Source: a filamentous cyanobacterium CCP2
GTDB taxonomy: Bacteria > Cyanobacteriota > Cyanobacteriia > Elainellales > Elainellaceae
Direction: 5' to 3'
Assembly (NCBI GenBank): GCA_003003615.1
Contig: PVWD01000027.1
Location: 1 to 37,632 of the forward strand
Length of the DNA: 37,632 nucleotides
A program made the position numbers and the translations under genes. Under the pieces are notes generated by a model. The model worked only from the letters and a program-made list of their open reading frames with translations. It searched no databases and had not been told where the DNA came from. This document shows positions 1-37,632 of this stretch, in pieces (position 1 is the first letter of the stretch; each line of letters opens with the position of its first letter).

Positions 1-2
1 GT

Positions 3-791
3 ATGTTAATTCCCCTGACGCGCGAAAAGTTTGAAGATTTGGTTCCTGTCGTTGCAACGGGCGATCAGTATAAATTTTGCTGGGGTAAGCCTTCAGATGT
101 TTTAAGGCGGTTGCCCATCTTGCTGGCAGCGGTTGTGATTGCTGTCATCATTCATTTTGTGCTTGCGGGCGGATTTGATCTGCTCCTTTTTCCGATCGGC
201 TTTGCAGGGGGCTTTTACTGGCTGTGGGCCCCTGTTTTCATCGCCAGCCAGCGCAACCGAGAACTGCGTCGCTACCCTTACAGTGGCTTCTGGGAAGGGG
301 AAGTGCTGGACGTGTTTGTTTCTGAGGAATTGGTGGGCACAGAGGAAACGGTGAACAAGCGGGGCGAGTTGGTGATTGTGGAAAACCGCGAACGCTGCCT
401 GAATTTGGAAGTGGGGGATGAAACGGGGTTTTATACCAAGCTCCAGGTGCCTCTCAAGCGGGATCATCGAGCGATTCGTCCGGGAGATGTGGCGCAAATG
501 CTGGTGGTGTCCAACCGTCCTGATTTGAGCCGAATTGCCCAAGCAACCGACGTGTATTTGGCTGACTATAATCTTTGGGTATCTGACTATCCTTATGTGC
601 AGCGAGATGTTTTTGTGGATGTCAGTCGGCGGCTCGTATATGCCGAAAAAGAGAATTACCAAGAGGATTATCAACCGATCGATCGCCCATCTAACCGTTC
701 TCGTGGTCGAGGGAGAGGGGTCGATCGGAGTCGGCGGAATGAAGAAGAGCCACGGCGGAGTAAACGGCGGAGTCGGCTTACAGGAAGTTGA
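3..791 (+). CDS. Conserved cyanobacterial membrane protein, two TM segments
   Basis: A 262-residue protein not assigned to a characterised family. Residues about 34-57 and 58-82 form two adjacent hydrophobic segments (LPILLAAVVIAVIIHFVLAG, then a Gly/Phe/Trp-rich stretch). A soluble domain of about 130 residues follows. The tail from about residue 225 is strongly basic, dominated by Arg, Ser and Gly (SRGRGRG, RRSKRRSR). Related cyanobacterial proteins are often labelled phosphate ABC transporter permease; I see no permease fold with only two TM segments and do not adopt that name. The ATG lies two bases from the window edge, so upstream signals and a longer start cannot be excluded. It ends about 50 bp from the convergent protease gene, with a short hairpin between them. 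Confidence 0.75.
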   Translation: MLIPLTREKFEDLVPVVATGDQYKFCWGKPSDVLRRLPILLAAVVIAVIIHFVLAGGFDLLLFPIGFAGGFYWLWAPVFIASQRNRELRRYPYSGFWEGEVLDVFVSEELVGTEETVNKRGELVIVENRERCLNLEVGDETGFYTKLQVPLKRDHRAIRPGDVAQMLVVSNRPDLSRIAQATDVYLADYNLWVSDYPYVQRDVFVDVSRRLVYAEKENYQEDYQPIDRPSNRSRGRGRGVDRSRRNEEEPRRSKRRSRLTGS

Positions 792-800
792 AAAAGTAAA

Positions 801-817
801 GGTGGGCATGGCCCACC
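801..817. repeat. Short palindrome between convergent genes
   Basis: GGTGGGC and GCCCACC flank a 3-base loop, just after the stop of the membrane protein gene. The core GGTGGGCAT resembles the dispersed palindromic repeats at about 18.0, 19.9 and 25.4 kb. No T-run follows on either side, so terminator function is uncertain. Confidence 0.5.
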
Positions 818-840
818 CTGCTGTGTTGGCTAATTATGGA

Positions 841-2856
841 CTAGTGCGAAGTCATGGGCTGCAACATCTTGCTGTGATCTTCAAGCCCGTTACTGGATAA
901 ATTAGGCGAATCTTCAAAGAAGGCACCCCCAAAGGTTTGCTGTTCGTTATCCGATTCAGTCTCCGAGGGTGGGAAGAAAGCACCCCCATTGTCTTCGACA
1001 TTTGGTAAATTTACTTCTTCAGAGCTAGCACCATTGCCAGTCCCGATGCCGCCGCCGCCCTCCTCTAAAACAAGGACAGGGTCGATCGGTTGAGTGGAAA
1101 CCTCTTCGCCAAAAATGCCGCCAAACTCCTTGAGTTCTCCGTGCAAATCCAACATTTCCGCCTCACCTAAATTGGCTGCCGGGTCAGCATCCGCAGCATC
1201 GGTTGCCCCAACGCTAACATTGGCAATTTCAAAGTTGATTAACCGCAATCCCTGTTCAGCCAGTTCTTGCCATTTCGCCCGAAAGCCTTCATAAGTGACA
1301 TTTGCCCAGAGGTAATGGCTGTCATTTCCAGGCAAAAATACGCCAGAATAACGCAGCGAATTTCCAACCTGATGCATACTCAGACTAACCAAGCGCAAGC
1401 CCTGTCCGCTCCATTCCCGCCATTTTGCCACGAAGCTATCCCAAGTGGCATTAGCCCAAAGTCCATATCTGCCTGTACCGGGTAGAAAGGCTCCAGAGTA
1501 GCGAGTTTCATTCCCCACTTGCTGAACATCAAGGCTGACAAGTCGCAGTCCTTCATTACTCCACTCTTGCCATTTTGCCCGGAAGCTATTCCAATCGACA
1601 TTTGCCCACAGTCCATAGCGTCCAGTTCCAGGCAAAAATACACCAGAATAACGAGTTTGGTTGCCGGAGCGATGAGTGTTCAGGCTGACGAGCCGTAACC
1701 CATCATTACTCCACTCTTGCCATTTTGCCCGGAAACTATTCCAATCGACATTTGCCCACAGTCCATAGCGTCCAGTTCCAGGCAAAAATACGCCAGAGAA
1801 CAGGGTTCTGCCACCAACCTGCCGCACATTCATATCGTGAAGCCGTAGCCCCTGGTTGCTCCACTCTTCCCACTTACTGCGGAAGCTTGCCCACTCTGCG
1901 TTTACCCACAACCCATAACGCCCAGTGCCTGCCCGCCACACGCCAGCATAGCCCCGTGCAAAGAAACGCTCGTACATTTTAGCGATCGTCTGCCGATCGC
2001 CGTAGGACATGCCGTTTCGCTGTCCAATTGTCACACCGGGTTTTAAGGGAACGATCGTGGGTTTGGATGAGTCTTTGGCAAACGATCGTGGCCCATAGTG
2101 CATGATCGAGTTGTAGTCATAGTCGAAGTAATCAACGGAATCAGGTTTCTTTTGGAAATTGCCAATCGCATCATCCTGGATATTATCCCAACGAATTTCG
2201 ACGAATTCATCGCGATCGGAACGAGATTGTTCATGGAATTGTCCAAAGGCATGTTGAAACTCATGGACAAGAATTTGCCAAGAATGGCGATCGGAAAATC
2301 GGATGACCTGACGACCACCTCGCATTCCGATGGCTGAGGAACTCCATCCTTCATTTCCGTTACTGATGATTTCGATGTAGTTAGGATGTTGGCGGGCATT
2401 GCTGGTGGTGCGCCGAACAAAGCGAATTGCGGTCATTTCTTCAATGTGCCGAATTGCATCACTGACTCGGCCTTGATCTGGAACATCGTTGGCAATGGTA
2501 TAAGGAACAATGCCATTTGTCCAAAGGAATGATGAAGTAGGAGGCAGCCCAACCCCCATTTGAACATCTAGTTCAGTCAGATTATCGCTAGAACCTCCTG
2601 CTTCGGTGGTTTTATGGCTCAAGTGAGCAGCACGAATCTGGGCGGCTTCTGCTTCTACTTCTTCAACTGTTCCCAGTTCGATGCAGCCATCATGAATCGC
2701 TAAACCATCCACTACGACATAATCAACTGGAAATTCGTGTAGTCCTGGCCCAGTTAGATATCCTTTTCCAGTTTCTTGGCTGGCTGCCATGTGTTCATCT
2801 GTCGGTTCAGTTAAGCCAATTTTAGTTTCATCTTTTAGTTCATTCATCTGAGTCAT
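841..2856 (-). CDS. Astacin-family (M12A) metalloprotease with five BTRD1-type repeats
   Basis: Predicted zinc endopeptidase of 671 residues. The astacin signature HEFQHAFGQFHE at residues 198-209 supplies the HExxHxxGxxH zinc ligands and catalytic Glu, and SIMHY at 250-254 is the Met-turn with the extra Tyr. Residues 1 to about 95 look like a pro-region without a recognisable signal peptide. From residue 303 there are five tandem repeats of exactly 50 residues (starts 303, 353, 403, 453, 503), each with a Gly-x-Trp/Phe opening, a TGRYGLW core and an EWSxxGLRL segment. These resemble bacterial tandem repeat domain 1 (PF17660). An acidic, Gly-rich tail (about 550-671) repeats short GGxFF motifs. 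It is the last gene of a three-gene minus-strand run. The protease assignment is firm; secretion route and substrate are unknown. Confidence 0.9.
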   Translation of the reverse strand: MTQMNELKDETKIGLTEPTDEHMAASQETGKGYLTGPGLHEFPVDYVVVDGLAIHDGCIELGTVEEVEAEAAQIRAAHLSHKTTEAGGSSDNLTELDVQMGVGLPPTSSFLWTNGIVPYTIANDVPDQGRVSDAIRHIEEMTAIRFVRRTTSNARQHPNYIEIISNGNEGWSSSAIGMRGGRQVIRFSDRHSWQILVHEFQHAFGQFHEQSRSDRDEFVEIRWDNIQDDAIGNFQKKPDSVDYFDYDYNSIMHYGPRSFAKDSSKPTIVPLKPGVTIGQRNGMSYGDRQTIAKMYERFFARGYAGVWRAGTGRYGLWVNAEWASFRSKWEEWSNQGLRLHDMNVRQVGGRTLFSGVFLPGTGRYGLWANVDWNSFRAKWQEWSNDGLRLVSLNTHRSGNQTRYSGVFLPGTGRYGLWANVDWNSFRAKWQEWSNEGLRLVSLDVQQVGNETRYSGAFLPGTGRYGLWANATWDSFVAKWREWSGQGLRLVSLSMHQVGNSLRYSGVFLPGNDSHYLWANVTYEGFRAKWQELAEQGLRLINFEIANVSVGATDAADADPAANLGEAEMLDLHGELKEFGGIFGEEVSTQPIDPVLVLEEGGGGIGTGNGASSEEVNLPNVEDNGGAFFPPSETESDNEQQTFGGAFFEDSPNLSSNGLEDHSKMLQPMTSH
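1216..1950 (-). repeat. Five tandem 150-bp coding repeats within the astacin gene
   Basis: The repeat section is built of 150-bp units. The second and third units are nearly identical at DNA level around 1560-1640 and 1718-1800, which indicates recent duplication or gene conversion. The first and last units have diverged. The frame is kept throughout. Confidence 0.85.
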
Positions 2857-2904
2857 AATAAGTTCCTTTCATGGGTGAATTGGAATCCTGACTAGAAGTC
2901 AAAG

Positions 2905-3309
2905 TTATCGAATACGGGATAAAACAATCCGCAGTGACGCACTTGGATTTTTAGGCAGGGAGGTTGTTGTTGTGTTCAAAAATTCAATCGGTTGCTCATC
3001 TGCTGTACGGCTTTTGACGCGCACAAGTAGAGAGAGATCCTCAACGTTACTTGGAATATTTTGATCTAGATTTAGATCTAGATTGGTGATGAATGAAGGC
3101 TGCGATTTGCTGACAGTGAATGGGCCAATGCGCTTTGATGTGATTCGCAAAGATGGAGCATCAGCCTCGCTTTGATTTTCAATATGAATATCAGCGATCG
3201 CATCTTTGATGTCGTTAGAAAGGTTCGGAAAAACTAATTCTATTTTCATGACTGCGCTCCAAACGGCAGAGCGATCTATTATTTTTCTTAGATCGCTAAT
3301 CAATTCCAT
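2905..3309 (-). CDS. Small YbaY-like beta-sandwich protein
   Basis: A 134-residue frame whose ATG directly abuts the upstream stop (TAAATG). A second ATG at 3249 is preceded by a good ribosome site (GGAG, 8 bases away) and would give 114 residues beginning MKIELVFPNLSND; I think this shorter start is more likely. The core (IENQSEADAPSLRI, then later EFLNTTTTSLP) recalls the DVSRADAP and F-x-NTT motifs of the YbaY/PF09619 lipoprotein domain, but there is no signal peptide or lipobox. It lies between the repeat protein and the astacin gene, so the three are probably cotranscribed. Function is unknown; an accessory or chaperone-like role for its neighbours is only inference. Confidence 0.65.
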   Translation of the reverse strand: MELISDLRKIIDRSAVWSAVMKIELVFPNLSNDIKDAIADIHIENQSEADAPSLRITSKRIGPFTVSKSQPSFITNLDLNLDQNIPSNVEDLSLLVRVKSRTADEQPIEFLNTTTTSLPKNPSASLRIVLSRIR

Positions 3310-4668
3310 TTATCGTTGCCAAACGGCTGCAAATCTGTGGTTATTTTGGCTTGCTGCACCTGTAACCATTTTCAACCCAAATCCTTGCCGTACTCGCTGA
3401 TTAAATTCACTCTGGTAAGTAGATGAACTCATACCGTGTCGTAAAATCTGCGATCGGTTAATGTTGCCGTAAAAAATGGCAGAGTAGTGAATGTTGCCGT
3501 TGTGATTGTAGGTCTTCAAATAGGCGATTTCCCGTTTAGCTTGCACTTGGGTATTCACAAACTCTTGATACTGTTCACCTGTAAGGAACGATCGAACTGC
3601 TAACCCCCCTACATTTTTCTTTTCGTAGAAGGCCGCATAGCGACGCTGACCCCCGATCGAAGTGACCGAAATATTGACTGGAACAAAGCCTTTTGCAGTC
3701 AAATCATCAAATTTTTTCTGATGTTCATCAGCAGTAATGCCATGATAAGCGGGCATATTAGCACTGCTTCCTCGCACCATAACGACAGCGTACCAAATTT
3801 GACCATCCCTGACATAACTATCTATTTGCTTAAGCTTGAAGGAGCCATTTTTGATGTTTTCATCGTAAAGGGATTGATACTGGCTGCCAGTTAGGTTGTG
3901 TCTGGCCAACCAACCCACCTGAGCAGGACGGTAGACCGCGTTGACAAAGACCTGTGAGCCGACTGTGTAGAAGTTAATCCAGTCGGGCATACTACCTTGT
4001 TCCGCAAGTTGTGAAGTGAGGGTTTGATATTGGCTTTCAGAAAGTCCATGTCTTGCTTGAGAGGGCTTGTTTCCGCTCGGAGGTGTCCCGCCTCCAACAT
4101 TGCCTTTTCTAAACTCAACTGCCCATTTTTCAAATTCATCCCAGTCACAAAAATCTTTGAAGGGGTGAACTTGACAGGGATCTCTGAGAGCTTCAAACTT
4201 ATCCTCAAAGTCCTGGAATTTTTCCCAATCGTACAAGTCCTTAAGATTGATGGGCTTACGGGCGCGATCGATAAATTCGATCGGTTCTGTTTCACCATCC
4301 AGTTGAATGACCAACCGCGTTACACCAAATTGTGGGCCATTTCCTCCAAAAGATAGGGGAGTAGGAAAATGCCAGGGATGATTCTGTTTGCAAGTATTAA
4401 TCGGCCCAGTAAATTCAATTCCACCCAGATAAAATTCTTCCCCTAACTTCAATACACTTCCGTGATTTTCTGCCTCAACTAATTTTCCTGATTCATCTAA
4501 CCAAAGAAATTCTCCTGCTTTCCGAATTCTTAGTCCACAAAAGTGATGGGGGATAATTAGAGCATTATCTTCATGAACTAAAGGCGGTAAAAACATAGGG
4601 TGAACATCAATCTCTACCTTGCCTGCTTGAGTTCCTGCAACGTGAACAATAATACGATTACTTGCCAT
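3310..4668 (-). CDS. Repeat protein with five BTRD1-type repeats and a novel N-terminal domain
   Basis: A 452-residue protein and first gene of the protease operon. Residues 1 to about 135 form an unrecognised, beta-rich N-terminal domain. An acidic, aromatic region follows (about 140-190), then a GGGTPPSG linker. From residue 206 there are five diverged repeats of 50-52 residues (starts about 206, 256, 308, 358, 410). Each has an RHGLSxxQYQ-like opening and ends in a beta strand such as RRYAAFYEK or RFAAVWQR, as expected for bacterial tandem repeat domain 1 (PF17660). The neighbouring astacin protease carries a more regular version of the same repeat class. No catalytic motif, signal peptide or TM segment is visible. 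It may be a binding partner or a substrate-recognition protein for the protease; that is inference. Confidence 0.8.
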   Translation of the reverse strand: MASNRIIVHVAGTQAGKVEIDVHPMFLPPLVHEDNALIIPHHFCGLRIRKAGEFLWLDESGKLVEAENHGSVLKLGEEFYLGGIEFTGPINTCKQNHPWHFPTPLSFGGNGPQFGVTRLVIQLDGETEPIEFIDRARKPINLKDLYDWEKFQDFEDKFEALRDPCQVHPFKDFCDWDEFEKWAVEFRKGNVGGGTPPSGNKPSQARHGLSESQYQTLTSQLAEQGSMPDWINFYTVGSQVFVNAVYRPAQVGWLARHNLTGSQYQSLYDENIKNGSFKLKQIDSYVRDGQIWYAVVMVRGSSANMPAYHGITADEHQKKFDDLTAKGFVPVNISVTSIGGQRRYAAFYEKKNVGGLAVRSFLTGEQYQEFVNTQVQAKREIAYLKTYNHNGNIHYSAIFYGNINRSQILRHGMSSSTYQSEFNQRVRQGFGLKMVTGAASQNNHRFAAVWQR

Positions 4669-4970
4669 TATGGCATCCTCTTAATTTTCATCAACTCAAC
4701 TCAGTGTGGAGTGATTTATTACTCCAGTTTGTAAAAATTTTTTCCGATCTGCATTCCCCGTGAGGGTACTTTGCATTACTCTTTATTACTTTTTTAAATG
4801 CAATAATTTCACATTGATTTGCTCTACCAGAATCATTCATTGAGACTTGCAATTTGCTTTTTGTATTTGCATCGCCAAAGAAATATTTGTTTGCCGTTAA
4901 AAAATAAAAATGCCTGCATTGTGGTGCAGGCAAAAACAGTATTTGTTACAAGGTTTAGATGTTGGCTTTG
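4669..4970. other. Intergenic region upstream of the protease operon
   Basis: About 300 bp between the hemerythrin gene and the repeat-protein gene, both on the minus strand. It holds the terminator at 4897-4932 and presumably the protease operon promoter. An 80-codon frame here is rejected. Confidence 0.5.
4897..4932 (-). terminator. Rho-independent terminator of the DUF4383-hemerythrin operon
   Basis: On the minus strand TGCCTGCA and TGCAGGCA form a perfect 8-bp stem around a 6-base loop, followed at once by TTTTTATTTTTT. It lies 39 bp beyond the hemerythrin gene stop and separates that operon from the protease operon. Confidence 0.9.
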
Positions 4971-6014
4971 CTATCTTGTTGCTGCCATTTCTTTTTGAAT
5001 CTTGCTCTTGGCTGCCTTAAAGTCGGTTGCCATTTGCTCTTTTTGCTCCGTACTACAATTTTTATCAATTGCAGCAAAAAGCGTACTTTCTTCCTGCCGA
5101 ATGTGATCGCCGACTGCATCCATCAATTGCTTAATTTTTGATCTGAATGCATCTGCTGAATTCGGATCGATCGCCTGAATTTCGTCAAGCATCTGCTTCA
5201 TTTCAGCTTGCTCATCAAACAGTTCTTGGGTGTTGTCATCACCGTAGAACGATCGCACTTTGGGGTAAACCACTTCTTCTTCGGCTTCTGCATGAGCCAA
5301 CAAATCTTTGTAGAGTTGCCCAAAGTATTCTTGCAGTTTTTGCGGATCTTTAGTGGCACCGATCTCGGTGAAAATGGTGTTCACCTTGTTGTGATCCAGC
5401 CGAATCAGGGTCTGGATGTTCATGTCTTCTTTATCGGTGTTTTGGGTGACAACACTACCTGCAACGCCGGATAATGCAGCGATCGAGTCTTGGACTCTTG
5501 CCCACAACCCTTGATCGGCATCTTGTCCCGTCATTTCCCGAACGCCAACCTGCTCCAGCATTCCTTTTAGCTGTTCTTGGTGGGCACGCCCCTCAAAGTT
5601 GACCGTATTCAAAGGGGAAATCGCAACTTCAATGTCAGCCCCTACCTTCTGAGCAGCTTTATGGATGGTGATGCCGCTCATAGACTGTCCATGCTTCATG
5701 AGTTCATGGTGAATGAGCTTCTGATAGAAGGTAAACTCATCTCCTGACATCATTTGCTGAAACTGATTAGTGAATATCTCCGTTGCAGCACTCGGCTCAG
5801 CCTGGATGCCATACTGAACAATGACTGTTTCAATAATTCCCAGGTTCTTTTGGTCATCCTCTAGCATATTTTGAAGACGTTCACGAACATCTTCGTAGGG
5901 GCAGTTCTGAATTAACTTTTGATCGTTCGAGATAATGAGTTCTTGAAAGGCTTTCAGATCAGCAAGTCGTTCACCAATCATCAACCGTTTTTCATCATCT
6001 AAAGTTGTTACCAT
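4971..6014 (-). CDS. Hemerythrin (HHE) domain protein with N-terminal helical domain
   Basis: A 347-residue, mostly alpha-helical protein. The C-terminal half (about 200-315) fits a hemerythrin/HHE cation-binding domain, with candidate iron ligands H208 (LDHNK), H241 and E245 (HAEAEEE), and H304 and E308 (DHIRQEES). At 264-270 the sequence is FDEQAEM, where many HHE proteins have a His, so one ligand may be replaced. The N-terminal half (about 10-150) contains HHELMKHG and a ferritin-like helical pattern. Such proteins bind di-iron and take part in oxygen, NO or oxidative-stress responses; the ligand here cannot be told. A strong ribosome site (GAGGAGA) precedes the ATG. It lies 40 bp downstream of the DUF4383 gene, probably in the same operon. 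Confidence 0.82.
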   Translation of the reverse strand: MVTTLDDEKRLMIGERLADLKAFQELIISNDQKLIQNCPYEDVRERLQNMLEDDQKNLGIIETVIVQYGIQAEPSAATEIFTNQFQQMMSGDEFTFYQKLIHHELMKHGQSMSGITIHKAAQKVGADIEVAISPLNTVNFEGRAHQEQLKGMLEQVGVREMTGQDADQGLWARVQDSIAALSGVAGSVVTQNTDKEDMNIQTLIRLDHNKVNTIFTEIGATKDPQKLQEYFGQLYKDLLAHAEAEEEVVYPKVRSFYGDDNTQELFDEQAEMKQMLDEIQAIDPNSADAFRSKIKQLMDAVGDHIRQEESTLFAAIDKNCSTEQKEQMATDFKAAKSKIQKEMAATR

Positions 6015-6054
6015 TTTGTCTTCTCCTCTTCAAAAAGCATTCCTGATTAGCAGT

Positions 6055-6531
6055 TTAACTTTGGCTACCTGTTGGATCTTGGGGCGTTCTATTCCCGATA
6101 TCTGCTAAATTGGGAGTCGCAATGAAGCCAAAGTAAGCAGCGATCGCAGCCGTTGCAGCATGAAGCCAAACATCGTTGCCAAAGATGGGAACCAGCCCTA
6201 ATGTGGATTGGGTGGGCGGGAAGAGTCCCATGATGGTCAACAAGCCGTAGAACAGGGCCAGGACACCGCTAAAGAGCCGAGAACTGTCTAGTGAAATCGA
6301 TGCCGCAATTCCTAGAATGCCAACAAGAATATGAATAATGTTGTGCAGGGCATTAATTGGAAATAAGCCCATGAGGTAGCCATATCCCGCCGTAAAGCCA
6401 AGACCTGCTGCTTCAGGTGAAACGATCGGTTCTCTCACAAAAGCTGAGATAAATCCCATAAATCCAATCAGCAAATACATGATGCCGATAATCAAAGCAA
6501 AGTTTTGTGTTGCTGTTCGCTTTGCTTGCAT
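6055..6531 (-). CDS. DUF4383 integral membrane protein
   Basis: A 158-residue protein with four predicted TM helices (about 11-32, 50-80, 85-105, 122-142). The sequence HNIIHILVGILG in the second helix is typical of DUF4383 (PF14325). The short C-terminal tail is polar. A good AGGAGA ribosome site precedes the ATG. It is first in a two-gene minus-strand operon with the hemerythrin protein, which suggests a shared stress-related role; the family's biochemical function is not known. Confidence 0.8.
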   Translation of the reverse strand: MQAKRTATQNFALIIGIMYLLIGFMGFISAFVREPIVSPEAAGLGFTAGYGYLMGLFPINALHNIIHILVGILGIAASISLDSSRLFSGVLALFYGLLTIMGLFPPTQSTLGLVPIFGNDVWLHAATAAIAAYFGFIATPNLADIGNRTPQDPTGSQS

Positions 6532-6864
6532 AGCGACTCTCCTAATTCCTTAAACAACAGAAAACCTTTAATGCAAAAAGAGGCGATGGCAACGGATAGT
6601 TGGATTCGCTAGTTGAGGTTGCTGAGTCCAATCAACGGATTCAGTTTGGAATACGGAAGCTGTCCGAACCATTTCGTCTATTGCGATAAAAGGCTCTCCT
6701 TAATTTAGCGTTTGGGCATTCCGTTCTTCCTCCACCAGAAGGGATGAGGGAATGTTTCATTTCGTTGTGAACTGGAATACTCTGCCGCTAGAAGGAGATA
6801 CCAATGCGATTTGCAGCAACTTCTACTGTCCTAATCTTTTCAGTTGCGTAAACATATTTGTTAG
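6532..6864. other. Intergenic region with promoter of the DUF4383 operon
   Basis: A 333-bp gap between the ends of two minus-strand transcription units. It should contain the DUF4383 operon promoter. The only notable structure is a strong ribosome site followed by a 15-codon plus-strand frame at 6804-6851. Confidence 0.4.
6804..6851 (+). CDS. Possible 15-residue micropeptide with strong ribosome site
   Basis: AGAAGGAGATACCA precedes ATG, an almost ideal Shine-Dalgarno sequence and spacing. The frame encodes MRFAATSTVLIFSVA and then stops at TAA. It could be a small hydrophobic peptide, the surviving start of a lost secreted-protein gene, or chance. It runs towards the convergent SbcC-like gene stop. 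Confidence 0.2.
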   Translation: MRFAATSTVLIFSVA

Positions 6865-9627
6865 TTAGACTTCTCGCTGCACAAAAATAATATTTTCAGT
6901 CACCTTTTCAAAGGTGTCATCGTGGCTAATCACGAACAGTTGACGGAAGGTTTTAATGTTAGAAATTGCCTCGGCTAAACTTTCTCGACGCGGGCGATCC
7001 ATGTTGGTGGTGGGTTCGTCAAAAAAGGCAATGTCAATATCTGCCAAGACGCGCAGGAGGGCAAGGCGAACCGCCAAAGCAGCACACATTTGTTCCCCTC
7101 CAGAAAGATTAATGAAACGGCGATCGTGGGCCCCTTCTTGCACCAGAATTTCGTAGTCGCGTGTCCACTTTAAAGCAACATTTGACCGATTCAACAATTC
7201 GCGAAAGAGACGATCGGCTTCTCGTGAAATGGTTTGAACATAGCGTTCGGTGATGCGTGGCCCAGCTTCTTTATAGGCTTTACGAGCAAAGGTAATGAAC
7301 TTTTGCACTTGCTTTTTGTGACTTAGCTCTTGTTTGGCTTGATTACACTTTTCAGCCGTCCCTTGCAAACTCAGCAAACGACGATCGAGTTCATCTAACA
7401 GCTTGCGCTGCTGGGGTAAGCCGCCTTGAATTTGGTCTGCTTGGCTGCGGGCGGCAGTGTAGGCAGTTTCAATTTGCTGAAGGTGCTGAGGATCAAAGGT
7501 TTGACTGAGTTGGTCGTAGTCCGTTTGAGCGGTGTGGCGATCGGTTTTTAGTTGCTGAAGGTGTTCGATCGCAGACTGCATTTCTGCCTGTAGTTGGGGA
7601 AGTTGGTTCGCATCATTCTGGTGTTGCAGATAAGTCAGGTAGCCTGCTTGCTGGGATTGCAGCAGTTCTTTTTGGTATTCAATTTGTTCGTCTAGCTCGG
7701 CGAATTGATCCAATTGAGTGTCTAAGTTGCCGATCGTAGTTTGGATTGTGGTGTACTGACTGCTGAGGGCCAAGTGTTGAGTATTGAGGGTGGATTGCTG
7801 ATGGAGTTCACGTTTCAAAAGCTGGGCCCGGCCGCGGGGGTCGCTAAGCTGTTTGAGTTCGGCTAGAACCTGCTGTCGTTGCTGCTGCCAATTGGATTCT
7901 GCATCCAGGAAATCTTGAAGTTGGCTGAGGCGGATTTGCAGTTGGGCAATTTCTTCACGGAAATGGGAATGCTGAGATTGCTTTGCTTCCAGCGTTGCAA
8001 GTTCTGCCCGTTGGTGATAAGCCGTTTCTAACTGGGATTTGATCTGCCGCAATTGCTGTTGCAGCTTGGGCACAGAAACTTGCTCAGACAAATCTGCCAG
8101 AATCCGCCAGAGGGTATTCAGCAAATCCGTATTGAGGTCAACGCCAGCCTGAATGGCAGTTAATGCAGATTCAACAGAATCAGTTGCTAAAAGCGGTACG
8201 AATTGCTGCATTTCTCGTAGCGTTACTAATGCGGTGTCTGCATTAAGCTGATGTCGATCGCGCTTTTCTTCACCCTCTGCGACTAATTGGCGGAGTTCTG
8301 CTTCAAACTGCTTTGCAGCTTCCACACGGCTCAGTTTTTCCTGAAGCCGATCGCGCTTTTGCTCCAGATCAGAAATTTGGTTCACTGTGGCTTGGAATGC
8401 CTGGATGCGCTCAATTTCCTCGACTAGAGCAGCTTTTTGGCTTTGAAGTTTGGCAAATTGGCGGGAGAGATTTTGCTGTTCTGATTTGCAACTCTGGATT
8501 TGGTTAAGGTGTTCAACGATCGTAATTTGCTGCTGTTCCAGGTCTTCCTGGCGTTGAATAGCAGGTTGAAGCTGAGTAATTTCGGCAGAAGCATTAGAGA
8601 GCGAATCGAGCTTGAAACGGAGGCGAGCAAGTTCTGTTTGCTGTTCAGAAATTACTCTGAGATGAGTCTCTCTTTGCTTCAGCAACGCTTGTCGCTGTTT
8701 CGCTTTTTGATCAAGTTGGCTTAGGGTAGTTTGGGTTTTTAAGTAGGTTTGATAATGAGTCTGGTGAGCTTCGCAAATTTGTACAGATTGCTGTGCCCGC
8801 TGCATTGCCTGATTGAGTAAGGCGATCGTCTGTTGTTTTCCCTCAATCTGGGTGGAAAGGTGCTGAATTTGGGCGGAAAGGTGCTGCACCTGTTTGGCTT
8901 GGGCGGTGAGTTGCTCTTTTTGAGTTTGCAGTTGGGTGAGTTGGGTTTGCAGTTGGGCAAGGGTCGTTTCTGCCTGGGCTATTTCCTGGCTGAGGAACTG
9001 CCGCTTTTGCTGGAGGGGTTCTTGCTCTTGCAGAATTTCCTCATACTGGACGATCGTCCGTTCCAAGCTTTCTACTTGGGCTTTAGCATATTTTTCCAAC
9101 GACAGCATTTGCTGATTAGTTTGGCGATATTCTTCAACTTTAAGGATGCTGTCAAAAATTCTCTTGCGATGTTCGGGGGCCTGCAAAAAGTCAGCGGTGA
9201 ATGTCCCCTGAGGAACGCCGATCGTATTAGCAAATAGCCGCCCTAAATCAGTTCCTGGGGCCACGCCCAAATGTTGCCGCAGCCAAGGCATAATTTCATC
9301 ATCAATCCGCTTATAATCCAGGTTTTCACCTAACTGCGGATCAAAAATGGTATACCCTGATGTCGTACAGCGTTTCACAACATAAGTCCGACCGTCTCGC
9401 TTTGAGACAAACTCTACAATCACCTGGGCATTACTCATGCCATTCCGGATTAGATCCTCTAGCTTATACGCTCCCCGGTAATTAAACAGTGTCCAAGCGA
9501 TCGCCTCTAAGATGCTGGTTTTGCCTGCCCCATTCTCACCACAAATGGCATTTGTGCCGGGCTGAAACCGAAAGGCCCGATCGCTATGGGATTTAAAGTT
9601 TTTCAGCGTGACCGAGAGGATTTCCAT
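6865..9627 (-). CDS. SbcC/Rad50-like SMC-family ATPase
   Basis: A 920-residue ABC-type ATPase of DNA repair/recombination type. The start is set at the ATG at 9627 (MEILSVTLKNFKSH), the normal N-terminus of the family; the frame extends 18 bp upstream only through a TTG. Walker A is GENGAGKTS (about 30-38), the ABC signature LSGGEQ is at about 841, Walker B ADIDIAFFDEP at about 861-871 and the H-loop His in SHDD at about 902. Residues about 180-800 are Gln- and Leu-rich coiled coil. No CxxC zinc-hook motif appears in the coiled coil, unlike canonical Rad50/SbcC. No SbcD nuclease lies nearby. It probably acts in DNA end processing with a nuclease encoded elsewhere. Confidence 0.85.
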   Translation of the reverse strand: MEILSVTLKNFKSHSDRAFRFQPGTNAICGENGAGKTSILEAIAWTLFNYRGAYKLEDLIRNGMSNAQVIVEFVSKRDGRTYVVKRCTTSGYTIFDPQLGENLDYKRIDDEIMPWLRQHLGVAPGTDLGRLFANTIGVPQGTFTADFLQAPEHRKRIFDSILKVEEYRQTNQQMLSLEKYAKAQVESLERTIVQYEEILQEQEPLQQKRQFLSQEIAQAETTLAQLQTQLTQLQTQKEQLTAQAKQVQHLSAQIQHLSTQIEGKQQTIALLNQAMQRAQQSVQICEAHQTHYQTYLKTQTTLSQLDQKAKQRQALLKQRETHLRVISEQQTELARLRFKLDSLSNASAEITQLQPAIQRQEDLEQQQITIVEHLNQIQSCKSEQQNLSRQFAKLQSQKAALVEEIERIQAFQATVNQISDLEQKRDRLQEKLSRVEAAKQFEAELRQLVAEGEEKRDRHQLNADTALVTLREMQQFVPLLATDSVESALTAIQAGVDLNTDLLNTLWRILADLSEQVSVPKLQQQLRQIKSQLETAYHQRAELATLEAKQSQHSHFREEIAQLQIRLSQLQDFLDAESNWQQQRQQVLAELKQLSDPRGRAQLLKRELHQQSTLNTQHLALSSQYTTIQTTIGNLDTQLDQFAELDEQIEYQKELLQSQQAGYLTYLQHQNDANQLPQLQAEMQSAIEHLQQLKTDRHTAQTDYDQLSQTFDPQHLQQIETAYTAARSQADQIQGGLPQQRKLLDELDRRLLSLQGTAEKCNQAKQELSHKKQVQKFITFARKAYKEAGPRITERYVQTISREADRLFRELLNRSNVALKWTRDYEILVQEGAHDRRFINLSGGEQMCAALAVRLALLRVLADIDIAFFDEPTTNMDRPRRESLAEAISNIKTFRQLFVISHDDTFEKVTENIIFVQREV

Positions 9628-10153
9628 AAAACAGGCAGCGCGCAACTGGTTCTAAAATAGAACATCTGCACCATTATGGCTCACTCAGAGGAATTCTCAC
9701 CACAATTTTTTACCATCCCCAGTCAACAGCACTTAGACTTTCCCTCTACCTTGTCAAATCAGCCGCAATCCTATTCAGTTTACAGTACGAAGATATCAGG
9801 TGATTTTTATCACTAAGAAATTCAATTAAAACCGAGTTTTGGCGGTTTCATTATTACTTAACTTAAAATAAAGTTACCCTATTGATTACATGGATACGCT
9901 TCGCCACCATCCAAGGCATAGCTCAAAGCCGTCTGGTTTAGATTTGTAAAAGGCCCAACATTTTAGATTTTCAAAAAGGCTAAAAGAGCAAATAATATGC
10001 CCATTGCCAGCTCATTTCCGACTCCCTAACCTCCATCCTTTTTAGACATTGAGAGAACTGCAAACCGAGCAAAACATCCTTAAAATTTCTACTCACTTTG
10101 ATGGCAACGATTGCATTGAATATCGGTTGTGTATCTAATTAGTAGAGTCCATT
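9628..10153. other. Intergenic region between divergent genes
   Basis: About 525 AT-rich bp between the SbcC-like gene (minus) and a small membrane protein gene (plus). It should hold both promoters. I see no gene, strong hairpin or repeat beyond a weak 6-bp inverted repeat near 9828. Confidence 0.4.
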
Positions 10154-10693
10154 ATGATACAGATTTTGGAACATAATCAGCAAGTTCTAACTCTGAGAGC
10201 GCGACCGATTGGAACTTGGATATATGCTGCGATTTTTTTACCCTTGTACTCGGTTGGTGCTGTTTTATGGATATATGTAGTGATAGCATCTATTTTTACA
10301 GGCGGCTTTAATCTTTGGTTAATATTCCTTTTAGGATTGATGGCAATGGGATGGGGTTTTATGTTTGCTGATATGTGGGTACGTACTCAAGTGACAGTTT
10401 GTAGCTTTAACAAAACCCTCGGTGTGGCAACCTTTACCTTTCATGGTATCCGAACCAAAACGATTACATTGCCACTCAATGATATTTTTCTGGTTGGGGT
10501 TGAAACCTGTGAAGGTACCGTTTATAGGCGAACTGTTACTCAGTCTCGACCTTACATACAGGCGCAAGGTGGCAAAGTAATTCCCTTGTCTGCTAATTAC
10601 ATCGGTTCCCGTAAATCAGTCGAGATCGAGGGACTTGTTCAAGCTTTTTTAGACCGAAGTAAGGGCAGGTTTAGCAAATCCCCGATCGCCTGA
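10154..10693 (+). CDS. Small membrane protein of unknown function
   Basis: A 179-residue protein, not recognised beyond its topology. Residues about 22-50 (TWIYAAIFLPLYSVGAVLWI and onward) and 52-75 (LWLIFLLGLMAMGWGFMFAD) are two TM helices. The C-terminal 100 residues look like a beta-rich soluble domain (VTVCSFNKTLGVATFTF, TKTITLPLNDIFLVGVET), similar in layout to two-TM bacterial PH-like proteins. It stands alone, with no co-oriented close neighbour, and has no clear ribosome site. Confidence 0.65.
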   Translation: MIQILEHNQQVLTLRARPIGTWIYAAIFLPLYSVGAVLWIYVVIASIFTGGFNLWLIFLLGLMAMGWGFMFADMWVRTQVTVCSFNKTLGVATFTFHGIRTKTITLPLNDIFLVGVETCEGTVYRRTVTQSRPYIQAQGGKVIPLSANYIGSRKSVEIEGLVQAFLDRSKGRFSKSPIA

Positions 10694-10698
10694 TAGTC

Positions 10699-10724
10699 AG
10701 CGTTTCGGCAACACCAACCCCTAC
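10699..10724. repeat. Dispersed repeat B, copy 1
   Basis: A 26-bp stretch containing CCAACCCCTAC, matching 21797-21822 in the same orientation with five differences. It lies just after a gene end in both cases. Confidence 0.5.
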
Positions 10725-10756
10725 GCTTGAAACCCAACTTCAACAGGACTTGTCTT

Positions 10757-11122
10757 TCACTCAACCTGCGTCAACTCAATTACATTGCTGTCTGGATCTT
10801 GGGTAAATAAAGCAGCACGTCCAGAAGCACTGAGTTGAATGGGACATTGATGGGCTGTGAGATGGGCCTTAGCAGCTTCCAAATCGGCAACACCAAGGGC
10901 TAAATGGGGATTGCGCCCCCACTTTTGAGGGTTTTGTAGTGAACTGGAAAAAGCGGTGTCTACAATCAAATGCACCTGAATGTCCCCTAGCTGATACCAG
11001 ATCCCTGGATATTTGAGCGGACGATCGACCTTTTCTAGCCCCAAGACAGTGCCATAGAAGTGCATCGAGCGATCGAGGTCAGCAACTAAAATTGCGGTGT
11101 GAAGATACTGAGTAATTTGCAT
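10757..11122 (-). CDS. VOC (glyoxalase/bleomycin-resistance superfamily) protein
   Basis: A metal-dependent enzyme or binding protein of the vicinal oxygen chelate fold. From the chosen ATG it is 121 residues: MQITQYLHTAILVADLDRS, then FYGTVLGLEKV, and a second module with HLALGVADLEAAKAHL and NVIELTQ. Candidate metal ligands are the His in LHTAIL, His in QVHLIV, His in PHLALG and Glu in VIEL. The frame extends upstream to an ATG at 11152 that directly abuts the stop of the phosphatase gene; I prefer the inner start because the family fold begins there. The two genes are likely cotranscribed. The substrate cannot be predicted. Confidence 0.8.
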   Translation of the reverse strand: MQITQYLHTAILVADLDRSMHFYGTVLGLEKVDRPLKYPGIWYQLGDIQVHLIVDTAFSSSLQNPQKWGRNPHLALGVADLEAAKAHLTAHQCPIQLSASGRAALFTQDPDSNVIELTQVE

Positions 11123-11152
11123 GGTAAAACAAACTGATTGTAGCCCAACCAT

Positions 11153-12031
11153 CTAATTGATCATAACCTGCTCCTGCTCTGCCCTAATCGCTTCCAGCAA
11201 ATCCTGGTGGACGGTTGGAGAGGCAGCAATGATTAGACCAGGACGGTGATAGTTTTCACACTCGTGTAACGGCGGCAGCGGGCTACCATCGTGAATGGTG
11301 GCAATCCCTCCCGCTTCTCTTGCCAAAAATGCCAACGCTGAACCATCAATAAATTGTCCCTTGCGAATCACGACACCATCTAGTTCTCCAGTGAGAATGC
11401 CGTTGACACTGGGGATCTGCACGGTTTTGGAATAGGACGTAGCTGCATGAATCACCGTATAGCGATCGGTTAATTGCGGGATCAATGCCTGCATCTGCCA
11501 TCCCAGGAAAATGGTTGAGCTAGACGGCTGAATTCGTAAGGGTTGGCAATCTTCCAGGGAGTCTTCTAGCCTACCTTGCCAGCAGCCCTGACCACGCAAC
11601 GCATAATAATACGTCTGTTGAGCAGGGGTAATGGCAAGCACCGCTTCAAAATCATCCCGATTCAGCACGCTGAGAATAATTTGATAATTAGAATGCCCAT
11701 CTAAGTAAAACTGCGTACCATCGATCGGGTCAAGCGTCACCAGATAATCATCCTGCTCCCCTAAATCGATCGCCCGAAAGTATTTTGTATTGTACGATCG
11801 GGCATATTCTTCACCATAAAATCGGATGTTTGGAAACAAACCCAGCAAAGCCACCTCTACAAACGTTTGGACTGAGAGATCAGCATCACTGAGAGCTGCG
11901 CCAAAGAAATTATCGGCTTCTTTGTCAGGACGGGCGGAAATATGAGGTTGAATATGCTGGGCATAGGCAGCAGCAACCCGCAAATGGGGAAGCAAGGATT
12001 CCAAAATCAAGCGCGGTGTCGGGTGTGGCAT
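11153..12031 (-). CDS. Inositol monophosphatase-family phosphatase
   Basis: A Mg-dependent, Li-sensitive-type phosphatase fold. The metal-site motifs are visible: GEEYA (first Glu) and LDPIDGT (Asp-Pro-Ile-Asp), plus the later Asp in FIDGSALAFLAREAGG, replacing the usual WD-x-AAG motif. I set the start at MPHPTPRLILESLL because the first helix follows directly; in-frame ATGs at 12067 and 12097 would add 12 or 22 residues. The substrate could be inositol phosphate, 3',5'-bisphosphonucleotide or a sugar phosphate; the variant second motif argues against a standard SuhB. It is followed at once by the VOC gene. Confidence 0.8.
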   Translation of the reverse strand: MPHPTPRLILESLLPHLRVAAAYAQHIQPHISARPDKEADNFFGAALSDADLSVQTFVEVALLGLFPNIRFYGEEYARSYNTKYFRAIDLGEQDDYLVTLDPIDGTQFYLDGHSNYQIILSVLNRDDFEAVLAITPAQQTYYYALRGQGCWQGRLEDSLEDCQPLRIQPSSSTIFLGWQMQALIPQLTDRYTVIHAATSYSKTVQIPSVNGILTGELDGVVIRKGQFIDGSALAFLAREAGGIATIHDGSPLPPLHECENYHRPGLIIAASPTVHQDLLEAIRAEQEQVMIN

Positions 12032-12200
12032 GGATTCAGGGGATGGGAAAGACGGCAAAAGCAGCATACCGTACCCAGCATAATCGCGAAAGCACAAACG
12101 AGCTAGCCCACTTGGAGGAAGAAATCAGTCCTTCTACCGACCTACGCTAGGGCACAATGGAATACGGTAAAAAAGATAGTTAGCACTTTAAGGCTCTGGA

Positions 12201-13550
12201 ATGACAAATCAAGTATATGACGTTGTAATTGTTGGCGGTGGTGTGGCAGGTTCCGCCTTACTTTATGCATTGGCAGCTTTTACAGACTTAAAGCGAATTG
12301 CGCTTGTCGAGAAGTATTCGCAGGTGGCATCGGTCAATTCAAGAGCGACGAACAACAGCCAGACGATCCACTGTGGCGATATTGAAACCAACTATTCCTT
12401 AGAAAAAGCCCTCAAGGTGCGGCGATCGGCTGAAATGCTGGTGCGCTACGCCGAACAGCTTCCCCCTGTGCAACGCGATCAAATCATTCATCGCTTTGAC
12501 AAAATGGTGCTGGGCGTGGGGGCAGAAGAATGCAAAATTTTGCGGCAGCGATACGAAACCTTTCAGCCGCATTTTCCTCAGATGCAACTGCTGGAAAAAG
12601 ACCAGATTGCCCAGATAGAACCCAATGTGGTTAAGGTAGATGGACACGATCGCCCGGAAGAGTTAGTGGCATTATCCATTTTGGGAGACTATACCGCGAT
12701 TAACTACGGTACGCTGTCTCAATCGTTTGTGGAACAGGCACAATCGGCTTCTGGAAAAACCGTTGACCTGAAATTGGGGCAGGCAGTACAGGCGATCGAT
12801 CCAGTGGGAGCGAATTATCGTGTCACAACGGCGAACGAATCTTTGACAGCAAAGTTTGTTGTGGTTTCAGCAGGAGGACACAGCCTGTTGTTTGCTCATC
12901 GGATGGGCATTGGTCTGAACTATTCCTGCCTGCCCGTTGCTGGAAATTTCTACTTTACGCCCCAAGTGCTGAACGGTAAAGTGTACACGGTTCAGAATGA
13001 TAAATTACCGTTTGCTGCAATTCATGGCGATCCAGATATCACTGCACCAGGGAAAACGCGCTTCGGCCCAACGGCTCTTCCTCTACCTTTGTTGGAGCGG
13101 AATAACCTTAAAACGGTGATCGATTATCTGGAAGTGTTGAAGCTCGATCGCACTGTTACGGGTGTGCTGTGGGATCTATTCAAAGTCTCCGACATTCGCA
13201 ACTATATTTTCAAAAACATGGCGTTTGAAGTGCCCTTACTTGATCGCCGTTTGTTTTTGAAGGATGCCCGTAAAATCGTTCCCTCTTTGCAACTGGCAGA
13301 TCTGGAATTTGCTCAAGGGGTGGGCGGTGTGCGTCCTCAACTCATCGATCGCACGGAGCGCAAACTGATTCTAGGACAGGCAGAAATTGACCCTGGAAAT
13401 GGGCTTTGTTTCAATATCACGCCTTCTCCCGGTGCCACGACTTGTTTAGGCAATGCCGAAAAAGATGTCCTGCGGATTCAGCAACATTTGGGCTGTGCGT
13501 TCGATCGGTCTTGGTTTGACGGAGAGCGGGTTTTGGTGCCGCAGCGTTAA
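12201..13550 (+). CDS. mqo: FAD-dependent oxidoreductase, malate:quinone oxidoreductase type
   Basis: A 449-residue flavoprotein. The N-terminal Rossmann motif VVIVGGGVAGSALLYAL binds FAD, followed by NSRATNNSQTIHCGDIETNY, and the C-terminal ITPSPGATTCLGNA matches the SPGAS/T motif near the end of Mqo enzymes. Mqo oxidises malate to oxaloacetate at the membrane and passes electrons to quinone. The length is somewhat below the usual ~490 residues of bacterial Mqo, and other 2-hydroxyacid oxidases share the fold, so the substrate is probable rather than certain. The gene ends with a 4-bp overlap of a convergent small gene. Confidence 0.78.
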   Translation: MTNQVYDVVIVGGGVAGSALLYALAAFTDLKRIALVEKYSQVASVNSRATNNSQTIHCGDIETNYSLEKALKVRRSAEMLVRYAEQLPPVQRDQIIHRFDKMVLGVGAEECKILRQRYETFQPHFPQMQLLEKDQIAQIEPNVVKVDGHDRPEELVALSILGDYTAINYGTLSQSFVEQAQSASGKTVDLKLGQAVQAIDPVGANYRVTTANESLTAKFVVVSAGGHSLLFAHRMGIGLNYSCLPVAGNFYFTPQVLNGKVYTVQNDKLPFAAIHGDPDITAPGKTRFGPTALPLPLLERNNLKTVIDYLEVLKLDRTVTGVLWDLFKVSDIRNYIFKNMAFEVPLLDRRLFLKDARKIVPSLQLADLEFAQGVGGVRPQLIDRTERKLILGQAEIDPGNGLCFNITPSPGATTCLGNAEKDVLRIQQHLGCAFDRSWFDGERVLVPQR

Positions 13551-13729
13551 CTCAGGGATACCTCCATCTCAAAGACGATCGTATATTCTGCATGGGGCTG
13601 AAGGCGTTTTAGCACTCGCAGATAGTTATCGGCTTCGCTGCGATGACGGAAGCGATCGACGGTGAGGCGTTGGCAGTTGGGTAGAAGCTGGTAAATCACC
13701 CAGGGACGCAGGGAATCTTGGTAGCTCAT
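13547..13729 (-). CDS. Conserved small cyanobacterial protein
   Basis: A 60-residue soluble protein starting MSYQDSLRPWVIYQLLPNCQ, with a compact alpha/beta pattern ending AEYTIVFEMEVSLS. The frame runs 30 bp further upstream to another ATG (13759), but the inner ATG fits the conserved start of this small cyanobacterial family as I recall it. Its stop overlaps the end of the flavoprotein gene on the other strand by 4 bp. No function is known. Confidence 0.6.
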   Translation of the reverse strand: MSYQDSLRPWVIYQLLPNCQRLTVDRFRHRSEADNYLRVLKRLQPHAEYTIVFEMEVSLS

Positions 13730-13827
13730 AGATGATTGTGAGTCAATAAAATGAGACACTGAAGGCAGGGCGATCGAACAGCCAGATGGCGTTCTGGTTG
13801 TTTGCCCTTTGTAATGGTGTCTAACAT

Positions 13828-13884
13828 GAACTTTACTTCATGATCTTCCAAGAGTCAAGAAGTAAAGTTCATGAACTTTACTTC
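13828..13884. promoter_or_regulatory. Perfect palindrome plus extra half-site, probable XRE operator
   Basis: GAAGTAAAGTTC (13859-13870) and GAACTTTACTTC (13873-13884) form a perfect 26-bp palindrome around AT. A third exact copy of GAACTTTACTTC lies at 13828-13839, 45 bp upstream in the same orientation. The palindrome ends 3 bp before the likely ATG of the XRE gene, which suggests autorepression. Confidence 0.7.
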
Positions 13885-13887
13885 AAA

Positions 13888-14133
13888 ATGACTAACGAAA
13901 CTGGAAGCCAGAACAAAGCGAATTTGCGACAACTTAGGGAAAATGCGGGCTTAACTTTAGCTGAACTGAGTAGACAAGTTGGGGTTTCTGACCGCAATAT
14001 TTGGGATTGGGAGAAGGGAATCTCTATCCCTAGACTCGATCGCGCTGTTGCTTTGGCTAGAGCGTTGAATGTTTCTTTGAAGGAAATATGTCGCGCAATG
14101 GGAATTGAGGTTGAGGATTTGCCGAGCGATTGA
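13888..14133 (+). CDS. XRE-family helix-turn-helix regulator
   Basis: An 81-residue DNA-binding protein made of a single HTH_3/Cro-C1 domain (LRQLRENAGLTLAELSRQVG, VSDRNIWDWEKG, RLDRAVALARALNVSLKEI). The start MTNETGSQNKAN at 13888 is chosen because the frame upstream runs through the palindrome; an in-frame ATG at 13840 would add 16 residues. Neither start has a ribosome site, so translation may be leaderless. The size and lone HTH suggest a repressor of its own promoter or of the adjacent defence-like genes on the other strand. Confidence 0.85.
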   Translation: MTNETGSQNKANLRQLRENAGLTLAELSRQVGVSDRNIWDWEKGISIPRLDRAVALARALNVSLKEICRAMGIEVEDLPSD

Positions 14134-14389
14134 ATGTGTTCTCTGAAATGAAAATCGACTCTATCCTCCCATCACCCGCAGATGAATCGCGGGCTATCTG
14201 AGAAAGCCCACTGAAGCTGGACTGGGGCGATCGCCAGATAAAGAAGGAATTCAACCCATTTATGGGAGTGAAGCATTTAATCGGGTAATCCGTAGCGCAG
14301 GCATCTTGCCTGCCAGTGAGCCGATCGCAGTTACCGAGATGAATCGAATGGGTCTTTGTCCTTTACAGGTGCGCTAATTAATATTCATG
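14134..14389. other. Intergenic region downstream of the XRE gene
   Basis: No recognised gene. It contains a small hairpin (GGGCT/AGCCC near 14187) without a T-run and dispersed repeat A at 14290-14316. A short plus frame through this stretch matches nothing I know. Confidence 0.4.
14290..14316. repeat. Dispersed palindromic repeat A, copy 1
   Basis: A 27-bp sequence with the palindromic core GCAGGCATCTTGCCTGC. It is an exact inverted copy of 33226-33252. Confidence 0.8.
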
Positions 14390-15049
14390 TCATTTGCTAT
14401 GGTTTTGGTGATCGGGAAGTTGTTTGCGGTTTCGATCGTAGATTTCATAGAGCCGTTTGCAAACTTCGATCGGAATGCCTAATACTGGAGCGACGATTTT
14501 GACGGCTTCTATACCGCCTGCAAACATGACGCTAAATACGTCAACCCATCTGCGCCATTTCTGTGGATTGGTTTGCTGCATGGTTGCTAAACCGCTGTCA
14601 ACAATGCCCAGAATCTCAACATCGGAAGCTTGAGGATGACGGCTGCGAATATCCTGGAGCAATTCAGAAACGTTTCGGGTAGCTTCGGCTTGTTTGGGAT
14701 CAGGGAAGTGCTCTGATGAATGGATCACCTGATCCCCTTCAACATTTCCGGCGGCTCCATAAACGGGAGCATGGAAGTTCATCTGGACTTTAGGAGGATC
14801 TGACATTGTGTGAGAGGATGAATTGGGGCGATCGTGGGTAATCGGTTTATCAATATCTGCGCGAGTGAGGGTTAGAAGGGCTGTGGTGTCGCCTTCAGGA
14901 TTCACAAACTCCACTTCAAATGCCGCCCCATCTGAGTAACAGTGAACGACTGCGCCCTTTTCTCCCTGCTTGAGATGATCTTCGGGAATATCGTGAGCCA
15001 GAACGACTGTATCAAGCTCTTGAATAGGGGCATCAAGCTTTTGGTTCAT
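14390..15049 (-). CDS. DUF4926 domain fused to a C-terminal domain found near cyanobacterial NACHT genes
   Basis: A 219-residue protein. Residues 1 to about 67 (LDTVVLAHDIPEDHLKQGEK to LTLTRADI) match DUF4926, normally a free-standing small protein of about 70 residues. After a polar linker, an internal Met at 82 begins MSDPPKVQMNFHAPVYGAAG, which resembles the start of another small cyanobacterial family often seen beside NACHT or pentapeptide proteins. The C-terminal part has a helical stretch (VFSVMFAGGIEAVKIVAPVL) but no obvious catalytic residues. The internal ATG has no ribosome site, which supports one fused product. The start overlaps the DUF6883 stop by 17 bp, so the genes are probably translationally coupled. 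Function is unknown. Confidence 0.65.
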   Translation of the reverse strand: MNQKLDAPIQELDTVVLAHDIPEDHLKQGEKGAVVHCYSDGAAFEVEFVNPEGDTTALLTLTRADIDKPITHDRPNSSSHTMSDPPKVQMNFHAPVYGAAGNVEGDQVIHSSEHFPDPKQAEATRNVSELLQDIRSRHPQASDVEILGIVDSGLATMQQTNPQKWRRWVDVFSVMFAGGIEAVKIVAPVLGIPIEVCKRLYEIYDRNRKQLPDHQNHSK

Positions 15050-15404
15050 CAGGGATTTCCTCCTGAGCAGGTTTTAGGGGACGGGCAGTAACAAAGCGTG
15101 GTTCGGTTTGTCCGGCATCAACAATCCAAACGGTACGAAGCTGTAAGGATTTTCCTCGTGGGGTGTGGATCGTACCATCAATGACATATTTGATGCCGTG
15201 AGGGGTGGCGATCGTCTCTTGTACCTCCTGAGTTTGGGTGATTTGCAACAGTTCTTGCTCTAGCATAGCGACGTTTTCCTCATTGAAGCCGAAAGCTCAT
15301 AGCAGTTTAGCTTTGGAACGTCCTACGTCATGCGTCTCGGATAGCAAGTATCCAGTCAGTTTTTGGGGTTGAATGTAAGCCTGCTCCCAGTTGGGAAGTT
15401 TCAA
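15033..15404 (-). pseudogene. DUF6883 gene interrupted by an in-frame TGA
   Basis: From the ATG at 15266 a 77-residue frame encodes the C-terminal part of DUF6883 (TPHGIKYVIDGTIHTP, RTVWIVDAG, PRFVTARP). Reading upstream in the same frame, the missing N-terminal part continues past a TGA at 15297-15299: LPNWEQAYIQPQKLTGYLL, then THDVGRSKAKLL, stop, AFGFNEENVAMLEQELL. A likely original start is the TTG at 15402-15404 (LKLPNW). The gene is therefore probably a nonsense pseudogene, unless the ATG at 15266, which has a weak GAGGA ahead of it, makes a short product. It lies between the NACHT gene and the DUF4926 gene and overlaps the latter. Confidence 0.75.
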
Positions 15405-15424
15405 GTCAGCAAGTCTCCCTTCTT

Positions 15425-17737
15425 CTAAGGAACATCAAAAGCCAGAATCGTTAGAAGCAGTTTGCGTTCCGAGTCATCAGGATGATGAAGAATAAATCGA
15501 AACCCTGTTTCGTCATAAGATTCATCAGGAACCCGCTCTGCAACATGTGGACATTTTCTGATTACATCAGGTATTTGTTTAAGAACAGCAGAAAAATTTT
15601 TGTTTCGATTGAAGATAAGCATTGCTAGTTGAGTATCCCGCCACGTCGCATAACCGAGTAGTTGATCAAGTGTTTTTCTTAATAGCTCAGCACCACCCCA
15701 AATTTTGCATTCTGCAATAAAAAGATTCCTGCCATCATCTCGCAGCAGAATATCTGTTTTACCGTTTTTGTTAAATGTCTCTCCCGTTGCACAACCTCGA
15801 TACTTACCATTTAACGCTACAAGAAAAATATCTCGAAGTGCTTCTTCTCCCATATTTTGATAAGTCTGAGGTTTACGCTCTATTTCTCGCCCCGTATGAT
15901 AGATAGTATCCAGAATATCTTCATACCGTTCTTTCAAAGAAGTCTGTTGCCCTGGTGGAGGTGGAGGAGATTGGGTGGCGATCGTGTAGTTATAGAATTG
16001 GCACTGCGTTTGAGTTGCTGAAGTTATTCGGATCACAGATTCAACATCTGCTGTTTCAACTAGAAGTAAGTTTGATAGCTTAGGTAATAGTTTGGGATCA
16101 GCAACAGCACTTAGGAAGACGTTAATATCCATACTATTAATGAAATGGTTACGCCCTTCCTCCAAAGCTCTCAGTGCATCATTGATCTTATGCTCATATT
16201 CATTCTTGTCAAGTTTATCTATAATTCCCTTGTCAAAAGACCGGATTTGTCTCTTCACTGTTGAAGATATATTGCTTGAGCGTATTGTTTCTAGTTTTGT
16301 TTTGAGTTTACAGGGTATTTTATGATCTAATGAAATCTGGATAATTTCTGGATTATCTTCTGATCTTGCTAATTTCAATAATTGGATTCCAAGTAATAAG
16401 TCAACTTTTAGAGCTGAATCTATCAGTTTGACTAGATTCTGTTTTGCTAAATCAGGCAATCCCATCATCAAACCGATCGGCTCTGTCCACTTCAAATAAT
16501 TGAGATAATCATGCTGTAGCTTCCACATACCCTGCTCATTTTTAAGCAGTTCTGGCAGCTTTTCAAGTAAATATTCCGCAGCATAATATTCTTGAAGTAA
16601 TTGGTGACAAAATTCAATTTCCTGTTTCTCTGGATCAATTTGAATCAGGTGATGTCTAATCAGAGCATCCAGGCAACGAATTGCTAAATCAGAATAGTTG
16701 TTGACTTCTTCAGCTTTCAGAAAGTCTTTGCAGATAGTCTCTGCATCCTGTTTAGAAATGACCAATCGAAAGTCGGTCGGCTCACCAGACTTGCCCGATC
16801 GCATCATCTCATAGGCAAGTGGCTTGAGTAATCGAGTCCACCACCGCCGAGTTTCATCATCCAGCTTGCTATCTTCATCCAGATAAATCTTTTCGCGTTT
16901 GCGCTCATAGATCCAAACGAATCGACGAAACAATTCTCCTCGGCTATTCGGTATTTCTCCCTGTGGTTCCTTGAGCACTACATAGAGCATCCATAGCATC
17001 AGCGGCGTTCGTCCCAGTTCTCGTAGACGATCGCTCAATTTCTGAAGCCGTTGCTTGCTTTCAAAAGGTAGGCAGATGTGAAAAAAACGTTGAATTTCAA
17101 GGGGGGAGAGTGGCTTGATCTCTAGTTTCCTTTCGATTCCTAAGCTGCCAGCGTTTAATACTCGTGTTGTGACAACGATCGGAATACCCAGATCAGCACA
17201 GTCCTCTCGAAAATTGTTCAATTTAGTGAAAGCTTGTCCAGAAGGCAATTCGTTTAAACCATCTAGCAGCAGTAAAAATGGTCTGTTACCAAACCGCAAC
17301 TTCTTAATATCAGCACCCTCCAACCCAAGCCGTTCCAGGGTTTCCTGAATCAGCGTTGATATTCCGCCCGATTGAAGCGTACACCGCCGTAATTCAATGA
17401 AAATTGGAATCGGAGCCTGCGGATCTTGCAAAGCCTGCTCCACGGCTTTAAGCAAAAATCTCACTAACGCTGTTGACTTACCAGAACCAGGTTGCCCTAC
17501 TAATAAAACAGGCTCTTTCCTTGCATAGAGATCGATACCATCTAGCACCGAAATTGTTTTCTTCTCTGAACCACGTTGAGTGGGGATATCCTCCTGAATT
17601 TCTTCCTCAGTCTGTACCTCTACACCAAAATCAAATCGCTCATACTCCTGATCAATCAGCCAGTACAACTTCCACCATTGCTGATATTTCTGTAGAAGTC
17701 GGTCTAGGTAGTTCTTAATAACAGCAGAATTGTCCAT
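15425..17737 (-). CDS. NACHT NTPase with C-terminal PD-(D/E)XK nuclease-like domain
   Basis: A 770-residue STAND-class NTPase. Walker A GQPGSGKST (81-89) and Walker B LLLLDGLNELP (155-165), with the sensor segment VVTTR (188-192), define the NACHT module after a ~70-residue helical N-terminus. A long helical region follows (about 230-560), then a proline run and the C-terminal domain (about 610-770). In the latter, GKTDILL (D662) followed 14 residues later by AECK (E676, K678) fits a PD-(D/E)XK nuclease active site. NACHT proteins with nuclease effectors act in anti-phage defence, where sensing triggers DNA cleavage; that role here is inference. It is followed by the broken DUF6883 gene and the DUF4926 fusion. 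Confidence 0.87.
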   Translation of the reverse strand: MDNSAVIKNYLDRLLQKYQQWWKLYWLIDQEYERFDFGVEVQTEEEIQEDIPTQRGSEKKTISVLDGIDLYARKEPVLLVGQPGSGKSTALVRFLLKAVEQALQDPQAPIPIFIELRRCTLQSGGISTLIQETLERLGLEGADIKKLRFGNRPFLLLLDGLNELPSGQAFTKLNNFREDCADLGIPIVVTTRVLNAGSLGIERKLEIKPLSPLEIQRFFHICLPFESKQRLQKLSDRLRELGRTPLMLWMLYVVLKEPQGEIPNSRGELFRRFVWIYERKREKIYLDEDSKLDDETRRWWTRLLKPLAYEMMRSGKSGEPTDFRLVISKQDAETICKDFLKAEEVNNYSDLAIRCLDALIRHHLIQIDPEKQEIEFCHQLLQEYYAAEYLLEKLPELLKNEQGMWKLQHDYLNYLKWTEPIGLMMGLPDLAKQNLVKLIDSALKVDLLLGIQLLKLARSEDNPEIIQISLDHKIPCKLKTKLETIRSSNISSTVKRQIRSFDKGIIDKLDKNEYEHKINDALRALEEGRNHFINSMDINVFLSAVADPKLLPKLSNLLLVETADVESVIRITSATQTQCQFYNYTIATQSPPPPPGQQTSLKERYEDILDTIYHTGREIERKPQTYQNMGEEALRDIFLVALNGKYRGCATGETFNKNGKTDILLRDDGRNLFIAECKIWGGAELLRKTLDQLLGYATWRDTQLAMLIFNRNKNFSAVLKQIPDVIRKCPHVAERVPDESYDETGFRFILHHPDDSERKLLLTILAFDVP

Positions 17738-17764
17738 GAGGAGAAGCAGCAGGAGTTGAGTTCT

Positions 17765-18073
17765 ATGTTACTCGATCGCCCTTCTACCCCTCACTTTCCA
17801 CCCTTAGAACTGCAATCTCCGAGCAAAAAGCCCGATCGTTTCACCTCAAAACCACAACATCCGAGCAAAAACCTTGAACCATTCACTTCTAAACAGCAAC
17901 GATCGCCCTCTCCCCCTAAACCATCCACCTCAAAACCCCAATCCTCAACCCAAAAAACCGATCGCTCCTTCTCCAATCACAACCCCAAGAGATGCGAATC
18001 GAATAACCTGAGATTCTTGTGGGGTGAGCATCTTGCCCGCCCAGTCAACAGAACAGAATCACTGCATAGATGA
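17765..18073 (+). CDS. Possible small basic Ser/Pro/Lys repeat protein
   Basis: A 102-codon frame with GGAG about 10 bases before its ATG. It is not recognised. Its centre is four diverged 14-residue repeats rich in Ser, Pro and Lys (for example RFTSKPQ, PFTSKQQ, STSKPQ), spaced exactly 42 bp so that the frame is kept. The C-terminus runs through dispersed repeat C, which looks non-coding. It starts 27 bp from the divergent NACHT start. It may be a real disordered protein, or a repeat tract that happens to be open. Confidence 0.3.
   Translation: MLLDRPSTPHFPPLELQSPSKKPDRFTSKPQHPSKNLEPFTSKQQRSPSPPKPSTSKPQSSTQKTDRSFSNHNPKRCESNNLRFLWGEHLARPVNRTESLHR
17814..17985 (+). repeat. Four degenerate 42-bp direct repeats
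   Basis: Units of 42 bp share segments such as CGAGCAAAAA and ACCTCAAAACC. The period is a multiple of three. Confidence 0.55.
18016..18048. repeat. Dispersed palindromic repeat C, copy 1
   Basis: 33 bp beginning CTTGTGGGGTGAGCATCTTG. It recurs inverted at 19878-19910 with two differences, so the ocp-frp pair lies between inverted copies. Confidence 0.8.
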
Positions 18074-18183
18074 TTCATTCACGATCCTCAGCCTAGAAAG
18101 GCAACAACAGTCTAATTCTGTGTCTCATCTCTTTTCTGATGCTCAGAACGATCGCCTGTCGATGAGTATGTCCTGAGAGTTAT

Positions 18184-18199
18184 GTAAAGTTTTGTTTAC
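18184..18199. promoter_or_regulatory. Inverted repeat in the presumed ocp promoter
   Basis: GTAAA and TTTAC are separated by 6 bp, about 125 bp upstream of the ocp start in an AT-rich tract. It could be a regulator site; the evidence is weak. Confidence 0.25.
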
Positions 18200-18324
18200 T
18201 TTCGTATCATTTTTGTGATAGTTTCATAACAGACAAGCAAATTTGTTGCCCCAACGCGGCTGTGCCATTTTACACAGTTGCCGGTTTTCAAAGATTTAGC
18301 AGTTTATCAACGGAGGTTTGTACT

Positions 18325-19284
18325 GTGCCGTATACAATCGATTCGGCTCGTGGCATTTTCCCGAACACGTTGTCGGCTGATGTAGTACCTGCTACAACTG
18401 CTCGGTTCAATCAGCTCAGTGCCGAAGATCAGCTTGCCTGGACTTGGTTTGCTTTCCTTGAAATGGGCAAAACGGTTACAGTTGCTGCTCCAGGAGCTGC
18501 CAGTATGCAGTTTGCCGAAGCAACGCTGAATCAAATCCGCCAGATGTCTTTTCCTGAACAAACTCAGGTGATGTGTGACTTGGCGAATCGAGCTGACACG
18601 CCAATTTGCCGCACCTATGCAACATGGTCTGCAAACATTAAGTTGGGTTTTTGGAATCAGCTTGGAGAATGGATGGAGCAAGGGATCGTCGCTCCAATTC
18701 CCTCTGGCTACCAGCTTTCCGCGAATGCTGCTGCGGTACTGGAAGCCCTGAAAGAGATGGATCAAGGTCAACAAATCACGGTTTTGCGCAACGCTGTAGT
18801 GGATATGGGCTTCGATCCAGATAAGCTCGGCAGCTACGACAGAATTTCTGAACCAGTTGTTGCTCCAAAGGAAGTATCGCAACGGACTCAAGTAACCATT
18901 CAGGGCATCAATAATCCCACGGTGTTGAGCTACATGGACAACATGAATGCTAACGACTTTGAGGCATTAATCAAGCTATTTGTGCCCGATGGAGCGTTGC
19001 AACCCCCTTTCCAAAGACCGATCGTCGGCAAAGATGCCATCGCCCGGTTTTTCCGGGAAGAGTGCCAAAATTTGAAGCTGATGCCAGAACAGGGCGTGTC
19101 TGAGTCAGTCGAGGGCGGCTACACTCAAATCAAGGTGACTGGAAAGGTTCAAACTCCCTGGTTTGGGGCTGCGGTTGGCATGAATATTGCTTGGAGATTT
19201 TTGCTCAACGCTGAGAACAAAATTTTCTTCGTGGCGATCGACCTACTGGCATCTCCCAAGGAGTTGTTAAACCTGGTTCGCTAG
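18325..19284 (+). CDS. ocp: Orange carotenoid protein (OCP)
   Basis: A photoprotective keto-carotenoid protein that quenches phycobilisome energy after blue-green light activation. The start is the GTG at 18325, because GGAGG lies 8 bases upstream and the sequence then matches the family start (PYTIDSARGIFPNTL); an ATG at 18262 would add an unrelated 21 residues. The 319 residues cover the full N-terminal helical domain, a linker two residues longer than in Synechocystis, and the NTF2-like C-terminal domain. Conserved carotenoid and interface residues are present: W110, R155, E246 (equivalent to E244), Y203 and W290 (equivalent to Y201 and W288). Position 44, Tyr in Synechocystis, is Phe. FRP follows, as is usual for the OCP1 type. 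A hairpin after the stop should end transcription before frp. Confidence 0.96.
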   Translation: MPYTIDSARGIFPNTLSADVVPATTARFNQLSAEDQLAWTWFAFLEMGKTVTVAAPGAASMQFAEATLNQIRQMSFPEQTQVMCDLANRADTPICRTYATWSANIKLGFWNQLGEWMEQGIVAPIPSGYQLSANAAAVLEALKEMDQGQQITVLRNAVVDMGFDPDKLGSYDRISEPVVAPKEVSQRTQVTIQGINNPTVLSYMDNMNANDFEALIKLFVPDGALQPPFQRPIVGKDAIARFFREECQNLKLMPEQGVSESVEGGYTQIKVTGKVQTPWFGAAVGMNIAWRFLLNAENKIFFVAIDLLASPKELLNLVR

Positions 19285-19327
19285 CGCAAGCAGTTTCAGG
19301 TATAGCTTAGCCGCAATGAATGGGGTG

Positions 19328-19362
19328 AGCACTCTTTTGCAAAAGGGTGCTTCTCCCTCTTG
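19328..19362 (+). terminator. Hairpin terminator after ocp
   Basis: AGCACTCTTTT and AAAAGGGTGCT form an 11-bp stem (one G-T pair) with a 2-base loop, 44 bp after the ocp stop, followed by a pyrimidine-rich tail. The tail is not a pure T-run, so readthrough into frp is possible. Confidence 0.75.
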
Positions 19363-19455
19363 AAAGACATGAACCAATAAAAAACAATCTTGCACACAAG
19401 TCTTTGAAACTTAGTTTGTCAAGAATTTAGAATTGTCCAGATTTCAGATTTAGTA

Positions 19456-19782
19456 ATGCCAGTGAATGACGTTGATTGGTCTAGAACCGAAAAAGAAATT
19501 GCTCAAGCAGCTTTTGATAAAGCCTACAAGCGAGAAGTTGAGACATTAGTTAGAGACGTTCGAGACAAAGCCAGTACGATCGCAGGATTAGACGACATCT
19601 GGCAATTGAATGACTTTTTGAATGCTCGCAGACATGAAATAGACGGCAAATACGACTATCGATATGCATCCCTAATCTTTGTCTTTGCGGAGTTAGTGAA
19701 AGAAGGATGGCTTCACCTTGACGACCTCAAGGGATTGGATGCAGGCAAGCTCGCCAAGATCTCTGCTCTAACGCGAATGTAG
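19456..19782 (+). CDS. frp: Fluorescence recovery protein (FRP)
   Basis: A 108-residue helical protein that speeds return of active red OCP to the orange form and detaches it from phycobilisomes. The diagnostic segment DDIWQLNDFLNARRHEIDGK matches the family. Residues equivalent to Synechocystis FRP W50, D54 and R60 are W49, D53 and R59; the H53 equivalent is N52. It lies 171 bp after ocp on the same strand. No obvious ribosome site precedes the ATG. Confidence 0.93.
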   Translation: MPVNDVDWSRTEKEIAQAAFDKAYKREVETLVRDVRDKASTIAGLDDIWQLNDFLNARRHEIDGKYDYRYASLIFVFAELVKEGWLHLDDLKGLDAGKLAKISALTRM

Positions 19783-19877
19783 CATCGCAAATGTCATCTT
19801 GTTGATATCAATTCAGCATTGCTCTCGGTTAGCTTATCCTTAAAAGCGTAGATTAAATAACCGATCATTCTGCTCTA

Positions 19878-19910
19878 TTGACTGGGCAGGCAAGATGCCC
19901 ACCCCACAAG
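19878..19910. repeat. Dispersed palindromic repeat C, copy 2 (inverted)
   Basis: Inverted copy of 18016-18048 with 31 of 33 bases identical. It lies between frp and the convergent Rubisco activase gene. Confidence 0.8.
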
Positions 19911-19949
19911 GGTTTCAGGTAATTGAATTTTCATTCCTCAGCATCCGAT

Positions 19950-21299
19950 TTATTGCCCTGGTCGCTGAATAATGTTTTCCATCACGCGCCGTTTTGCCCC
20001 AGGTTCAATTCCAAACAAACGCACGTACTCTCCGACGTGATTGTTAAGGCAAGACTCGACAGCATCGATCGCCTCTGCCTCATTTTGGGCTTGAATTGTC
20101 GCACAACTTTGCCAGGAGCCAGCCCGGAACCGCCGTTGATCCACATGCTCCAAACCAATGCGGTAGCCTTGAACCAGCAACGATCGCACCTGTTGCAGCA
20201 CCTCATCATCCAGACGATGGTTTCCAGAAGGATTCCCCGTGGGGCGATCGGGTTTTGTCTGAGCAGAGTTTGCCTGGGAGGGGGGTGCAGGTAGACGAGA
20301 TGAGCCATTGCCATTGCCAGCCCGATGTTCAGCAGGATGTTCAGCCCGATATCCAGCCCGATGTTCAGCCGAATGCCCAGTAGAGCGGGAAGGAGCACGA
20401 TCGGGAATTGCCTGAGCTTCAGAGATGGCGCGGTTATAGGCAGAGGCCAGCCGCAGTTCATGGAGCCGACCCTGCTCAATCACCATCAGTTCTCCCTCTT
20501 CAATCAGGTGAGACAAATTGAAGTTCGGTTTCTGAAAGTTAACCTTCTCTTTGGCATTCACCAACTTAGAACCCACTTTGTTAAAGCCGATCGACTGAAT
20601 AAAGTTCAGCACTTGCTCATCGTAAATCCGGGAGCGCAACGCCCCAAAAAAGTCGATCGATTGACCATCAAAGTGGTTGACCAGCTTTTCAATATCTGAC
20701 CGCGACAGTCCATCTGCCTCAAAAATTCCGTAGGCAATATTCAGCCGATCGTCCCGGTTTGGCTCCCAGTAGAACTTTTCCATTCGCCCATCGCGCACCA
20801 AAGGGGCATACAGCGTCCCAAAGTCATTTCCCGTCACGATGATCGGCACACGGGGCAACGGTTCATCGTCGTAGCTGCCGGGAAGCTGCACATTCGTCGG
20901 ATTGTCCGCAATGTTCATCAGCGTGGCATTCACCAACTGAGTATTGACGGTATACTGCGTTCCGCCATCAACCCGACCCGCCCCAGCATCAATGTCATTG
21001 ATCATCAACACTGCCATTTTGCCGCGCTTGCGAATGATGTCTGCCGCTTCACGATACCGCAACCGAATTAACCGCGCCGGATCGCCCGCATCCGGACTTT
21101 CCAACTCTCCCGCAGACATGTGAACCGCTTCAATCCCCATCAGGTTAAAAACTAGTTCACACTGAAACGATTTGCCTTCGCCCTTGTGTCCGTGAACTCC
21201 CAGAATCAGCGGTACACGAACATTGTCCAGATCAAGAAAGTTCTTGGTGATGTGGATGGCAAGCTTGTTGAGAAACCGAGGTGCAATGTAAAAAGACAT
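19950..21299 (-). CDS. rca: Rubisco activase with C-terminal RbcS-like (SSUL) domain
   Basis: A 449-residue AAA+ ATPase that remodels inhibited Rubisco. Walker A GHKGEGKS (about 37-44) and Walker B AVLMINDIDAG (about 96-106) are clear, and the AAA+ module runs to about residue 290. A Pro/Gly/His/Arg-rich linker follows (about 300-360) with imperfect AEHRAGYR repeats. From about 363 (LDDEVLQQVRSLLVQGYRIG) comes a small-subunit-like domain of the kind found in CcmM, which targets the activase to carboxysomal Rubisco. Cys399 and Cys417 are 18 residues apart, like the redox-active Cys pair of some SSUL domains. The gene stands alone, away from rbcLS, and converges on frp. Confidence 0.95.
   Translation of the reverse strand: MSFYIAPRFLNKLAIHITKNFLDLDNVRVPLILGVHGHKGEGKSFQCELVFNLMGIEAVHMSAGELESPDAGDPARLIRLRYREAADIIRKRGKMAVLMINDIDAGAGRVDGGTQYTVNTQLVNATLMNIADNPTNVQLPGSYDDEPLPRVPIIVTGNDFGTLYAPLVRDGRMEKFYWEPNRDDRLNIAYGIFEADGLSRSDIEKLVNHFDGQSIDFFGALRSRIYDEQVLNFIQSIGFNKVGSKLVNAKEKVNFQKPNFNLSHLIEEGELMVIEQGRLHELRLASAYNRAISEAQAIPDRAPSRSTGHSAEHRAGYRAEHPAEHRAGNGNGSSRLPAPPSQANSAQTKPDRPTGNPSGNHRLDDEVLQQVRSLLVQGYRIGLEHVDQRRFRAGSWQSCATIQAQNEAEAIDAVESCLNNHVGEYVRLFGIEPGAKRRVMENIIQRPGQ
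20309..20383 (-). repeat. 24-bp tandem repeat in the activase linker
   Basis: Imperfect units of GATGTTCAGCCCGATATCCA type (plus strand) encode the AEHRAGYR-like linker repeat. The frame is kept. Confidence 0.6.
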
Positions 21300-21525
21300 A
21301 AGGCAGAGAAAGGGCTAGAGGTGCAGAGTAGACGAGCAGGCGATCGGCTGATCCCTGATGCTTTGCTTAAAGGACATGCTGAATGGCAGAAAAGGAGCGC
21401 GATAATCGGCAGGAGGTGAAGCGTTCCTGACTCCATTTCTTGAAAATTTTCTGGCTCAGGGGGGAGCGAGACGACGAGAACTCCCTCGCTCAGTTACACG
21501 TTCGATCACACACTCAATCACGACA

Positions 21526-21559
21526 TTCACGCTATTGGATTCACGCTATTGGATTCACG
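21526..21559. repeat. Tandem duplication of a 14-mer
   Basis: TTCACGCTATTGGA occurs twice back to back, followed by a third partial TTCACG. Confidence 0.8.
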
Positions 21560-21796
21560 AGCAGCCTGGAGAAACAAACTTAAGAACTGGTTTACTTTAA
21601 AAAAAGTTCAACTTGAACAGTTTAATTTTTTATTAACTGTTCCCAGGCTATCACGAACGGCGAAAGGAAAGACGATCGCCTGATGAATCACTTTATTATC
21701 AGACTGATTACCTTAGCTAATGGCTATTTCTAAGGCGATTCAGCCCTACCGATCGCATTTACCCTCGTTGGAATGGGACGCTCACCCGATTCTCAC

Positions 21797-21822
21797 AGCG
21801 GTTTAGCAATGCCAACCCCTAC
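21797..21822. repeat. Dispersed repeat B, copy 2
   Basis: 21 of 26 bases match 10699-10724 in the same orientation, including CCAACCCCTAC. It sits just downstream of the acetyltransferase stop. Confidence 0.5.
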
Positions 21823-21834
21823 TCAAAATTAAGC

Positions 21835-22356
21835 TCACAACATCCGCTGCATCAATATTAGATCCAGCCAGCGATCGAACTTAAAGGCAATTTCTTTGAG
21901 GTAGCCCACCTGCTGAAAGCCAAAGGTTTCGTGGAGCCGAATGCTGACCCCGTTTGCCGCATCAATCCCCGCAATGACAGTGTGTAGCCCCATTTGCTGC
22001 GCCGTATCAATCAGAGGATTCATCAACAGTTTGCCAATTCCCCGGCCTCGTTGTCCTGCCGACACATACACCGAATCTTCCGCCGAATAGCAATATCCAT
22101 CCGCATGGCGGAAAGAGCTAAGCGCACTCCAACCCACCACCTTCCTGCCGTCCTCTGCCACAAAAATCGGATGCTGGCTGCGAATGTGGGCTTCATACCA
22201 GGCAATCCGAGCATCCAGAGTTGTCGGATAGTAATCGTAGGAAGCGGTAGTATGAATCACGGCATCATTATAAATTTCTACAATGGCAGGAATATCCTGG
22301 TGAGTGGCAGGGCGAACAATTACATTGACGGTTTCAGGTTTTGGCAACGTAAACAT
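21835..22356 (-). CDS. GNAT N-acetyltransferase, phosphinothricin-acetyltransferase type
   Basis: A 173-residue acetyl-CoA-dependent transferase. It opens VIVRPATHQDIPAIVEIYND as in the Pat/MnaT group, keeps the TTASYDYYPTTLDARIAWYE segment of that group, and has the acetyl-CoA pyrophosphate-binding motif QRGRGIGK (about residues 102-109). Relatives acetylate amino acids such as methionine sulfoximine or phosphinothricin. The physiological substrate is not determined by sequence. It is a single gene with its own promoter region upstream. Confidence 0.88.
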   Translation of the reverse strand: MFTLPKPETVNVIVRPATHQDIPAIVEIYNDAVIHTTASYDYYPTTLDARIAWYEAHIRSQHPIFVAEDGRKVVGWSALSSFRHADGYCYSAEDSVYVSAGQRGRGIGKLLMNPLIDTAQQMGLHTVIAGIDAANGVSIRLHETFGFQQVGYLKEIAFKFDRWLDLILMQRML

Positions 22357-22889
22357 AGGCTACCCACAACTTAAAAGAGTGCAGTTTTGATCAAAAAGCA
22401 GTTCAAAGGTTGAGCGAAACAAGCGACCCGTTTGACCGTATCGCCTTTCATTCAAGTTACGCGGGATGGGGGACAAAAACTTGTACCAAAACACACAGTT
22501 TTTGATGAACTTCCTTCTGGAAATTTTGCTGAGGAAACTTAAGACTTTAGCGAAAAACGCGGCGATCGAAGAATTTAGACGGCAAACTAGGGAAGAAATA
22601 AAGCTGCCTTGCTCCATCCAATTCGCCAAAAATTTGTAACACTGAATACATCCATTAGGTCTTTATGAATTCGTTGGTACGCGAGTTAGCCTTGAGTATG
22701 ACAGATTACCTATCTGCCATAACGGCTGCATATATACTGCCAGTGGATCACTGTCTTTATGTTGATTAAGATCCAAGTATGTCGCGCAGTTTAGGCAGGG
22801 AAACGTGGATGTGCTGTGAGTGAAGTCACGTTCACTTCGCAGACACAAGTTAGATTGCAAACAACCTAATGAGTTTGGGAGTGAAGCTC
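22357..22889. other. Intergenic region upstream of glgP
   Basis: About 530 bp between divergent genes. I see only a small inverted repeat (AGTGAA/TTCACT near 22812). An 89-codon minus frame has no recognised features and is not called. Confidence 0.4.
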
Positions 22890-25424
22890 ATGCAAACAGC
22901 ACCAAATCCGACACAAGAAACTGTGCGGATTGAAGACGATCGCACAGGCTTAGGGATTGAAACTTTAAAGCGGGCATTCCTCGACAACCTGTTTTACATT
23001 CAAGGCAAATTTCCGGCGATCGCCACCCTCAACGACTATTACATGGCCCTAGCCTACACTGTGCGCGATCGGTTATTTAAGCGGTGGATTACAACAGCAG
23101 AAACCTATGGCAATCAGCAATCCCGCTCTGTCTGCTACCTTTCCGCCGAATTCCTGATGGGCCCCCATTTGGGCAATAACCTGATCAACCTGGGCATTTA
23201 CGATCAGGTGAAACAAGCCGTAGATGAATTGGGGCTAAACTTTGAGGAACTGCTAGAGCAAGAAGAAGAACCAGGTCTGGGAAATGGCGGTTTAGGACGG
23301 CTAGCGGCCTGCTATCTGGATTCTCTGGCCACCCTGGAAATTCCGGCTCTCGGCTATGGGATTCGCTATGAATTTGGCATTTTTGATCAGCGCATTCAAG
23401 ACGGATGGCAGGTCGAAATTACCGACAAATGGCTGCGCTATGGCAACCCCTGGGAGGTGTCTCGTCCTGAATGGGCGGTAGAAGTCAAATTTGGTGGACA
23501 TACGGAGTCCTTTACCGATGAGCATGGGCGGTATCGGGTGCGCTGGGTTCCCCACAAGGTTGTCAATGGCATCCCCTATGACACTCCCATTTCCGGCTAC
23601 AACGTCAACACCTGCAACACCCTTAGGCTGTGGGCTGCCGAAGCTCCTGAAACCTTTGACTTTGATGCCTTTAACGCCGGAGATTATTCCAGAGCCGTTC
23701 AGCAGAAAATGGCCTCTGAAACCATCTCCAAGGTGCTGTACCCCAACGACAACCTGACGCAAGGAAAAATTCTGCGATTAGAGCAGCAGTTTTTCTTTGT
23801 GTCCTGCTCCCTACAAGACATGATTCGGATTTTGGAGCGGCAGGGCATTCCTTTAGAGCAGTTTCACGAGAAGTTTTCCATTCAGCTCAATGATACTCAC
23901 CCATCCATCACGGTGGCAGAATTGATGCGGCTGCTGATGGACGAACACGGCATGGAATGGGACAAAGCCTGGTACATTACCACCCATTCTTTGGCTTACA
24001 CAAACCACACTCTTCTCCCAGAGGCATTGGAACGCTGGCCACTTAGCTTGTTTGGGCAACTGTTACCGCGTCACCTGGAAATTATTTTTGAAATTAATCG
24101 GCGGTTTTTGGATGATGTCCGGCTCAAGTTCCCGGATGATTGGGGGCGGTTAGGGCGAATGTCGTTGATTGATGAATCGGGCGAGCGCTATGTGCGAATG
24201 GCGAATCTGGCTTGTGTGGGCAGCTTTGCCATCAATGGTGTGGCAGCCTTGCATACAGAATTGCTGAAAGAAGGCGTGCTGCGCGACTTCTACGAAATGT
24301 ATCCAGAGAAGTTTAACAATAAGACAAATGGAGTGACACCGCGTCGTTTCGTTGTGTTGAGCAATCCTCGTTTGACAAAGCTGATTACCCGCAAAATTGG
24401 CGACAACTGGATCAAACACCTGGATGAACTCCGCAAGCTGGAAGCATTTGTGGATGACCCTGAATTTCGTCGAGAATTCCGTGATATTAAGCAGGCGATC
24501 AAGCAAGATCTCGCGGTTTACATTAAGCGGCACACGAATATTGATGTTGATCCAAACTCGATTTTTGACATCCAATCCAAGCGGATTCACGAATACAAAC
24601 GCCAGCACCTGAACGCCCTCCACATCGTTACGCTGTACAACCGGATTAAGGCAAACCCAAACATTGACATCACGCCCCGTACTTTCCTGTTTGGCGGCAA
24701 GGCAGCTCCCGGTTACTACATGGCCAAGCTGATCATTAAGCTGATTAACTCGATCGGCGATGTGGTCAACCGTGACCCTGATGTGCGGGGACGGCTAAAG
24801 GTGATTTTCCTGGAAGATTACAACGTGAAGTTTGCCCAGCGAGTGTATCCGGCGGCGGATCTGTCAGAGCAAATTTCAACTGCCGGAAAGGAGGCTTCGG
24901 GCACAGGGAATATGAAGTTTGCCCTCAATGGAGCCTTGACGATCGGCACATTGGACGGAGCAAATGTAGAAATCCGTGAGGAAGTGGGAGCCGAGAATTT
25001 CTTCTTGTTTGGCCTAACGGCCGACGAGGTTTACGCCAAGAAAGCAGCAGGCTATAAGCCAATGGATTACTACTACAGCAACCCCGAACTGAAGCTAGTC
25101 ATCGATCGCATTGCGTCTGGCTTCTTCTCCCACGGCGATGCCAATTTGTTTAAACCGATCGTCGATAATTTGCTCTACGGTGATCCCTATATGCTGCTGG
25201 CAGATTACCAGTCTTACATCGACTGTCAGGAACAGGTGAGCCAAGCCTATCGCGATCAAGACCACTGGACGCGGATGTCGATTTTGAATGTGGCTCGGAT
25301 GGGCAAATTCTCGTCCGATCGCTCCATTCGCGACTACTGCGAAGACATTTGGAAAGTTCAACCTGTGGCGATCGAGCTTCAGGAATACGTCCAGGAACAA
25401 GCAGGTCGTCTCATCGTGTCGTAA
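22890..25424 (+). CDS. glgP: Glycogen phosphorylase
   Basis: An 844-residue PLP-dependent glycosyltransferase (GT35) that releases glucose-1-phosphate from glycogen. The start at 22890 (MQTAPNPTQETVRIEDD) has GGGAG eight bases upstream; an ATG at 22869 would add seven residues. Family blocks are present from the N-terminus (SVCYLSAEFLMG, GLGNGGLGRLAACYLDSLA) to the PLP site EASGTGNMKFALNG, where Lys676 should carry the cofactor. The length is normal for bacterial enzymes. It acts in the cytoplasm in night-time glycogen breakdown. A terminator follows the stop. Confidence 0.97.
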   Translation: MQTAPNPTQETVRIEDDRTGLGIETLKRAFLDNLFYIQGKFPAIATLNDYYMALAYTVRDRLFKRWITTAETYGNQQSRSVCYLSAEFLMGPHLGNNLINLGIYDQVKQAVDELGLNFEELLEQEEEPGLGNGGLGRLAACYLDSLATLEIPALGYGIRYEFGIFDQRIQDGWQVEITDKWLRYGNPWEVSRPEWAVEVKFGGHTESFTDEHGRYRVRWVPHKVVNGIPYDTPISGYNVNTCNTLRLWAAEAPETFDFDAFNAGDYSRAVQQKMASETISKVLYPNDNLTQGKILRLEQQFFFVSCSLQDMIRILERQGIPLEQFHEKFSIQLNDTHPSITVAELMRLLMDEHGMEWDKAWYITTHSLAYTNHTLLPEALERWPLSLFGQLLPRHLEIIFEINRRFLDDVRLKFPDDWGRLGRMSLIDESGERYVRMANLACVGSFAINGVAALHTELLKEGVLRDFYEMYPEKFNNKTNGVTPRRFVVLSNPRLTKLITRKIGDNWIKHLDELRKLEAFVDDPEFRREFRDIKQAIKQDLAVYIKRHTNIDVDPNSIFDIQSKRIHEYKRQHLNALHIVTLYNRIKANPNIDITPRTFLFGGKAAPGYYMAKLIIKLINSIGDVVNRDPDVRGRLKVIFLEDYNVKFAQRVYPAADLSEQISTAGKEASGTGNMKFALNGALTIGTLDGANVEIREEVGAENFFLFGLTADEVYAKKAAGYKPMDYYYSNPELKLVIDRIASGFFSHGDANLFKPIVDNLLYGDPYMLLADYQSYIDCQEQVSQAYRDQDHWTRMSILNVARMGKFSSDRSIRDYCEDIWKVQPVAIELQEYVQEQAGRLIVS

Positions 25425-25437
25425 GACAAATCAAACG

Positions 25438-25475
25438 CTTGTGGGGTGGGCATTTTGTCCACCTTTTTGTTTTGG
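25438..25475 (+). terminator. Terminator of glgP, derived from dispersed repeat C
   Basis: GGTGG and CCACC (25445-25463) form a stem, followed by TTTTTGTTTT. The left part CTTGTGGGGTGGGCAT matches dispersed repeat C, so a repeat copy appears to serve as the terminator. Confidence 0.75.
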
Positions 25476-25605
25476 TTTTAGGAGGGAGGAAGGGAAACTT
25501 TTTTATCTTTGTCACAAGTTCTATCTTTTGATAGAGAGCAGCATTCCCTTCGTTCGTAACAATCTCCCGTAGAGCCTGGTTGTTAAGGAAATTTTGAAGC
25601 TTGCA

Positions 25606-26808
25606 ATGGTTGTAAAAACACAAATCGCGATCGTGGGTTTTGCGATCTTACTGGGAATAGGCTGCACTGTGCAGAAGGATGCCAATGAGGTCAGCGCAGC
25701 CGAACAGCAAGACGCTATCGCTTCCAGTAATGGTTTAGTTGAATTGACTGAAAACACAGAATACGAAACGATTCGCGTGGTTGAGGTGGCTGGCGGATTA
25801 GAGCACCCCTGGTCATTTGCGTTCCTACCTGACGGGCAAATCCTGGTGACAGAGCGATCGGGACGGCTAAATCTGCTTACCAATGGTGAAGTGACAGAAA
25901 TTACCGGCATTCCTGAACTGCAAAGCCAGGGGCAGGGCGGGCTATTGGAGGTTTCCGTCCATCCCAACTACGAAGAAACCGGCTGGATTTATTTGACCTA
26001 CTCCAAACCCAACGGCAACGGTGAGACAGCTACAGCCCTGGCACGGGGACGATTGGAAGGAACAACGCTGGTTGATGTAGAAGATATTTTCGTGCAAAAC
26101 CGTTACTCTCAGCCCGGACGACACTACGGTTCCCGCCTTGCCTGGACAACAGACGGTAAACTGCTGATGACGATCGGTGATCGAGGGTCAGAACCACCCA
26201 GAGCGCAAGATTTGACCGACCATGCCGGAAGCCTGCTCAGGCTCAACGATGATGGCTCGGTTCCAGAAGACAATCCCTTTGTGAACAACGACGAAGCTTT
26301 AGATGAAATCTACGCCTACGGACTTCGCAACATCCAGGGAATGATTGTTGATCCAGCAACAAACGAAATTTGGGTTACGGATCACGGGCCGCGGGGCGGT
26401 GATGAATTGAACCGAATTGAACCGGGCAATAATTATGGGTGGCCGCTGGTGACGTTGGGGTTGGATTACGGCACTGAAGACCCCTTCCCCGATGCAGTTG
26501 CGCGCCGAATGGAAGGACTGACTGAACCATTTTATGAGTTTCTGCCAACCCACGCTCCATCAGGTCTAGCTCTCATCACGGCCGATCGGTTTCCAGCTTG
26601 GCAAGGAAATCTTTTGGTCGGCGGGCTGCGGAGTGAACGCATTCGTCGAGTCGTGTTTGACGATAGCGAAGTACTCCACGAAGAAGAACTTTTGCTCGGC
26701 AAAATCGGACGAATTCGCGATGTCAGGGAAGCTCCCGACGGAACGATTTATGTTCTTACAGATGAATCCAACGGAGGACTCTATCGGATTGAACCTGGAA
26801 ACGGATGA
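25606..26808 (+). CDS. PQQ-dependent sugar dehydrogenase (GSDH family)
   Basis: A 400-residue secreted beta-propeller of the glucose/sorbosone dehydrogenase family (PF07995), which oxidises aldose sugars with PQQ. The start is the ATG at 25606; a TTG 12 bp upstream is the only extension. An N-terminal hydrophobic segment ends in a Cys (AIVGFAILLGIGC), suggesting a lipoprotein, although the Gly before IGC departs from the usual Leu. Propeller blocks include EHPWSFAFLPDGQILVTER, the catalytic-His region GRHYGSRLAW, GDRGSEPPRAQDLTDHAGSL, and DHGPRGGDELNRIEPGNNYG. Aldose sugar dehydrogenases of the YliI type are the nearest group. PQQ would have to come from outside or another locus. Confidence 0.88.
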   Translation: MVVKTQIAIVGFAILLGIGCTVQKDANEVSAAEQQDAIASSNGLVELTENTEYETIRVVEVAGGLEHPWSFAFLPDGQILVTERSGRLNLLTNGEVTEITGIPELQSQGQGGLLEVSVHPNYEETGWIYLTYSKPNGNGETATALARGRLEGTTLVDVEDIFVQNRYSQPGRHYGSRLAWTTDGKLLMTIGDRGSEPPRAQDLTDHAGSLLRLNDDGSVPEDNPFVNNDEALDEIYAYGLRNIQGMIVDPATNEIWVTDHGPRGGDELNRIEPGNNYGWPLVTLGLDYGTEDPFPDAVARRMEGLTEPFYEFLPTHAPSGLALITADRFPAWQGNLLVGGLRSERIRRVVFDDSEVLHEEELLLGKIGRIRDVREAPDGTIYVLTDESNGGLYRIEPGNG

Positions 26809-26910
26809 AAAGCTGCGATCGTCAAGAGGATTGAATCTGAAACGGATAAGTTGAGGAATGCAAAGAGCAGTAGACAGGTTATTTAATCCACAATCCTAAT
26901 ATTCTTGCCA

Positions 26911-27732
26911 CTATAGATTTTCTCCAGGCAGATAGCGCGATCGTCTTTGGCGAGAATGGCGGGCAGGTTGGGCGTTTCTGATTTGAAATGTATCGCTAAC
27001 AAACTGTTCTGCATTTGTCCGAGGGCCACGTTCCCCCAGGCTGCGAAGTCCATTTAGATCTAAGTAGCTGAAGACCACTTTGGAAAGAAAGGGCACGAAG
27101 CAAAACAAAAAAGTTTCAACAGTACGATCGAACAAATTCAAACCAGAAGGCCCCAAAATCCAGATGATGGGGTAGCAAATCCAAGTGGCAGTGAAGAAGG
27201 TGGTAAGGCGATCGTAAAATCGTTCTAGTTCAGGGTCTCCTTGCCTCCGGGTAATATCTCGATAGGGGCCCCAAATGATCCATAGAACGACACAGAAAGC
27301 GATCGTGCCGGTGATGTACCAAAAATACCGCACATCAGGAACAGAGGAAAGATCGGCTAACAAGCCCGATGCAATCACAATAACCTGAGTGGCCATGACT
27401 GAAAATATGGTTGTCCAATCTTTGTGCTTTAAGTGATGCATTGCTGTCCAGCCTAATGCCAGCAGCAGCAAGGGCGTAGTGACAATCCAATCAATATAGC
27501 GACCTAAAAAAACAACATGATCATTGAAGGCAATAATCCTGCCAAACTCTATATCCTGTCCTGGCATCACTAAAGATAAATAAGCTAAACCTGACCAAAC
27601 TGGAATAAAAGTTGCAACAAAGTATTCCAATCTAGGCAGTCCGCGTGTGTTTCTACCGATCGCAGCAAAATAAAGTGCCCCGATCGCCATACCAGCAACG
27701 TATAGCCAATGCCAAAAGTATTGCCAATTCAT
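26911..27732 (-). CDS. Microbial rhodopsin, Anabaena sensory rhodopsin/xenorhodopsin type
   Basis: A 273-residue seven-TM retinal protein. Helix C reads RYIDWIVTTPLLLLALGWTA, giving D81 (counterion/acceptor), T85 and A92 at the BR D85, T89 and D96 positions, a D-T-A motif. K218 in FLSKVVFSYLDL binds retinal. P214 stands where BR has Asp212, and E36 is kept, both hallmarks of the Anabaena sensory rhodopsin group. Similarity to that protein is strong throughout (LYVAGMAIGAL, FIPVWSGLAY, GPSGLNLF). The tail of about 40 residues is Arg-rich. No soluble transducer gene is nearby. The protein may be a photosensor or, as in related xenorhodopsins, an inward proton pump. Confidence 0.95.
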   Translation of the reverse strand: MNWQYFWHWLYVAGMAIGALYFAAIGRNTRGLPRLEYFVATFIPVWSGLAYLSLVMPGQDIEFGRIIAFNDHVVFLGRYIDWIVTTPLLLLALGWTAMHHLKHKDWTTIFSVMATQVIVIASGLLADLSSVPDVRYFWYITGTIAFCVVLWIIWGPYRDITRRQGDPELERFYDRLTTFFTATWICYPIIWILGPSGLNLFDRTVETFLFCFVPFLSKVVFSYLDLNGLRSLGERGPRTNAEQFVSDTFQIRNAQPARHSRQRRSRYLPGENL

Positions 27733-27904
27733 GAATACTTCTTACAACCTCACATTAATATTCAGAAATACCAGGTTCGATCGAGTTTTCATCAAACTGC
27801 AAATCGCCAAGCAAACCCTAGGCCAGAAAATCATGATCTTGATGCGTTCTACTTCTATCGCTGGGCAAATTTAAATCTTTCAACAGATTGTAAAGGTAAA
27901 CACA

Positions 27905-27938
27905 CAGAAAAAAGGGGCAGACAGATTCCTTTGCCCCC
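27905..27938 (-). terminator. Terminator after the substrate-binding protein gene
   Basis: On the minus strand GGGGCA and TGCCCC pair across a 12-base loop, followed directly by TTTTTT. It lies about 90 bp past the stop at 28028 and insulates the rhodopsin gene. Confidence 0.8.
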
Positions 27939-28027
27939 ATCGATTAAAGTTATTTAGCTACTTAGATTTTGCGTTTCAGCTTAACTCATGATTTCTAATT
28001 TAAGAGTCTTGCCAGGTTAAATTCTGT

Positions 28028-29119
28028 CTATGCACCTTCCTTTGCAGCAGTGATAAATTGTGGATCGATCACATTAGAAAGATCGGGAATCGTTTCAATT
28101 TGCTCCTGATCCTGCATGAATTGCGCCATGCTTTCAAAGGAATTCCCCATGTAAAGATCACTGCTTGCGTTTGCCAGCATTTCTACATTTGTATCCAGAT
28201 CAGGGAGTTGGATGCCTTCAAGCTGCTCATCCAATTCTTCTGGCGTAATTCCCAACTCATTGGCCATAATTTCTAACCCCTCTTGCCGATCGGTTTCCAG
28301 AAAATCGATCGCCCTGGCAATTCCTTGAACAAAGGCAGTTACCGCTTGCGGGTTCGCTTCTATGAAATCGGTTCTGAAGCTGTAGAAATCGGCAATTGCA
28401 GTGGGCATTTCCTTCGTGCTGTAAATGGTGCGCCCATCCGGTTGGACTTCATTTGCCTTGTCGCTAAACGGTGAATAGGAATAGGCAATTTCAACATTAC
28501 CTGCCTGATACGCTGCTGCTGAAGCATCTGGAGGCGTGTTGAGCAACTCTACATCCTCGGCGGTCAGTCCGGCTTCAGCCAGAACTTGCAACACAAAAAA
28601 GTGCCCCACTCCGCCCAACTCTACGGCGATTTGCTTCCCCCTGAAATCCTCAATACTTTGAATGCTATTCCGTGCCAGAATCACATCCCCTCCAGAGGAC
28701 ACGTCTTCCACCATCACCACCCGGAAATCAACTCCTTGTGCTGCCAGCAAAACCACCTCAGAGGTAACGGGTGTCAGGGCATCGAGTTGACCAGCCGTAA
28801 AAGAGGGGAACGCTTGGGCGACACTTTGAAACGTTCTGATGTCCAGATCCAGCCCTAATTCCCTGAAAAAGCCCTTCTCCTTGGCAATGAACAGGGGCGT
28901 ATTGCCAATCCATGTGGTCGTCCCAATGGAAGCAGAAATCACATCAGAACTGGCTGTGGCTTCGCTAGATGTTGAAGAAGCGGTTGTACTTGTCCCTGTA
29001 GATTGACAGCCATGCAAAGTGACCCCCGCCGCTGCTCCAGTGAGCATCCAAAGCGTTTGGCGACGTGTCCATGTTCCTAGAAAACGGTTGCGCGAACGAT
29101 CGAACTTTGGCGTATTCAT
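28028..29119 (-). CDS. ABC transporter substrate-binding lipoprotein (NMT1/SsuA type)
   Basis: A 363-residue periplasmic binding protein. The start at 29119 (MNTPKFDRSRN) follows a strong AGGGGGA ribosome site; an upstream ATG (29158) would add 13 residues. The leader has a twin-arginine-like TRRQTLWML followed by a hydrophobic stretch and lipobox LHGC, so export as a lipoprotein, perhaps by Tat, is likely. The mature part shows the NMT1/THI5 fold: SIGTTTWIGNTPLFIAKEKG, GFFRELGLDLDIRTF, and the DFRGKQIAVELGG hinge. Relatives bind nitrate, sulfonates, pyrimidines or ureides. It lies downstream of the creatininase gene on the same strand, about 260 bp away, and shares the region with another such protein and an ABC ATPase. 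Confidence 0.87.
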   Translation of the reverse strand: MNTPKFDRSRNRFLGTWTRRQTLWMLTGAAAGVTLHGCQSTGTSTTASSTSSEATASSDVISASIGTTTWIGNTPLFIAKEKGFFRELGLDLDIRTFQSVAQAFPSFTAGQLDALTPVTSEVVLLAAQGVDFRVVMVEDVSSGGDVILARNSIQSIEDFRGKQIAVELGGVGHFFVLQVLAEAGLTAEDVELLNTPPDASAAAYQAGNVEIAYSYSPFSDKANEVQPDGRTIYSTKEMPTAIADFYSFRTDFIEANPQAVTAFVQGIARAIDFLETDRQEGLEIMANELGITPEELDEQLEGIQLPDLDTNVEMLANASSDLYMGNSFESMAQFMQDQEQIETIPDLSNVIDPQFITAAKEGA

Positions 29120-29380
29120 TGTGGTAGTTCCCCCTACTTTCGGTAAGTAATTTGTCAAAATGAAACGAGCAATCGAACACAGTTAAATAAACACAGTCGA
29201 ACGAACACATGACCCAGTAGCGATCGTTGCAAAGACAATCAGCCTCACTTTGGTGCGATTGTGACTTGGGCAACCGATCGACCTGATGAATGATGAAAAA
29301 TTAAAACTCAAGGATGCAGATTGCGTTACCATAACTGACTCATCCGCTCACTGCCCCCTTCATTAAACGTGGCACCCTTT

Positions 29381-30154
29381 TCATCCCCCATCATTCAGCT
29401 TCTCAGACATAAACTCATGTACTACCGCCTTCGCAATACTTTCTGTTACTTGCTGGGCAATGACGGCTCCCTTCTCAGCACTGGCCGCCTTTGCAGACGA
29501 CAGCACCCCAGAAGACGGAACCCAGTGAATACACGGCGGATAGAGATCATACGGTGGAAAAACCGCCGCGTCGTCAACAGGAATGCGATCGAGATGCACC
29601 AAATTGGGATAATAATGCAGCATGAGCGATGTTTCAATGACTGCTGCATGTTCCAGGGCAAATCCAGGAAATCCATCTGGAAAAACACGACTCAAGGTTT
29701 CTTCCGTGCAAAAATCCCAGTATTCCAAACGCATAATTCTCAGCCTGCTAGATGGGCCAATCTCCCGCAGAGCCAAGTCAATGCCTTCCGTTAGAAACCA
29801 CTGGTTTTCATAATGCCCATCCACCACCACAAGATGCTTCACTCCATGTCGGGCAAACTCCCGAATCACATCTCGTGTGATATGGCTGAGGCTTTGCCCA
29901 TCTAAACTTGTTGTTCCGGGAAAGTATTGTCCCCCCCCCGATTTGGGTTGAGATTTATACCCGTAATTAATTACAGGAGCAACCAGACCGTTCACCTGCT
30001 CAGCCACCGACTGGGCGATCGCCATACTCAACAGGGTATCCGTTCCAAGCGGCAGGTGTGGCCCATGCTGTTCTAAGGCACCACAGGGAAGAAATAAGAC
30101 CAGCCGTTCATCGCGCAAACGCTCTTGATAGGTCGTCCAACTGAGAGAACTCAT
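29381..30154 (-). CDS. Creatininase (creatinine amidohydrolase)
   Basis: A 257-residue metal-dependent cyclic amidohydrolase interconverting creatinine and creatine. The start at 30154 (MSSLSWTTYQERL) is preferred; an ATG at 30181 adds nine residues. Metal ligands are visible: E28 and H30 in GALEQHGPH, D39 in LGTDT, H114 and E116 in DGHYEN. The match to Pseudomonas creatininase is unusually close for the family: YGYKSQPKSGGGQYFPGTTS, then SLDG, IREFARHG, GIDLALRE, FPPYD and LSSAK. The familiar NGHYEN is DGHYEN here. True creatininase activity is plausible, but another cyclic guanidino or amide substrate is possible. It is divergent from the SDR gene and lies near transport genes. Confidence 0.88.
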   Translation of the reverse strand: MSSLSWTTYQERLRDERLVLFLPCGALEQHGPHLPLGTDTLLSMAIAQSVAEQVNGLVAPVINYGYKSQPKSGGGQYFPGTTSLDGQSLSHITRDVIREFARHGVKHLVVVDGHYENQWFLTEGIDLALREIGPSSRLRIMRLEYWDFCTEETLSRVFPDGFPGFALEHAAVIETSLMLHYYPNLVHLDRIPVDDAAVFPPYDLYPPCIHWVPSSGVLSSAKAASAEKGAVIAQQVTESIAKAVVHEFMSEKLNDGG

Positions 30155-30325
30155 TAGTACTGAATTTATGATCAAACTCACGATAAATTCCAGTCCTCTC
30201 CTGCCATTGGTAGATGCTCTTCACTCTGATATCTTTTTCTGCGTTTGCAAAGTAGTATCAGAGAATACGAATCGGTCTTATACTCTTCCTGCATTGTATA
30301 TCAAAGGAAAGAGTGTGAGGTTTCA

Positions 30326-31084
30326 ATGGGCCGGTTAGATAATAAAGTAGCGTTAATTACAGGGGTTGGGTCGGGAATTGGGAAAGCAGCAGCCCTGTTA
30401 TTCGCTCAGGCGGGAGCCGTTGTGTTTGGGGTCGATCGCGATGAAGCGGCTGGGCAAACCCTAACCTCCATGCTCTCCAGCCAAACGTTTCGTTTTTTCA
30501 AAGCTGATTTGTCCACCGAAGCAAGCTGTATCCAAACAGTTCAGCAATGCTGTGCGGCCTATGGTCAAATTGATGTGCTTTATAACAATGCAGGGATTTC
30601 TACCGTAGAGCCATTTACTCAAACGGACGCGCTTTCCCTCGATCGCATGCTCTCAGTGAATTTCAAGTCCGTCTTTTATCTTTGTCAGCAGGTGATTCCT
30701 AAAATGCAGCACCAGGGAGGCGGTGTGATTATTAATACGGCCTCAGAGTTGGCGATCGTGGCCCAACCCCTTTATGCAGCCTATTGCGCCAGTAAAGGAG
30801 CCGTTTTGTCCTTGACTCGTGCCTTAGCGTTGGAATATGCCCAGGATAATATTCGGATTAACGCCCTGTGTCCCGGGCCCATCGACACTCCCATGCTGCA
30901 ACAGGAATTTGATCAATCTGATGATCCGATACAATCTAGAGCCGCAGGTATTGATACGATGCCGATCGGGCGACTGGGAAAACCAGAGGAAATTGCTCAG
31001 GTGGCTCTCTTCCTAGCCAGTGATGCCCCATCTCTAATGCAGGGTGCTTCCATCGTTGTTGACGGCGCGAAAACCATTCTTTAG
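30326..31084 (+). CDS. Short-chain dehydrogenase/reductase (classical SDR)
   Basis: A 252-residue NAD(P)-dependent oxidoreductase. The start at 30326 (MGRLDNKVALITG) has GAGG just upstream; the longer frame to 30245 is not family-like. It has the cofactor motif TGVGSGIG (about 13-20), NNAG, the catalytic Ser in NTASE and YxxxK in YCASK, and the classical PG motif in LCPGPIDTPM. An Asp in the VDRDE segment after the second strand suggests NAD preference. It is followed 43 bp later by a substrate-binding protein gene on the same strand, so the two are probably one operon, divergent from creatininase. Substrate unknown. Confidence 0.9.
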   Translation: MGRLDNKVALITGVGSGIGKAAALLFAQAGAVVFGVDRDEAAGQTLTSMLSSQTFRFFKADLSTEASCIQTVQQCCAAYGQIDVLYNNAGISTVEPFTQTDALSLDRMLSVNFKSVFYLCQQVIPKMQHQGGGVIINTASELAIVAQPLYAAYCASKGAVLSLTRALALEYAQDNIRINALCPGPIDTPMLQQEFDQSDDPIQSRAAGIDTMPIGRLGKPEEIAQVALFLASDAPSLMQGASIVVDGAKTIL

Positions 31085-31127
31085 GCTGTGTTCCAGTTTT
31101 CTTGTATCCATGAGGAAGTGAGTACCC

Positions 31128-32129
31128 ATGTTGAAATTTTTGATTCGGCGATCGGTTCGGTTTCTGGCTCTAAGTCTGATCACGTTTGGCTTACTTGTTG
31201 CCTGTAATCCCCAGTCCAGCACCACTCAAACTTCCAACCAACCCTTAGCAGTTGGCTCATCACCCTGGCCAGGGTTTGCAGGGCACTATGTTGCGGTCGC
31301 TCAAGATTTCTTCAGCGAAGAAGGAATTACGGTGACGGATAATTACTTTCAGGTTGCCACCGATGTCAACACTGCACTCCTCGCAGGACGGCTCGATCTG
31401 GCTCTTACAGGCGGCCCAGATATGGTGGTTATGGCCAGCCAAGATCCATCCTTGCGGTTCATTATGCTCACCGACTATTCCGATGGAGCAGACGGAATTT
31501 TGGCCCGAAATGTCAACAGTCCAGAGGACTTAAGAGGAAAAAACGTTGCCTGGGAAAATTTACCGCTGCAAGCCTTGTTGTTACAGCGATATTTGGAAAG
31601 TGGCGGCTTGACGCAGGCAGATATTAATCTGCAAATTATTACGGCCGCCGAAGCAGCAACGGCCTTTGCCTCTCAAAATATTGATGTGGCCATTACCTAT
31701 GAACCCTGGCTCACCACCGCAGCCAGCCAAGGGCAAGGACAAGTTATTTTTTCTTCTAAGGACACAAATATCATTCCGGTGGGCGTTGTGGCCAAAGAGT
31801 CGGTAATTGCAGACCGAAGAGAAGACATTCTGGCATTTATGCGGGCACTCGATCAGGGCGTTGCGTTTGTGCGAGACAACCCAGAGGAGGCAAATCCGAT
31901 CGTGGCAGAAAAGCTTGGAGTTTCACCAGAAGAAGTTCCGGAGCAGCTTAGCACTGTTCGCTTGTTTGATATCGAAGACAATAAAACGATCGGCTTTAAC
32001 CCAGATGATCCGCTCAACGTGATGGATAGTCTGGAGTTTGCGGCGGAAACGAGCGAGGCGATCGGCTTAATTGCAAGTCCGGTAGATGCAGCCAATTTAT
32101 ACGACGATTCCTTGGTGAATGCGCTTTAG
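31128..32129 (+). CDS. ABC transporter substrate-binding lipoprotein (NMT1/SsuA type), second
   Basis: A 333-residue periplasmic binding protein. The leader (IRRSVRFLALSLITFGLLVAC) has a clear lipobox LVAC, giving an acylated Cys at about 26. The mature part follows the NMT1/THI5 pattern: SSPWPGFAGHYVAVAQDFFS, ALLAGRLDLALTGGPDMVV, SPEDLRGKNVAWE, and NIDVAITYEPWLTTAA. It is similar in fold but clearly divergent from the protein at 28028-29119, so the two likely bind different ligands. It follows the SDR gene in the same direction. No ATPase or permease adjoins it; the ATPase at 34316-35149 may serve it. Confidence 0.87.
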   Translation: MLKFLIRRSVRFLALSLITFGLLVACNPQSSTTQTSNQPLAVGSSPWPGFAGHYVAVAQDFFSEEGITVTDNYFQVATDVNTALLAGRLDLALTGGPDMVVMASQDPSLRFIMLTDYSDGADGILARNVNSPEDLRGKNVAWENLPLQALLLQRYLESGGLTQADINLQIITAAEAATAFASQNIDVAITYEPWLTTAASQGQGQVIFSSKDTNIIPVGVVAKESVIADRREDILAFMRALDQGVAFVRDNPEEANPIVAEKLGVSPEEVPEQLSTVRLFDIEDNKTIGFNPDDPLNVMDSLEFAAETSEAIGLIASPVDAANLYDDSLVNAL

Positions 32130-32142
32130 GAATGTATGCCCC

Positions 32143-32880
32143 CTAATCAGAGTGAGCCGTCCTCGCTTCACCGTATAATATGACTCCCATTGCCCCTAAA
32201 ACGAGCAGCGTAAACGTGCAGACGATCGCAGCTAACCAGGAGTTGTCTAACCCAGACAGGGCAACGGAAATATCGGGTTGGTGGGTAAAATTTGCGGCGG
32301 ACATGCCAGTGTAGTGCATCGACAGTACGGCTCCTCCCATGACGCAGGCTGTAATCATCTTCAGCCCAATTTGCTGGGAAAATTTTTCTTCCCGAAACAA
32401 AACGGCGAGGGTCAATGCGGCTAAGGAAACAATTACCGCCACCAAAACAGACAAAGCAAACAAACCAGGGTTATAACCAATGTTCGCAGGCATTCGCATT
32501 GCTGCCATCCCAGAATAATGCATCATGGCAATGCCAACCCCCATGGACAGGCTACCACCCACCAAAGCAAACGTACTGACATGGGGACGACCCACAATGA
32601 ATAAAGCTTGCAGGGATGCCAAAATCGCTAGCAGCAAGGAAAGCAAAACGATCGGCAAGTCATAAGTGATATATAGAGGAATGGAGAAGGCCAGCATTGC
32701 CACAAAATGCATTGCCCAAATCCCAGTTCCCATGGCGATCGCCCCACCCATTAACCAAAAGCGGCGATTGGTCTTCCGGGCCACCATCAGCCGATTTGCC
32801 AGCTCCAACGCCACGTAAGAAGCAGCGATCGCAATTAATGCAGAAACAATAACCAGTATTAGATTATAAGTAATTGTCAT
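32143..32880 (-). CDS. MHYT-domain seven-TM sensor protein, stand-alone
   Basis: A 245-residue integral membrane protein with seven predicted TM helices. It has three MHYT-type motifs: MHFVAM (about 57-62), MHYSGM (about 120) and MHYTGM (about 192). The Met and His residues are thought to coordinate copper and to sense O2, CO or NO. Most MHYT proteins are fused to GGDEF/EAL or kinase domains; this one ends after the last TM helix with a short tail, so it must signal through a partner or act as a metal or gas sensor alone. It converges on the second substrate-binding protein gene with a 13-bp gap. Confidence 0.9.
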   Translation of the reverse strand: MTITYNLILVIVSALIAIAASYVALELANRLMVARKTNRRFWLMGGAIAMGTGIWAMHFVAMLAFSIPLYITYDLPIVLLSLLLAILASLQALFIVGRPHVSTFALVGGSLSMGVGIAMMHYSGMAAMRMPANIGYNPGLFALSVLVAVIVSLAALTLAVLFREEKFSQQIGLKMITACVMGGAVLSMHYTGMSAANFTHQPDISVALSGLDNSWLAAIVCTFTLLVLGAMGVILYGEARTAHSD

Positions 32881-33010
32881 CTTTACTAAGGTTAATACTC
32901 AACTTACAGAACATACATACAACTGGTACACCTTACGAAGGAAAACACGACCAGAAGGAAAATGAAGATAAAAATTCTGTAAATTTCGCGCAAAAGTGAT
33001 CCGCACCCTT

Positions 33011-33058
33011 GCACTTAATAGGAATAAAAGTTATGCACTTTTTATGCACTTTGTGCAA
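33011..33058. promoter_or_regulatory. Direct GCACTT repeats upstream of the MHYT gene
   Basis: GCACTT occurs at 33011, 33035 and 33046, the last two 11 bp apart, followed by TTTGTGC. The pair begins 155 bp upstream of the MHYT start. A very similar array lies upstream of the ABC ATPase gene at 35305. Confidence 0.45.
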
Positions 33059-33225
33059 ATTGAGAAACTGGTGAGATGAGTCTGGGTGCATCCCACTTTT
33101 GCATTTCCGTGACAAATATGGCAACGGATGGAAAGGTTAGGACAATCTCAGGTGACGGAAACCCAAAACGGATAGGTTTGGCATTACGGAACTGTCTTAA
33201 CGTGCTTGCGTAGGGCTATATCTCC

Positions 33226-33252
33226 CTGGCAGGCAAGATGCCTGCGCTACGG
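33226..33252. repeat. Dispersed palindromic repeat A, copy 2
   Basis: Exact inverted copy of 14290-14316, with the core GCAGGCAAGATGCCTGC. Confidence 0.8.
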
Positions 33253-33296
33253 CAATCGATCCATTTGCATAAAATGGGATGCTCCCAATGAGCCTC

Positions 33297-33327
33297 CTGT
33301 GAGATGGGTATCTTGCCCGTCCTGTCA
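33297..33327. repeat. Diverged dispersed repeat overlapping the ureohydrolase stop
   Basis: GATGGGTATCTTGCCCGTCC resembles the C-type repeats and runs into the stop codon of the ureohydrolase gene, so the repeat may supply the last codon. Confidence 0.5.
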
Positions 33328-34284
33328 CTCAGCAACCTGGGATTTTTGCCGATTCCACGCCACCATTGACATAAACTCATACCCCACTTGGGCAGCCAGT
33401 TGAGCCGTAATCTGAGCATGGTCATGGGCAGGCAAAACCTCCACAACATCTGCCCCCACCCAGTTCAGCCCAGCACAGGCCCGCAGGTAAGCCAATCCCT
33501 GGAAGCTGGTCGGCCCACCCACTTCCGGAGTTCCGGTTCCGGGGGCAAACGCCGGATCAAAGAAATCGACATCAAAGGTGAGGAACGCCTTGGCATCTCC
33601 TACCCGCTCCCGCACCATTGCCCCAACTTCGATCGGCGGATGGGTGAGCAGTTCCGTTGTGGAAAGTGCCAAAAAGCCAAATTGCTCCGAGAGTTGGGCA
33701 TCCCCTTCGTCATAAACCGGCCCCCGCATTCCCAACTGAATCGATCGCTCTGGCAAAAGTAACCCTTCTTCAACGGCGCGGCGAAACGGGGTTCCATGGG
33801 TATACTGATGACCAAAATACCCATCCCACAAATCGCAATGGGCATCAAAGTGAACCAGTGCCAAGGGGCCATGTACAGCCGCCAGGGCCCGCAGTTCTGC
33901 CAGGGTGATGCTATGGTCGCCGCCAATGCCCAGCGGAATCACCCCAGCTTCTGCGATCGGCTGCACCGTTTGTGTGATGGCAGTGTAGCTGTCTTGAATG
34001 TAGCCCGGAACAACTGGAGCATCCCCATAATCCACACAGGACAGGGTTTCAAACACATTCACCTTCAGTTCACGGTTGTAGGGTCGCAGCATGGCAGATG
34101 CACTCCGCACTGACTCTGGCCCAAACCGGGCCCCCACCTTGTAGGTCACTCCCGTATCAAAGGGCAACCCCACAACGGCAATGTTTACATCATCGGTGGT
34201 GGGAATATGCGGCAGACGGGCAAAGGTACGAACTCCGGTAAACCGAGGAAATTCTAGCGCGTTAACGGGTTGATAGTGTGGCAC
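33325..34284 (-). CDS. Ureohydrolase, agmatinase/guanidinobutyrase type
   Basis: A 319-residue binuclear metal hydrolase that releases urea from a guanidino compound. Metal ligands are complete: H124 in GGDHS, D147, H149 and D151 in DAHCD, D238 and D240 in FDVDFFD. The segment PFDTGVTYKVGARFGPESVR and the THGTPFRRA loop (about 162-170) fit the agmatinase/guanidinobutyrase/guanidinopropionase branch rather than arginase. It lacks the long N-terminal extension of the cyanobacterial guanidine hydrolase GdmH. It lies 31 bp after the ABC ATPase gene, probably in the same operon, which points to an imported guanidino substrate. Specificity cannot be fixed from sequence. Confidence 0.9.
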   Translation of the reverse strand: MPHYQPVNALEFPRFTGVRTFARLPHIPTTDDVNIAVVGLPFDTGVTYKVGARFGPESVRSASAMLRPYNRELKVNVFETLSCVDYGDAPVVPGYIQDSYTAITQTVQPIAEAGVIPLGIGGDHSITLAELRALAAVHGPLALVHFDAHCDLWDGYFGHQYTHGTPFRRAVEEGLLLPERSIQLGMRGPVYDEGDAQLSEQFGFLALSTTELLTHPPIEVGAMVRERVGDAKAFLTFDVDFFDPAFAPGTGTPEVGGPTSFQGLAYLRACAGLNWVGADVVEVLPAHDHAQITAQLAAQVGYEFMSMVAWNRQKSQVAE

Positions 34285-34315
34285 GATGAATCAAAAGAGG
34301 GGATAAATGACGGGG

Positions 34316-35149
34316 CTACTGTCCTCGCAGAGCATGGAGAACCTGGCGTTTAATATCAATAAATTCGGGCGACAATTTGATCTCTAAGTCTCGCTGTTCC
34401 GGTAGCGCGATCGGCACTTCTAGTTTTAACTGTCCCGGACGACTACTCATGACATAGAGCCGTTGAGACAGAAAGATTGCCTCTTCCACATCATGGGTGA
34501 TCATCAGTACCGTTGTATGGGTTTCTGCCCACAAATTGAGCAAAAATTGCTGCATTTGCTCTTTGGTTTGAGCATCCAATGCCCCGAACGGTTCATCCAT
34601 TAGCAGCACTTCTGGCTCATTGGCCAGCGCACGGGCGATCGCCACTCGTTGCTTCATTCCTCCAGACAATTGCTTTGGGTAAGCCTGGGCAAATTGCGTC
34701 AGCCCCACCACATCTAGATAATAGGAAACCGTCGATCGCTGCTGAACCTTAGACAGCTTACGCAGTTGTAGCCCAAAGGCAATATTTTCAGCGACGGTCA
34801 GCCAGGGATATAGCGTATAGCCTTGAAACACCATCCCCCGATCGGCTCCTGGCCCCAAAACCCGCTCACCCTCAACTAGAACCTCTCCAGAGGAAGGCTG
34901 TTCCAGTCCAGCAATAATATTGAGCAGCGTCGATTTACCACACCCTGAAGCCCCAACCAAACAGACAAACTCTCTGGAGTGCAGTTGCAAATGAATATTG
35001 TCTAGTACCTGCAATGATTTTCCCTGAGCAGGAAAGGATTTAAATAGACCTCGAACCTCCAGCTTGGGATGAGCGGTTTGAACAGAAGCGTTCTTAGCCC
35101 GCTGCATCGTCAAATCGGTCACGGGGTTTTGCGATCGAGAATTCACCAT
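34316..35149 (-). CDS. ABC transporter ATPase, SsuB/TauB/NrtD type
   Basis: A 277-residue ATP-binding subunit. It has Walker A GASGCGKST (about 62-70), Q-loop MVFQGYTLYPW, signature LSGGMKQR, Walker B VLLMDEPFGALD and H-loop TH in MITHDVEEA. The YPWLTV segment is typical of the nitrate/sulfonate/taurine group, which works with NMT1-type binding proteins such as the two in this window. The first 25 residues are poorly conserved; an ATG at 35107 is an alternative start. No permease gene is adjacent. It is probably cotranscribed with the ureohydrolase gene. Confidence 0.92.
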   Translation of the reverse strand: MVNSRSQNPVTDLTMQRAKNASVQTAHPKLEVRGLFKSFPAQGKSLQVLDNIHLQLHSREFVCLVGASGCGKSTLLNIIAGLEQPSSGEVLVEGERVLGPGADRGMVFQGYTLYPWLTVAENIAFGLQLRKLSKVQQRSTVSYYLDVVGLTQFAQAYPKQLSGGMKQRVAIARALANEPEVLLMDEPFGALDAQTKEQMQQFLLNLWAETHTTVLMITHDVEEAIFLSQRLYVMSSRPGQLKLEVPIALPEQRDLEIKLSPEFIDIKRQVLHALRGQ

Positions 35150-35834
35150 AAAAAATACTAGGTAGAAGAAGATTCTGAGTAAAAGGATATACCAAGCTTG
35201 CCCATCAATCTGTACTTCAAGCAGCGAATTGGTAACTTTTTGAACCGACTCACTCTACGATCGGCAAAAGCTCAACAACAGGAAACATTTTTTACATTTA
35301 TTCTGCACACTTTTTGCACACTTGTGTACATTCCTATCCGATTCGATTCATCCACTCCAGCTATCCTAACCGTTTATTGATGCACCATACCCTTTTGCTT
35401 CCAGTTAATGAACAGAAGAGCAGAGCTTTAGTTGATTCTTTGCGCGACCCAACCGCTTTATTGTCAATTTTTCAGTATTTCCTCTAACTTTTTGTATAAA
35501 ATTTTTCAGTTTCCGTTCACTTCAAAGCGAATTCTGATGGCAACCATAGGGATGTTTTTATTTCAGAAAAACTTGATTTAATGCTGGCGAAACCCTAAGA
35601 AAAGGTTAATGAAGCAACAGAACAGTGATGAGTTTCACTATTCCATTTCTGTCAATGAGTAGAATGATACCAGCAGCATCCGATCGCCAATATCGTTAAA
35701 ATTTAAGATCAGGATTTAGATCTAGACTACAAACGTTGGGTAGATATTGGGTGCATTCACTCTGGAGACCGCTCTCCTGCCTTCATTTATGCTTTGTACA
35801 TTGGCGAGTTCACTGAACCGAGTCGAGTTAATTC
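35150..35834. other. Long intergenic region between ABC ATPase and tldD genes
   Basis: About 685 AT-rich bp between divergent genes. It holds the GCACAC direct repeats at 35305-35325 and a small hairpin (GGAGA/TCTCC near 35763). I looked for a guanidine-I (ykkC) riboswitch core and did not find one. No gene is recognised. Confidence 0.5.
35305..35325. promoter_or_regulatory. Direct GCACAC repeats upstream of the ABC ATPase gene
   Basis: GCACACTTTTT followed by GCACACTTGTG, an 11-bp period. The array begins 156 bp upstream of the ATPase start and closely resembles the pair upstream of the MHYT gene. Confidence 0.45.
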
Positions 35835-37274
35835 ATGCTGGCTGAACTATCAAAAACGATCGCATCTTTGGATATTCCGGCGGAGTGGGTAGGTTTGCGT
35901 TCCGTCAAAGAAACCGCAAAATATCGCCATGTGCGAGATGAAATTCCTCAGAACAACAGCCGCTCTGTGAGCCAGGGGGCGATGGTTGAAGTCCTGGTCA
36001 ATGGGCAAATTGGCTATGGTGCCACCAACTCTCTTGCCCTAGAAAGTATTCAAGCGGCTGCCAAAGTTGCTTATCACCAGGCCTTAGCTGCCAGCCAGTG
36101 GGCGGTGCATCCCCTCACGCCTGCGGTACGCCCGAAGGTAGTTGGCCAATATACTTCGCCTTTTGTCAAGCCCCTGGATGCCCTAACTCCAGGTGAGATT
36201 AATGATCTGCTAATTCGCCTTTGCCAAACGCTGAAGGTATCTGACAAAATTGTGCAGACCAACGCGATCGCCATTGCCAATGAGAAAGAGTCGTGGTTAG
36301 TCAGCAGTAATGGGTCTGAGGTGTATCAACGCTTTTTAATTTTGGAAACCCACTATGGCGTGACGGCTCAAGACGGTTCTGTGGTGCAACAGCGCACCAA
36401 CAATGGGTTTTTGGCAAACTGCTACCAGGGCGGGTGGGAACTGTTTCCAGATGCCAACCTTTGGGCGAGGGCCCAGCAGATTGGTGAGCAAGCGGTAGAG
36501 CTTTTAACGGCGGAAGACTGCCCAAACACCTCCACAACGCTCGTTTTAGCTCCCGACCAAATGATGCTACAAATTCATGAAAGTGTGGGGCATCCTTTAG
36601 AACTCGATCGGATTTTGGGAGATGAGCGGAACTATGCTGGTGGCAGTTTTGTCAAACCCAGCGATTTTGGCAACCTGGTGTATGGTTCCCCTTTGATGAA
36701 CATTACCTTTAACCCAACGGTACCGGGGGAACTGGCGAGCTACTCCTTTGACGACACAGGTACAGCCGCAACCCGCGAATATTTAATCAAGGAAGGTGTG
36801 CTGCTACGGGGCTTGGGCAGCTTAGAGAGCCAAAACCGCCTGGGCATTCCAGGAGTTGCCTGTGCGCGAGCCTGTTCCTGGAATCGGCCGCCGATCGATC
36901 GAATGGCTAACCTTAACCTAGAGCCAGGTACAGACTCCTTTGAAGACTTGATTCAGAAGATTGAATATGGGGTCTACATGGAGTCTAACCAGTCCTGGTC
37001 AATTGATGATCAACGCCACAAATTTCAGTTTGGCTGTGAATATGCCAAGTTGATTGAGAATGGAACGCTGACCAAAACCCTGCGAAATCCCAACTATCGA
37101 TCGACCACTACCGACTTCTGGCATCGCCTCACCCAAATTGGCAACGACTCAACCTGGCAAATGTACGGTACACCTTACTGTGGCAAGGGCGAACCCAACC
37201 AAGCTATCCGCGTGGGGCACGGCTCCCCAGTTTGCGTCTTTTCTGATGTAGAAGTCTTTGGTGGAGACTCATAG
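35835..37274 (+). CDS. TldD/PmbA-family metalloprotease, TldD type
   Basis: A 479-residue cytoplasmic protein. The TldD zinc motif HESVGH (HExxxH, 248-253) is intact, followed by PLELDRILGDERNYAGGSFV and the FDDTGTAATREYLI segment; this identifies the TldD subunit rather than PmbA/TldE, which lacks the motif. TldD and TldE form a heterodimer that degrades unfolded peptides and matures some modified peptides such as microcins. The TldE partner is not in the window up to its end. No ribosome site is evident. The gene is followed by a terminator belonging to the convergent gene. Confidence 0.9.
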   Translation: MLAELSKTIASLDIPAEWVGLRSVKETAKYRHVRDEIPQNNSRSVSQGAMVEVLVNGQIGYGATNSLALESIQAAAKVAYHQALAASQWAVHPLTPAVRPKVVGQYTSPFVKPLDALTPGEINDLLIRLCQTLKVSDKIVQTNAIAIANEKESWLVSSNGSEVYQRFLILETHYGVTAQDGSVVQQRTNNGFLANCYQGGWELFPDANLWARAQQIGEQAVELLTAEDCPNTSTTLVLAPDQMMLQIHESVGHPLELDRILGDERNYAGGSFVKPSDFGNLVYGSPLMNITFNPTVPGELASYSFDDTGTAATREYLIKEGVLLRGLGSLESQNRLGIPGVACARACSWNRPPIDRMANLNLEPGTDSFEDLIQKIEYGVYMESNQSWSIDDQRHKFQFGCEYAKLIENGTLTKTLRNPNYRSTTTDFWHRLTQIGNDSTWQMYGTPYCGKGEPNQAIRVGHGSPVCVFSDVEVFGGDS

Positions 37275-37283
37275 CAGGCTGTC

Positions 37284-37313
37284 CAAAAAAATTGGCGGGA
37301 GTTTGCCCCCGCC
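37284..37313 (-). terminator. Terminator of the PEP-CTERM protein gene
   Basis: On the minus strand GGCGGG and CCCGCC pair across an 8-base loop, followed by AATTTTTTT. It lies about 60 bp past the stop of the PEP-CTERM gene. Confidence 0.8.
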
Positions 37314-37374
37314 GAAACAAATCATTACAACTTAATCATCAGAGCCGAACTTGCAAACGTGCAGCAGTAATGAT

Positions 37375-37632
37375 TTAAGCCTCACTGGATTTCCGTTTCA
37401 AGAATTTGAAGGCACCCACGCTGGCAAATACCAGAGCCGTAACCGCTCCTGGTTCAGGAACTTCTGTGGGTTTTGGAGATTCGGAGTTGTCGGGTACAGG
37501 GCCAGGAGTAGCAGGTGGATTGATTGTAACGGGGGGAGCAGGCGGCTCTGGTGATGGGGCGGGAGCAGGAGCTGGCTCTGGTGTAGGGGCAGGAGCTGGC
37601 TCTGGTGATGGGGCGGGTGCAGGGACGGGGGC
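37375..37632 (-). CDS. PEP-CTERM sorting-domain protein, C-terminal part
   Basis: Partial gene running off the window end; 85 codons are visible. The last residues, VPEPGAVTALVFASVGAF then KFLKRKSSEA, are a PEP-CTERM signal: the VPEP motif, one TM helix and a basic tail. This signal is recognised by exosortase (EpsH/XrtA type) for export and surface anchoring. Upstream lies a tract of Pro and Ala with PAPAPSPEP-type repeats, encoded by imperfect direct repeats, probably a flexible stalk. The functional domain is outside the window. Confidence 0.88.
   Translation of the reverse strand, partial: APVPAPAPSPEPAPAPTPEPAPAPAPSPEPPAPPVTINPPATPGPVPDNSESPKPTEVPEPGAVTALVFASVGAFKFLKRKSSEA

Follow-up and report, generated by a model that had tools for sequence, protein, structure and literature searches.

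The DNA analysed here, called the window, is one whole contig of 37,632 nucleotides from the filamentous cyanobacterium CCP2, whose genome assembly (6.95 Mb in 528 contigs) is 96.9% complete. It carries a gene for a xenorhodopsin related to Anabaena sensory rhodopsin (ASR), the only gene of the Bac_rhodopsin family (PF01036) in the whole genome (Table 1). The reading frame is not a chance one, because its product matches PF01036 with 182 bits in the Pfam search (E 1.8e-53), the cut-off being 24.6.

The rhodopsin gene is tail to tail with a gene for a glucose/sorbosone dehydrogenase, and a substrate-binding-protein gene lies upstream on the same strand at a distance of 295 bases. The interval holds a hairpin followed by a T run, which suggests that the two genes are transcribed separately. 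The hairpin folds with -11.8 kcal/mol at a z of only -0.5, i.e. no better than shuffled sequences, and is missing from a consensus terminator scan whose loop limit, 8, is smaller than its loop. No conserved promoter block appeared in an alignment of the upstream regions among close relatives, and Rfam gave no match within the window. A neighbouring gene as substitute transducer was considered and rejected, since none of the immediate neighbours in the window recurs at the rhodopsins of close relatives. The neighbours that do recur in other genomes, an AI-2E-family transporter, DUF389 and a P-type ATPase, are not found near the window gene. Given the hairpin and the lack of recurrent immediate neighbours, the rhodopsin was therefore treated as a solo gene.

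The stretch that starts with the upstream gene encodes a creatininase (TIGR04448, above cut-off), a guanidinopropionase/guanidinobutyrase-like ureohydrolase, two NMT1-type substrate-binding proteins and an ABC ATPase, and judged by its gene products it looks like a cluster for uptake and breakdown of guanidino compounds or creatinine. Elsewhere in the window the genes for orange carotenoid protein and fluorescence recovery protein, a known photoprotection pair, and a Rubisco-activase-like reading frame adjoin each other.

Table 1. Positions in the window of the rhodopsin gene, of codons discussed in the text and of neighbouring features
Feature	Position	Strand	Remarks
ASR-type xenorhodopsin gene	26911..27732	(-)	273 aa; ATG start, no internal stop, seven predicted transmembrane helices
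E36 codon	27625..27627	(-)	aligns with ASR E36, PoXeR E35; invariant in alignment
D81 codon, counterion	27490..27492	(-)	ASR D75, PoXeR D74, BR D85; invariant in alignment
A92 codon	27457..27459	(-)	ASR S86, BR D96 position
Q116 codon, helix D	27385..27387	(-)	PoXeR D108
P214 codon, xenorhodopsin Asp-to-Pro mark	27091..27093	(-)	ASR P206, BR D212 position
K218 codon, retinal Schiff-base lysine	27079..27081	(-)	from alignment
D225 codon, candidate cytoplasmic proton acceptor	27058..27060	(-)	ASR D217, PoXeR D216
Arg-rich cytoplasmic C-terminal tail	26914..27030	(-)	39 aa, 8 Arg, no Lys; predicted helix 240-253
Terminator-like hairpin	27907..27938	(-)	GGGGGCA/TGCCCC, then six T; read by eye; between substrate-binding-protein gene and rhodopsin gene
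Glucose/sorbosone dehydrogenase gene	25594-26808	(+)	
Substrate-binding-protein gene	28028-29158	(-)	
Creatininase, ureohydrolase and transport genes	28028-35149		
Orange carotenoid protein, fluorescence recovery protein and Rubisco-activase-like genes	18262-21299		
Rubisco-activase-like ORF	19950-21299	(-)	resemblance judged by eye

Family, fold and integrity of the protein

Ranked by sequence among PDB entries, ASR of Nostoc/Anabaena sp. PCC 7120 (1xio) comes first, over approximately the full length (E 1.3e-83), and BcXeR of Bacillus coahuilensis next (E ~1e-51). The AlphaFold model, built from a 69-sequence alignment, has a mean pLDDT of 90.6 and shows seven long helices, then a short extra helix at residues 240-253 and a low-confidence end. 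Its closest folds in the PDB are again ASR (TM 0.97, 53% identity) and BcXeR (TM 0.96, 40%), with TM taken by target length. In the tree the window protein, ASR and 59 other cyanobacterial rows form one clade of 61 rows with support 100/99, while PoXeR of Parvularcula oceani and the Bacillus-type relatives fall outside it. The nearest relatives found are those of genomes G121 (75%) and G152 (73%) and of Chlorogloeopsis fritschii PCC 6912 (69%); earlier catalogues of cyanobacterial xenorhodopsins comprised 15 genes (PMC7541481) and 35 (PMC11528372).

Xenorhodopsins are recognised by an Asp-to-Pro change in helix G, at the position of BR D212 (PMC3198991). This mark is present as P214, invariant across the 69-sequence alignment, together with the other characters of the Xenorhodopsin clade (Ugalde 2011), namely the helix-G Schiff-base lysine, K218, and grouping with ASR homologues in the tree. 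By every one of these sequence criteria the protein is a xenorhodopsin, and its place in the tree, its tail and its helix D mark it as ASR-type; the further character of ASR, a gene for the transducer ASRT in the same operon, is absent. The first-pass annotation had called it a homologue of ASR and xenorhodopsins and had singled out E36, D81, T85, A92 and P214: the Pfam match, the PDB ranking and the phylogeny it had proposed all bear this out, and its numbering is right, with the residues aligned to their ASR counterparts (Table 1; T85 to ASR T79).

The likeness to ASR extends over ~53-56% identity, the fold, the Asp counterion, the Pro at the BR D212 position, E36, D225, the helix-D Gln and the Arg-rich C-terminal tail. 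The differences are Ala92 for ASR S86, Asn227 for ASR His219, a longer B-C loop and, unlike in ASR, no ASRT gene adjacent or anywhere in the genome. The other cyanobacterial xenorhodopsins have the clade and motif of the window protein, mostly also lack an adjacent ASRT, and differ from it by ordinary divergence only.

It is very improbable that the gene is a decaying relic devoid of function. Several relatives do carry in-frame stops or frameshifts that disrupt the gene (L005/L045, L052, L058, L089 and L101), but the window copy is intact, keeps all functional residues and, against its closest relative, has a pN/pS of 0.16 in the membrane part and 0.39 in the tail. The broken copies themselves suggest frequent loss of xenorhodopsins, sequencing errors being possible.

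Retinal supply, ASRT and residue 92

The genome was searched family by family, as the first-pass annotation had proposed for the transducer and a retinal-forming oxygenase. ASRT (PF07100) was found neither in the window, where that annotation had already noted its absence, nor anywhere in the 96.9% complete genome, the positive control, Thermotoga maritima, being detected; the ~3% that is not assembled could still harbour an ASRT gene. The sole carotenoid oxygenase (G000:C472:4638-6023) has apocarotenoid-15,15'-oxygenase (2biw) as its nearest counterpart (E 2.8e-201), and this enzyme, encoded elsewhere in the genome, is probably the source of retinal. No Blh-type enzyme was found in the genome, a weak absence given that no positive control was detected.

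Among 390 genomes sampled across the class, 44 have an ASR-clade gene, whole or as a fragment, and 17 have ASRT. Both occur together in nine of the 44 carriers, the other 35 being without ASRT, and ASRT is present in eight of the ~346 remaining genomes; hence ASRT is strongly associated with ASR-clade genes (odds ratio ~11, Fisher p 1.6e-5, computed for 391 genomes, an immaterial excess of one). In all eight cases of a full-length rhodopsin with ASRT in this sample, including the closest relative, G121, the two genes are not adjacent. In a second, named set, ASRT was present in seven of 35 whole genomes searched, and only in L049, L050, L053, L055 and L067, which come from both halves of the clade, does it immediately follow a tailed xenorhodopsin gene in the same orientation; no ASRT was found in the genomes of ASR's own close relatives (L062, L063, L065, L078 and L083). 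Adjacency has changed at least four times on the tree. Because so many carriers are without ASRT, adjacency is limited to five loci and ASR's close relatives do without it, a lone ASR-type gene is normal, and a missing adjacent ASRT is usual among ASR-clade genes. The 2011 survey regarded the ASRT pairing as peculiar to PCC 7120, with no other xenorhodopsin so paired (PMC3198991). That claim is no longer tenable, but the survey remains right that ASRT also occurs where there is no ASR-clade rhodopsin.

The protein might be a sensor whose ASRT-like partner is encoded elsewhere in the genome, having diverged too far for the search model or having been lost from the assembly. The association across the class and the unlinked ASRT of eight ASR carriers would agree with such a partner. 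We consider it improbable, however, since the ASRT copies of relatives, 63-82% identical, are readily found whereas this nearly complete genome gave no match, and since most carriers lack ASRT altogether.

Residue 92 is variable on the tree. Ala is the majority residue among the 61 rows of the cyanobacterial clade (38 Ala, 20 Ser, 3 Thr), the position has changed at least 11 times, and across the tree no association was found between the residue and the presence of ASRT; outside the clade BcXeR has Ala and PoXeR Leu. Judged by the alignment, A92 is uninformative. Thus neither the missing neighbour nor A92, which the first-pass annotation took to set the protein apart or to point to a pump, keeps that meaning.

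Helix D, the C-terminal tail and proton transport

PoXeR and BcXeR, which are inward proton pumps, have E36, D81, P214, K218 and D225 in common with the window protein; at position 85 BcXeR has Ser, unlike the window protein, and at position 92 the window Ala is found in BcXeR and not in PoXeR. As a light-driven inward pump, the protein would pass the Schiff-base proton to D225/E36 and be reprotonated from outside, thereby lowering the proton motive force or acidifying the cytoplasm as a signal. Such a function would agree with the match of P214, E36, D81, D225 and S222 to the PoXeR/BcXeR pathway, with the Ala shared with BcXeR, with a fold match to BcXeR almost equal to that to ASR, and with the labelling of xenorhodopsins as an inward-pump clade (PMC7541481). 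The acceptor Asp of the pumps (PoXeR D216) and its Glu partner (E35) are both present, as D225 and E36. However, D225, E36 and P214 are undecisive because they are common to ASR and the pumps, and ASR, with the same residues, shows no transport (PMC5118547).

Two features overlooked in the first-pass annotation, Gln116 and the Arg-rich tail, bear on the choice. Alignment column 116 holds Gln in all 61 members of the cyanobacterial clade, ASR included, whereas the 17 remaining rows, PoXeR among them, all have Asp; BcXeR also has Asp. Replacing any of four PoXeR carboxylates lowered pumping, and D108, changed as D108N/E, is among them (PMC5118547), so the window protein has Gln where PoXeR needs a helix-D carboxylate. 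The weight of Gln116 is limited: ASR D217E transports inward while retaining the helix-D Gln, and Gln116 therefore does not exclude pumping.

The long Arg-rich tail, a character of ASR-type proteins, is found in ASR and in nearly all members of the clade, with one short-tailed subclade and L088 as exceptions, and is missing from PoXeR, BcXeR and the Bacillus-type proteins; the proven pumps are thus tailless. The tail is constrained in lineages that have ASRT as well as in those that lack it: over 17 pairs its pN/pS is ~0.38, compared with 0.10 in the membrane part, and in some of these pairs synonymous changes approach saturation. An amphipathic tail helix was considered and dropped, as its hydrophobic moment is not above that of shuffled sequences (p 0.62). 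According to a review, the proton moves to the cytoplasm in truncated ASR and to the outside in full-length ASR, and FTIR at 170 K shows no difference between the two forms (PMC3267196).

The split at column 116 and the tail track phylogeny, the cyanobacterial clade against the others, and may reflect ancestry instead of function. From sequence, both shift the odds to the sensor side without proving function, and inward pumping appears unlikely for the window protein.

Some relatives depart from the common pattern. The short-tailed xenorhodopsins L069:986-1708 and L074:986-1708 (Cyanobacteria bacterium FACHB-63) have by nature, at the position of ASR D217 (window 225), the Glu with which the engineered ASR D217E transports inward, and are candidate natural inward pumps. 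In the short-tailed subclade L080, L082, L084 and L094 a gene for a cation-transporting P-type ATPase lies 58-175 bases upstream in opposite orientation and a response-regulator gene lies nearby downstream, unlike at most tailed genes. The xenorhodopsin L100:8019-8705 (Scytonema tolypothrichoides VB-61278) comes from a cyanobacterium and yet falls outside the ASR clade; it has the pump-like helix-D Asp and is tailless.

Proposed light sensing without ASRT

The reading we favour, with some reserve, is that the window protein works as a photochromic sensor of the ASR type, with signalling independent of ASRT, and not as an efficient inward proton pump, because the Arg-rich tail, the helix-D Gln116 and the position in the tree together lie on the ASR side. 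Of the two functions offered by the first-pass annotation, orphan sensor or inward pump, the sensor has thus gained ground and the pump is the less favoured. We infer from sequence that the protein would be photochromic, would not pump and would signal by the following route. Retinal would be held with D81 as single counterion, Pro214 replacing the second one; after photoisomerisation the Schiff-base proton could shift toward the cytoplasmic E36/D225 network; and light would be sensed photochromically, as proposed for ASR. The signal may then leave, free of ASRT, through the conserved Arg-rich tail or, alternatively, via a soluble partner. Against sensing it counts that, in the literature surveyed, sensory output has been directly demonstrated for none of these proteins, that D225, E36 and the predicted single-counterion pocket are common to the proven inward pumps, and that, by analogy, Ala at position 92 would be compatible with pumping, as in BcXeR.

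Arguments about the cellular role of ASR have rested mainly on the operon that it shares with ASRT. The census changes this picture, since it adds five more loci with a rhodopsin-ASRT pair, spread over both halves of the clade, and suggests that ASR-type proteins mostly work without ASRT. It is conceivable, though we hold it only tentatively, that cyanobacterial ASR-type rhodopsins signal mainly alone via the Arg-rich tail, for instance through nucleic-acid binding or a widespread partner, with ASRT as an optional modulator and the window protein as a naturally transducer-free case. Most carriers are without ASRT, yet the rhodopsin and its tail are constrained, so that an ASRT-independent role would be testable in a strain such as this one. 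Moreover, whether helix D carries Asp or Gln, combined with the presence or absence of the tail, could provide a simple predictor of pumping versus non-pumping xenorhodopsins.
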